From contig CM048845.1 of NCBI GenBank assembly GCA_026545225.1, positions 121,027,033 through 121,091,032 on the forward strand: 64,000 nt of DNA, given 5' to 3'. Both the position numbers and the translations under genes were made by a program. Under the pieces are notes generated by a model. It saw only the letters and a program-made list of their open reading frames with translations. It was not told where the DNA came from and did not search any database. This DNA is from Cornus controversa. Lineage: Eukaryota; Streptophyta; Magnoliopsida; Cornales; Cornaceae. Position 1 is the first letter of the stretch. Each line of letters begins with the position of its first letter. Positions 1-64,000 of this stretch are shown here, in pieces.

Positions 1-439
1 TTATACCTTTGGCATATCTGTGATCTTAATTTCCAACGCTTTTGTAAGCCACTATTTTCGCTTTATGTGAAATTTGATTATCAGTTCATATGAAAAATCT
101 CATACAGCATTCCCTAAAAAGAAGAAGATTTGATGCACGGGAGCAATAACTAAACTCAACTCTCAAAGCCTTTTCCAGTGATGCAAAAACTATGCAAAAA
201 AAACCAAAATATATCAGACATTATATTTCTCAGGTATAGGTTCCATATAAAGGAATTCATGCACAAACATGTCATTCTTGTGCCCAAGAGACCTCAATAT
301 AAGAAGTTCCGTAAACATAAAATTCATTGCTCCATGGTGTTAATTGTTCTTGACATGTCTAGTGTCTGATCCAAAGGCATACAAAGCAATAAGGTTACAA
401 CATAAATGACTAATTAACAGTAATCAATAATAACAAACA

Positions 440-611
440 GGATAATGCTACTCAGGCAGAAACATTAGGCAGAATTCATAGGCAGAAACTTTTAGAACCA
501 TTGGATGCATGTGGTGAGTGTATGTGGTGGGACCTACTACATACATCCAATGGTTCTAAAAATTTCTGCCTATGAATTTTGTCTAAAATTTCTGCCCAAG
601 TGGCATTACCC
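440..611. mobile_element. Mutator-type MITE with 9-bp TSD
   Basis: A 172 bp element that is almost entirely inverted repeat: about 75 bp at the left (beginning GGATAATGCTACTCAGGCAG) matches the reverse complement of the right end (GGGTAATGCCACTTGGGCAG) with scattered mismatches. It is flanked on both sides by TAACAAACA (431-439 and 612-620), a 9-bp target-site duplication typical of Mutator-like elements. It has no coding capacity and would fold into a long hairpin if transcribed. Confidence 0.88.
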
Positions 612-620
612 TAACAAACA

Positions 621-1099
621 ATGTCAACAACCATTTGTAAGAAATAAAGCGAACTGTAGAATCTGTTGACAGAAGAATTTGGAAAAAACACACACATCAT
701 TCATGTTACACAGAACTGTAAAACACAAGTTGATGTGTTGTGACATCTATTTACAGAAGAGGAACATAACTCTTGAGTGGTCTGTATTCAATCAACCCAA
801 GTATTTCTAGTCACCTTAAGAAAAATATATTAACGAGCTGGCACCCATAGATGAACATCGCGATTCATATTCACAGTATGTTAATATATTCAAGGATCAT
901 CCCATGTGCTTGTAATCACCTTGAACTTATGGTACAAAAGTTGACACCCCGGTAGGAATGAGGGCTAGTTAAATTTATGGTATGTTTGCACCTCTGTAGA
1001 TATACCCAAAGATCTTGACCAAATAAAAAGCTGAAAACGTAAAAATGAGGAATAAGTCGCTATTAATAACAAGCTTCAGCAATAAAATAAACAAGAGCA
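621..1099. other. non-coding stretch, nothing recognised
   Basis: A+T-rich sequence between the MITE and the next open frame. I see no splice-bounded coding exon or repeat of known class. Confidence 0.4.
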
Positions 1100-1423
1100 C
1101 TACTGCCATAACAAGCATAAATTCTTATTATCCCTGTGGGGCTTGGCTTGTCCCCTCTGGCGCGGGGGCACTTTTATTGAGGGACTTTGATACAAAACTT
1201 TCTTTCGCGAGAGTGACTGAGAGATTGATGACATATCTTCTGTCTTTCTTGTTTGTTTTGATTGGGCAGTATTAGCGTAGCCACTCCCTTTGGCAGCATA
1301 CACTAATTCAGATAGAAGAGGTGCTTGCCTCCCCCCAGTGAATATCTCTTTCTTGTCTCTTTTTTGGTCCTTGCGCTGATTCCAATCCAATAGTTCCATT
1401 ATTTCATTCAAATAGAGGGCCAA
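1100..1423 (-). CDS. possible terminal exon of an unrecognised minus-strand gene
   Basis: An open frame of about 107 codons ending in a stop at 1100. The peptide is basic and low in hydrophobics, with charged runs (KDQKRDKKEIF) and a Pro/Arg-rich tail (KVPPRQRGQAKPHRDNK), as in disordered nuclear proteins. The frame stays open upstream of the first Met, so it may be entered by splicing. No family is recognised. It sits on the same strand as the CTF4-like exon at 2243-2356 and the putative leader at 4582-4950, but I could not join them in one consistent reading frame. It may also be a chance ORF. Confidence 0.25.
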   Translation of the reverse strand: MALYLNEIMELLDWNQRKDQKRDKKEIFTGGRQAPLLSELVYAAKGSGYANTAQSKQTRKTEDMSSISQSLSRKKVLYQSPSIKVPPRQRGQAKPHRDNKNLCLLWQ

Positions 1424-2242
1424 GGAAAGTGAGAAAGCTTATCAATAAGAATGAAAAATATGGCTAACATGATTACTTCACAGGGTCGGTTCAACGAGAA
1501 ATGAGGACTTGTGCTCAAGTAAAACTCCATAAAGGTCACAGTGTAGCCGCAATAGATATAATCCACTCAAGAATGAAGCAGATAAGATTACCAAATCAAT
1601 CACTTGGCAGTAGAAATGCGGTGCATGGATGAAATCCAGCTGCCTGAAGGACCAACTTTGTCGCCATGCCCGTGACTGGAGTTTGTGGTGTCAGTGGGTA
1701 AATACATGTTTTGGGGCATATCTCTTGGAGACCCCAACAAGAGGAAATGAAGTAGATGGGATGTGTTCACTGCTCAGGATCTATGAAAATGTAACATTGA
1801 ACTATCAGTAGTCCATCTTAACTGAATGATAACAACAATAATGAGCTATGCAAATGCCAGGATTGACAACTAGAAATATGCATTGTAGTTGAAGTATACA
1901 ATATGATGCAAATGGCAGTAAAAATTTGCCCAGAAAATTTTCACATAACCAATACTAGCAATACGGCAACAAATGTTACATATTTGCAAACAGATCATAA
2001 AACTGGTATGATTTAGTTTATTTTCTATGCGAGTTTTATAACTACACTTGCAGGCACCCATAATTCACGAAGATTCTAAATTTTCTTATTAATTAACACA
2101 GGAAGGTTAATAACCTCCTGCTCTTGGCTGCCAAACTTGATTCTAATCATCATCGGCAGTCTTATTAATTAAATCATTACTCAAAACAAGAATCAATATG
2201 AAACTACAAAAACAGATTATAAGATGACAACAATATGAATAC
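1424..2242. other. mostly unassigned, possible weak coding stretch near 1600-1760 (minus)
   Basis: On the minus strand around 1760-1605 a frame rich in Ser, Gly, His and Pro stays open between an AG at its upstream end and a weak GT, so a spliced exon is conceivable. It does not resemble the CTF4 family and its phase does not fit the 2243-2356 exon. The remainder is A+T-rich with nothing recognised. Confidence 0.25.
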
Positions 2243-2356
2243 CTCTATATGGGAGTATCCATCATGTTCAATTGTGGTTACACTTCCAAGCATGTTGTAG
2301 CACAGAAAGGACCTTTTCCCAGGCTGTGCAGGAGTAGCACCTGGTTGAAAAGCCTC
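2243..2356 (-). pseudogene. isolated exon of a CTF4/WDHD1-like (ENHANCER OF LHP1 type) protein
   Basis: On the minus strand an AG acceptor (TGTAG) is followed by exactly 38 codons and a GTATTC donor, entering and leaving in phase 0. The peptide starts EAFQPGATPAQPGK and continues with FLCYNMLGSVTTIEHDGYSH, which I recognise as the segment of plant CTF4/WDHD1 proteins that links the N-terminal WD40 repeats to the middle domain. CTF4 ties the replicative helicase to polymerase alpha at the fork. The exon is clean, but the expected next exon (family motif DFHDTG) and the WD40 exons are not visible on either side. I therefore read it as a captured or leftover exon, or part of a rearranged gene; an intact gene with exons I missed is less likely. 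Confidence 0.55.
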
Positions 2357-4581
2357 CTACATTTTTGGCCCTGCAGATATTATTGGACTTCTTAATCCCT
2401 TCTTTCCATTACTCAATGGGTAGACAACTTATTCAGGTTGATGATTTTTTAAGTATGGTTGAGAGGAGTGCAGTTAAAAGGATTAAACAATTGGTTTGAA
2501 GATATTCTCTAATGAAAAATATGGTCACTTAATGGAAATTGTATGCAAGGAGAGACATAATCTACAAATGCTTATCCCAAGTAATAAGACACATTAAAGT
2601 ATTAAAAGAAACTGTAAATGGATTAAACCCATTTTTAACAGGTCTTAACATCAAACCCATATCAAACTCAGTTATAATCTAACATAAATCATCTCTAAGA
2701 CTAGTAATAAAAATGACTCTCTCTCTCTCTCGATCTGAGAATCTTGTTTCTCTTTCTAAACTCACAAAAGTAGAACAACCACTCATGACTATGTAGGCCT
2801 TTTATTTCAACTATCAAGCTTAAAGGTCTAACTATTTTTTCAACCCAGAAGAAAAAAAAAAATTAAACGAAATCATGTGGGTCGTCATCACTTTAATAAA
2901 AATCAACTCATGTAAACGTAATAAATGGAAAAAAAATTATGCCATTTAGAGCCAACGGTTCAACTGATTCTAATACATGTTGCATAATTAATTTCATTGA
3001 AAAGTTTAAATCAAATTTTCTAATCATCTTTGCTCAACCTTTTACGCGAAACACTCTCACTCTAACATACACAAATATATACATATACCAAAAAATATTA
3101 AAACAAACATGTACAAGCCTCTGTTAGAACTTAAAAGAAATAGTACGACACATTAAAACACCCCTAATATATACTCTCAAAAGAAATAGTACCACAAATG
3201 AAAACACCTCTAATGAATACTCTCATACCAGTTTGATCTCCTATTTTTTAAAAATGTACAAATACTCTTCTCAGACAACTTTTTAGTGACAAGTCTTCTT
3301 CACTCTCAAAGAAGAATAAGGTTGAGGGTTTAAGTACTCAAAAGACAAAAATAAAAATTTATTTCCAACTCTGCCTTTTGAAGAATAAAGAATAAAAACC
3401 AGCTTTTGAATTATATTTTGTTTTATTGTTCTTAGAAAATTAAAAGTTATTTACAGAAGATTGAATAACCAACCTTATTATCATTTACTGTTATTCAATT
3501 TAAAATGCTAGGAATCCTGTTGTGAAGTAGAGACTAGCTTCCCCATTTACAAAAAAAGAAAAAGAAAAAAAAAGGTAGAGAGATTCCCAATGCTTGAAGC
3601 TTCTACCTAAAACCACCAAAGATGAGTAAAAAATACTAACAGCAAAAAGATATGTTGGGCCGTGGCTCAACTGTTCTCATTGGCTAATAAATCTGTAACA
3701 TGAGATTACAAATTTAAAATTTCTGAAACATGGTTTAGAACTCGTTCGCCCTTTTTTCTTTGGTAACCAAATAAGATGCCATATATAGGGGCTTGTTTGG
3801 TTTAGATTTTTGAGAACAGTTTCCTCTCCACTATTTTTCTTTTTCCTCACTAAAATTTGTAAATCAAACTGAGCATAGGGAGACTAGTCATATATGAATT
3901 AAAAAAGAGTGACGATAAAGAGACTGAGAATTTTGTTGTTTCAAATGTAAATTTTGTGAGTGAAAAGCAATGATCCATTACAAACCACACCATCCACACA
4001 CCCCTTAAGTAAAATATCAATACTGTTAGAATTATGATTTGTAAAATTTTGAATTAGGAAGCGTAACTACTGTTTCCTACGACCATATTTTTGTTGTAAA
4101 TTAGCAATCACATCAGAAATGAATTCTATCAAGATAATGATGATCTTAAATAAACCACAACCTTACGCGGTAAATGAAACTCTTTATGCAAACTGAAAAA
4201 ATTCCAAACTAAAAAGTCACAAGTTCCAACAGAATCTGTTTTTTATACCATTTGCCAACACTTGAAGCAGAATTTTTTCTTTTGAAGCTAAAATGTTAAT
4301 GAAAAATAAAACAAAAAAAAAAAAATTCCCCAACCCAAAACTTGTTCAGTTCTCAAGTTAACCTCAGTAGCCAAAAATCGTATCCAGAAAATATAACAAC
4401 CAAAGTTAACCTCAGTAGCCCAAAATCGTAACCAGAAAGCTAACCAGAAGAAAAACGCCAAAAATTTTTTTACTCAAATCGCTATGTTTTGCTGAGTTTC
4501 ATCTTAGAAAAAACATAAACTCACACTACTCAAACTCAAAACCCACACATCACACTACTCAAACTCAAAAACATAAACTCA
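2357..4581. other. long non-coding stretch, probably intron of the minus-strand unit
   Basis: Strongly A+T-rich. It contains a short CT run at about 2716-2731, A-rich runs near 2850 and 4310, a near-duplicate of about 45 bases (AACCTCAGTAGCC...ATCGTA...CCAGAAA at about 4359 and 4407), and repeated CACACTACTCAAACTCAAAA near 4525 and 4552. No coding exon was recognised. Confidence 0.4.
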
Positions 4582-4950
4582 CCTCTTTCGCATCGCGGAG
4601 TAGGACAAGTTCAGTAGATGGAACCGAAATCAGAGGTTCTTGGTTGTTTCATCCTTGAAAAACACGAAAAAAAATGGTAAAAGGTCAGAACTACAATGAT
4701 ATATAGTATAAAATCTCAAAAATATTGTTAGATCTAGATCTAGGCTTTTTCTTCACAAACAAAAAAAAAAAGAAAAAAGTGGTCAGATCGAAGCTAAAAC
4801 AAGTGAAATTCAACTTACCAGAGGTTCTTGGTCTCCGATTCGAGGTCGCCGGTGAGAAATTGACAGTGAACCGAGCTTGGACCGAACGGAGAGGAAGAGT
4901 TTGCCCAAATCGCCAAAATCGCCTTCTGCTAGGGTTTCCAATCGTGTGTT
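4582..4950 (-). promoter_or_regulatory. probable 5' leader exons of a minus-strand transcript
   Basis: Read on the minus strand, an AAACCCTAGCAG motif (the plant telobox-like leader signal) near 4930 is followed by a C/T-rich leader that ends CCTCTG|GTAAGTTG at about 4818. A second block, opened by TTTTCAAG near 4651, runs to AAAGAG|GTGAGT at about 4588. Both donors are consensus. No long ORF starts here, so these look like untranslated exons of a gene running toward position 1, divergent from AAR2. What it encodes is unresolved. Confidence 0.45.
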
Positions 4951-5553
4951 ATTTTGGGCCGAAATGTTTTAACTTTTTCTTTTATATTTGGGCTATTTTT
5001 TGTTTTGCATTTGGGCCTTAAAACCGGATACAATAATAAGTGTACTGTTTAAAACAAAACAATAATTGCCAAACACGTTGCCACGCTACAGTACACTTGC
5101 AAAAGCAAAAAACAGAAATAAAAAACACTTGCGAAACAGTCCTAGTTCTCCTAAAAGAGAGAGTTTAGCCACATCTTAACCCCTGGTTGAAGAATGAGAG
5201 GCGATCAAGAAAGTCCTGTCTTCTTCTTACATTAGTTACAGAAGTGATAAAAGGCAGAATCCATCTGCTGGGAAGACTACGACTAAGAAACTCAGGTGTG
5301 GGCTGATAAAATCAACGGGCAGTCACGGTCGGGCTGACCCAAGGGAGAAGTCCCAGTTGATCGATCCCACAGCTAGTCCCATCCCCCACGCCCGAAACTA
5401 GATGTGCAGTTCCGAATAGTACGACGGTGCCTGATTCTGAGGAGAAGAAACCCGAAGCAAGGAGTTGACTGACCCTGAAAAGGGGGCAGGGGGTTAACGT
5501 TTTCAAGTGATATTCGAGTAAAACCCAGAACCCTACTCAGTTGAAGTTCTGTG
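4951..5553. promoter_or_regulatory. shared divergent promoter and AAR2 5' leader
   Basis: About 600 bases separate the start of the minus-strand leader from the AAR2 start codon. The distal half is A+T-rich; the proximal part (about 5150-5553) is purine-rich and C/G-richer, as in plant 5' untranslated regions. Divergent genes with a short common spacer suggest a bidirectional promoter. No clear TATA box was picked. Confidence 0.4.
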
Positions 5554-8500
5554 ATGGATCCAGAAACAGCCCTAGAGTTTGTAAAGCACGGTGCTACTCT
5601 TCTTCTTCTTGATGTCCCTCAATTCACCCATGTTGGCATTGATACTCAGGTAACTACGAAAATCAGTTTGGTTGCCCAGAAAGTTTAGGATAATAAAAGA
5701 AGAAATAAATCAAAACACACGTGAATTTGGGATTCTTTCTCGAAAAATCTCCGCATCTTTGCAGTGAATCTTCAGCAACGGTGGAAATTTACTTATATGT
5801 GCTGCACTTTTTGATATGTTGATCATATCGCAGCTTTTTACTTAAATTTTTTTTTTTTTTTTTATCTTTTTAGTTTATAGGCAAGCCACACAAACACACA
5901 CAGTGACACACGCTCATCTAATTGGCTTGTTTTATGCTTATATGCTCAAGTAGATGATTTTATGCAGTGTTGAAATTTAAATTGTTTTGCCGCTTAGCGA
6001 TTAAATTCTAAAGCGATGTGATTACATAAGCCCTAGATTACTATTTTATATCCCAATATCAAACTAATAATGGAATGTAAACACATATTTCTTTATTTAA
6101 TTTGCCGTGTATTCCTTTTCTCACTCACATACTATTATTTTTATTTATCTAAAATAATTTTATAGTAATAAACTGGAATTTCTTTTAATCAATAAAATGA
6201 AGACAAGTTATTAGCCTTGTTTTCTCAAATTATTTCCCAGCTATTATGAATTTTCTCCAAAATATGCCTGAAATGTTAGCAAATGGCTCGAATACAATTT
6301 TTGTGGTGATGATTTAGTTATTTATTTTTTTGAATCCTGGTATATTCCGTAATATGCTCCATTGGATTGGGAATTTGGTGAAACAAAAGGAAAGACTATG
6401 CAACAGAAATTGCCTTGCATAAAACTTGGGGAGTAAAGAATGGTTGAGTTGGAGTAAGAGAAAATTTTATATTTTACGTGTCATTTCCCGTTTTATTTTT
6501 CCTTACTTTCAGCCATTGTTTATTTTATTACATTTTTAAAACTTTTATTGTCATTTCAGGAAGATAACAAATATGGAGGAATTGGTTTTCCTTTAATTTA
6601 CCTTACAATATGCCACATAAAGGATGGGAAGAAAAGTGATGGTCTGCCCATGCTTGTGTGGTTGATTGAGTGTCATTAAGGAAAAATTAAATCAGTTCTA
6701 ATTTGTTATCATTTTAATTATTCATGTTCTTTAGGCTGAATCTGAGGGGACTACATTTCTCTTCTTGTCCTCTGTTGGTGCTACTGCTATCTCCATGTTC
6801 TTAAAAATGTATTTGTTCTTGTTCTCTTCTCCTATGTCACAGTCACCACTTGAACAGCTTAAGCTAGTTACTCCGTCCGTTTTCCTTTCTTATTTTATTT
6901 TATTTTTTTCTTGGCTGGCTAACATCTGCATTGAACTGGCCAGATGACCTTTTTCCTCAATTGTATATCTTAACGTATTCCATTCAGATTTAGTTATTTC
7001 TTGGTTTGGTTCAATTGTTGCATGTGCGTTTTACCCAATTTTTTTCTGTTACTTGAAGATATTTTTCATGAAGCTGCGGTGTCGGAGTTGCTTTCTTGCT
7101 AGATGAGATTTCCTTGTCCTCTTTGGTGCTCATGCTATCTCCAAGTTCTTAAGAATGCATTTGTTTTTGTTCTCCTCTCATATGTCACCATTTGAACATC
7201 TTAAGCTAGTTGCTCCATCTGTCATTCTGTCTTTTTCAATAAGTTGCTTCTTGGCTGGCTAACATTCCACATTGAACACATGACCTCTTTCCTGAATTGT
7301 ATATCTTAATGTGTTCCATTCAGATTTATTTTTTCTTGGTTTTGTACAATCGTTGCATATGCATTTTATCCAATTCTGTCTGTTACTTGGAAGATATTTT
7401 TCATGAAGCAGTGGTTTTAGAGTTGCAATATTTCCATTGGTTATATTGGTTTCTTTCTCTTCGAATTGGTATTTATTTGGTCCTTAAAAGGATGTTATTA
7501 ATAAGTTCTTATTGTTGGAATTCTTTCTTGTAATATTTGCAGATGTTCTCTGTGGGACCTGCTTTTAAGGGTATCAAGATGATTCCTCCTGGTCCTCATT
7601 TTGTCTACTATAGTTCATCTAATAGGTAACATTATTATGAGTTAACTATTCTAAAATTTCACATTGATCAATTTTTTCCTTGGATTTTGTTGGTTCATAA
7701 TTTTCTTTTTGGCATAATTGATCTCCCTATCACACCCTCTCTATATCTATCTGTCTATCTATCAATCTATCCATCCATCCATCCTTCCTTTCTCTTTGGG
7801 CTGAGTAATGTATGGGAATATTTTTCTTGTTTTTTTTATTTGCTTGTATGTAAATTCATGTTTGTGTTAAACACTATGAGTGTATCACAGAATGTTTAAT
7901 CTTCTTCTCTTTGTCTAACTACGAGATTTTATTTTACCTCTTTTTGGTGTACTAGTTTAGCCAGCAGTTCGCTACTAGTTAATATTTGAACTCTTTCCAT
8001 AATCTCCAGTTTTCAACCCTATGATATAGGGTGTTGGACTATTCTAACCTTGGGTTACACTTATGGTTTTCCTAATAAGTTTTTGGAATCTTGAGAAAAG
8101 AAGTCAACATTTAGTAGATAATCTGACATACCGCTCCTTGCAAAGGAATGTTTAGATACTTGATTTATGAGGTTGTTGGTGTGTAATCACATGAGAATAT
8201 GACATTTTGATTTCATATGCCATTGAACATAATTGTGTGTAGACTTAGATGGTTTGGACACATATTAGAGACCTAGAGACGCGTTGGTAAAGCAAGGAAG
8301 ACTTATTGTAATAGAAGCTAAGAGAAGGAGAGGGCAACCAAAAATAACATGGGATGAGGTGATTAAAAATGACTTTAAAAAGTTAAATGTGGTAGGGGAA
8401 ATGGCAAGTAATAGAAAAGATTGTAGAGAGAGAATTCATGTGACCGACACCATTTAGATGATGATGATGATTGAAAATGACTAAATAATTTGTGAAGTTG

Positions 8501-11500
8501 GGAGGCCATGTCTTAAGTCTCAAGAACAGAACTGAGCATAACTACTTTGGCAGGTTAATCCTAATATACATGTGTAAACACTTATTCACATGAGGAATGC
8601 AGCATATTAGTAATGATTAGATTAGTATAATAATTGTAGTGATGCTTTGCTATAAGAGCTTTGCATGTATGTGGTAGGAGTTTTTTTTAAATACTCGGCA
8701 TGATAAAGTACTGTTTTAGAACATTAGGGCTTGCTTGGTTTGCAACTATGAAAACAGTTTTGTATTTTCAATTTTTTCAGTTTTTAGAGAATCAAAACAG
8801 AAAATAGTTTTCAATTTTTTCAGTTTATAAATCCGCTTAGTTGGTAAAACTAGAAAACAATTTTCAGAAAACAAAAACTCATAAATCTACTTGGTTATAT
8901 CTACTGACCAATTTTCATAGAACAATTTTTACTTTATTTTTGTTAAATCTAATAATGTAATTTTTATTAACAAGTGTTAGAGGTGCATTACTTTTAAGTT
9001 AGTCTTTTTAACTTAATAAATCTAATTGGTATTGAAAATAATTTTTTGAACAAACAAAATAACAAAAATTACGCACTACTATAATAAAAAATAATTTTCA
9101 CTAATTAAAGTAATTCTCAAATTATATCAAACTAATGAAACGAATACATTTTTTATTTTTATTTTTGTGAAAATTAATCAAATTGTATATCAAGCCTAAT
9201 TATAATTAAACAACCCACCAACTGCACTCAATGAACCCTCAACAGTAGGTAATTCAGCTACTTTTCACCATCATCGGCCTCTTGTTGCCACTGTTCGTGG
9301 AGCAACAGCCCTATATCCTTCCTGTTAGATGTTACATTGGAGGTTCGTTGCATGAATCCATAGTTCTAGAAAATGTGATTTATCTCAATTGTCAAAGTAG
9401 TGTCTAACTGTAAAATTAACAATATTTACATTTGCAGCTCCAAATTAAGTACAATATTTAATCAAAAATACAGGGAATGCTAATGAAAGTCACCAATGCA
9501 CCAATGCCCTGAAAGTCCAAGATATCACCACATTGACCCTTATAAGTTCTCTTTTCCGACAAGTTTGGAGTCCTGATTAGAGAAGATCAAGCACATAATA
9601 AGAGCCTCAGAAAAGATGCACAACATTACCATTTGTTGTGTCTACACTTCGTAAGTGATGAATCTCAAGTTGTCCTTTGCTCATCAGACCAGATAAGATT
9701 GGAAACCATCTTGAGTGAACCCAATATCACTAAATATATCATATACTTAATAGTATTACAATCATTTTCACTTATGTTCTCAGGCTTCAGCATCTCTTTG
9801 GATCCTCTGTTTTTCTGTTCAATAAATCTTCTTACAACAACTAACAAGCATTTGTCTCTTACCCAATTCAAACGTCATCTTCAGAAACTACATCAATGAA
9901 TCATTCCACAAAATCAATACACAAAATCATTCCACAAATTGTTCCGACGCGGGTGCGGGTGTGATTTGATTAGATCTTGTTCCGGTGTGGGTGTGGTCTG
10001 ATTTGCTATTGCGACTATTTGGTTCAGTTTGGTGGTGGGTTTGATCGGTGCGACAGTGCTCGGCTGAAGAAGATGGTGGTTCAGATGGGTTGGTTCAGTT
10101 TGGTGGTGGGTTTGGTCGGCACGGCAGTGCTCGGCTAAAGAAGATGGTGGTTCAGTTTGGTGGTGGGTTTGGTCGGCGCGGCAGTGCTCGGTTGAAGAAG
10201 ACGGTGGTTCAGTTGGGTTAAGTCACCGCCGGCAGAGGCGGTGCTCCGGTGGTGGTGGCAGTCGACTCAATTAAAGAGTGGTGAGAGAGGAAGCAAGTGA
10301 GAGAGAGGGAGAGGCAACAAAATCTTTGATGATAGGCCATGGGTGTTTTAAACGAGCATCACTTACGTATTTTTTAATAGCTCCGTGTTTTCGATAGTTC
10401 TCTTTTTAGTCTTCAAAACTGTGAAAACAGCTTTCTTTTGTTCTCTGAAATCTTATACTCAAATAACCTAGTTTTCTAAGAACTGTTCTTAAAAACAATT
10501 CCAAGTAATACAAAAAAATCAGATTTTGTGTTTTTATCACTCCCAAAACAGAAAACTGTTTTGAAAGATGCAAACCAAGCAGCCCCTTAAATAATCGATT
10601 GTTGGACACCACATCTTGTATTCAGTTTGTTCATGTTCTGCTTGTTGTCATTCACATTTTTTATGCCTTAATGATGGGAGATGCCTTCAACGATGGCTTG
10701 CTGCTGCTTCTTTTTTTCGTCTCTCTTCGACGTGCTAATTTGCAGATCCGTTATATAAATTCCTTTTTCCCCATGCAGGGATGGGAATGAGTTCTCACCA
10801 ATTATCGGCTTCTTTATTGATGCAAGCTCCTCAGAGGTTTCAGAGAAATATTGTTTCTTCAATATCCTTATTTTCTTCATTATCTTTATGAGTTTACAAC
10901 TTTGTTGCCTCACGTATCTCGTTTTGAAATTGTTTGATTTTTAAGATATTAAATTTACATTTTATCTTATTATGGTTGCATCAATGTGACACAGTCCAAA
11001 TTGAGGGCAATGCTAGGGGAAGAGGAAGACCAAAGCTAATATGGGTAGAGTTAGTAAAGAAAGATACGATAGCATGTGAATTAACTAAGGAGATGACCTT
11101 AAATAGAGCGGAATGGAAACATCAGATTCATGTAGCCGACCCCAAGTAATTGGGAAAAGGCTTGGTGGTTGTTGTTGTTGTATGGTTGCATCAATGTCAA
11201 TGCCAACGCGTGAGAGGACAAATTATATAAAGCATGATGCATTAACAAATATTGAGGATGAGATTTAAACTCTATCAGTGCAACCACAATTTCTTATGGT
11301 TAGAATAGTCTCTTAAAATGATTAAGAGACTTAAATGATTTAGTGGACATATATTTAAGTGAACCAATCCATGGACATCCCATTTGTTTGTTACACTCTA
11401 GAATCTACCCTATAATTTAAATAACTTTAGCTGTGCTGTGATGTGGATGTCGTTTGTAAATTTTAAGATTTGGACGATGCTAAAAAAATTAACAGTGATT

Positions 11501-14500
11501 TTGTTCCTTATGAGGAATTAAAGTTTTAAGCTATTAGTTACCAAAAAAGAAGTCTTAAGCTATTGTTGTATTTTGATTTAGAAGTAACATAAGAAAAATT
11601 AAATTTTGAGTATTCTGCAGATAATGCATGTGTTCATTTGTTGATGCATAATTATTTTAAATCCACGTTTCATTATGTGTAAGCCAGCAAATTGTCATTT
11701 CATGATTTCAGCAGTATGAGCATGATCACCAGCCACCCTGTATGATACAGTTGATATAATGTTGTGTTAACCATGAATACACTAGATAAATAATTTAAAT
11801 ATCAAATTATGGACATATATAAATTTCCTAAGGTCACTTCTCTGCACTTTTTAATCATGTCAGTAACGTTATTAAGAACGAGTTGTTTGTTCTATGATGT
11901 CAGATTGTGTATGCAGGACTGACCTGTCTCCTTTCTCATGGCGGTGCAACAGGTGATTGTTCGGAAATGGGATCAACAAGAGGAGCGGTTAGTCAAACTA
12001 GCAGAAGAAGAGGTCTGTTATCTTTTTTGATGATGCATTGCTTAGTTAGAATGCTTACACATGTTAGTCCAGAAAAAGAATGATGCTGATGCTGATGCTG
12101 ATGTAGAAATCCATGGATTTGGATGGGTAGCTTCTAGTTAATGCCAAAGTTTAGGCTTTATTGAGTGAACCTGTCTTTGCATACCGCATTGGGAGACCAA
12201 CACTAAGTCACAACCTTTTTAGCTTCAAGCCTGAGATGAGGCCGCGCTACGACCTCAACTCAGCAAACAAACTTGAAAATCCTTTAATATGCTATTATTT
12301 AAAAGAAAATCTGCAATTTTTCAGTTAGCATTATTTTTTGAAGTGCTAAACAGGAAGGAAAGGCAGGCTTACCAATTAGGTGCTTGTTGTTTTTATTTAT
12401 TTATTTATTCTTTTTGTAATATATTTTTGAAAATTTTAGCTAACCCCAAGTAGTTGGGAAAAAGGCTTGATTGTTGTTGTTATTGTTTTTTTGAAAACTT
12501 TGAGCTGTGAATAGAGTAGCTTGGGTAGAATTCATGATAAATTAAACCTCGTGCTGTATAAGTTGGCGTTTCACCTAATTTATCAGGGAGAAAAATAAGT
12601 TGGTCCTTCACCTAACTTATCAGGAAGGAAATGGCCCTTCACCTAGTGACCCTTGTACACACACACGCACATGAAAAGAGGTACAGTGCACCTTTTGCAA
12701 TTTGGAGGGCCTTTGGTTCTTTTTAGTTTTGTATATGGAGCTGCTCGCTTAAATACCATATTATGATTCTCTACATAGCCATTCAACTATATTGTTGCAT
12801 TTATTGCATCCAAATTTTGGATTTAAAAGAAAATATTACATTGTATGAGGACAGTCTGAAAGATACTAACCGTTTTGCATAAGAATTAACATTATATGGA
12901 AAAACATAACTACAAAAATTGGGAAAAATTATAGGAAATTGGTTGGTGGGTTGTTATGAAGAAGAGAATCGAATTACAGAGAGAGAGACGCATTATAGTA
13001 TCTATCATACCTAGCTTGTCACGTAACTCAGAAAGCCTCCCTTTTCCTGAAGACATAGTAAACAAGTCACCCAACTGTTCTTTTGACTTCTATGATTATT
13101 ATCTTTTTTTTTTCATGATAATATATATACTAAAATACACTCACTTCTATATGTTTCATCCTCTCATGAAATACTAGATTAACAACAATAAATATTGTAG
13201 CTTGATTATCACACAACACTTGCGTGAGTTTATCAGTCATAAACACCATTTCCTTCGAAAAGATTTGATTCACATCATTTCACATGTTGTACGAGTCATG
13301 GCTCCGTACCCTACTTCCACACTTCTTCTAGGCACACCACATTCCTTCTCACCCCACCATGTAATCAGGTGCACCAATAAAAACATAGTAATAAAGAGTC
13401 AACCTCCTAACTAAAGTTATGGCGGACAGAAGCCAATTCTAAATGTTTGGGACAAGGCTTAACTGAGATGAGTCATTTGTGTTTGCACTTTTTGTGGGCT
13501 GTGCTCTTCAAATATGTAAATTGGCTGTCAATCATTTAAATACATCTTGGGGACAGGCTGATATTAAAAGTTCAAACCATGAGCTATCCCAGCTATTTAG
13601 TGTTGCCAAGAGAACTTCTTGAGTAATAGTTAATATACAAGGGATTATCTCGTTTGTTTGGGGTTGGCTAGAGAACTCAAGTATCAGTTAATGTACCACA
13701 GATCAGCTCCCATGTTTGGGGTTGGCTAGGGAGCTCCTTTACCCCCACCACACACTTTAACTAAGCAGCTCATAGTATGTCACGTAAGGCATTCTTGTGG
13801 TGACTCAAAATTTTGTTTTCTGGTCTATTTAAACAATCAACTTTGAAAAGCTATGTATTTAACACTAGTAAATTCCATATTCTGTTGAAGGAAGAGAGAT
13901 ATACTCAACAGTTAGAAGCTTGGAGTTTGACAGACAAACAACTTGGGTCTTATACACTAAGTCAATATGGAGATTGGAAGCGGTTATCCAACTACATCCC
14001 AAGTTTAGGGTTGGCTAGGGAGCTCCTTTACCTCCCCACCACATACACACACACACAAAGAACTTTAACTAAGCAGCTCATAGTATGCCACATAAGGCAT
14101 TCTTGTGGTGACTCAAAATTTTGTTTTTTGGTCTATTTAAACATTGAACTTTGAACAGCTATCTATTTAACACCGGTAAATTGCATATTTTGTTAAAGGA
14201 AGAGAGATATTCTCAAGCAGTTAGAAGCTTGGAGTTTGACAGACAACTTGGGCCTTATACACCAAGTCAATATGGAGTTTGGAAGCGGTTATCCAACTAC
14301 ATAACAAAAAGCATCATTGAGCGCATTGGTAAGACTGTTAGCTATTTCAAATGGCTATTTAATTTTATTTATATTATCTACTTTGAAGTTTCTTTTGGGA
14401 TGATGATGTTTGTTTTGCATACAAAAGAAGATGGTGTTTCCTTAACCCTATAATGTATTTATGTGCATATCATATCAATTACTCAATTCAGTTTTGTGCA

Positions 14501-17500
14501 CATGGACGTTTGGTGTTGAGATGTTGGGAGTTTGAAGTTTGAACTCTCTTTCCTCTATCTGTGTTGGCATGGCAAGTTAATCAGCCTGCCATCATGACTG
14601 CATGAGACCTGTTCTTGTACAACAGTTTTATGTAATTGTTAGGACACTGTAATTGTCATGACCCGCTCAATGTAGATATTGTTTGCTTTGCACACCCTCC
14701 GTGCTTAAAGTTTTTAAAGCACATGTGCACAGTTAGGAGGCATCCACACATATAACTGCTAGTAACTCCACCCCCCCCCCCCCCCCCCCCCCCCCTCTCC
14801 TTCTTCCCCGGCAATGTGGGACATCACAATGATAGTGTTGGCATATTCAAATGAAAAAGTTTTATCTGGTCAATACAGTTGTTTCACATTCATTGAATGA
14901 TTTGGTATTGAAGATTTGACTGAAGATTGAAGATCAGGCCGATATCTGCATCAACATGATTTTTTTCAAGCTGATTTGATCAAACACTTTAGGGAATGGT
15001 AAGTGACCTTAGAGATATTAGAACTTAGATTGGTTAATACTTAGATTAGTTGGTGTACATTTGACCTAGGTATTTAAAAAAGACTGTTTGGAAACTATTT
15101 GGGAAGTTTTATATGGAAAAATGATTGTAGATTGTAGAGAAATAAAATTGTGCTTACCTTAGGGTGGCCTTTTCCAGAGATCGGAGGCCCATAGGCTAGA
15201 GGAAAAGGCTTGTCACTACTGATTTATTCGGGGGTTCAGGGGTATCATACTCGATGCAAAATTCCTTGGGCCTTTTCTTGGATGTCAAATAGTAGCAACT
15301 TGACTGATCGAATAGAAGGGTCGATCAATCAAAATTTTTACAAGAATCGAATTAACATGATCAGTCTCTACTCAATGGATCAAAGTACAAGGACAAATGA
15401 TCTAATTACATCTATGCCATGATTTATAAACATTACAAATTTTAATGGTAATTTGTAATTACAACAATTCCCTTACTTATATGCATCTTTGTTTCTACCT
15501 TAATGCCGATGTTTATTTTTATGATGATGAAATTATTATACATATATAAAATATATCCTTAAGTTTTATTTATTTTTTTATTCTCTAAACCCATCTCCCT
15601 TAAAACTATTATGTCATGTATAATTTTTTATTTCATTTTCATCCTTTGAACTTACTTCAAATTACGTATTTTGTTTTTTATATGCACTTATTTTCATCAT
15701 TATCTTACACATATTACCTTTAATGCTAATGTAATCTTTATTATATTTTCTTGTTCACTTTGTACCATTGCAACTCCCTTTTAACAGTGGCGACTTGTTT
15801 TCATTAATTTTTTTTACCTTTGTTGTTTACATTTTTACTCTTGGTAATAATTGACAATAACGATAATGCTGTTGCCTGCTATAAAAACGAAACCTAATTC
15901 TCATGCAAATCTTCCACCATTTGTTTCCATATTATTCAACTGAGTAATTGAAAATTGACCATAGTGCATTTTCTTTTCAGCCTCTATTAGTTTTCTTTTT
16001 CAGTTTTTCTCTATATAAATAGATAACCTTAATAATTAATTGGCAATGGATTAACAATGATGTTATTGTTCAGACACAACATACACATACACACATTGTG
16101 TGTGGAAACTATATATATATATATACACACACATACTAGAAAAACTGAATACAAATATATAGTATAATATATGACAATGGTTATGACCTTGTGCAAAATC
16201 AATCTTTTTTTCTCTCTGAGTGCAAGGATCTTTGACTAGTCTATATATAAATATATCTGTTTTTATGTTCACCCTTTATTGGTTGACTTATGTTTTTTGC
16301 TGGTTACTACTCACAATTTGCTAAAAAAATAAATAAAAGGAATCTAATCCATTCATTATCAAAATTATTGCTTGTCATAAAGAAACTTTAATGAACAAAG
16401 AGAACTAGAAATAGGAAGGAACTTTTATGAATATTGGAATTATTATCTGGGTTGGGGGAATTCATTCATAGTGAATTTCAAGTATCCATCTTCACACACT
16501 TAGAGGTTAGTGAAGATGTTTCTGTTAATGTACTATGTTGGATTTTAAGGCTTTATGTTGTTTCAGGAAACCTACTTTTCAAGTAAGTTCTGAAAAGATT
16601 TTTACTTGAATCTATTGTAAGAGGAAGAAATTTAATCTTATCAAGTGAGAAGATTGCTTCTAACTGAATTAGAGGTTCACACAGGAAAAGAAAGGGACAT
16701 GTCAGCGTTCATCGCCATAATACATTGTGAATTCTTTTATCAGTATGTTTGCAGACATGATTATTTGTAAACCACCAAACCCCCATTTTAGTTGATAACG
16801 ATAGAGGAATATCGTGAGGTGGTTTTATGGTGATATTGTTTACTTTGATACACAGTATCTTTTGTCTTGAGTATAATTATTTATCAAACTACATTTTACA
16901 ATGAGAATATGTAATTTTCCAGCAATTCTGGACAACCAAAAAGGAACTGCTTCAAGTTCATTGATTTTTTTTAATGTGGATATTCTTAACATCTACTATT
17001 GGAGAAACTTTTACGGCATTCAATAAAAAGAAATAGTTCCACTCTTAGAGGAGTGTGCTACTATTCAATTATTAATCAATTGGCATGAACATTTGGACAC
17101 ATTTTGTTTCAAATAATAACTTCTTGAAATCTTTCCCAGCATTATATTTTTGATACCATAATATTTTTTTGATAGTCAACTTTGCACAGATTTTATTAGT
17201 TTCAGTGGTTATTCAATTTACAGAACCCGTTGGGGGAGAAATTTCTGTTGCATATGAATCTGTGAATGATGAGAACATTCCTAAAACATCCATGGAGAAA
17301 GCTTTAGCCGAGCAGTTAAGAAATAGTAAGTTCTCAAAGTCGGTTGACAAGTCTCAGAAAAGGGGTTGTTACTACACATCAATTCCTCGTATCATCAAGC
17401 ACAAGGAAATTCGTGGGCAAGAACTTACTTCTTTGAATCTTGACAAGGTATCAATTGTTACGTTTTCTTTTCGAAAAATTACTGAATTCCAACAAACTTT

Positions 17501-20500
17501 GGACATTTTCTCCTTTTTGCTTATTTGGGTCAATATTATACTTTTCTTTTTCAGACACAATTATTAGAAAGCATTCTGATGAAAGATTATGGAGGTGACG
17601 AAGACTTGCTTCTAGGGGAGCTGCAATTTGCGTTTATTGTATTTTTGGTATGAACAGAGCAATATGACATAACCCTATGTATTCTTTTCTTATGTTTTCT
17701 TTTCATTTTTTTTTCTCTCGATACAGATTATATGTTATAAATATATTTTCATATCTTTGCTTTCTATAATTTCACAGATGGGACAATCACTTGAAGCATT
17801 TTTACAGTGGAAATCTTTAATTAGCCTCTTATTGGGTTGTACAGAAGCGGTAAGTATTGATTTGTTTGCCAGTTTTTCATTGACTTAGAATCCTTTTATG
17901 TGAATTTAATTCGCTACAATAACTACTGTCCACAATGTAGAAAAAGCATTAATTTCTGTACTAGTTCCAGAAGAGCGAAGAAAAAGTGAATGTTTTGTTA
18001 AATAGGTATAAGAAAATGTTTATAAACATAGTGATATAAACAAGAATACTCATATGAGCCGCAGGAACATATCCGCATAGAATACAAAAATTTCCCCCAT
18101 AAAATGTCGAAGAATTCCCGTTGCTTTTTTTTTAGCTTTCCTTGTCTGTGGCACTCCATGCTAGTGGAGTGGCATACTGAAAAGAGTGGTTTTGGATGGG
18201 GGGAAAAAAATAGTTGGTTCCCTTGTGTGTCCAAGAGCCCCTCCTTGATTCAAGCCAAATTACTTCAAATATGTTTCAATCAAAATATACATGCAAATCC
18301 ATATTGTGGGGTGCTTGAAGATTGCTAGTTGGGTTTGGTTTTGATTTAAATAACGAAGAAACACTTTTCTTTGGAGAAATAGTTACATTTTTTCTTTACA
18401 CTTTTTGTGTAAACATTTGTTTGTTTATTTTTTGCAGCCTCTCCATACAAGGAGTCAGCTATTCACCAAGGTAATATTCTGGATTGTATATTTATCTTTA
18501 ATTCTGCTTTTTCATTGAAAATGCAAACTGTGTGATCTGGAATGCAACTGAATCTTATAAGCAATTAAACTCAACATAGTAGAGCCTAGTTGCAACTAGT
18601 TGGGGTTAAATGCATGCATCTTAGATTTCTTATTAAAAAAACATGCATCTAGAAGATGCTATACATTAAGGACAAAATTGAAAGGGCACCTCTTCTGTTA
18701 TCTTCTGTCAAAAAAGGAAATATAAATAAATTCACCAAAATGGATCATTGGATTCTTTGATACCATCACTAGAAAAAGTAAAAAGAAATAGTAAAAAGTC
18801 TTTTCCTACTATTTTGCTCTGTTTGGGACATACCTAGTTTAATCATCAGCTTCATATGTTTTACTTCTGTTTTTCCTTTTTCCCCGCACCCTATCCACAT
18901 TCTTTTAGATCTCATCTTATTTTTCTAGCACCTTTAACTCAAACCATGTTCCTTTTTCCTCGCGCCCTAAACTGATAATTTTGTTGGCATTTATCCATAA
19001 CCTAACATTCTGCATATGCATATCTGCTTCATCTTTCCAGTTCTTTTATCTTCTTTTCTGGTTATATCTAGCTCTTTTATCTTTTTTTCTGGTTATCTTT
19101 TCAACCAAATATATGCAATTTTTGTGGTGGTTTCCTTTTCTTTCCCTGCTGATATCTGAATTTGGTGGACTTCTTGCAGCTTATTAAAGTCCTCTATCAT
19201 CAGCTGAAGTATGGATTTCAAAAAGAACACACAGATACTAGTGGTGCAGAGAAGGGGGCATTTATATTGTTGGATGAGTCTTGGCTATCTGCTGATAACT
19301 TTTTACTCCATCTCTGCAAGGTGACTTAAAATATTATGTATGCACTAAAATTATCTGCAACCATACTGCCTATTTTTGCATCACTAACTATGCAGAAAGT
19401 CCTAGGCATCATGTAAATTTCATGAATTGTTCTTCTAATCACAAACATTTTAATATTCAATTCAAATCTACTCGCAAGCCAAGTTTTGAGGAGTCCGATG
19501 TTCTGAAATTTTTTTGGCTACAAAAGATTATATTAAGAGTTTATCAGACTTCTAATTGTTGATCAAACTAGAATCTTTTGATAACACAGTGAGGTTTGCA
19601 GGATTTCTTTTCATTGGTGCTAGAAGCCCCAGTTGTTGATGGTGATCTTTTATCATGGGTGTGTATTCTAGACCTTTTTCACAATCCATACTTGATGTTA
19701 TATTGGTGTTTTTTTTTTTGTTTTCTACAAGCCATAAACAATGCTAAGCTGCTTGCAGCATTTGAGAACTATGTTGAACACAATTGTGAAATCGTAGTGC
19801 TAACTGCTACAAGTCACTGGAGCCGAAGTAAATGAAGCATGCAATGTCATTTTTCTGTTTTTGGGCACTCTTAAGCTATTTCTGTGGCTCATGGATGCGA
19901 GTTTGGTATTTCTGAGTTTGTATTCTATGATCCAACAATTTTAAGTTCTTATAATTGTTTTTTTCTCTGTGAACAGCCATTGATGATGAACCACCAGCTC
20001 TTTTACCTTCTTTTTGCTAATTAGGTGACACGGGCACGGACATAGGACCAAGATACAAACACAAATACAACAAACAAGCTAACACAGAAAATTCTAAAAA
20101 ACAGAACATGGACACATGGAACGTGGCAATTTAAATATATCTTTTCTATATGGACACATAATATAAGACAGATATGTAACTTTGATAATTTTATAATCTT
20201 TATGTTTACAGTTGAATGATGTGGAAGATGAAACTTGACAAATTTCTTTTTGTGAGAAGTATACTACTGTAATATGGAACTCAACAAATACCATAATCAT
20301 CATGTATGTTATTAGTGTGTGCTTGACAAGTGTTTGAAATTATAAAATTATTAATATGTCCAAGAAGGGAAGTCTGCGAGTGTCCATGAAGTATTGGTGT
20401 TGGATGTGTCTGACTGTCTGACAAGACATGGCTCCTATCTAAAAGGTGTTTGCGTTATGTAGTGTTTCAATGTATATTATTCACTGAAATTGTGGTGGCA

Positions 20501-21330
20501 ATTATTACATATTAGCGGGAAAATCACAAACTGCAGGATCTTTTATTTCTCTGCCCCAGGATCAGATTTGTTATAACCCCTTTCCTTTTCTTAAAAGATC
20601 CTGATAGACATCCCCAACCTTCTTATTTTTTCAATGATTGAATGGCTACCACCTGCAAATACACAAACAACCTAGTTGCCATCCACAACCCAGAATAATC
20701 CCAGAACCTTGCCTTTTGACACCTTACCAGAGCCCCAAAACCTTGCCACTTGAAATCTTTAGAGACACTAAAACCCCATCTGTCACTAGACTTTAGCCAG
20801 AAACTCTTTTCACAGTCCACCTTAAAGATCCCTCTTCAATGCTGTTTTATGTTCTTTTACCTATGATAAGTTATAGAGGTATTTCTCCTCAGTTATCCTG
20901 CATTAGTTATAAAGTCTTGCTAGAGACCTAGGAAAGAACCAGCCTTCATTTGGGATCTCCTTTTTCTACTACTTTTTTTGTTAGTCTGTTCATTATTATT
21001 ATTATTTATTTATTTATCTATTTTTATGTTGGAGATCTTAAGGTCAAATCTTTCTATTTTTATCAGACGCGGAAATTCAAAGAGCTGCTTGAGGACACAC
21101 TTGGATGGGACTTCAAGCTGAAAAGTGCAGTAGATGGAACATACTGTGAAGATGACGACGAGGTTAGTGTAAGCTAGGATAGTTGAATTCTGTTCAGTCT
21201 TTTCTGTGTTAAGTATAAATTTCTATTCTTTTTTTTTCTCTCTCTTGAAATTATCATTCAAATTCTACAGTTTGCTCCTGTGGTTGAGATGTTGGATGAC
21301 CCAAGTTATAATGAAGGCTTGGCTGCATAG
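5554..21330 (+). CDS. AAR2: AAR2 protein (U5 snRNP assembly factor), 13 exons
   Basis: Coding exons: 5554-5649, 7543-7625, 10779-10836, 11953-12012, 14199-14328, 17224-17447, 17555-17647, 17778-17849, 18438-18470, 19180-19320, 19602-19658, 21067-21162 and 21271-21330. All borders are GT/AG and phases agree; the sum is 1203 nt, 400 residues plus stop, about the size of other AAR2 proteins. The start is chosen because MDPETALEFVKHGATLLLLD is the family N-terminus. Exons 2-4 give the VGPAFKGIKMIPPGPHFVYY block and DGNEFSPIIGFFID; exon 5 has LGPYTPSQYGVWKRLSNYI. These form the N-terminal AAR2 domain; exons 7-12 form the helical C-terminal domain. In yeast and man AAR2 binds Prp8 in a cytoplasmic U5 snRNP precursor and is exchanged for Brr2 in the nucleus; the same role is inferred here. 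Introns are swollen by transposons; exon 5 has a degenerate duplicate upstream. The last exon is acidic. Confidence 0.95.
5650..8230. other. AAR2 introns 1 and 2, T-rich, with a local duplication
   Basis: Intron 1 (5650-7542) holds a partly duplicated segment: about 6720-7075 and about 7080-7400 share CATTTGTT(C/T)TTGTTCTC, the TTAAGCTAGTT block, CTTGGCTGGCTAACAT, and the TGACCT...TTGTATATCTTAA block, so an approximately 340-380 bp tandem duplication is present. A CTAT/ATCC simple repeat lies at about 7740-7785 in intron 2. Confidence 0.6.
8231..8470 (+). mobile_element. 5'-truncated RTE-type LINE tail
   Basis: Degenerate 3' end of an RTE LINE in AAR2 intron 2. The conserved GRPK-like stretch can be read (AGAAGGAGAGGGCAACCAAA), followed by TGGGATGAGGTGATTAAAAA and ACTTTAAAAAGTTAAATGT. 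It ends in a (GATGAT) simple tail at about 8457-8470. The larger LINE at 27.3-30.1 kb carries the same 3' segment at about 29880-30105. Confidence 0.75.
8727..10586. mobile_element. PIF/Harbinger-type non-autonomous element, TTA TSD
   Basis: The ends form a terminal inverted repeat: left GGGCTTGCTTGGTTTGCA, right reverse complement GGGGCTGCTTGGTTTGCA, both followed by the AAAACAGTTTT motif. TTA flanks both sides (8724-8726 and 10587-10589), the three-base TSD of PIF/Harbinger elements. The 1860 bp between the ends contains A+T-rich arms and a central G+C-rich minisatellite but no transposase ORF. It lies inside AAR2 intron 2. Confidence 0.82.
10021..10215 (+). repeat. GC-rich minisatellite, about three units
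   Basis: Three imperfect units of about 60-75 bp, each with GGTTCAGTTTGGTGGTGGGT, then TCGG(C/T)(A/G)CG(A/G)CAGTGCTCGG and AAGAAGA(T/C)GGTGGTTCAG. The G/C-rich codon-like content contrasts with the surrounding A+T-rich element and may be captured host sequence. Confidence 0.8.
10988..11180 (+). mobile_element. short RTE LINE insertion with 17-bp TSD
   Basis: 193 bp in AAR2 intron 3, bounded by identical TATGGTTGCATCAATGT at 10971-10987 and 11181-11197. It encodes the RTE C-terminal peptide (GRGRPKLIWVELVKKD, then NRAEWKHQIHVADPK and a stop) and ends with a (TTG)n tail, the hallmark of plant RTE elements. It is heavily 5'-truncated. Confidence 0.93.
12434..12487 (+). mobile_element. minimal RTE LINE tail
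   Basis: About 54 bp in AAR2 intron 4: CTAACCCCAAGTAGTTGGGA, then AAAGGCTTGATTGTTGTTG. This is the same 3' end as the 10988-11180 element. Direct repeats TTTTTGAAAA (12424-12433 and 12488-12497) look like the TSD. Confidence 0.7.
12945..13405 (-). mobile_element. Ty1/copia RNase H remnant, antisense in AAR2 intron 4
   Basis: Read on the minus strand, broken frames give the copia RNase H signature: a serine-valine-glutamate motif followed by a Tyr-x-Ala-Met segment, then CDNQAT-like and VFHERMKHIEV-like motifs, then LFTMSSGKGRLSELRDKLGM near 13060-12960. Several stops and frameshifts are present, so it is a dead fragment. No LTR was found next to it. Confidence 0.72.
13708..14300 (+). repeat. 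tandem duplication that copies AAR2 exon 5
   Basis: Two units of about 290-308 bp. Unit 1 starts near 13708 (CATGTTTGGGGTTGGCTAGG) and unit 2 near 13996 (CAAGTTTAGGGTTGGCTAGG). Each carries AACTAAGCAGCTCATAGTAT, then GGCATTCTTGTGGTGACTCA, then the intron end and exon 5. The upstream exon copy (13891 to about 13997) keeps the AG acceptor and an open frame, but has lost one base and gained four relative to the real exon (net +3). It stops before the donor and so lacks the last third of the exon. The downstream copy is the functional exon 14199-14328. Confidence 0.9.
14771..14795. repeat. 25-base C homopolymer
   Basis: Twenty-five consecutive C residues followed by TCTCC, in AAR2 intron 5. G/C homopolymers of this length are uncommon in A+T-rich plant introns. 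Confidence 0.95.
14796..17223. other. rest of AAR2 intron 5
   Basis: Mainly A+T-rich. A segment at about 14820-15430 is somewhat more balanced in composition and could be a decayed LTR fragment, but no ends, primer-binding site or coding motif are seen. A CACA/TATA microsatellite lies at 16082-16135. Confidence 0.4.
20026..20445. mobile_element. possible non-autonomous element of the GTGTCCGACACG family
   Basis: In AAR2 intron 11 the left side reads GACACGGGCACGGACATAGG and the right side GTGTTGGATGTGTCTGACTG and GACAAGACATGGCTCC. This gives loosely inverted cysteine-codon-like GTGTC motifs about 400 bp apart. Similar GTGTC/GACAC-rich sequence recurs at about 28540-29180 and 30990-31060. Boundaries and TSD are not established. 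Confidence 0.3.
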
Positions 21331-22418
21331 GCATGGACAGAAGTTTGTCTTTAAGCATTCAACATCGGAAAATGCAGTTTATAGTATAATTAGTATTTTG
21401 ATCTCTGCTTCTGCATCTCCAACAGGCAACAAATTAATCTAACACAATATATGATAGCTTCTGTCTTATTTATCAAAATCCTCTTATAGTAAGTCGCTGT
21501 AAACTAGCAGAAAAGTTGGTGTATCTGAATTAGTAACACAATATATGATAGCTTGTGTCTTATTTTTTTCATAGTGAAAGTAGGAACACAAAGTGTGGTT
21601 GGCTTAAACAATTATTCGTCAGATTGGAAGGGAATGATGTTAACAACAGTAAGGTACTGCAAAATATTGAATTCCATAAGCAGTATAGTTGCGTGTTGTC
21701 AAATCATTTAGTCAAAATCAGGTTTGCATGTTCTAAATTGATTTCTAAGTATTTTTTTTTTTCACGTAATAACTAATGATAAGATAAAAAATACACTAAA
21801 TACAGAAACACCTTTTATTTTCTGTAATGAGCACCTGATGGATGAATCAAAATTCACTTTGGCTTTCCCATTGCAACATTAACATGCTCATTTGATTGCC
21901 ACAGGTTGAAAGAGTAGCAGGCAATTGACCACACTGCCAAAATCACAACAATCATACAATTGGTAAATTGTCACAGCACGTGGTTTGGCACACTAAAAAA
22001 ACATTACATAGTTCTTCCTTTTAGCCTGGATTTTTATTACCATGGACGTGAGGAATATACACTATGATTAATGAACCTGGCACTAAAACAAACATGACAA
22101 TCATTTTGGCTAGCGTTGGGGAGGTTAATGATAGTTCATCTTTGAGTCCATGTTACTATGTTTTTTCATACGTCCACGTGCCTGCCAATAAAATGCTCAT
22201 TGGTACCCAATCTGAATTCAATAAAAACATCTCATCTTCTCCTTATGAACAGTAGAAGCCATATGAACCTTATGCAAGTCTTCTCCTCGTGTTACATGGG
22301 CAACAAATTTCTTAAAATTTATGATTCAAAAGATACCTTAACTTACTTGATGCATCTTCACACAAAAAACAACAAAAAAACAAAAAACAAAAGCTTTTGG
22401 AAACTAGAAGAGTAAAGG
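21331..22418. other. AAR2 3' flank and spacer
   Basis: The AAR2 3' untranslated region should occupy the first few hundred bases. The sequence AACACAATATATGATAGCTT occurs at about 21440 and again with one change at about 21536, a short local duplication. The genes on the two sides converge (AAR2 plus, SINA-like minus). No other gene is seen. Confidence 0.45.
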
Positions 22419-23042
22419 TCAATCAGCTCCAAGTTCTGTGGAATTCCATATACAAACCTCCAAATTCAGCTGCCCAGATGAACCTAAATAACTAAATGGA
22501 ATCAGAAGAAAATCCATCGGAGGAAAACCTTCTACCCGCCCTGGAAAATTTTGTGTACACGATTTTAATCTAAGGGAGCTGATTCCCCTTTCTGAAACAA
22601 TATCATACAAGAAATGCTCCTTCGATGAGCTTGAGCTTGGTCCAATACAAGTTATCATGATCATATGCCCAATATTTTCAATCCCCTTGTTGAGGAGAAA
22701 GAGCATACCATCTTCCTCCGCTTGAAGAACAAGGAATGGCTCTTTCACACTTAAGGAGACAGGCAACGGGCAGTTATATTGAAAACGCCTGCCAGAATCC
22801 CAATGTTTACTGCTGAAGTGCAGTGACAACTGTTCAGATGATCCAACAAAGTTGCAATCCTCAAGGGGGCATGCACATGGTGCACAAGTGCATGTTTCTT
22901 CATGGTCATTTTTCTTCATGTAATCCACTGTTTCTGTGCACCCATACTCTGTGTTTCGGCAAGGTGCTTTGACCGATTCAATAACCACCTCAATGTCCCC
23001 ACACACTACATTCCCTTTCTCATGATTAACCGGTATATTTGC
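22419..23042 (-). CDS. SINA-like E3 ubiquitin ligase, C-terminal part only (5' end missing)
   Basis: A minus-strand exon begins after TTTTTGACAG at 23042 and runs 207 codons to a stop at 22419. It opens ANIPVNHEKG, then has the SIAH-type zinc finger (CRNTEYGC, HEETCTCAPCACP, CNFVG and LSLHFSSKH supply the Cys and His ligands) and the substrate-binding C-terminus. By alignment with the SINA-like gene at 38.3-45.6 kb, the exon starts just after the last RING cysteines. No RING exon is visible between here and the HMG-type gene at 32-34 kb on the same strand, and retrotransposons occupy that interval. It is either a 5'-truncated copy, a RING-less SINA protein with an unseen first exon, or a gene broken by insertion. 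The body of the exon has no internal stop or frameshift, so the truncation may be recent or the product still selected. In-frame GTG near 23006 is not taken as a start. Confidence 0.78.
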   Translation of the reverse strand, partial: ANIPVNHEKGNVVCGDIEVVIESVKAPCRNTEYGCTETVDYMKKNDHEETCTCAPCACPLEDCNFVGSSEQLSLHFSSKHWDSGRRFQYNCPLPVSLSVKEPFLVLQAEEDGMLFLLNKGIENIGHMIMITCIGPSSSSSKEHFLYDIVSERGISSLRLKSCTQNFPGRVEGFPPMDFLLIPFSYLGSSGQLNLEVCIWNSTELGAD

Positions 23043-24210
23043 CTGTCAAAAACGAATGTCAAAAATGATAAATAAGAAAAATACAAAATCATAAAACTTA
23101 AGCTACGGATTTTACTCATAAATCTAGGAAATTACAAAAATCAACTAAATTTCGAATGAAATACAGAGAGTAGAAAATCTGAATTGTTAGTCTCCTTTTT
23201 AACTATAATTCAAGGTTTATTCTCTCGTTTATTTGTAAGTTTTTTATCTGTTGGTAAAGTTTCCACCTTATTTGGACCTAGTTCAAGTCAAAAGCTAACC
23301 AGAGCATAATTACCAGGGAAAAAAATAAATAAATGCTGAACAGAGCATCTACTTGATTAAATACTAATCATTTTCTTCAAGTATCATAATCACAAGCCAA
23401 AAAGGGATACAACTCGTGCACACAGAGTAGACAGGGGCGATAACTAAGCTTTCTTTATATACAACTCAATTTGCCTATACAATCAACAAACAGTGCAAGA
23501 AATCTGAATTTTTTTCTAAAATCCAAATGTAAAGAATTCAATATCAATCACTTCGACTTAAAAACAGGCATATCTACATGTTAGTGTGCCTCTTTATTTC
23601 CCATCAAGACTCTATATGAAACATAGAGATGCAGCCAGCTGAACAAAGAAAAACATCTTGGAGTTCACTTTAACCTTCCATGTCTTTCCAAGGAAAGCCA
23701 ATCCTCTCTCTACAATAAATGCTCCACAATAGGATTTCACTGCAGAGTAGTTATTCTTCACAAAATTCCATCTCAAAGTCCCCTCAGACAGAGGATCTAA
23801 ACAAAATCTCAACAAGAATAAATAAATAAATAATAATAATAAAGTATTCATGGACTCCAGATTTCAATCCTACACAAACTGAGGCTCCCAAAGCACACCT
23901 CCTCAGTATATCTGAACAATTCAACAAAGAATTCTAAAAGGTCTTCAGAAAGGCATATCCATACCCGTAACATGCCAAAATCTCATTATATGTCCATCAC
24001 CACCGAAAAGCTAAGAAACATGAAAAGACTCTCCATCTAAAAGAGAGATTTTTGTTTTGTTTTTAATTGAATCATCAATCATTTCAAGCAGATAGATAGA
24101 TCAAACAATAAATCCAATTTCTTTTTCTTTTCTGTGAGCATTTCCTGTTCACCTTCTAAAGCCAGTTACTATAAGAGCTTGACACCTCCCACAAAGCCCA
24201 TGTGACGCAT
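23043..24210. other. spacer upstream of the partial SINA-like gene
   Basis: A+T-rich. A minus-strand frame at 23612-23851 is open for about 79 codons but resembles no family and lacks splice support. No RING-encoding stretch (CxxC...CxH...CxxC) was found here. Confidence 0.45.
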
Positions 24211-24678
24211 GACGAGTAATGATTTTTGTAGATGAGCCGAATGTGTTACACCTCTACTTTTGAAGAAGGGGCAGAAACACATGAAATTAGGGATTTAATT
24301 TAATTTAGGGTTAATTTTATTATTTTGTCAATATTTTAGTTTTAAGGGGTATTTGACTATTTTACTATTTTAGGGTTTAATTATGTTTTGCCTGTATAAA
24401 GACTTCTAGGTAACTAAACAATTTAGCTTTTGATGATTAAATATATTTCGTGAGTTTGTAAACTCCTCCCGTGTCTTCCCTTCTCCCTTTGTTCTTGCTC
24501 TTCTTAATCCCTCAGTCTCTCTGGCCTCCCTCCTTCAGTTTATTTTCTCATCCCCTTCGTCTATCTTCTCACCTCCTTCTTCTAGCCTCATCTCATTTTC
24601 TGTCTTCTCATCCCTTTCTTTCTTTTTGGTTCGTTGTCAATTTGATAGCTAAGTATTACTAGCCTGTGTTCCGCATCA
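24211..24678 (+). mobile_element. Ty3/gypsy LTR (left copy)
   Basis: Starts near GACGAGTAATGATTTTTGTA and ends near CCGCATCA just before a primer-binding site. It shares long stretches with 26153-26427 (direct) and 25238-25502 (inverted): for example GAATGTGTTAC, GGGGTATTTGACTATTTTAC, TTAATTATGTTTTGCCT and GTGAGTTTGTAAACTCCTCC. C/T-rich promoter-like sequence fills its 3' part (24464-24640). The 5' boundary is approximate. Confidence 0.8.
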
Positions 24679-24680
24679 AT

Positions 24681-24692
24681 TGGTATCAGAGC
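24681..24692 (+). other. retrotransposon primer-binding site
   Basis: TGGTATCAGAGC, complementary to the 3' end of initiator methionine tRNA, the usual primer of plant LTR retrotransposons. It lies two bases after the LTR end. Confidence 0.9.
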
Positions 24693-25237
24693 AAACGATT
24701 CAAGTAGCGATCATCATCAATATTACAAGCCTACTGTTTGTCACCCATCATAAACACCAGACCCATCAACTACAATCCTAAACCCATCGGTTACTGTTCA
24801 TCAACCAAAACCCCAACTGTTAGCCAAGCGATACACCATTGTCCGCCACCAATTACAACTACTCATCATCCATCGTTAGCCCAACCAGAACCCTAACCCT
24901 CACTGTCACAACCTACCATCATCAACAATCACTCCACAAAACCTTAAACCCTAATCATTCACCAAGCAAACCCTAGCCGGCCATTGCCACCATCTACAAC
25001 AAGACCCTACCAATCCTTATTACACTATCGTGAAACCCTTAACCCCACTATCACAAAACCGTAACCCACCGAAACAGGTGTAAGCCACAACCCTCACCAC
25101 CAACATCCACGCAGCCGGAATCAGCTACAAAAGTCGTCCTTGGAAACTTCTCTCATCATTGCCGGAGTAGTTGCTGATCGTCTTCATCATCTGAACACCT
25201 CCAAGGTCTATTGTTCGTTTGAAAATAAAAAAATAAA
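24693..25237 (+). mobile_element. 5' internal leader of the gypsy element
   Basis: A C/A-rich, G-poor stretch with repeated AACCCTA-like and CCATCAT-like motifs and no long ORF, as in untranslated leaders of gypsy elements. It ends at the inverted LTR copy. Confidence 0.5.
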
Positions 25238-25502
25238 AAGAACAATAAGAGGGAGAAGGGAAGACACAAGAAGAGTTTACAAACTCACAAAATATATTTA
25301 ATCATCAAAAGTTGAATTGTTTAGTTACACAGAAGCCTTTGTATAGGCAAAACATAATTGAACCCTAAGAAACCCTAAAATAATAACATAATAAAATTAA
25401 CCCTAAATTAAATTAAATCTCTAATTTCATTTGTCTCTGCCCCTTCTCCAAAAGTAGAGACGTAACACATTCAGCTCATCCACGAAAATCATAACTCGTC
25501 CT
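25238..25502 (-). mobile_element. inverted LTR copy inside the gypsy element
   Basis: Reverse complement of the flanking LTRs, from about the CTTCCCTTCTCCCTC region to GACGAGTTATGATTTTCG. It sits between the leader and the integrase remnant, showing that the element was rearranged or received a nested, partly deleted relative in opposite orientation. Confidence 0.85.
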
Positions 25503-26152
25503 GAAGATTATTCTTTTGAGATTCTCCCTGGTTGGTTCCCTTGCCAACTTGCCATTGATTTTATTCCATTGCCTCCGCATTCCTGTTCATTTAAAATTTC
25601 AGATTCCTTTGTCCAACTTGTCCACGAGTTTCATGCCGATATACGACGACAAACTGCTTTGAGTAATACAAATTGCGAATTTACTACATATGCTCATCTT
25701 AGGAATCTTGATTTCATGGAAGGAGATTTTGTTATAATTTGTACACCACTGCAACCTTATCCAATTTTTAAATCATTTATAAATCTGGACCTAATGCATA
25801 TTTATTTGACTTGTCATCAGATAATATTATTAGTCCAATTTTTCATGTGAAGTATTTGATGCCTAATCGTGGTACCTTTGAGCTTCCCGTATTGTTATCT
25901 TGTATTCCTACAGGTGGAGTTCTATTTTCTTCAACATCAACTCTTGTTCTTCCATTCTGTCAGCCATAGTTTTTGGATTGGGTAGATGACGTTCTTGACC
26001 ATCAGATTGATTTACTCTGCAAGTACTACCCCTCTTCCGATTTCACATGGAGTACCTATGATTTTTGCCATGTTGATTCGAGCTTTTTCAAGCAGCATTA
26101 TCAGCTTCACTCTTCGGAGAAGAGTTTTTCTCCGTCGGGAAAAATTGATGCA
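25503..26152 (+). pseudogene. gypsy integrase C-terminal remnant
   Basis: Fragments in shifting frames match the end of gypsy polyproteins: a proline-leucine-rich block after FEIL, then FVQLVHEFHADIRRQTALSN, LRNLDFMEGDFVII, and in another frame SGPNAYLFDLSSDNIISPIF. Gag, protease, reverse transcriptase and RNase H are missing and at least one frameshift is present. Confidence 0.8.
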
Positions 26153-26427
26153 GGATGAGTTATGATTTTCGTGAATGAGCTGAATGTATTACGCCACTAT
26201 TTTTGGAGAAGGGGCAGGGACAAATGAAATTAGGGATTTAATATAATTTAGGATTAATTTTATTATTTTGTCATTGTTTTAGTTTTAAGGGGTATTTTAC
26301 TATTTTAGAGTTTCTTATGGTTTAATTATGTTTTGCCTATATAAAGGCTTTTGTGTAACTAAACAATTCAGCTTTTGATATTTAAATATATTTTGTGAGT
26401 TTGTAAACTCCTCCTGTATCTTCCCTT
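26153..26427 (+). mobile_element. Ty3/gypsy LTR (right copy, 3'-truncated)
   Basis: Direct copy of the first about 275 bp of the LTR at 24211. It stops at CTCCTGTATCTTCCCTTT, where it joins AACCAAACC-rich repeat sequence, so the C/T-rich LTR end is lost. Confidence 0.8.
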
Positions 26428-26825
26428 TAAACCAAACCCAACCCAATCCACGCTTGAATTTTTAAACAACAATTCAGCTTGATTAGAAAAATCGGGCTAA
26501 AAACATGGTTGATATTAAGTTAGCCTCACACTATAAAAACTGAATATAAATATATAAAAAATAATAAACTAACTCTTCGGTTTTATCACTGGCACAATTA
26601 GGGGTTCAACTCGAGCAGGTTGTTCGAGTCAAGAGATCAAGTTCAACCTTCAAACTAAACCAAACCCACTCCAACCTTCAACCCAAGCCCAATCCAGGCT
26701 TGAATTTTTAAACATCGATTCAGCTCGATTAGAAAAATCGGGCTAAAAACAGGGTTGATATTAGGTTTGCCTCACACTATAAAAACTGAATATAAATATA
26801 TAAAAAATAATAACCTAACTCTCAA
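26428..26825. repeat. direct duplication of about 145 bp units
   Basis: Two copies (about 26430-26575 and about 26655-26822) share CTTGAATTTTTAAACA, AGAAAAATCGGGCTAAAAAC, GCCTCACACTATAAAAACTG and AATATAAATATATAAAAAAT. Between them lies CGAGCAGGTTGTTCGAGTCA. The AACCC/GGGCT motifs recall non-autonomous hAT elements, but ends are not resolved. Confidence 0.75.
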
Positions 26826-27279
26826 GAAATTAATTCTCCAAAGGATTAATATACAGTAAATCAAGATATTAAGAAAAAAATTTGAAAAAAAAAAAAGTTG
26901 ATCATGAGTATAATTTTATCTAATGCATTTAAAATTATATATTAGATATATTTAAGAAAATAAAAGAGTCTGTTAAGAATGTTAACTCGGGGCATGTATT
27001 ACTAACATTGACAATCGGACCTTTAGTCAGGTTCCTACCTGCAACCTTCCTCTACCTCCAAGGGGCATATATTACTAACATTGACAAACCTTTTGAACAC
27101 CACCACCCATAACCACACACAGTTGGGTTCTCACCCTAGAAGATCAAAGCAAAGTAACTTTCCACTTTGCAAAAGCATTATGACTTACGAGATAGAAAAC
27201 ACGTTCTTTAAAAAAAAAAAAAAAGAAAGAAGATCATCTAATTACATTTAAAAGTGGAATAAGTAAAACACAAATTGAT
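26826..27279. other. A+T-rich spacer before the LINE
   Basis: Contains a short direct repeat GGGCATGTATTACTAACATT / GGGCATATATTACTAACATT (about 26990 and 27061, each followed by GACAA) and an A-rich run near 27210. No gene was seen. Confidence 0.45.
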
Positions 27280-30105
27280 TATTGCTTGTTTAGTAGAAGG
27301 GAATGGGCCTCATGTAAAGATTGTAAAGTGATTCCTGGGAAGAGCCTCACAAACCAACATCGCATACTAATTTTAGACACATTAATCAAAGGGTATAAAA
27401 AAGCAAAAAAGGGACATAAAAGCATTAAATGGAAAGAATTAAAAGGTAGTAAAGCAACCACATTTAAAGAACAAATATTAAAGGAAAAACAATGGGATTG
27501 GAATGATGATGTAAACAACTTGTGGCTCAAAATGGCAAATGATATGAGGAATAAGGCGAAAGAAATTTTGGCTGAAACTAAAAGAGAAAAAGCTTTAAAG
27601 CATGGTAACAAAGTAAGCTACAAAAAAACTTAGACATGTATAATAAAATCAAATGTGAAGCAAAGAAGATAGTAAGTCAAGCTAAACAAAGTTCACTAAA
27701 TGTCTTGTATAAAAAACCAGACACAAGAAGGCGAAAAAATTTATAAACTAGCAAAGAATTGAGATAGATTAACTAAAGACCCAAATAAAATTAGATGCAT
27801 TAAGGATGTAGATAACACAATATTAGTCAACGAAAGTAATAAATTAACTAGATGGAAGAATTATTTTTAAAATATACTAAATAAGGAATACCCTAGAGAA
27901 GACATAGAAGGAAGTGAACTTAATATAGAAATGATAAGTAAAATCGGCAACAAGGAGGTAAAGGGCATACTAAAGAAGATGATGAGTAATAAAGCGATAG
28001 ATCCGGATAATATACCTATAGTGGCTTGGCAAACATTAGGTAACGTAGGAAATTAGGAATTGAGTAGCTAACAAAGTTGTTTAACAATATCCTAAAACAA
28101 GGTATGATGCCAAATGAATGGAGAAAAAGTACCATAGTACCAATATACAAAACTAAAGGGGATGGGATATACAAACTTGTGGCAACTATAGAGGAATCAA
28201 ATTAATGAGTCATACAATGAAAATATGGAAAGGGTAATAGAACAAAGACTAAAAAAGGAATCCATGGTATCAGATAACCAATTCAAATTCATGCAGGGGA
28301 GATCACCATTGGAGACTATATAACTACTTAGACAATTAGTTAAAGAGTGTAGGAGTAAGTAACAAGACCTACATATGGTGTTTATAAACTTAGAAAAATC
28401 GTACGATAGGGTATAATTTGGTGGGGGGCTCCAACGAAAACAAATTCCCTTACAAATCATAAAAAGTATCCAAGATATGTATATGAATACAAAAACTAAA
28501 GTTCAAACCACATGTGATGACAGTCGTGAACTTTCCTACGTTACCCGGACTCGTCAATCTATCAAATTATAGGATATGGGGACTTGGCTAAAAAGTGTCC
28601 AATATTTAGACACGGATACTTGGACATTTGTAAGGAACAAACTTATACAATTTTTTATGTATGAGCCATCAATTTTTATTACTATTTTATTTAACAAATT
28701 AGAAAGAGTTGTAAAATTATATTATTTTATTATTATATATGTTTAATAAAATGAGGAGGATTGCATCACACGTGGTATCTAAGTATTACTATGTATATAC
28801 ACAATATACATTAAAAGTAAAGGTGCATAACTAGGCTTAAAAAAAAAGGTGCAGAACTGTAATTAATGATTTACAGCTGTAAACATTAGTTATTACGGTA
28901 ATAGTTTATAGTTATAAATCATTACCCTTCTCAAGAGGCTAAACCTTTAGAGATTGAACACGTGGTATTATATTGACCATTAAAAACACATAGGCCAAGC
29001 AGTGAGGCACCAAAACTTTGTTGTCTTCAACCTTTCGCTATTTTGAACCATACAACCATTTGAGCAGTGAGGCAACCAATACTATGAATGGCAGCCGTGT
29101 CCGGTAGAGAAATGAAGTGTCAGACTCATATTTCGTGTCATGTCGACACAAACACTCTCGATGACACCGGCGAGTCCAGATAACATAGGAGTTTTTCATA
29201 AACGTAGAATCGTGGCAAGGATCGGTGTTAAACCCATATCTATTTGCAATAATCTTAGATAAAATAATGAAAGACCTCCAAAACGAGATTCATGGTGCAT
29301 GATGTTTACTGATGATATTGTGCTATTGAATATCTCTAAAAAGAATTTAACAATGAAACTAGATATGTGGAGAAATACTATAGAATCGAAAGGATTGAGA
29401 ATTAGTCAAACTAAAACTAAATAAATGGAGTGTGAATTTAATAAAGATTAGGATCATGATAATCCAATGATAACACTCCAAAACCAAAAAAATTACTCAA
29501 AGCAATCATTTTCGCTACCTAGGAATGGCTAGGATCGATAATCCAAAATTATGGAGAAATAAATAGTGACATAACTAGTAGAATTGGAGTGGGTTGGACA
29601 AAATGGAAACAAGCTAGTGGGATATTATGTGATAAAAGAATAACATATAGGCTAAGAGAAAAAATTTATAGAACCGTTATTAGACCAACTATGTTGTATG
29701 GAGCACAGTATTGGGCCCTAAAAAAGAAACAAGAACAATGCCTTCATGTAAAAGAGATGAGAATGTTAAGATAGATGAGAGAAACTAGAAGAGATAGGAT
29801 TACTAATGAAAGTGTGAAAGAAAAATTAGGTGTAGCACCCATTGGTAAGAAAATTAGAGAGAGTAGGCTTAGGTAGTTTGGACACATATATTGGAGACCT
29901 AGAGACACGCCGGTCAAATGAGGGAGACTAGTTGTAATAAAAGGTAAGAGAAGGAGAGGGCGACCAAAGATACAATGGGATGAGATTATTAAAAATGACT
30001 TTAAAAAGTTAAATATAGTAAGTGAAATGGCATGTAGTAGAAAAAAGTAGGGAGAGAGAATTCATGCGTTGGATCCTATTCATATGGGATTAAGGCAAGG
30101 ATGAT
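27280..30105 (+). mobile_element. decayed RTE-type LINE, interrupted
   Basis: Ordered pieces of an RTE ORF in shifting frames: CKDCKVIPGKSLTNQH, then KGYKKAKKGHKSIKW (27290-27620); a reverse-transcriptase front part with NKEVKGILKKMMSNKAIDPD, MPNEWRKSTIVPIY and LMSHTMK-like text (27900-28260); the palm motif region MFTDDIVLLN (about 29300, a YADD-box relative); RTKTK-like text; RIGVGWTKWKQASGILCDKR and YRTVIRPTMLYGAQYWALKK (29590-29735); and the basic GRPK C-terminus near 29950. It ends in (GAT)n at 30097-30110. Many stops and frameshifts; inactive. A foreign insert splits it at about 28526-29200. Confidence 0.88.
28526..29200. mobile_element. TIR element inserted in the LINE
   Basis: LINE coding similarity stops near 28525 and resumes near 29210. 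The insert's ends are inverted: left TTCCTACGTTACCCGGACTC, right reverse complement TCCTATGTTATCTGGACTCG. Inside are GTGTCC/GGACAC motifs (for example GACACGGATACTTGGACA and GTGTCATGTCGACACAAAC). It has no ORF. The TATGTTACCCGGACTC end is widespread in dicot genomes to my knowledge. TSD not resolved. Confidence 0.6.
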
Positions 30106-30110
30106 GATGA

Positions 30111-30850
30111 TGAGTCTTGTTCTCAATGTGATCAATCCGCTTAAAATTGAAGTCTCATTTATCCCTATAAATAACAAGGTTGTAAGTTTTCCACCAAATT
30201 TGAAGAATCACCCTGTCCTCCATTCTCCCATCTCCCAAATACAAATCATATTTCCTCTTAACATTAGTAGGAACATACTGCCTTCTACTTTTTTTTACTC
30301 TCCTTCGATTGTTCATTTTTTTCATGTAGCATATTTATTTGTTTGTGGGTGTGTAATTAAAGTGTATCAGCTAATATCAAGTCATATTGCTATCAAGTTG
30401 CCCTTGTGTCCACCGATAGAGCAACCCAAGCTGATGTTATCCATCTTCAAGAAATTTTTATTCCTCATTCCTAGGCAGGCAAAAATGTCAAGGGGAGAAG
30501 CAATATCAAGAATATAAAAAGAAATTAAAAGAATAGAGAGTTAATAACCTCCTGCACAATGATTTTTCGGTTCATTTATTCTTTATACTACCAAATAAAA
30601 AATACAAATAACTACAAGATTGTAACAAGAAAGTCAAGGGGGAGGGAACGGGTGAAGAAAGAGAAAAATATATTTAAAACAAAAGTAATCATCACTAAAT
30701 AGGTATGGATATAGTAACTAGGTCTATAGATCTTCCATGTATCGCTGCATAACATTAGATCTTTACCTTCATGTGAAGCCTAGGTTGCCCAGAAAACCGC
30801 CTGATATGAGCCACACAATCGAAGTCAACAAGTATCATTGTTTTTTATTG
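30111..30850. other. spacer between LINE and the HMG-type gene
   Basis: A plus-strand frame of 138 codons at 30101-30517 has no recognisable domain and includes LINE-tail flank; not called a gene. On the minus strand 30834-30771 reads DFDCVAHIRRFSGQPRLHMK followed by GTAAAG, exon-like but without an acceptor. Confidence 0.35.
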
Positions 30851-31300
30851 TCATTTTTCATCAATTGGTTCAGTCTCAGCCTCAGTGGTGCTTTTTTCAA
30901 ATGACTACAATAATGTTTTAAAGAAAATAGCATTTGGATTGTGTCCATCTATGTTATATGGACTTTCCGAAAGCACGTAAAGTTCCCATGTCAGACACAT
31001 GACACTGGGAGATACGGGTACAGGATATGTGCCCAACATATTTAGTTAGACATGCACTAAATAGCATATTCAACATTTTTCATCAAGTGGTTCAGTCTCA
31101 GCCTAAATGGTGCTTTTTTCAAATGACTATAAGATATTTTTTATGAAAATAGCATTTGATTTGTGTCCATCTATGGTATATGGACTTTCCAAAAGCACAT
31201 AAAGTTCCCATGTCAGAGACATGACACTGGGAGATAAGGATACAGGATATGTGCCCAACATATTTGGTTAGACATGCACTAAATAACATATTGAATAATT
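30850..31300. repeat. tandem duplication of about 225 bp
   Basis: Two units, beginning TTTTCATCAATTGGTTCAGT (about 30854) and TTTTCATCAAGTGGTTCAGT (about 31076). Both continue with GGTGCTTTTTTCAAATGACT, TATGGACTTTCC, ACATGACACTGGGAGATA and AGGATATGTGCCCAACATAT. They differ by scattered substitutions. Confidence 0.9.
30851..30904 (-). CDS. candidate terminal exon of the HMG/mobile-domain gene
   Basis: After ATTATTGTAG on the minus strand, 17 codons (SFEKSTTEAETEPIDEK) and a stop follow in the phase needed to continue from the 32137 donor. The acidic Ser/Thr/Glu tail is plausible for a C-terminus. The tandem duplicate at about 31076-31129 offers a competing acceptor that gives SFEKSTI and a stop. 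Support is only phase and acceptor. Confidence 0.35.
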   Translation of the reverse strand, partial: SFEKSTTEAETEPIDEK

Positions 31301-32136
31301 CAATTTTGTTAAATTAATGCTTCAAAACAATGAAATGCCTTATGTCAAACACTATGCCATATAAAATATTTATTTACTAAAAAATAAGATAAAAATATAA
31401 AATAATATGAATATTTGGCAGTGTCCGTGTATCCTTTAATTTGGAATTGATATATCCAATGCTTGGACACATACCTGCCCTGAAATATATACCCGAGTCC
31501 ATGTAACATTACATGTTTGTTTTAACAAACAACAATCCACCTAACCTCAATGACTACCCAAAGAGCATGCTGATACCATCTTATCACTTCAAATAATGCA
31601 CAGGCCACATTAATTAGTAAATGACCACCTTACCTCGTCAAGTCACCACTATACCACATTGAGTGAGTACCTAACTCCTTTGATAATACTCCTGCTACCC
31701 ATGCCCTATGCCCATCTCATCTTCATGTGGCCTTGTCTTATTTGGACATTGAATAAACATGTTCTATCGCCAGATCTACTAGCCACATTTTATTAGGCAT
31801 CCCTCATCCATAGACAATAAAGCCCCTAACAATCATTTAAAACAAAACAAGAGAAACCAACTAACACCTTCCACTTCATTAAAAAAGCCTTAAATGGCCT
31901 GCCAATGACCCAAATTTTTGCCTCCAACACTAAGAGCTTTGCATCATAGGCCACCCTACAATATGTAGGTCAAAGCATATATCGTTGATATATAAATATC
32001 TATTGATAGGAAAAGCATTTGTGATTGATATAAACTCGTAAACATAATCCTAATCACAATAATAATAATTATTATTATTATTTAAAAAAAAAATTTAAAT
32101 ACCAAAAAAAAAATTTAAGAAATCCTGATATACTAC
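31301..32136. other. probable intron of the HMG/mobile-domain gene
   Basis: A+T-rich; TAA/AAT microsatellite near 32060. No coding exon was recognised between the 32137 donor and the tandem duplication. Confidence 0.4.
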
Positions 32137-33838
32137 CGAGTTCGCCTCCTGCACAAGGGCAAGACCATGGTCAACCTCAGTGCTCACATCTCCCAGTTGC
32201 AGGCCATTCAATTCTGATTTGTTCCCTAATGACTCTGTCCCAAGGAACCTCTCCTTGTACATCACCTGCATTAGAAAAAGATAACTTGACGAATTTGCAT
32301 AAATAATATGTTATCATATGTTACAACTAAAATGTTACCTCCCCAAACCCATAACCACCAAGCTCTCTTTCTAGTTTTTCTCGCTCAGTAATTTCTTCCT
32401 CACCCCATGACGATAAGCATGGAGCAACAAGGGCTGATTCGCAAGGTCCTCCGACAGAGATGCTCTCATAATAAAGGAGCTGTGAACCAATAAAGGTAGG
32501 AAATAAATTTTTGTTTTTCAAATAAAAATAGACTTACAAAAATAGAAGTCTTCAGAAAACAGAATAGAAAGAAAGACCAAAGACACTTTATTTACCAAAA
32601 AAGAAAAAAGAAAGAAGAAAAGAAAAAGACACTTTGTAACATTCTCCTTTACCTGGAGAAACAAAAGACAACCACCTACTGCTCGCTGCTTCCCTTGACG
32701 AAAGCGAGATACCTCACGAACTAGCCGATCCAGCAAGAATTTCCCCCAGTTGTACTGATGGATGACATCAATATTTGTCAAAACGTGAAGGAATGAAGGG
32801 CTGACATCCAGCCTTGCTGTAGGGCACAAAAGAGTGCCCAATGCATAGAGGACAAATGATCTCTTAAAGCCATCTCCTGCTTCTGGAGCTGCCAACCGCT
32901 CCTCCAAGAGGCGGACAGAAATCCCATGATTCGTAGCATTATAACTTTGACGCAATTCCGTAATTAAATCATCAGGCCCTGAATTAACCACATCCTTCCC
33001 ACTAGCTGCTAATCCCATCACAAGTTCCACATCCCGCGGTGATAAAGGAATGCGCTCATTAGAAATCTCCAAGCAGCGTCGCACAGTGTTAAATCTCTCC
33101 AATAGCCAAAGACACAAACTGCGACGGAGGGTTCTACATCTGAGACCAAGGAGGCTACCAAAACCCAGGCTCTTTACAGCATCCTTTTGGTCAGGTGTCA
33201 GGCGTTGTAAAACATTGAACAGACGACCAGGAGAACATCTGGTGACTAGTTTGGCCTGCATCACATAGGTTGTAAGATTCGTGTAATGTAGAGCATCAAT
33301 AAAAAACAATCACTCAGAAAATACTTTACCTGTTTTCTTGGTTTAGGGACACGGAGAGGAGCATTGCTCAAGTAGTTATCCCACACTTCACGAGCACGCT
33401 GAGTGTATTTTGCTTTCTCCTCGAGGCTCATGGACTTCCAAGCATCTGAAGCTGCCTTCGTGGCCTAAAATAAACAGAGATACTTCCTCCAAATTACGGT
33501 TTAGATTTTTATTTAGAAAAAAGAACTGTGCATTATAATTTTAAGACTAAATTAGGAGGCTTACAGCTTTTAAGCCTGAGGATTCAGGATGGGAAGCACT
33601 GTACTCTTTGATAAACTCGCGACTAAAACAATTAATTTAGACATAAGTACGTCGACAAGAATAATTCCGCAAGGCATATGCTAACATATCTGAGATACCA
33701 CTTTCAATAAACCAACTAATACCTAAAATGCACCCAGGAGCAAGCAGGACGAGGCGTGGCATCCTGCTTCTTCTTCTTCTTCTTTTTCCTATTCCCTTCA
33801 AATGCAGTAAGCTCTTGGTCCTTTCTCTTTCCCATCAT
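32137..33838 (-). CDS. HMG-box protein with a plant mobile-domain-like C-terminal region
   Basis: Minus-strand exons 33838-33723, 33622-33565, 33464-33330, 33255-32653, 32479-32339 and 32265-32137 join in phase with GT/AG borders to give 394 residues; the 3' end probably lies in one more exon (see 30851-30904). The start is the MMGKRKDQELTAFEG Met pair at 33838, just inside an exon opened at 33859. Residues about 18-25 are a poly-Lys nuclear-localisation-like run. Residues about 30-100 read as an HMG box: SWVHFSREFIKEYSASHPES, then AASDAWKSMSLEEKAKYTQR and YLSNAP, with the Trp/Lys-Tyr core. Residues about 105-350 (SPGRLFNVLQRL, SLGFGSLLGLRC, RIPLSPRDVELVMGL, YNWGKFLLDRLVREV, GGCLLFLQ) match the mobile-domain-like region found in plant Ulp1-type and transposon-derived proteins. 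DNA binding in the nucleus is inferred from the HMG box; the second region has no known activity. The exon structure and open frames suggest a functional host gene. Confidence 0.85.
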
Positions 33839-33858
33839 GGAATCTCCTTCAGTGGGTA

Positions 33859-35640
33859 CCTTAAATTTTGAAGTCCATAGACATGAATCAGAAAATAAAA
33901 ATAGTGACAACAAATTATAACCTGATATTCAGTGCTTATAAAACTTTCCTGAAGAGCAAACTTATGAAAAACAAAAACAAACATAAGACAGTAGAACTTA
34001 CAAATGGAACTTCTGAGGGACATATAATTCAGTAAAGCAATACATCAACCCTATTTATGTATTTTATTATTTGAAATCCGCACATATAATCCTCTCAAAT
34101 CAATCCATGCATGTTGTTAAAAGCTAAATTTAAATTAAAATATCTAAATTTGAACTCTACGTCTTAACTAATTGACCTAAATCCATTCCTTTGAAATCCG
34201 TCAATCCAAATGGAGCCTAAGAGAAGCCTCATCCGTGCTGAGATGCATCAGCCCTCCGACACTTTAAGAAAACATGTTGTTCAGATTTAAAAAGAGTTCT
34301 AGTATCATATTCATGGCCAGCAACAGTCAACCATAACATAGACAAAATGACAAATAATGAAACAGGAGAGTAGCATTAGTATAGCATTATGAAATAATTC
34401 TGTGGATGATATTTGTTGAATTTCATCTTCTAAGTAATGCAATTGTTAATATAGAAAATTAGATAAATTATATCACAATTTGATATTTTTCCCATTCATA
34501 AAATTATATATAAAGGTATTCATTTATGTACTCAAATAATTGCTTTGTCAATGTCAAAATTTTCCGATCATATCCATGTCTCATGACTATGAGCTGATAT
34601 TGTATTATCCTAAGCACAAAGAAACCGTAGAACCTATAACTTTAAAAGTAGGTGAAAGAAATGCTGTTTGACAAAACAAAAAATGTGTTCCCTGAAACAT
34701 ATTCTTGGAGTCCTTCCATGATTTTCTTAATGGCACTTTATAGTGTTCAATATAATAAGACTAGAACCTCCAGTAAAACTCAAATGCCCTTTGGGTTAAA
34801 TCTCATGGATTTTGTAACAACTAACAACACAGTAAACAGAAGCACTGAAATTTAGATATTGAAATGTTCAAAGTATACATGGCTATGTAAAGGCTTGCAA
34901 ATTGTTTAACATCATGCTTCTCCGGGTAGGCCTATCCCATTCTCGGACCTCATGTCCTCTCATAATTTAACAAACACATCTCAGTAATAGTTCGTGCATT
35001 ACTTAGAGGGTCACTTAAAAGTATTCAAAATGGTACCTTAAGATATTCCAAGTAGTCCCTAATTCCAATATACTTAAAACTTCATTATGCACTACAACAT
35101 AATAAGAACATCAAACTTAAGCTCTGAGTGGTTTTGTACTTTGTACTTCGTGATATTGTAGATTGTACCACAAGTTTCTCTAATACCTCCTTAATTTACT
35201 AGTCTTTCACTTGTTCTCTCAGTTTTTTCATTCTCTCTCTGTCTCTAAAAACCAAAAACAAACAAAGGTCAATCATGAAATTCTCAGAACATCCCCAGTG
35301 CACTAATTCACTACCTTCCAAGACAATAACATCAAATACCATATTGGATACAATTAGTAGGCAAACGCATACAAAGACCTCTCAATATCTTTAATTAAAT
35401 CGAACCCCAATACAGTTCCGTGGAGTATCTTTTACAAAACCCTTAAATAATATATATATATATATGTCTCTGTGTCTGTGTGTGTGAAATGCAACAGAGT
35501 ATGTTTGCGATTGAATGAAAACGTAAACGAAGAGAGAGTCGAAACCATTAAACTGAGAATGAGAGAGAGCTTGTGGTTGAGATCAGGTGGATGAAACTGC
35601 AACAGCAACAACAAATTTAGGGTTTCGTGATAGGGTATTG
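33859..35640 (-). promoter_or_regulatory. leader intron and probable 5' leader of the HMG-type gene
   Basis: The first coding exon opens after AAATTTAAG at 33859. Upstream on the minus strand, 35640-35430 begins with ACGAAACCCTAAATTTGTTG and is C/T-rich (CTCTCTCTCATTCTCAG), as in plant leaders. The about 1.5 kb between would be a 5' intron. TATATATA at 35450-35465 lies inside the leader and is not counted as a promoter. No transcript evidence is available. Confidence 0.45.
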
Positions 35641-35858
35641 AGGAGATAGAATTCGATGATCGATTGAATTTGAGGAACAGTCGCTGGCCGTTGATTTCGG
35701 AGAAGAAAGCGTTGAAGGCTTAAAGCAGCTTTGGCCAACACCATGGGTATGGCATGGGGTTTCGTCTTGATTGGGTGTTTCGCAGCTTTCCATGTTGAAT
35801 AGGGTTGTACCTTTGCTCCTTATATTTGTACTACTTAATTTGATTTTGGTGTTACAGT

Positions 35859-36446
35859 TAGGGTTGCACAAAGAACCGTAAGAACCGGAATCGGAACCGG
35901 AACCAGAACCGTATGGAACCGTACCTGAACCGAACCGAACCGTCGGTACAGTTCCGGTTCCGGTTCCATTTTTCAAGGAACCGTTGAACACGGTTCTGGT
36001 TCCAGGCCCAGCAGAACCGAACCGAACCGAACCGTAGGTGACTGTTCCAAGGAACCGGAACCGGAACCGGAACCGATCCGGAACCGTTAAATTTGTTATA
36101 TAATTATATTAGTTATTAGTCTTATTACTAATTTACTATTATAATATTATGATAATATTATACAAACACCAAACATATATGGTTAAACTACATTTATTAT
36201 CAATAATATTGTATTATATTATATAATGATTCAATATATTAGATTGTAAAATTGAAAAAAAATAAAAATAAAAATTCCGGAGAACCGCGGTTCGGAACCA
36301 AACCGAACCGTTGGCTACGGTTCGGTTCGGTTCGGTTCCACCTCCCAACGGTTCCGGTTCCGGTTCCCAAAAACAGGGAACCGTTGGGACGGTTCCGGTT
36401 CCGGTTCCTCCAGGAACCGTAGGGAACCGAACCGTGTGCAGGCCTA
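35859..36446. mobile_element. hAT-type non-autonomous element, 8-bp TSD
   Basis: 588 bp with ends TAGGGTTGCACA (left) and, reverse-complemented from the right, TAGGCCTGCACA. Identical GTTACAGT lies at 35851-35858 and 36447-36454; an 8-bp TSD is diagnostic of hAT. Both subterminal regions are packed with GGAACC/GGTTCC and GAACCG/CGGTTC motifs, the sort of clustered sites a hAT transposase binds. The centre is A+T-rich and non-coding. Its left edge is about 220 bp upstream of the HMG-type gene's presumed leader. Confidence 0.93.
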
Positions 36447-36493
36447 GTTACAGTAGTATGCGAAGCGATGAATCCCATCACATAATCTACTTG

Positions 36494-37130
36494 TTGGGGT
36501 GCAATTTGGGTTGGACAACCCGAATTCAACCCGAGCCCTACCCGATTTTTTACAAGCTTGGACAATTATTTTTACAATTAGGGTTGAGCTTGGGTTGAAA
36601 AATCTCAACCCGAACTTAATTAGGGTTGGGCTAGGATTAAAGTGCCAACAACCCGAGCCCAACCCGAACCCGAATTGTAATATTATTTTTATACATATTT
36701 TTTATTTTAAATATATTATATATAATATTCAAATTATGATAACCTTTTCCTTTTTAACTTTCTTTATTTAATTCTTAATTTATTGTATGTTAACACTTTG
36801 AATAATTAATTTCTTAAAAAATTGTTTGTAATTTTTTAGAAATTTGCATTAAATTCTTAATTTTTTGTGTGTTTAGGAGTAACCTAATGTGAAACTTATT
36901 AAAGATCACTTTAAACTTTCAATATGGAGATTGGTGATATAGATAACCCGACTTTCTAACCCGAAATCTCAACCCGAGTTATAAACCCGAGTTTAAGAAT
37001 TTAAAGATGGGTTGGGCTAGGATTGAGTAGTTAGGGTTGAAAGTAGGGTTAGGGTTGGGTTAGGGTTGAACATTTTATATGTACAGTTGAGCCCGAGTTG
37101 TACCTCTAACCCGCCCGAGTTGCAGTCCTA
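36494..37130. mobile_element. second hAT-type non-autonomous element, near-perfect 8-bp TSD
   Basis: 637 bp with ends TTGGGGTGCAA and, reverse-complemented from the right, TAGGACTGCAA (8 of 11 match). It is flanked by TCTACTTG (36486-36493) and TCTAGTTG (37131-37138). Subterminal AACCCGA/TCGGGTT and GGGTTGGGCT motifs are repeated near both ends. It lies only 39 bp from the first element's TSD and carries a different subterminal motif, so it is a separate family. Confidence 0.85.
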
Positions 37131-37221
37131 TCTAGTTGTGCTAATACCACTTTACTCACCTAAAATTATTTTTTAACCAATTATTCTCAGTTATTAGAAC
37201 GATTTCCTTTCTTATCTCTTT

Positions 37222-37224
<3 letters not shown>

Positions 37225-37260
<36 letters not shown>
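37225..37260. repeat. 36-base T homopolymer
   Basis: Thirty-six consecutive T residues followed by GGGTGAAGG. This could be the poly(A) tail (minus-strand sense) of a retroposed sequence, but no body is recognised. Confidence 0.95.
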
Positions 37261-37261
<1 letters not shown>

Positions 37262-37535
37262 GGTGAAGGAAAGATTTATTAGATAGTAATATCAGGTCTC
37301 AATCTGTGAAGATTGTCAATTCTAACGTGAAATCTAAATTCATAATTGATACCTTGACTTGATAATAATTCAGGGACTTCACCGTCTATGAACCAAAAAT
37401 AAAATAAAACATTGTTTCTTAATTCTTGATTTGGGTGCAACATGTAAGGACTGAGGACCCAGTGAACATTTATTTATTTTCAATATTTCTTTTGTATTTT
37501 GATTATATTTGTCTCATTCTCTCCCACAATATAAT

Positions 37536-37570
<35 letters not shown>

Positions 37571-38323
37571 GATAAGAAATGAAAGTTGAGTGTTAGAATT
37601 TTTTTTTTTTCAGACGTAACCATATGCCATATATGTCTTCTACAGAGAGAGGCCATTTGATTTGGGAAACATCTTGCAATCAAATATACCATGCTGTTGA
37701 CTTCCTGCTTGTCTACTTGATCAGATATTATAATGCAATTTAGTAGATTAGGAGGAACTTCAATTCTTCAGCATGTAGATATACCATTGGCCAATTTTTT
37801 GTTTCCAGTTGTTTTGCACATATTGCTAATCTGGTTCTCTTCAAATTCTCCGAAGCTTGTGTGGGCTCTGTTTGACTGCTCCTCCTCGTATATTTTCTCT
37901 CGCACCTTGATAAATTTTATTTATTACCATAGCATTTTGAAATAAGAACAAACCACATATCCAAGAAGAAAGGCATCAAGCATCAAAACTACCAGAAGAC
38001 AAAGAGGCACTAACCCAAAAGAGCCCTTAGCTTTAAAATTGTTACAGATCCACTGATAAATGTCATGATAATGTAATCAGCATATTCATTTTTTGTAGCT
38101 TCAAATCTGTCATGAACCAAGGGTAGTGCAAAGAGGCTGGAGCAGCAACATAAATTCATATTGCTTTGCTGGTGACAGTAACTACTTTAAAAGACCAAAT
38201 TTACAATCGGCCAAGTAATTTTAAATCCAACACAACAGGGTTAGAACAACAATTCCAATCCCAAGTCAATTCCCAAGATGAAATGCAATACGCCCACATC
38301 TATTACTACGACATTGCCACTCT
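37261..38323. other. 3' flank of the complete SINA-like gene
   Basis: A+T-rich with a TA/AG microsatellite at about 37536-37570. It should contain the 3' untranslated region of the minus-strand SINA-like gene at its right end. No gene was seen. Confidence 0.45.
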
Positions 38324-41137
38324 TTATATTTGTGTAGGCATCCGGATGCAAAGTTGCAACTTGAGCTGCCCACAGATGAAATCATTAGGTATCAGAAGAA
38401 ACCCCTTGTCAGGAAGATGTTCAAACCAGCTTGGCATGTTCTCTGCGAAAGAATGCAATCTCACTGAGCTGCCCTCATTTCTCGCCGTAAGATCATAACA
38501 AAACCTGCTCTTTAATGAGCGCGGCCCAATACAATTAACACATACCAAATTTCCAATAATTTCAATAACATTGTTGAGGATAAAAATTATGCCTTCATTC
38601 TGTTCTCGAAGAATAAGGTACTTTTGATCCACTTTTAATGAAACAGAGAAGGGGCAGTTGTAGAAGAAACACTTGGCTGAATTTGAATGTTTGGTGCCGA
38701 AGTGTAGGGATAACTCCTTAAAGGAGCCAACAAAGTCGCAGTCAGGAAGAGGGCATGAACAAGGTGCATGGATGCACGTCTCCTCGTGTTCATGTTTCTT
38801 ACTGTAACTCATTGTCTCTCCACAACCATACTTCACGTTTCGGCATGATATTTTGACAGATTCAAGAACTTTCTCAATGCCCCGGCAACGGTTATAACCA
38901 ATTGGCAAAGAGCAAGAGGGACACTTGTTCCCAAGCTTGATGCAGCAGGAGGAGCATGCTATATGTCCATTCTCACACTACGTTGTGATTCAGCAAAAAG
39001 AAACATATCAGATTTTTATTCTTTTATATGCCTTGTAATTTAAGCATTATAAGTGTAACTAGCTGGGAATAACAGTTACAATTTCAGCTGGATACTTAGA
39101 TTCAAGAAAGAACCATAACTTTAGGCACCCAATGTATCTCAAATAGCAGATAAAACATAAAGTTTCAGAGACCACCAACATGGTAAACCCTTACATGGGA
39201 ACAGCAGATCATATTTATCATGTCAAATTGAATATCTTGCTCACTAAGGACTGTTTCCCTAGTTAAAAATAGAAGAATAGTTTTTTAATCAAAAAAATAT
39301 ATTTCAGATTGGTCTGGTGCGTTTCTCTCTCTCTCTCTCTCTCTCTCTCCAGAAAGAATCTGAAATGTTTAAAGGTCTTCTGTGCACACGTCCAAACCAT
39401 TTTAACCAGTTTTCTCTCATTTTATCTTGACCCTGAAGAACTAGATATTGAAACTAATTGTCAAAGCACAGTTTATGGATCTCACCCACTGAGAGACACT
39501 AGAGTCGACCAAATTGTATGCGAGTGAATTGGAAACCTGGATACAACATGTAATAATCCCCATACCAAACAGTTCAGAGCATCCAAATCCAACAGAATAG
39601 TAGCATACTAGTCACAGGAACAATTTTGTCCTAGGTCCCACAACCTGGTTGGAACAATTACCACTAATCCATGATTCTTTCATTGTTTGATCTAAATCAC
39701 ATAAAAAACTGCATCCAAGATTAAAAAAACTAAGCAGTACAGACTGCAGAGTCATATTTAGAGAAAGAAAGGGATATCACATCCACAACAAAAGTTGTGT
39801 CATGAGTCATGACAATGTACAAGCCAACAGCGATGGATGTAACATCCAATATTTCCACAAATGCAGGGGAGCAGGACAATCGGTGAGCAAAGACTGCTCT
39901 CTTAGTTTTGAACTACCCTCGTGAAATTCATTTTTCACATAAATCAAGTGAAGGCAAAGTTTTTAATGGACTAGAGAATAAAAGAAACAAACAAAAAAAA
40001 GTGCTTCCTATTAGAAATTGTTGAAGAAAATCTGACTCCAAGGATGCCATGAAATCATATATATATATATTGATTAGTCAAGGATGCCATGAAATCATGA
40101 AAAGGAGAATAAAGCAAATAAAACGACAGGAAAAGAGACTTCCAAGGATGCATGCTTCAATGTGAACAGTTTTTAACTTTCTACATTTTAAGAAAGTTCT
40201 TAGGGATTTAGAAAGAGGAGCCGGGAAAAAAAATTGGAAGCGAACATAGAGGAATCAGTGATGGTTAATCCCTTTGAGTGATGCACTAGACATACATCCA
40301 ATTAACAAAAAGCATTTATTATATTAAACTCTTCACCAGCAATAGCCTCAATTGTGTCATGTTCTATATCAGGGAGCCTATAGAGTTCCCCGTTGAGCTA
40401 GAAGATGCTTGTATGATGTATTTTATACCCTTGCTGTTGGAGCTATTTAACTTTAGTATCATTCTGATAAGAAGGATATGACATTCAGCAAGACAAGAAG
40501 CCGAAAAATAGAAGAGTAATAATGGTGCAGTAATCAAAATTCATATAGTAGTAATAATACGAGAAAAATTTGCTGTAAAAAAAAATCAGAAACATAAAAT
40601 ACAGACATTAAGGGTATTTGGCAACAATTTTTATTTTGCATTTTCGATTTCATATGAAGCAGAAACAGTAATATATATGTATATGTATATTTGTGGTGTG
40701 ATTTATTCCACAACAAAAACATATTTTTTAAAATAGGATTTACATGTATTGGTTTTTTTTTTTTAAAATCTCATTACAATTGTTTGGCTACAAATGCAAA
40801 AACAAGTGAAAATGACCTTTCTCTTTCTTTCTTTCTTTCTCACTTTTTTTTTTTTTGCTTTCAGATTTGGGTCTTTTTTTGAAACATTTTCAGAATTATG
40901 CAAAACGTAACAAACATTATCAAATGTGTTTTCGTCACTTATTTATCTTTTTCACCAATTTGCTAACAAAAACACAAAACTATTGCCAAACAAACCCCAA
41001 GTGTACAACATTCAAGTAATAAATTTTAAACATAGAGAATAAAAAGAAGAATAAGAAGAGAGAAAAGAAGGTTACTGCACATATATCGTACATGAGTGCA
41101 TGAGGAAGAAAAATTTTAAGAAGAAAAAAAAAAAGAA

Positions 41138-41196
<59 letters not shown>

Positions 41197-44100
41197 ACTT
41201 TGAAGATGAAAAAATTAGGGTCTGATTGAAAAAAGGGAATGCAAATTTTTTTTGAAGAGAATCAAAAAAAAAAAAAATTGAAGAAGAAGAGGAAGAATGA
41301 AAAATAAGAAAGAAATAGAGAGATTTTTAAAAAAGAATAATTTTAAGGGGGCCATTTGTAAATTTTTATAAGTTATATACATATATGTAAAAAAAAATTA
41401 ATGGAGCCAACATGGGCCGGGAAGCACCGTCCTTAGTTATGTGCAACAGCATATCCATAGAAAGGAAGGATCTTAGTTTAGAAGGCCAAGACAGATGGCC
41501 AGAATTGTATTATTACAAAATAAAAAAGCTACTTTTCTGCATGCAATATCTTAGATCAGGCATACATTCACACCAATTTAAGTAAGATGATAAAGATGGG
41601 AAAATTATTTAATTCCCTGTATGGAACCAACATTGAAGTCTTGGGAACTTTTTTAGTCCATTGCAAGATGACTAAGAACCACTTCACCAAGATATTGTAA
41701 TCCATTCAAGTGTATCTAGACCTTAAGGACAACAACCCTTAAACATAAATGGGTATTACCCAGTGTGGTCCCCAGATTTTCAACTAATCGAGGGCACTGG
41801 GAGGGGTATTTGCATAAATTGGCTGCTCTCAGGATTCAAACTAGCATTCTCACAATTTATAGTCTAGGTTGCCCCTACAAAGACACAAGTGTGCAAGAAC
41901 AATTTGTGACATTTATAAATGACAATTCAAAGTAAGATTACATCTATTCAAGGAAAAATAAACAGCATGTGCTACTCCTACTCTTAACGTATCCCACCCA
42001 CTTCTTCATGTTGTATGTATAGTCTAGCTTGAAGATATCTCAATCCAAGGCATCCAAAACATAGAATCATTTTTTACTTTTGATCTCCACAAATGGGTAC
42101 CACATAGAGAAGTGGAACCATTCAACAACCCTCCCCCTCCCCCTCCCCCTCCAACCTTTCCATATGTAGGCACACAGAAAGAAACTTTCCAGCTCAAGAA
42201 AACAAGATATGTTTGCAAAATAAAATCAATAATCTCCCCATGCCAAACAAAGCACCAAATAGAAAAAAGCATAACAATACAGGTAAAGAGAGTCAGCAAT
42301 ACTGTTGGCTATGCATTACCTCCGTCACTAACTTCCATGCCAAACAAAGCACCAAACAGAAAATGCATAACAATAAACAAGAGGCCTCCAACACCGCAAC
42401 CTCCATATAATCAATTTACCACTGTATTTTTCTTTTCTTTTTTTCTTTTTTCCAATTTTTCTTTGGGTAAGTTCACATTTACCGCCACACTATCGTAATT
42501 CCTTCAACTCTAAATAGTTCTTACGCAAGTTAATTACACATCACATCAAAGACTCATCATACACAGACATTTTTCATCACCCCTCCACATATTTGCACAA
42601 ACTAAAACATCAGAGAGCTCTCACTCTTGTCTAGCCAAACACCACTACATTGAAAAAATAATTATAAAATATATACACTAATTTACAAAAGCCACACGGA
42701 CATACAAACAATTAAACTAACACAAATCATATGCCACACTCATCCAAAAAAACATCAACCATTAGGACATTGTATCATATTACACTACTATCAATTTTTT
42801 TATTTTTTATTAACATTCTTAGCATAATAGAAAGTATTTGAAATTATCTCAATAACCAATGTTAACACAAGTAAGGTTTGTGTCTTTGGTGGTCCTTGTG
42901 AAAGGAAAGGAATAGGAGATCCTTTGAAGGAGAGGAAAATCCCGTTAGCATGTTTAAGTTCTCTATGCTTAATACTTTATTCTTTTGGCTTTAGGGAGAT
43001 ATTGTAAATCTATAGGGGAGAGAGTGGATTTTTTAGATACTCGGAGAGTCTAAGGGCCCTATTTGGCCCTTTGTATCTTGCGGGATGCATTCCCCTTTTG
43101 AGCGCTGTTTAAAAAAAAATGGTAATTTTTGTTAGTGTCTCAAAGCAAAGTTAAATTCAAGTATTTACTTTTTTCAAACCAAATAAATTGGATAAATTCA
43201 TAACTCTTGTTATTAAGTAAAAGAACCTAATGAACAAAAAAAAGTGTGACATTATATATATTTTTAAATAATCCACATAAAAAATGGTGAGAGTATAAAT
43301 TCATTCAAAAAAAAAAAGAAGAAGAAGAAGCAGCAGCAGGGAGGCTTCCCCAAACAGGGTCTTAGCCGACCACCTAAGGGTTGGGCCGGCCCTGCAATAC
43401 AAGCAAAGACGGTCAGCATTACCGTTGGCCATGCATAATCTCCATCAGTAACTTCGAAAGAAAAAAGGCTGATGTCATCGTTTTGAAAACAAAAAATGTC
43501 AATGGAGTGAGAGACTATCTGTTATACGGTTATACCATATTATAAACCAAATGAAATAATGATATTAATACTTATTGAGAATAGGAATAATGATGACAAT
43601 AATTTCACTAATCTAATTTCCCCAAATCACCTTCAGAATAAAAAATTAAAAAAGAAAGAAAAGAAAAGAAGGGACATAAACTAAATAACCCAATTGTGCC
43701 ACATCACCATGTAGAGAGAAAGAGAGAGTTTGTTTCTCAGTCACCAATATCGACATGCGCCATCCCAACACCTCCTCTTAATGCCATCATCACCATCTTT
43801 GATCGAAACCAAAAGCCTCCACTTAACCCACTTTGTCTACCACCTAAATCATCACCCACTCAAGGAACCACCTCTACCATCAATATCAACAATGACCAAA
43901 ATATCCACCTAAACGTCCCGCTACAATCTACAATCAAACCTTTGAACACAATACCACTGTTTTCCCCACCACTTCCAATTCATCGCCAATTGCAGTAAAA
44001 ACAAATCTACCTCCATTTCTCTCTCTCTCTCTCTCTCTCTCTCTGAACTTTCTCAGTCTAATTCAAAGCACCAGTGTTCTCAATGCTGTTTAGCTCTTTG

Positions 44101-45630
44101 CTCATTCAATGACTAAGAACTTACTTAACAATATGTGGGTATACCAAATTCAATGCAAAATAGAGAGGCTCGTTCAAACACCAACTCAATCACAATATCT
44201 AACTAAATTTTGCTACTTATGCAATAGTCTGTCTTGGTAAAGGGAGAAATTCCCAGGTAAGATGGAAACTTGTAGGTATTAAAGCTTGTGATTGTCCGTC
44301 TGGAATTTTGAAGAGTGAACTTTTCAGTTCATACTTCATACTGAACATATAAGGAATAAAGCCAACTAACAGGTGTGAACCAGACCAAAAAAAATTATAA
44401 TACTAAGAAACAATAACAAGAAGAACCAAACTCTAATCTTTTAATCATCATCATTATAACAATACACCAATTATGCCTCCAATTGCAAGGATTACCTGCA
44501 AGATTATTTTGTTTCTCAATAATATCCAAAGAGTGTAATCACGTATTCTCCCTCTCCATTTTAAAATATAAAGAGTGCAAAAAGGTATAGATCTCATTTG
44601 AAAGCTTGAAGAGGGCAGTAAAGGATTGTGTAGTGATGCAAATGGATTTTGTGGGATTCCATTTGAGGGAAGGAAGAGAACAATAGAGTTAGACAGAGAA
44701 GATTGTGCAAGGTTTCAGCCTTTCAGGCAGGTGGTATGGAATAATTTCAGCAGGAATCAAAGATGGTGGCTAAAACCCACCAATTATTTTGCCAGCCAGC
44801 GCCCGGCCTCTCTATATCTACTTAATTTAGGGCCTTATTGCAACAGATCTGAAAGTTTATCATTCGTCCGGTCGATCAAAATTCTATAGATTTTAGAGTG
44901 AATTTTTAAGTGATTCACACTATATCTTCCTTACTTTTCGTTTCCATATTATAACTCATGCCCATCTTTGCTGGTTTTGAATACACTAAAACCCACACAA
45001 TTAGAACACCTGCCAATGAACCTATAACAGAGAGAACACTACAGTAACACAGCGTAAGACAAAATTCCAGAACTATGTGATCACACATATATGATATAAA
45101 TACACCCAATCAGGATATCAGAGAGAGATTGGAAGAAAATAAATATGGTACCAGAAAGACAAGAATATTGAAAGAAAACGTACCTGAAAGACAGGAATGC
45201 TCAAGGGTTCAAAGCAAATGGGGCAATCCAACACATCTGGGTCGGTTAGGGTAACGGAAATGGAGCCATCTCGGTTGGGTTCCAAAGAAGCACGATTCTT
45301 GCGGTTGGCACCACCGATCGATTCCAATGATACCCCATATGTTGTGTTTTCATCTTCGTTCTGACTCTCCTCCTCTTCTTCTTCTTCCTCTTCTTCTTCG
45401 CCTTCAGATTCAACTTCTTCCTCATCATATTCATCGTTTTCTTCTTCTTCTTCTTCACATTCTTCTTCTTCTTCTTCAGCTACTTCTTCATGTTCTTCTT
45501 CTTGTTCCTCTTGTTCTGGTCTTTGAGTGCAGGTAGTCCTCTGTTTCTTGGGCGTTGGTCTGCTAGGTCCTTCGTCATCGTATAATTCATATCCTTCGCT
45601 TTCATCTACTGACATCGAAAATTTCACCAT
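38324..45630 (-). CDS. SINA-like E3 ubiquitin-protein ligase (RING + SIAH-type zinc finger), complete
   Basis: Two minus-strand exons, 45630-45184 (149 codons) and 38977-38324 (217 codons plus stop), separated by a 6206 bp intron; together 366 residues, the usual length of plant SINA-like proteins. The N-terminus MVKFSMSVDESEGYELYDD is followed by a very acidic low-complexity region (residues about 40-88, mostly Glu). The RING spans the splice: DCPICFEPLSIPVFQ in exon 1 and CENGHIACSSCCIKLGNKCP in exon 2 give C3HC4 ligands. The SIAH zinc finger follows (CRNVKYGC, HEETCIHAPCSCP, CDFVG, LSLHFGTKH) and then the substrate-binding domain to PTQI. It should transfer ubiquitin from an E2 to target proteins for proteasomal turnover; targets are unknown. 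Upstream, a 204 bp duplication has copied its start codon (see 45622-46029). The paralogue at 22.4-23.0 kb lacks the RING. Confidence 0.93.
41144..41188. repeat. (AT)n microsatellite
   Basis: About 22 AT dinucleotides followed by GAGAGAG, within a purine-rich to A+T-rich block of the SINA-like intron. Confidence 0.95.
42227..43455. repeat. dispersed three-copy repeat within the SINA-like intron
   Basis: ATGCCAAACAAAGCACCAAA occurs at about 42240 and 42337, about 97 bp apart. The intervening segment (ACAATACAGGTAAAGAGAGT, then CTGTTGGCTATGCATTACCT) recurs in diverged form at about 43396-43455 (CAATACAAGCAAAGACGGTC, then CCGTTGGCCATGCATAATCT). Confidence 0.7.
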
Positions 45631-46029
45631 CTCTCTCCCTCTCTCTCTATCTGTAGACTATTGTGAAATCAGGGGAAACTGCCACTTTTTCAATAGTTAT
45701 ACAATACTATACCTATTATATATTTTTCTCGATAAATATTTAAAATATAATATCAAACAACAATTCTATCCTACAAAGCATACAAGACAATTTACTGTCT
45801 TAACATTTACCGAATATATATTTACTTTCACCATCTCTCTCCCTCTCTCTCTATCTGTAGACTATTGTGAAATCAGGGGAAACTGCCACTTTTTCAATAG
45901 TTATACAATACTATACCTATTATATATTTTTCTAGATAAATATTTAAAATATAATATTAAACAACAATTCTATCCTACAAAGCATACAAGACAATTTACT
46001 GTCTTAACATTTACCGAATATATATTTAC
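45622..46029. repeat. 204 bp tandem duplication at the SINA-like start
   Basis: Units 45622-45825 and 45826-46029 are nearly identical (I see only two or three substitutions, for example CTCGATAA versus CTAGATAA). Each begins, on the plus strand, TTTCACCATCTCTCTCCCTC and includes ATCAGGGGAAACTGCCACTT. The CAT within the first block is the complement of the SINA-like start codon, so the duplication unit starts inside codon 4 and includes the leader. Confidence 0.95.
45766..45834 (-). CDS. upstream ORF created by the duplication
   Basis: The copied start context on the minus strand reads ATGGTGAAA, the same first three codons as the SINA-like protein (Met-Val-Lys), then diverges into the repeat and stops after 22 codons (TAG at 45766-45768). 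If transcription begins upstream of 45834 this is a translated leader ORF with the gene's own native start context, ending 136 bases before the true ATG. If transcription starts downstream it is inert. Confidence 0.55.
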   Translation of the reverse strand: MVKVNIYSVNVKTVNCLVCFVG

Positions 46030-46071
46030 TGTCTTAATATTTTCCAATATATATATATATACACACATATA

Positions 46072-46208
46072 GAAGACAATTAAAAAAAAAATCCTAGAAT
46101 TGACTCAAAATTTCAATAATGCGAGAGAATAACTCAAGGGCTCTCGCATTATTGAAATTTTGAGCCAATTCTAAGATTTTTTTTTTTTTTTTTTTTGTTA
46201 ATTGTCTT
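46072..46208. repeat. near-perfect fold-back (hairpin) sequence
   Basis: A 36-base arm ending TTTCAATAATGCGAGAG at 46127 pairs with 46141-46176 (starting CTCTCGCATTATTGAAATTT) at 34 of 36 positions around a 13-base loop. A/T tracts and GAAGACAATT / AATTGTCTTT extend the pairing on both sides. It looks like a fold-back MITE or a young hairpin locus. It lies 440 bp upstream of the SINA-like start. Confidence 0.9.
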
Positions 46209-46717
46209 TTATATGTAAGAAGAGAGTTGTACATGTGGATGGTACAATATTGGTGTTTTAAATAAGTTTGGGCCTTAAATTATTTAAAAGGTATAGTCTA
46301 AACAATCCAACTCATTCCTCTTAAAATTTAAACTGGCCCAATCAATTCCTCAAAATTATAACAGGATAACAGGCCCAACTCATTCCTCTTAAACTTAAAA
46401 CAATCCAAGCCCATTATCCTTCCCAAGTCCAACTCCCATATAATATATAAGCCACCAAACCCTAATCTTCTCTTTCTCATACTAAGTGGTCGCTAACGCA
46501 AGAGACAATTGTTGCCACTTGCCACCACCAAGCCTCCAGTGACGCATCATTTTTTGACAAATCACTTCAGCTACTAACTCAATCGCACTTGCAGCTACAT
46601 GTGCATCTTTCTCATCTACTCTTATATCTCTCTCTCTTTGTTTTTAAAATTTGCATCAATGTTGAATGGCTTGGTGAATATGTGGAGATCTAATAATGGT
46701 TGAATGGTTGACATTTA
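46209..46717. other. spacer with short repeats
   Basis: CCAACTCATTCCTCTTAAA occurs near 46308 and again near 46376. An AACCCTAATCTTCTCTTTCTC leader-like motif near 46459 suggests a transcription start on the plus strand, but no ORF follows; CT run at about 46627-46640. Confidence 0.4.
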
Positions 46718-47190
46718 GGCCATGTTTAGTAGAATGGAAAATAAAAGAAAGGATAACGTTAGTAATGAAATAAAATCAAAGAAAAAAAAGGAAAGAATAG
46801 TGTTAAACTTTTATCGTGTTTGGTTGATTAGTAAAGGAAAAGAAAGGAAATGATAGTTAACATGTTTGGGGAAAGAAAGGAAAGGAAACAATTTAAAATT
46901 TTTACCATTATACCCTTTTATATTTAAAAGAACAAATTTTAGCTTTTATCAAAATAAGGGCAAAGTTGATATTAACAAAGTTTCATTAAAAAAGGTAGTA
47001 TTTCCTTTCCTTTCATTTCTTTCCATTTCTTCCTATTTTTGGAAGGATAACAAAAGTTATTATTCACCCTTAATTTATCCCTCCAAATCATTCCATTTCC
47101 TTTAAAAATTTCATACCAAACACACAAAACCATAACCCTCCAAATCCTTTCTTTTCTTTTCCTTCTATTTCTTTCCTACCAAACTGACCC
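46718..47190. mobile_element. Tourist-like (PIF/Harbinger) MITE, TTA TSD
   Basis: 473 bp flanked by TTA at 46715-46717 and 47191-47193. Terminal inverted repeats: left GGCCATGTTTAGTAGAATGG, right reverse complement GGGTCAGTTTGGTAGGAAAG; both continue into purine-rich AAAGAAAGGAAA arms (TTTCCTTTC on the other side). No ORF of a transposase. Confidence 0.82.
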
Positions 47191-47193
47191 TTA

Positions 47194-47560
47194 GTCTAAT
47201 ATCTCATCTCATCAATGGTTGATGCATGTTATCGAGCTCGTCAAGCCGAGCTCAATTATTGTTAGGTTAGACTTGATCAAGCTCGAGCTGAGTTTGAACA
47301 CATCTATTTATTTGGCAATTCGAGCCTAAACACTCTAAGATTTGGCTCGACTTGGCTCGATTGCAATCTAGGAAGCACGGATACTTCCCCCTGGGGTGCC
47401 GTGGCGGTATCAAACACTCGAACACGTTTTGGATACGACTCGAATGCATGTCAGATACGGCTAGAAGTTACGACGTATATTTTTGTAATTGGCGATTTTC
47501 GGTATTAAAACTAAATATGATCGAGTTATAATCTTTGCTTTAGATTCTTATCATTGATTG
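47194..47560. mobile_element. fragments of short interspersed elements
   Basis: 47230-47350 is rich in GAGCTCG/CAAGCTCGAGCTG and GGCTCGACTTGGCTCGA. 47370-47470 has AAGCACGGATACTTCCCCCT, GGGGTGCCGTGGCGGTAT and ACACGTTTTGGATACG. Both are motifs common in non-autonomous elements of dicots; ends are not resolved. Confidence 0.45.
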
Positions 47561-48592
47561 TGTAATTGAAGTCTCAGAGTGAGCATAAAGTTCTACACCA
47601 ACCATGCAAGTGCTCTTCAAAGGATGAAACTTCAATCTTCGAAAGAAACCATCAATGGTCTGAACAAGGATTCGATTAATTGAAGTTTTGAGATAATTTC
47701 GATTGCATGAGAACATTGTTGATCACGTATAAAAGTCACATAGTCCAAGTAAAGTGGTGAGAACACGTATATTTCAAACTAAGAGCTTCCGACCTTAAAA
47801 AGTGGGACTTTTAAGCAAAAAATGAATAATTCAAGGTTAGACCGGTCCAGGGTTTAAGCTGGACCGATCCAAAAGGTCTCAGGATTCCAATTTTTTGCAG
47901 GCAAAAGGCTGGACCGGTCCAAGGAATAGGCTGGACTGGTCCAAGCTTGCTGCTGGTGAAATTTGATCCTGTAGTGTCCTGTTTTGACCCGGAATTAACT
48001 CTGAAAATTTCTTAAACTCTGGGACTTATTTTCTATTAATTTTTCAACTTGTTTATAAAAAAAAATTAGAGTTTTTAATCTCTACAAAAATCTCATATGG
48101 TTTCTCTCTCATTAGTGAAGAAGGAGAAGAAGATTGTGCTACGAAGGGGACAGAATACTTGTTGAGTATTCATATTTTTTTAGTTACTCTTCTGCAAGGA
48201 TATTGATGTTAGCCGAGAATCTGCCGCAATTGGACGAGGTAGTCACAATAGTAAACTTGAGGTGTTCCACATCAAGTTCTTGTCAGAGTGGAGTGGGTGT
48301 GAGTCTGTTATACTTTGCTTCAACGATAGTGGATTTGCTTCTCTGGGGCTAAAAGCCTCACCTGTGAATTTTTTTCGATCTAAGTTTTTCACGTATATTT
48401 GGTGGATTTGTTTACTTTATTGCACTTTATTTTATTTACTTGCTTTGTGGGATTGATTTAATTTTAATTGGACTTAAAATTGGATAATTTGAAAGATTAA
48501 GCAAAAAGTGAATAAACCTAATCACTCTCCTCCCCCCTCTAGGTTTTAAATCTAACTTTTGTAGTCGCTTCCGCACCGCGCAACGCACAATT
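47560..48592 (+). mobile_element. copia-like LTR followed by a primer-binding site
   Basis: About 1 kb ending with CTCCCCCCTCTAGG and CGCACAA, directly before TTGGTATCAAAACAATG at 48591, a variant of the initiator-tRNA-Met primer site. This arrangement is typical of Ty1/copia 5' LTRs. Inside are four GGACCGGTCC-type palindromic motifs (47843-47943, some with one change). The left end is not defined, and the internal region and second LTR are missing; it runs within about 60 bp into an antisense gypsy gag. Confidence 0.55.
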
Positions 48593-48659
48593 GGTATCAA
48601 AACAATGTTCTCTAATTTGTGAGTAATTCCTTGCGAAATAATTTTTAAAATAAAAAAAT

Positions 48660-49500
48660 ATTTAGGTTGTCCCACTGAACCCACTGAACTCACTGAATGA
48701 GAAGGACCGCTCTTGAACCTCTTCTTAGCGTGTCCCTCTGAAGCAATTATTAAAACCTTACTTTGCTTCCAAGCCTCCATCTTCTCTTGCCTATCCTTTG
48801 TCTCAGCCTCAACCATCAAGGCATTTTTTACTACCTTGGTATAAACTTTTAAACCTAAAATAGACACAAATGGCCTAACCGAATGATGAAGGCCATTAAC
48901 AAACCTCCATATCTTCTCTTCCTCATCTCTCACCACCTTAGGTGCAAAGCGTGAAAGAAAAATGAATTTGTTCTCATATTCAGTTACGGTCATGCCATCA
49001 TGAACTAGTTCCTCGAATTTCTTCCTTAGCGCCCTCCTCTTCGACCCAGGAAAATAATGCTTATGAAATAAAGTCTTAAACTCTTCACATGCCATTGTCT
49101 CAAGATCGTGTTGGTCACTCACTGACTTCCACCATAATTCAGCAACATCTAAAAACAAGTATGTAGTAAGAATCACTTTTATCCCATCATTGGGAGTAGA
49201 CATTATCTTTAGGTGCTTCTCTACTTGCTCCAACCAATTATCCGCTATCAACGGATCTGAACTTCCCTCAAAACTAGGAGGCATTAACTTTTTTAATCGA
49301 GTGATAAACTTGAAACACCTCTCACTTTCACTCTTCTCCAGTTGCACTACCGGTTGTTATACTTCATTAACTGTAGTCCTTACAAAGTCTCTAAGGATTG
49401 CGGTCATATCAGTGACCAAAAGGTGTCCCTCAGGAATTTCAACCCCAACTGCCCCTCCTCAACGTTTAGGTGGCATAACTCTATATAGTCAATAATAATA
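48660..49500 (-). pseudogene. Ty3/gypsy gag remnant
   Basis: Minus-strand frame with the retrotransposon gag domain: FKFITRLKKLMPPSFEGSSD, then ADNWLEQVEKHLKIM, DVAELWWKSVSDQHD, FKTLFHKHYFPGSKRRALRK and EYENKFIFLSRFAPKV. Its start region carries an in-frame stop (position about 49360), and on the 3' side it loses similarity near 48660, before any zinc knuckle, protease or reverse transcriptase. It is preceded at the correct distance and orientation by the LTR at 49825-53830, so this is the 5' end of a truncated gypsy element running toward lower coordinates. Confidence 0.85.
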
Positions 49501-49824
49501 AGTTAGCCCATGCTATGTACCCAACGCAATCAAACTACTACGCAACATAACAACATGTTATCACTTTCATATGTAACACATTTAATCATATAAACATGTT
49601 CTCAAGTCAATACATAACATATAACGTATATTATCACATAAGCACTTAGCATATTATCATGTACGCATATTTTACATGTACATAAGTTCTCATATCAATG
49701 ATGTCATGTCTACATGCTTTTCTAGGTTTCCAAACTCAAAAGTTCTAACCGTTCTGAACCCACACATGATCCAACCCTTACTCTTCGTCCCTATGTATTT
49801 GACCTAGTGCTTTGATACCCAAGT

Positions 49825-52800
49825 TGTCACGCCTTGATTTCTAACACTTGAAAATATATGAAAAATGGGGGTGATTGAATCAAACATCCACATCATTCAT
49901 CAACAACCTCACCTTGATATCATGATTCGATACCAAGCTGTCACATCCCAAAATCAAGGTCATGATTTATCGCGAAAGCCTTTTTATTAACAACGCCTCA
50001 ATTTCTCATCAGAATGTCACACAAGGTCATTCAATCTAACCATTATCTCATTTTCTAGCAGAAGCATAATAATCACCATAACTATAACATATACATGCAT
50101 GTATAAGCCATTTAAGTTCACTATATGAGTTCATCATTGAAACATATGCAAACTTAAGTCTTTTTGAAAATTACAGTTTTATGTCCTGTACAATCAATCG
50201 AAATGTTCCCTTCGATTAATCGAAACCTTCACCATTCCTTTGATTAATCGATCAATCGAAACTTACGCTTAATCGAACTTGTATCGTAGTACTATCGTAA
50301 TCTCACTAGAATTGATCATTATTCCATCAAAAAATTTTAATTGTATCTTCGATTAATCGACACTTTTCGATTAAGCAAAATAGAGATTTTGATTAATCGA
50401 AATCCCTCGAACAGTTCCCTAAAGAATTTTCTAAGCGTCCATTCTTATGCTTTGGTCCTCATTCTCATCATACACACTCCTCAACTCACCATTTCATTAA
50501 TACAACCATTTTTCACAATTTTATACATGTAAAAATGAACATAAATGCAATATCATTATATTCATTGTATTGCAATCACCATGCTCAAATTGTACTTGTA
50601 ATGTATATAATCATAAACATAATTATAACATGTTCTTGAAATATAAAAAGTCTTATACATGTTCACCACATGCATATAGTCCACATTTCGGACATTCATT
50701 CAAACAAAATATTAAATCTCTTTAAATGAAACCGGTCTTACTCCACGCCAATTCACTGTTGGGTAGACTCCATCACTTCCTTTTCATTTCCTTAAAAAAG
50801 TTAATACTCATGTGATGAGTTACAACATTCTCAGTAGAAATGTCTAAAACACAATTTCGCAAGTTCCGTGAATAACACATAAACATACATTTGCATTTAA
50901 TCGTGTACGCAAATATCCGTATATCTTAACCATATCATAAATAATATATGATGCAATATGATATACACAACTCCCTCATCCTCTCCACACATTCATTGGA
51001 CTCCAATTCCCTGGATGGTCCAATCCCACCTAACTGGGGCTCCTAACCGAACCCCATCATAGGACTCCATTTTAGGAAGGGTTAAGTGCAAGAAACACCC
51101 TCACTATATATAGAAGGTGCAAAAACACTCCCTGATGTTCAACTAGCCCCTTATAGTTTCAAAATTGTTCAAATTAGGACAAATAAACAATTTTCTGGTA
51201 CCAAAAATAGAAAATTTCAAAAATACCCTTATGGTATGGGAAAAAATAATAATAAAAAAGAAACATTGCAAAATGTCCAAAAAGGACATGTTTGTAACGA
51301 CCTCGTTTTATATCCAAACTGTAATTTTTCTCACTCTACATCATTAACTATTTTACCTTGTCTCTCTATATCGTCAACAGTCCCCAAGTCGACGATGATC
51401 CTTCCCATCCCACTCTCATTGACTGTAAATATCGATTGCGAGATTGAGAGGATCTAACCACCAACGCCAAGTTTGGTAAGTCCGACATAGTGGAAGGAGT
51501 TGATTTTGGAGTTCTGAAGAAATGAAACTATGACTGAGTCACAGGAGGGAGCTGAGTTGAAGTCGAGATTCAATGAGGATGTGAAATTGCGATCGATGAG
51601 GCAGTACGAGAACGATGACCCTTTGATTTGAGAAGGAAGTAAGACCGAGCTGCGCTGATGAACAAGCCTTCATTCTCGTGTCCACACCCAATCACTCTTG
51701 TATGTGTGTGTCTATATATATATGTATATATATATATATATATAAATATTGTACGCGTATTAGATATTGAATTCATCTCATTTGTCATGCTTCTATAAAG
51801 TTTCATATATAGTAAGCTAATTTCACTTTAATCATTTTCTTGATATATGGAATCGCAATTTAGGTTCAATCGTGATTGAAAAAGAGAGAGGACAAAGGTA
51901 AGTGGGTTTGACTGCATATGAGATTTATGTCTTTGATTACATTGGCGCAGCATGAATTATTGCACCAAGAATGAAGAGGAAGCCCACTATAATAGAGAAA
52001 TAGTTGAAGAAAAATCAAAATCAATGTACCCAAAATCTTAAACCCACAACACAGATATATATTTTGGAAGATACCTGTGCCTATATATATATTGTATATA
52101 CAATGCATTTATATAAAATATGTCCACTATAATTTAGTTCGTATAAAAGGCACAATTTGATGATTGTGGGTATATATGTTTACACGTATAGATAGAATCG
52201 AACACAAGAAATTAATGGTGAAATGAATATGAAGTGAAAAAGAAATGTTTATATATATGTATATATATATGTATCGTATGTGTGTTTATATATAGACATG
52301 TATAAATGTATGTATGTAAGAGAGAGAGAAATCAGTTAAGGAGAGAATGAGCTAGCCAAACAAGGTCTTAAGTTATATAGAGGGGCATTATGGTATTTAG
52401 AAAAGGGTAATTTTGGGATTTCATTTAATTTTTAAGTCAAACGTGCTGGTCAACGACCATTTCTGGACGGAATCTAGCTCTAGGGGGTATTTGCTTATCG
52501 GAGACAATTAGTAGGGGGTGATATGAGCATACTAAATTAGAGGGTATTTTTTGCACATTTTTGTATATAGTGAGGGTGTTTTTTTACACTTAACCCTTTT
52601 AGGAATTATCCTCTTTTATTTAACTAGAGATCCTCTTCGAATTACTTCACGAGACTCTTCCTCGGATTACCTCACGAGGCTCCTACTCGAATTACCTCGC
52701 CACTCATCAAGAGGACTCATCACCCAACTAACTCACCACCCTCACCATGTGCTTCTCAATGAATGAAGATGGATTTCACATGCTCATGCTAAAAGTGCAC

Positions 52801-53830
52801 ATACAATTCAAGGTAATATAGTACTAATTGTCATGTTTGCACATTTTTTAAATAAACCTCACATGTATTCACATTGAACATGTTTTACATTTTTCACATT
52901 TCACATCACTTATATTGACAATTAAACATGTTTCACATCCAAACATACTTTCAAGTCAATTTATCTAACACATAGGTGTCACCTTCACATATACACATAA
53001 ATACACATAATTATATCACTTTTCACATTGAACATGCTCATTAATCATCTAAAAACAATTATAAATATGTAATTATCATACTTCACATTGAAAATTCTTT
53101 AAATTGTATAACCTAGCATGCTTTAACTTGAAAGACACTCAATTCTACTCACATAATCAATTGGTTGCCATAGAAAACCAATATACTCACATAAACTCCG
53201 GATTTCATGAGTTAAACATCCCCACCTCAATTTAGAAGAACTTCTAAATAATTTCTCTAATTTCTCATCGAATAACTTTTTCCGAATTCAATTCTGAATG
53301 AATCAAACTCAAGTCCTCGATAAGAAGACCAATTCTCTTTTTTTCGGCACCTTCCAATTCTTGCTCTAAGCCTCTCAATTTCAGTGGGAAAGGAAAAAGA
53401 TGAATGTGTGTGTGTGTGTGTGTGTGTCTATATATATATATATATATTGTTCTCTCAATCGTCTGAATAGAATGAGAGAATTAATGTTGTATTCTCCTCC
53501 TTTCTATTTATAGACATAGCCTCCTCTATTTACAAAAATGCCACTAGTCACTCACCGTAACTTTTCGGACTCCGTTTTCACTTTCTGTAACTCCTACGTA
53601 CTTGAAATTGATTTCATAACTTATCAAATATTTTATTTAAGGTAACCTCCAAATTTGGTATCATTTTGACACTCAAATTTCACCAAACACTCTCAAAACT
53701 TTCTCGGACCTTTATACAAATCCTCAAATATGTATTTTGCTTTTAAAACATATATATAATCATTTAAAATATTTATATGATAATAAATGAAAATAAAAGA
53801 AAATTAGCCAAAAAGGTCACGATTCTTACA
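49825..53830 (-). mobile_element. gypsy 5' LTR, split by a Mutator-like insertion
   Basis: On the plus strand it begins TGTCACGCCTTGATTTCTAA and ends GGTCACGATTCTTACA, the same ends as the solo LTR at 55377-57949, with which it is collinear throughout. On the minus strand TTGGGTATCAAAGCACTAGG follows the LTR end, a primer-binding-site-like sequence, and gag comes next. Without the 1518 bp insert at 51079-52596 it is about 2.48 kb. It contains ATTAATCGA repeats at about 50205-50410 and a (GT)n run at 53407-53427. Confidence 0.85.
51079..52596. mobile_element. Mutator-like non-autonomous element with 9-bp TSD
   Basis: 1518 bp inserted in the gypsy LTR, flanked by TTTTAGGAA at 51070-51078 and 52597-52605. 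Terminal inverted repeats of about 60 bp: GGGTTAAGTGCAAGAAACAC on the left and GGGTTAAGTGTAAAAAAACA from the right, both followed by CCTCACTATATA. The interior has a 123-codon plus-strand frame (51086-51457) without a recognised domain, TA/GTATA microsatellites near 51714 and 52250, and no transposase. Interior sequence could be captured host DNA. Confidence 0.9.
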
Positions 53831-55190
53831 AAAAAGGTAAATTATTTAAATTAGAGTTATTTGAAGAACCTAAATTTGTGATCGTATTACTCTAGAAGTA
53901 AGAGATTTATAGCCATTGGTTTCCTCATCAATCTCGACAAGATATGAAAGCTCGAAGTGCTAGTAATGATTAGATTCAACTCTTTATAATCACAAACAAT
54001 TCAATGTAGAGGTGTGGAGCATCAATACTGCTCTTTGCGATAAAATCCAAATAGTACTTTTTTATTTTCTTTATTGTGGCCAGAAAGTTCAAGTATGTCA
54101 AACACCTAGTTTTTCTATTCTTGTAACTTGTGAAAAATCTAGTGATTTTGTGTAACACTAAATCAAGGAAACATACAAATTATGAAGAAAATTAACCCCC
54201 ATAATTATATATAAGACAATATATACCACAATGAAGGTACAAATGACCCTATATATATATATTACAAGGCAAAAACAAAAGCAAAAAAGACGAAATAGAA
54301 CATCACTTTTTTTACTCCACATCGAACGAGAAAAACAATCCTTCTGTATGCCTGCTAAGATCCAGGAGCGCTAGACCTCCCAAAAGAGGTCAAAACTTCT
54401 GGAGAAATTAAAGACAATGTCACATATCAAACCTCTCTTTTAACTTAAGTAAATTGTGAGAGTCATGCGTCACAAATCTTGAGCTTTGTTTGATTAAACA
54501 GAGTGGATAACAGAAGAGTTCAACAATTATGAAGAAAAAAGAAAAAAAATTGATAATATTGATTTTATCTTGTCCGTCATTTAGATCAATGTGATGTTTT
54601 AACAAGAATAATCAGTCTTGATATAACAGTGAATTGTGCAAACACATGGTAAGAGATGAACAAAAATTCTAAGAGGATTGTTAAATGGTTGCCATAGGTT
54701 CACATAGGTGTCATCATTGGTGAGCCATGGTTTCTCTCTTCCTTTAATTTAGATGCAAAAGAATTAGGTGGATCCATTTCAATTCAGTGAAAATGTTGAA
54801 ACCTCAATTTAAGACCTTTTCATTGCTCATGAATCATAGAACGTTCATATTTAATTAATTAATAGATTTCATATAAAAAAGAGTGAGCTTGTGAAATGCG
54901 TAGTTGTATAAATAAAAAAAACCACATTCGCATGTTGAAATATAATTACCATCTAATTTCTATCATATTCAAAGAGACTTGCGCGTATCCTTGTCGTATT
55001 CCAATTGTATTTAGTCGCTGATACAAAAGGTGAATCATTTCAATCAAAGTTATTTGAAGAAATTAAATTTACCATACTTTGTCCTGAATAATAAGAATGT
55101 CTATATTTTAATTGATGCTATGTGAAAAAGGGTATTATACGTGATCAAATAAAACCACCCAGTTTTTGAAAGGGAACAAAACAACTCTTG

Positions 55191-55229
<39 letters not shown>

Positions 55230-55371
55230 CAGTAGATCTATGTGATGGAACATATTTTTGACTTATTCCTGTGGTCGGTTAGCCACGATCTCTCTCCCTT
55301 TCCATGAAAATTTTGACCTAAAACAAGGTAGATCGATCATTTCAGTACTTTTTCTAGTTATTTGTTAATAT
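53831..55371. other. intergenic sequence with long-range duplicates
   Basis: 53880-53990 resembles 60420-60520 (AGATTTATAGCC, then TTTCCTC..., then ATGATTAGATTCA). 54440-54740 resembles the tandem repeats at 63340-64000. 55015-55350 resembles 59325-59645. (AT)n at about 55192-55226. No gene. Confidence 0.6.
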
Positions 55372-55376
55372 CTATT

Positions 55377-57471
55377 GTCACGCTCCGATTTTCAACACCT
55401 AGAAAGGCATAGGAAATGGGGGTGATTAAGTCAAACATCCACACTTTTAATCACAACCTTGATTTGATATTATGCTCTGATACCAAGCTATCACGCCCCT
55501 AAATTTAGACCGTAAGGACTCCCCTGATCTAAGCCTGAACTTCAGGGTAGTGATGTGTCATAATTTTTCGATCATCATCCCACGATCAGACGACCATAAC
55601 AAACTACCATTTATCACCCTCGGCTCCTATGCTAACCACCGAGACCATTACTTGTTGTGGAAGCTTTTTAAAAATCATTACATCAATTCCTACCCGGAAT
55701 GTCACATATGGTCATGAAATATAAATCATAATCTCATATTCTAGTGGAAACATAATCATTATCATACGTACAATATATATATGCATGAATAAATAATTCA
55801 AGTCCACTATGTGAGTCATTTATTGAAAAGTGTGCATATATAAGTCCCATTGAAAAATACTGTTTATGCCCTGTACGATTAATCGAAATGCACTATGCAA
55901 TTAATCGCAACCCTCAATTAGATTAATCAAAGTGGGAGTTACGATCAATCAAATATGTGCTTGATTAAACTTATATCATAGTACTATCGAAAGTGCACTG
56001 GAATTGATCACTCATTCAGGTCTAAAATTTCGATTAATCAAAATGGTACCTTCGATTGATCGCTGGCCTGCGCTTAATCGAAGCGAGGCCTTCAATCAAT
56101 CGTAGGTCCTTGAACAGTTTTCCTGCAGAAATCGTTAAGTGTTCACTCTCACACCTTAACTCTCATTCTTATCATGTTATACTCTTCAATTTATCAATTC
56201 ATCAACACAACCATTCTCACAAGTTTCTACATGCATAAATGGACATAAATGAAATATCATCATCCTCATTGTCTAACATTTACCATGCTCAAAATGTACA
56301 TATAATGTATGAAATCATAAAGCATAATTATAAGCATGTTCTCGAAACATAAAATATCTTATATATGATCAGCATATGCATATAGTCCACATCCCGGACA
56401 TGCATTTAAATAAAGCATTAAATGTCTTTAAAAGAAACTGATCTTGCTCTATGCCAACTTACCGCTGGGGAGACTCCATCACCTCTTTCTCAATTTCTGA
56501 AAAGAGTTAATGCTTGAGCTACAACACTCTCAGTGGGAATATCTAAAACACAATTTTACAAGTTTCATGAATACCATAAATATACATTTGTATTTAATCA
56601 CGTTCTGCAAATATTCGTATATCTCAACCATATCATGAGGTACATATGATGTGACATGATATGCACATCACCCTCATCCTCTCCACACAACCATTGAACT
56701 CTGATTACTGACCATCCAATTCTATCTCTCCAGGGTTCCGATTACTGGACCACCCCATATAGGACTCCGATTACTGGATTATCCTATTTCCCTTGTCAAA
56801 AGGATTCACCATCCAATTGAGTTCGTCACCCTCACTATATGCTTCCCAATGAAGGAAGATGGATTCCACATGCTTATGCTAAACGTGCATATGTAATTGA
56901 AAGTAATATTGAAACCACTCAACATGCTTGTACATTCCCATACAAATCTCATATACATTCACATTGAACATGTATCATACTTCCCACATTTTATATAATT
57001 TATATTGAAAATCATACATACTTTACATCTAAACATACTCTTCAAGATAATTTATCAAACACATAAATATAACCTTTACATATACACATAAAAACACATA
57101 ATTCTCTAACATTTCACATTCAACATGCCTTATAATCATTTAAAATAATTCGCATTGAAAATTCATTTAATTGTATAATCTAGCATGCTTTAACTTTGAA
57201 AGACATCTAATTATACTCATATAACCAATTAGTTGTCATAGACAACCAATATAATTACAAAATCCCGGATTTCATGGGTTTGGTATCCCTCCCTCAATTC
57301 AGAAGAGCTTCTAAATAATTTTTCTAATTTTTTATCGAAATTAATTTTGTCCAAATTTAATTTTGAACGGATCAATCTCGAGCCCTCAATGCATAGAACA
57401 ATTCTCTCTTATTCAGTGCTTTCTAATTCTCGCCCAAGCCTTTCAATTTCAATGGAGAAAGAAGAAGATAA

Positions 57472-57509
<38 letters not shown>

Positions 57510-57949
57510 TGCTCTCTCAATCGACTGATATAGAATGAGAGAATGAGAGTTGTGTCATTCTCCTTTCTATTTATAAATCTAACCTCCCTTATTTACAAAA
57601 AAATGTCACTAGTCACTCACCGTACTTTCTCGAACTCCGTTTTCACTTTCAATAACTCCCACGGACTCAAAATCAATTTTAAAGCTCATAAAATATTTTA
57701 TTTAAGCTAATATCAAAATTTGGTGTCATTCTGACACTTTTAGATTTTTCGGGCCCACCGGACCATCGTCCCGAGCCCGTCCGACCCGAAAAATTTAAAT
57801 TTCATCAACACTCCCAAAACTTTCCTAAACTCTTATACAAATTCTCTAACATGTATTTCACATTTAGAACACATATATAATGATTTAAAACATTTATATG
57901 ACAATAGATGAAATAAAAAGATCGGCCAAAAATGATCACGGTTCTTACA
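55377..57949. mobile_element. solo LTR of the same gypsy family, 5-bp TSD
   Basis: 2573 bp, TGTCACGCTCCGATTTTCAA to GATCACGGTTCTTACA, with TG/CA ends and identical TCTAT on both sides (55372-55376 and 57950-57954). No internal region accompanies it, so it is a solo LTR left by recombination between two LTRs. It contains ATTAATCGA-like repeats at about 55880-56100 and (GT)n at 57475-57507. Same family as 49825-53830. Confidence 0.93.
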
Positions 57950-57954
57950 TCTAT

Positions 57955-58591
57955 CGCTGCCTAAAAGCAGTAAATTTATATCTGTTATTATTTTATTTTT
58001 ATTTTTTTTTCATAAATGAGATTATTTCATTTAACGGATAATAAGCATTCAATATAAAATAATGAGTGAAGGCATATATACCCTCACTGAGACTAAGCAA
58101 TCAAACTCTACAAAATGGGAAAGCTCGAAGTACCCTCGTAATCTTGACAAATCTTTATTCTACTATTATATAAATTGTAAACAACAATACTTCATAATTA
58201 TATATTACTTTATATAATGAAAGTATAATGGTAAAAAAAATATAAAATCTTTTATTTTCTTCCTTCTAACAAAATAAAGAAAGACGTCATCGAATAAAAA
58301 GCAAAAAAGATACTTTTTCTTTTCTAAGAACGTCTCATCCATCTCTCTCCCTCTCTTTTTCATCTATTTTTTTCATCATTCCTAACAAACAGAGCTATGA
58401 TTTTTTTGCCACTTTGACATTTTAGTTATAACTCACACACCTATTTTTGTGTCATTATAAATTTTTCGATCTTTCACTTTAGAAAGTAGATAAAATATCA
58501 CTATATTACCGCCATTCTTTACTCTAAACTAATAGTTGAGGGTATAAATAAATATTTTTAATTATAGATTATGCCATATAATTTTTGACTA
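57955..58591. other. A+T-rich spacer
   Basis: No gene. GGGAAAGCTCGAAGTAC near 58119 echoes the 53950 and 60460 segments of the intergenic duplication. Confidence 0.4.
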
Positions 58592-58817
58592 GCCTCCATT
58601 TGTTTAGACGTAAAATATTTTTTGAAAAATATTTCTAAAATTTTTTAATTTTCAATAGCATCAACCAAGCTAACTATTCAAAATTTTACAAATTTGTTCC
58701 ATCAATTCAAACATTTTGATGTTAAAATGTTTTACGAGTATAACATTTTTTCTTTTAAAATATGCAATCAAACACAAAAAAATTTTAAAAATATTTTACG
58801 TTGAAACAAACAGAGCC
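58592..58817. mobile_element. MITE with about 30-bp inverted repeats
   Basis: 226 bp. Left end GCCTCCATTTGTTTAGACGT, right reverse complement GGCTCTGTTTGTTTCAACGT, both running into AAAATATTTT. The flanks are CTA and TAA, so a three-base TSD of the PIF type may be degraded. No coding content. Confidence 0.75.
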
Positions 58818-59653
58818 TAAGTAAAGATCCTTTTCTTTTCTCTTTCACTAATTAAATTGCCTTCACAACTAAAAGTTGAAAATTTTAAGCTTTTTTTTTT
58901 AACCCACAAGTTGACTCCCTCATTAATTTATTTCTAAGAAGAAACACGCGCCATTATGTGTATGTCATACCATCCTCCTTTTCATTTTGACTAATTAAAC
59001 TTTTACAACTAAAAGATGAAAAATCAAAGTTTTTTTACCGACAAGTTTACTCTCTTATTTGAAAAGAAAAAGAAAAAGTGTTTAGTCTCTTATTGTTTTA
59101 TTTCTAAAGTGAAACACCGCGCGCGATTATGTATATGTCTCCACACCACGCTCCTTTCCTTTTCTTTCTTTTTGACTAATTAAACTTTTAGAACTAAAAG
59201 TTACAAAAATTTAAGTTTTTTTACCGACAATTATTGAAAGGAAGGAAAGGAATTATCATCCAATTTTTGTCTTATTCAAATAGATTTACAAAACTTACAT
59301 TATCATTACTCTTGTCGTATTTCAATTGATGATCATTTCAATTAAAGTAATTTGAAGAACCTAAATTTAAGATCATTTGCCGAGTTGAATCATAAAAAGG
59401 TACGGTCCATCTATGTTTCAATACATGCCATGTGAAAAACGAATTGTCGATTGTGATCAAATATAAATCATGCCGTTGTTGAAAGAGAGTTATACAACTC
59501 TTGTTATATATATGTATATATATGTTCAGTAGACATCTTTATGTGATGGAACATATTCATGACTTATTCCTATGATGGGTTAGTCATAATCTCTCTCTCT
59601 ACATAAATTTTTGATCCAAAACAAGGTATATCAATCATTTCACTTTTAATCCA
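58818..59653. other. spacer with internal near-repeats
   Basis: Blocks with TTTTTGACTAATTAAACTTT, then AACTAAAAGTT, then AAACAC(G/C)GCGC and TATATGTC recur near 58850-58960, 58985-59130 and 59165-59220, and again near 61540-61740. 59325-59645 duplicates 55015-55350. No gene. Confidence 0.6.
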
Positions 59654-59656
59654 TTA

Positions 59657-60366
59657 GAGCATGAGCAACGGGTTGACCAAGTCTGGCCAATCGATCATCA
59701 CTGTAGCCAAACAACACATTGGCTAAATTTGCGAGACCTAGAGTTGGTTGGCTGGATTTGGCCAACCAAAGACTTATTTTATTATTTTTTTGTTCTCACC
59801 TTTATAGAAGTCTGTGCATATATATATATATATATATATCATTTACTTAATTCTCAATAACTTTAACTACAGATTGAATTTTTTGATGAAACTAATTCTG
59901 TTACAAAGATAATTTTGAGAGTTTTAATTTGAGTACTACTTAAGTTATTTTTTAACTTAAAATGAAAAAATTATGAAATTTTCAAGTTAAAAAAGTATAA
60001 AAAAATTTAATATAAATATGTATATACATAATTTTAGATTAATTTAATTGTGTAAGATTATTTAATTGTGTGAGTAGTGAAAATCTGGAGAACCTGTTGT
60101 GGAGTCAAAATTTAGATATTATGATGTAGCTTAGCTAAAATGCTGAGGTGACTGACTAAAATTTAAATCTGGAAAAGCTGTTGTGGAGTCAAAATTTAGA
60201 TATCCTGACATGAGATGTGACTAGCTAAAATTTAAATATGGAGAACCTGTTGTGTAGTCAAAATTTAAAAATTCTGACATGATGATATGACTAACTAAAA
60301 TGCTGAAATGATCGACTAAAATTCAAATTTGGAGAACTAAATTTAACTAACCCTAAGTAAATGCTC
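59657..60366. mobile_element. PIF/Harbinger-type element (GAGCAT ends), TTA TSD, with internal tandem repeats
   Basis: 710 bp flanked by TTA at 59654-59656 and 60367-60369; ends GAGCATGAGCAACGGGTT and, from the right, GAGCATTTACTTAGGGTT. GAGCAT ends with a TTA target are common in plant Tourist-type MITEs. The 3' part (60075-60330) holds three tandem units with TGGAGAACCTGTTGTGGAGT, CAAAATTTAGATAT and GACTAACTAAAAT. Confidence 0.82.
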
Positions 60367-60369
60367 TTA

Positions 60370-62500
60370 ACCAATAACCATCTTCTTTTACTTCTTTGTC
60401 AATATCATTCCCCGTGTACAGGAAGGAGATTTATAGCCCTTAATTTCCTCGACGAGACGGGAAAGCTAAAAGTACTAGCTAGAGAATTAGAAATGATTAG
60501 ATTCAGCCCCTCGTAGAGTCATAACTTGACAAATATCGATCTACTCATCACTGAATAATTGAAGCTTTTCCACTTTGACGATTCTACGAACAGTCTCATC
60601 ACTGAATAATTGAAGCATTTTCACTGTGAAAGCTAGCACTCAAATGATGTGTACCATTTCAAGTATTTTGGTTGGCTCATCTCCATCTCCATCTCCAATA
60701 TTCAACCCATCAATTATCATGCCCCATATCTTATCATATCACAGTGCATCTATAGATCCTAACACTATTAAATTAAAATGCGATTTCATCATCCTGAAGT
60801 GGATCCGAAGAGTGATTTGAAATAACAATTCAGACTCTCATGTTCATTTGTGGGATTGTTTTTTATGTGAATTTGTGAAAATATAATTTTAAAATTTCAT
60901 TACACTTTATATTTTGTTTAGACTTTTACATTTTAATTTATCAATAAAATGGACGTAAACCTTTTGAAAATTTTTCTATAGAAAAAAAGGACTAAGGGGC
61001 ATGGCGAATTAAACTTTCTATTTTTAAATCGACTCATTTAATAAACAATATTAGTGTTGAGACGTTAGGCTTAGTTTATCCAATAAAAAGAATATAAACT
61101 CAATCTTTGACGAGTTGAACAATTCGATTTATCTTTTAAACTTATTTACAGACACACCAAATGGAACGAAGTTAAGGATTTTCATTTCAAAAAAAAAAAT
61201 AATCTTAGGACTTTCTTTATAACATGTCAATATTCGAACAACATAAGTTCAGTGTAAGGGAAATCAAAGCAACTTTGGTTAGTTAATTTATAATGTATTG
61301 TTTCAAATTATGATTGGATTGGATTTTTAATTGTAATGTTTTGTTAGACTAAGGTCCAAAGTAATTGTATTTGAGTTTCAAATAATTGTTTTTGGTAGTT
61401 GCCTTACTTGACCAACAAAAATTTGTGTACTTGTTCACCAAGAAAATAGTGGGAGAACAAAACCTAGCTAGGGTTACTGACAAAAGAAAATAGTGGGCGG
61501 GTAAAAGAACATGTATAAAAAAAAAAAAAAATGTGTTTACTCTGCGCGCGAACGTGTATATGTCACATCAATCTCCTTTTCTTTTCTTTCTTTTTGACAA
61601 ATTAAAAGTTACAAAAATTAAAGTATTTTTACAGACAAGTTAACTTCCTAGCTTATTATTTTATTTTTAAGATGAAACACTGCGGCGGGAACGTGTATAT
61701 GTCACGCCAATGATGGTCCTTTCCTTTTCTTTTCTTTCAGCATGAATAGTGCTTTTCCTTAAAGTACTTTTCTAATCTTAATTTATATATTTATTTATTC
61801 AGTTGATTTGCAAATTAAGGATCATCTCTCTGGTTATATAAACTGTTGTCAACCTAGTAGAATGTTTTACTCCTGTTGGCTTACACTGAAATATGAATGC
61901 ATAGTGACTTAGGAGTGCCGAACTTGCATAGCCAATCAAATTCCAACTTTTGCATCTCTCTTTCTCTCTCTATTTATATTTATATTACATTTAAGTTTGG
62001 TAAAAGAAGACAAAAAAAATTAATATAACGGTCAAAAGTTGTTAAAAAATCAATTTCGTAGATCAAAATGATTTTGTTTGTTTACGATTCAAAATAACTC
62101 TACAAATTATAAGGGTCATTATTAAGAATGCATGATAATGCTTTTTGAACCTTGTTTAAGCGTTATTATTAAGAATGCATAATAATGCTTTTTGAACCTT
62201 GTTTCAGCCTTATTATTAAGAATGCATGATAATGCTTTAGCCACTGTGTATATATATATATATATATGTTAGTTGAAGCCTGTGTGGCCGTTCACGTCGG
62301 CTTATTGACACGCTGCACATTGACTTGGACACATTGTCTCAAGTCCATTCATCATCAAACAAAGCCCAGCGTGGCTGCGCACTGTGCTCCGTACCATTCA
62401 AATTACAACTTGTAATTTGTAAACCTCATCTTGTCCATCATATCTGATTAGATATATGTATGTATAGAGAAAAATTCTTCCAACCATACAAGTTTATTAC
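60370..62500. other. spacer upstream of the membrane-protein gene
   Basis: Short duplicate TCACTGAATAATTGAAGC at 60550 and 60600. Purine-rich and A-rich stretches; repeat blocks near 61540-61740 related to 58850-59220. No gene was recognised. Confidence 0.45.
62125..62240. repeat. three-copy tandem repeat of about 53 bp
   Basis: TTATTAAGAATGCATGATAA, then TGCTTTTTGAACCTTGTTTA, is repeated at about 62131, 62164 and 62212, the third copy ending at TAATGCTTTAGCC. The units are nearly identical. They lie about 400 bp upstream of the 62633 gene. Confidence 0.85.
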
Positions 62501-62530
62501 ATGTATCTACTTAATTGTTTCTATTATCTC

Positions 62531-62552
62531 CTATATATATATATATATATAT
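62531..62552 (+). promoter_or_regulatory. TATA-rich promoter region
   Basis: CTATATATATATATATATAT lies about 80-100 bp before the start codon at 62633, a fitting place for a TATA box with a short leader. Confidence 0.5.
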
Positions 62553-62632
62553 GTACCCTTATATTAATTCTCTAATGCCCTTGCCAACCATATACTCAAG
62601 CTCTTCACAAAAAAAGCTCACCATCTTCGACA

Positions 62633-63091
62633 ATGGAAGCAACCTACTTTACTCGTCCCACTCTTCCACCAACCCGGTGGTTTCGGGCCAAGTCACCTTG
62701 CCGGAGAAGACTTGTACCTGTAACCAAGAAGCCATTAATTGTAAGTGTGGGAAGATCAGAGACCAACGGCTATGATTATGGTGGTCGGCCGGTGGATGAG
62801 AACATGATCATCCTCCGGATGCGCATTCGAGAGGTGAAGATGTTAGAGACCAACCATTCGCCGCCTTCCCATTGGATGGAGTGGGAGAAACGCTACTATG
62901 CACACTATAATGAGGATGTGTGTGAAGCAGTAGGGTGGTTACAATGTTTTTTGATGGATACAAGGCCATGTTTCGCTTTTGGGATGGTGGCACTTATTTT
63001 ATTGAGCGTGACCGTTTCAACGTCAGGGGTCATGTTCTATGCTATACAGATAGCCAAACGATATTTCTTCTCTGGGTTTCATCTACGCTGA
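62633..63091 (+). CDS. small single-pass membrane protein, conserved plant type, function unknown
   Basis: Intronless ORF of 152 codons, MEATYFTRP to FFSGFHLR. The N-terminal about 50 residues are basic and Ser/Pro-rich; the middle (GRPVDENMIILRMRIREVKM, then PPSHWMEWEKRYYAHYNEDV and CEAVGWLQ) matches a plant-only family I remember only as uncharacterised transmembrane proteins. A single hydrophobic segment follows at about residues 112-140 (FAFGMVALILLSVTVSTSGV), leaving a short basic tail. The start is the first Met after the TATA region and a short A/C-rich leader; an alternative frame ORF from 62515 overlaps it but lacks these motifs. Expected in a membrane, probably with the N-terminal part in the cytosol. 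Biochemical role unknown. Confidence 0.82.
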   Translation: MEATYFTRPTLPPTRWFRAKSPCRRRLVPVTKKPLIVSVGRSETNGYDYGGRPVDENMIILRMRIREVKMLETNHSPPSHWMEWEKRYYAHYNEDVCEAVGWLQCFLMDTRPCFAFGMVALILLSVTVSTSGVMFYAIQIAKRYFFSGFHLR

Positions 63092-63339
63092 TGATCTGTA
63101 CTTTCCAGTACTGTGGCTAGGGTTTAATTTTGTGACCCACTGAAGTTTCTTTCTTTCTTTCTATCCATGGACATTATTTAAATGACTAGCTTGATTCTTG
63201 TCTTGCACCACTTCAGAAATGAAGCTCAAATTAAGAACAGGCTTCATTTATTTGGTAGAAAGAGACAAGATGGAAAGGAAAGAGATGATGGATGGATCAT
63301 TTTTTTGACCCATAAATTTTAATTTCTCCAAAAGTAGTG

Positions 63340-64000
63340 TGAAGTTGTGGTTTGAATCAATGAGAATTTTATCTCGTCAATTGTTTGGATTGATGTGATG
63401 TTTTAGTAAGAATAATCATCAATCTTGATCTAGTGTTCAATGGTGAAAACTCAATATAAGAGATGAAAATAATTTTAAAAGAAGCCTTAAGCGGCTGAGT
63501 AGTTGAAAAGTCTCATATATATAAGTTCACAAAGTATATCATCATGGAATTCATGTAAATAATTTGTTAAAATTACAAAGTTGTGATTGTGTTTAGCATT
63601 TTTTAAATCTCAAGCTTTGTTTGGTAAAGAAGAATGGGAGAGAGACGATCAATTTCATCAATTTAATAGGAAGGAAAAAGAAAAAATGATGAGGTTGATT
63701 TTATCTTGTCTGTTATTAGTATTGATGTAATGTGTTAATTAGAATAACCGCTCTTGATCTAGTGGTCAATGGTGCAAATTAACTCATTGTAAAAGATAAC
63801 GAAAATTCTAAGAAGAGTCCCAAGTGACTGCGTTATATGTTTTATATGTTTGCATGATTATCATCATGAAATTCACATAAATTAATGGTTGACATTACAA
63901 AGTCATGATTGTATTTAACATTTTTCAAAGCTCAAGCTTTGTATGGTTGTCATCAATTACTAAGGAAAAGAAAAAAATTGATAGTATTGATATATCTTGT
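63340..64000. repeat. tandem repeats of about 290-330 bp, running off the window
   Basis: Two full units and the start of a third share CTCAAGCTTTGT(T/A)TGGT, TTGATTTTATCTTGTC, GAATAA(C/T)C, CTTGATCTAGTG(T/G)TCAATGGTG and TCATCATG(G/A)AATTCA. Unit phases near 63360, 63695 and 63980. A further diverged copy is at 54440-54740. The sequence continues past the end. Confidence 0.8.

Follow-up and report, generated by a model that had tools for sequence, protein, structure and literature searches.

A young 204-bp tandem duplication has copied the start codon of a predicted SINA-like ubiquitin ligase gene in Cornus controversa

The SINA-like gene and its surroundings

We analyzed a window of 64,000 nucleotides from contig CM048845.1 of the Cornus controversa assembly GCA_026545225.1. 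Its minus strand carries a gene that is predicted to encode a plant SINA-like RING E3 ligase and whose open reading frame is intact; a 204-bp tandem duplication sits at the 5' end of this gene. Exon 1 (45184..45630; 447 nt, 149 codons) ends at the donor CTTTCAG|GTACG inside the RING domain, and exon 2 (38324..38977), on the far side of an intron of 6206 nt, encodes the remaining RING, the Sina zinc finger and the stop. We infer the join of the two exons from the RING and the protein reading across it. The resulting protein has 366 residues and its reading frame begins MVKFSMSVDE at ATG 45630.

Both diagnostic domains were detected above their curated cut-offs: the Sina RING domain (PF21362; E = 4.1e-11; 43.3 bits against 29.3) and the Sina zinc finger (PF21361; E = 4.2e-12; 46.7 bits against 32). 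A shortened query, from which an acidic stretch was removed, matched 11 SIAH1/SIAH2 sequences with solved structures. The best match was SIAH1 chain 9g0l (E = 7.8e-17; residues 79-167 of the shortened query), and the 11 PDB matches stop at about residue 194. SINA and SIAH proteins carry a C-terminal substrate-binding (TRAF-like) domain. No Pfam family was found in the C-terminal part of the predicted protein at E ≤ 0.001, and the two families that were listed both lie N-terminal to residue 248.

We did not find a second copy of exon 1 within the window (tblastn, E up to 0.01). Another SINA-like stretch at 22419-23006 on the minus strand encodes a Sina zinc finger and no RING in the frame that was read; this stretch could represent a pseudogene or a family member that lacks the RING. 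Arabidopsis SINA2 is described as lacking a canonical RING in the available part of PMC6048857.

Directly upstream of the duplication, and outside of it, lies a MITE-like foldback (46065..46216) with arms of 55 nt that are 89% complementary. The interval 46060-46215, folded as RNA, reaches −74.1 kcal/mol (z = −15.9), and none of 200 shuffled sequences folded as well; the search for RNA families in the window gave no match at gathering scores. On the plus strand at 46250-46480, GGCCCA/TGGGCC motifs and a AAACCCTAA motif were seen by eye near a TATATAA-like sequence. They resemble the elements known from housekeeping promoters as site II and telo-box, and this region is a possible divergent promoter. 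Farther upstream, 46717-47195 looks like a degenerate element with terminal inverted repeats, as judged from its inverted GGAAAG/CTTTCC arms, which fall between 46736 and 47176; we placed its outer limits by eye. The window also contains a fragment of a Ty3-type retrotransposon gag at 48436-49347 on the minus strand (Retrotrans_gag, E = 2e-14) and, at 32518-33309, a match to the plant mobile domain slightly below its cut-off; together with the SINA-like genes, this content is indicative of a plant genome.

Structure, age and origin of the duplication

Tandem Repeats Finder reported the duplication at 45622-46030 with a period of 204, 2.0 copies, 99% matches and a score of 804, which is the top score among the 41 tandem repeats reported in the window. 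We judged such a match over 204 bp to be far above chance expectation. The two units are head to tail and directly adjoining, as found by a repeat search of the window. The proximal unit (45622..45825, minus strand) consists of the ATG GTG AAA codons of the real gene and the 195 bp 5' of them, which comprise the leader and DNA farther upstream. The distal unit (45826..46029, minus strand) has the same composition and differs from the proximal unit at two of 204 positions (45730 C against 45934 A, and 45754 C against 45958 T). A sequence-only reading of this locus had proposed two nearly identical units that comprise the leader and the Met-Val-Lys codons, and our results agree with it on both counts.

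Near-identical tandem units are prone to assembly error, and it is conceivable that the real chromosome has a single unit that was doubled by misassembly or by unresolved heterozygosity. We consider this very improbable: the units differ at two sites, which makes a simple stutter less likely, and the assembly is made up of long contigs, with 771.7 Mb in 61 of them. A search of that assembly with the 408-bp pair of units found one match. With one match found and the foldback located outside the units, a mobile element is not supported as the cause of the duplication, although the search scored only the best candidates and skipped very common words and is therefore not proof.

We estimated the age of the event from the two differences between the units, taking a range of substitution rates as background values for dating. 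A rate of 7e-9 per site per year gives about 0.7 Myr (95% range 0.08-2.5). The faster rate of 1.5e-8 gives 0.3 Myr, and the slower rate of 2.5e-9 gives 2.0 Myr with a range up to 7.1. These ages would be too young if gene conversion had occurred between the units. The second-highest score in the window belongs to another tandem duplication at 30852-31292 (period 222, two copies), which is probably older since its copies match at only 91%.

The junction of the units, read from the flanks, has 1 bp common to both ends, consistent with end joining that does not use long homology. Duplication by end joining or patch repair leaves adjacent direct copies whose junction shows little homology, and this is the arrangement found here. 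The edge of the distal unit overlaps a degenerate 30-bp repeat (ATTTACTGTCTTAA...) at 45994-46054, and the duplication terminates within this repeat. Small tandem duplications attributed to adjacent-nick repair are reportedly treated by Vaughn and Bennetzen in 2014 and by Schiml in 2016.

In rice, according to the portion of PMC7971508 that is available, small tandem duplications are attributed to adjacent-nick repair, and their share of events drops from 70% to 5% by 200 bp. By analogy, 204 bp would belong to the rare, long end of this class and would be an unusual size for patch repair. The case that we describe resembles the rice events in that a plant genome is affected and the length falls close to the upper limit of the enriched class, but the rice events are presented there as a general class of mutation with no tie to a start codon. 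End joining by CST and Pol alpha-primase also generates small tandem duplications, which the available part of PMC8355091 describes in mouse and human cells. Overall, the 204-bp duplication is real, young and of an ordinary kind for plants, and what it does to the gene depends on which of the two copies is transcribed.

The upstream ORF and candidate start sites

The copied ATG, at 45834 in the distal unit, opens an ORF of 22 codons (MVKVNIYSVNVKTVNCLVCFVG*; 45766..45834, minus strand) that arises at the junction of the units. This upstream ORF (uORF) ends at the TAG at 45768-45766, and a spacer of 135 nt separates it from the main ATG. The nine bases preceding the ATG and the +4 base are identical at 45834 and 45630 (GGGAGAGAG|ATGG), a context that we take to be a good one for initiation. 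Repressive uORFs have an upstream ATG in a good context and are closed before the main ATG, as is the case here. These details match what had been read from the sequence, namely an upstream ATG in the context of the real one and a stop after 22 codons. The proximal unit contains two further short ORFs (4 codons from 45806 and 13 codons from 45781).

The unit length is a multiple of three (204 = 3 × 68), so the frame is preserved between the two ATGs. We considered an N-terminal extension of the ligase from ATG 45834 and rejected it for an unspliced leader because three in-frame stops, with first bases at 45768, 45699 and 45660, lie in between. A pattern scan revealed a donor-like GTAAAT where the two units meet, followed by acceptor-like sites, and we considered that splicing of the leader could remove or alter the uORF. 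On the plus strand, an ORF of 181 aa (45527-46072) spans both units; it has a GTG start and runs through units whose length is a multiple of three, and it was treated as a chance ORF.

Whether the uORF matters depends on where transcription starts. Each unit contains a TATATAA motif on the minus strand: the proximal one (45716..45722) is at −92 from the main ATG and constitutes a weak candidate for the core promoter, and the distal one (45920..45926) lies 92 bp 5' of the upstream ATG, at −296 relative to the main ATG. Transcription starts about 28-36 nt downstream of a TATA box. If TATATAA is the core promoter, the predicted proximal leader is about 56-64 nt long with no upstream ATG, and the predicted distal leader is about 260-268 nt long with three upstream ATGs. 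The motif is nevertheless weak evidence for a promoter because the DNA of the unit is AT-rich and TATAWAW is common in Markov sequences: at least one was found by chance in 50% of 204-bp sequences modelled on the unit, in 16% of those modelled on the window, and in 13% of 46-nt stretches of the unit-like kind. A second TATAWAW is located inside the unit at −190 (45820; copy at 46024). A start set by the 45820 motif would fall near 45784-45792, as determined by hand, and would leave one upstream ATG (45781) in the leader. Further TATAWAW motifs lie upstream, at 46053-46061, 46213 and 46449.

These motifs bear on the possibility that the main transcript starts 5' of the copied ATG, such that all mRNAs contain the new uORF and the ligase is translated less. 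The context shared by the two ATGs and the TATAWAW motifs at 46053-46061 and 46213 are consistent with such a start, and uORFs are described as negative for translation of the main ORF in the available part of PMC7284334. However, the proximal unit has a TATATAA 92 bp 5' of the real ATG, weak evidence though it is, and the 135-nt spacer allows room for re-initiation. A start 5' of both units would also add the ATGs at 46010 and 45985 to the leader (and 46068 if it is far enough upstream), which means that, with such a start, the gene already had upstream ATGs before the duplication. We find it rather unlikely that all mRNAs carry the uORF. The sequence-only reading was correct that a SINA-like E3 gene has had its start codon copied by a young duplication, which made a uORF, but its further step, lowered translation, requires an mRNA start 5' of 45834 and is not established; it had itself named a copied promoter as the alternative, and neither of the two is proven.

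The explanation that we favor is that a recent break-repair event copied, head to tail, 204 bp that probably include the proximal promoter region together with the leader and the first three codons. The proximal copy probably still starts the normal, uORF-free mRNA because the 195 bp immediately 5' of the ATG are retained in it; the simplest expectation from the sequence is that it still does the former job of the single copy. The distal copy probably serves as a second region of transcription start, and mRNAs from there would reach the real ATG only after the copied ATG with its 22-codon uORF and two more short uORFs. Such mRNAs would be poorly translated. The net effect is probably small. 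As a whole, we regard this explanation as fairly probable, and the duplication is most likely an ordinary product of break repair that changes expression little.

The same pair of start regions could act as a switch, in which near-identical core promoters 204 bp apart produce a uORF-laden mRNA from the distal copy and a uORF-free mRNA from the proximal copy, with the choice of start setting the output of protein. This seems improbable to us. If transcription starts 55-65 nt 5' of either ATG, the predicted proximal and distal leaders have the same sequence over their first 64-74 nt. Tags from the 5' end shorter than about 64-74 nt therefore cannot separate the copies; CAGE would need longer reads, and full-length cDNA suffices.

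Comparison with known systems

In the literature that we consulted, parts of which were available only as excerpts, we did not find the same combination in a plant of a tandem duplication, a copied start codon and a uORF, which is not proof of its absence. A close structural parallel is the 408-bp tandem repeat (GCE) of VvmybA1 in teinturier grapes. As described in the available part of PMC7464560, it is likewise head to tail, a few hundred bp long and located just 5' of a plant gene, and both cases present short microhomology at the ends (3 bp in grape and 1 bp here). In contrast, the grape repeat covers 338-746 bp 5' of the ATG, and the start codon is copied here and not there; the grape repeat exists as 2, 3 or 5 perfect copies and has a phenotype, whereas we observed two copies with 2/204 differences. 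In wheat, TaALMT1 likewise has a block of its promoter region duplicated as tandem repeats; the accessible text of PMC6480313 reports constitutively high expression in tolerant lines and makes no mention of a copied start codon.

These systems raise the question of whether the duplication acts mainly as a doubled array of promoter or cis-elements that raises or widens transcription, with the uORF being incidental. Tandem promoter copies accompany higher expression at VvmybA1 (PMC7464560) and TaALMT1 (PMC6480313), and self-activation at apple MdMYB10 (PMC9485867), insofar as the available parts of these sources show. It follows that a gain of expression is possible as well as a loss. However, we identified no activator element in the unit with the simple motif patterns that were used, and we consider a doubled promoter with an incidental uORF to be quite unlikely.

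The favored explanation, with a proximal start that omits the uORF, has its parallel in Arabidopsis. There, alternative start sites yield pairs of mRNAs with and without a uORF, and shifts of the start site past the uORF lift its repression, according to the available part of PMC7284334. Similarly, the predicted distal start of the ligase gene includes the uORF and the predicted proximal start omits it, and by analogy a proximal start would spare the gene from uORF repression. The Arabidopsis pairs are mapped, blue-light-regulated shifts, whereas the pair that we describe is predicted and would be born by duplication. If the proximal copy alone is used, the locus is a neutral example of a common class of plant mutation. 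If both copies start transcription, a single mutation has produced mRNAs with and without a uORF from nearly equal promoter sequence, and the locus would allow the cost of a new uORF to be measured against an almost unchanged promoter.
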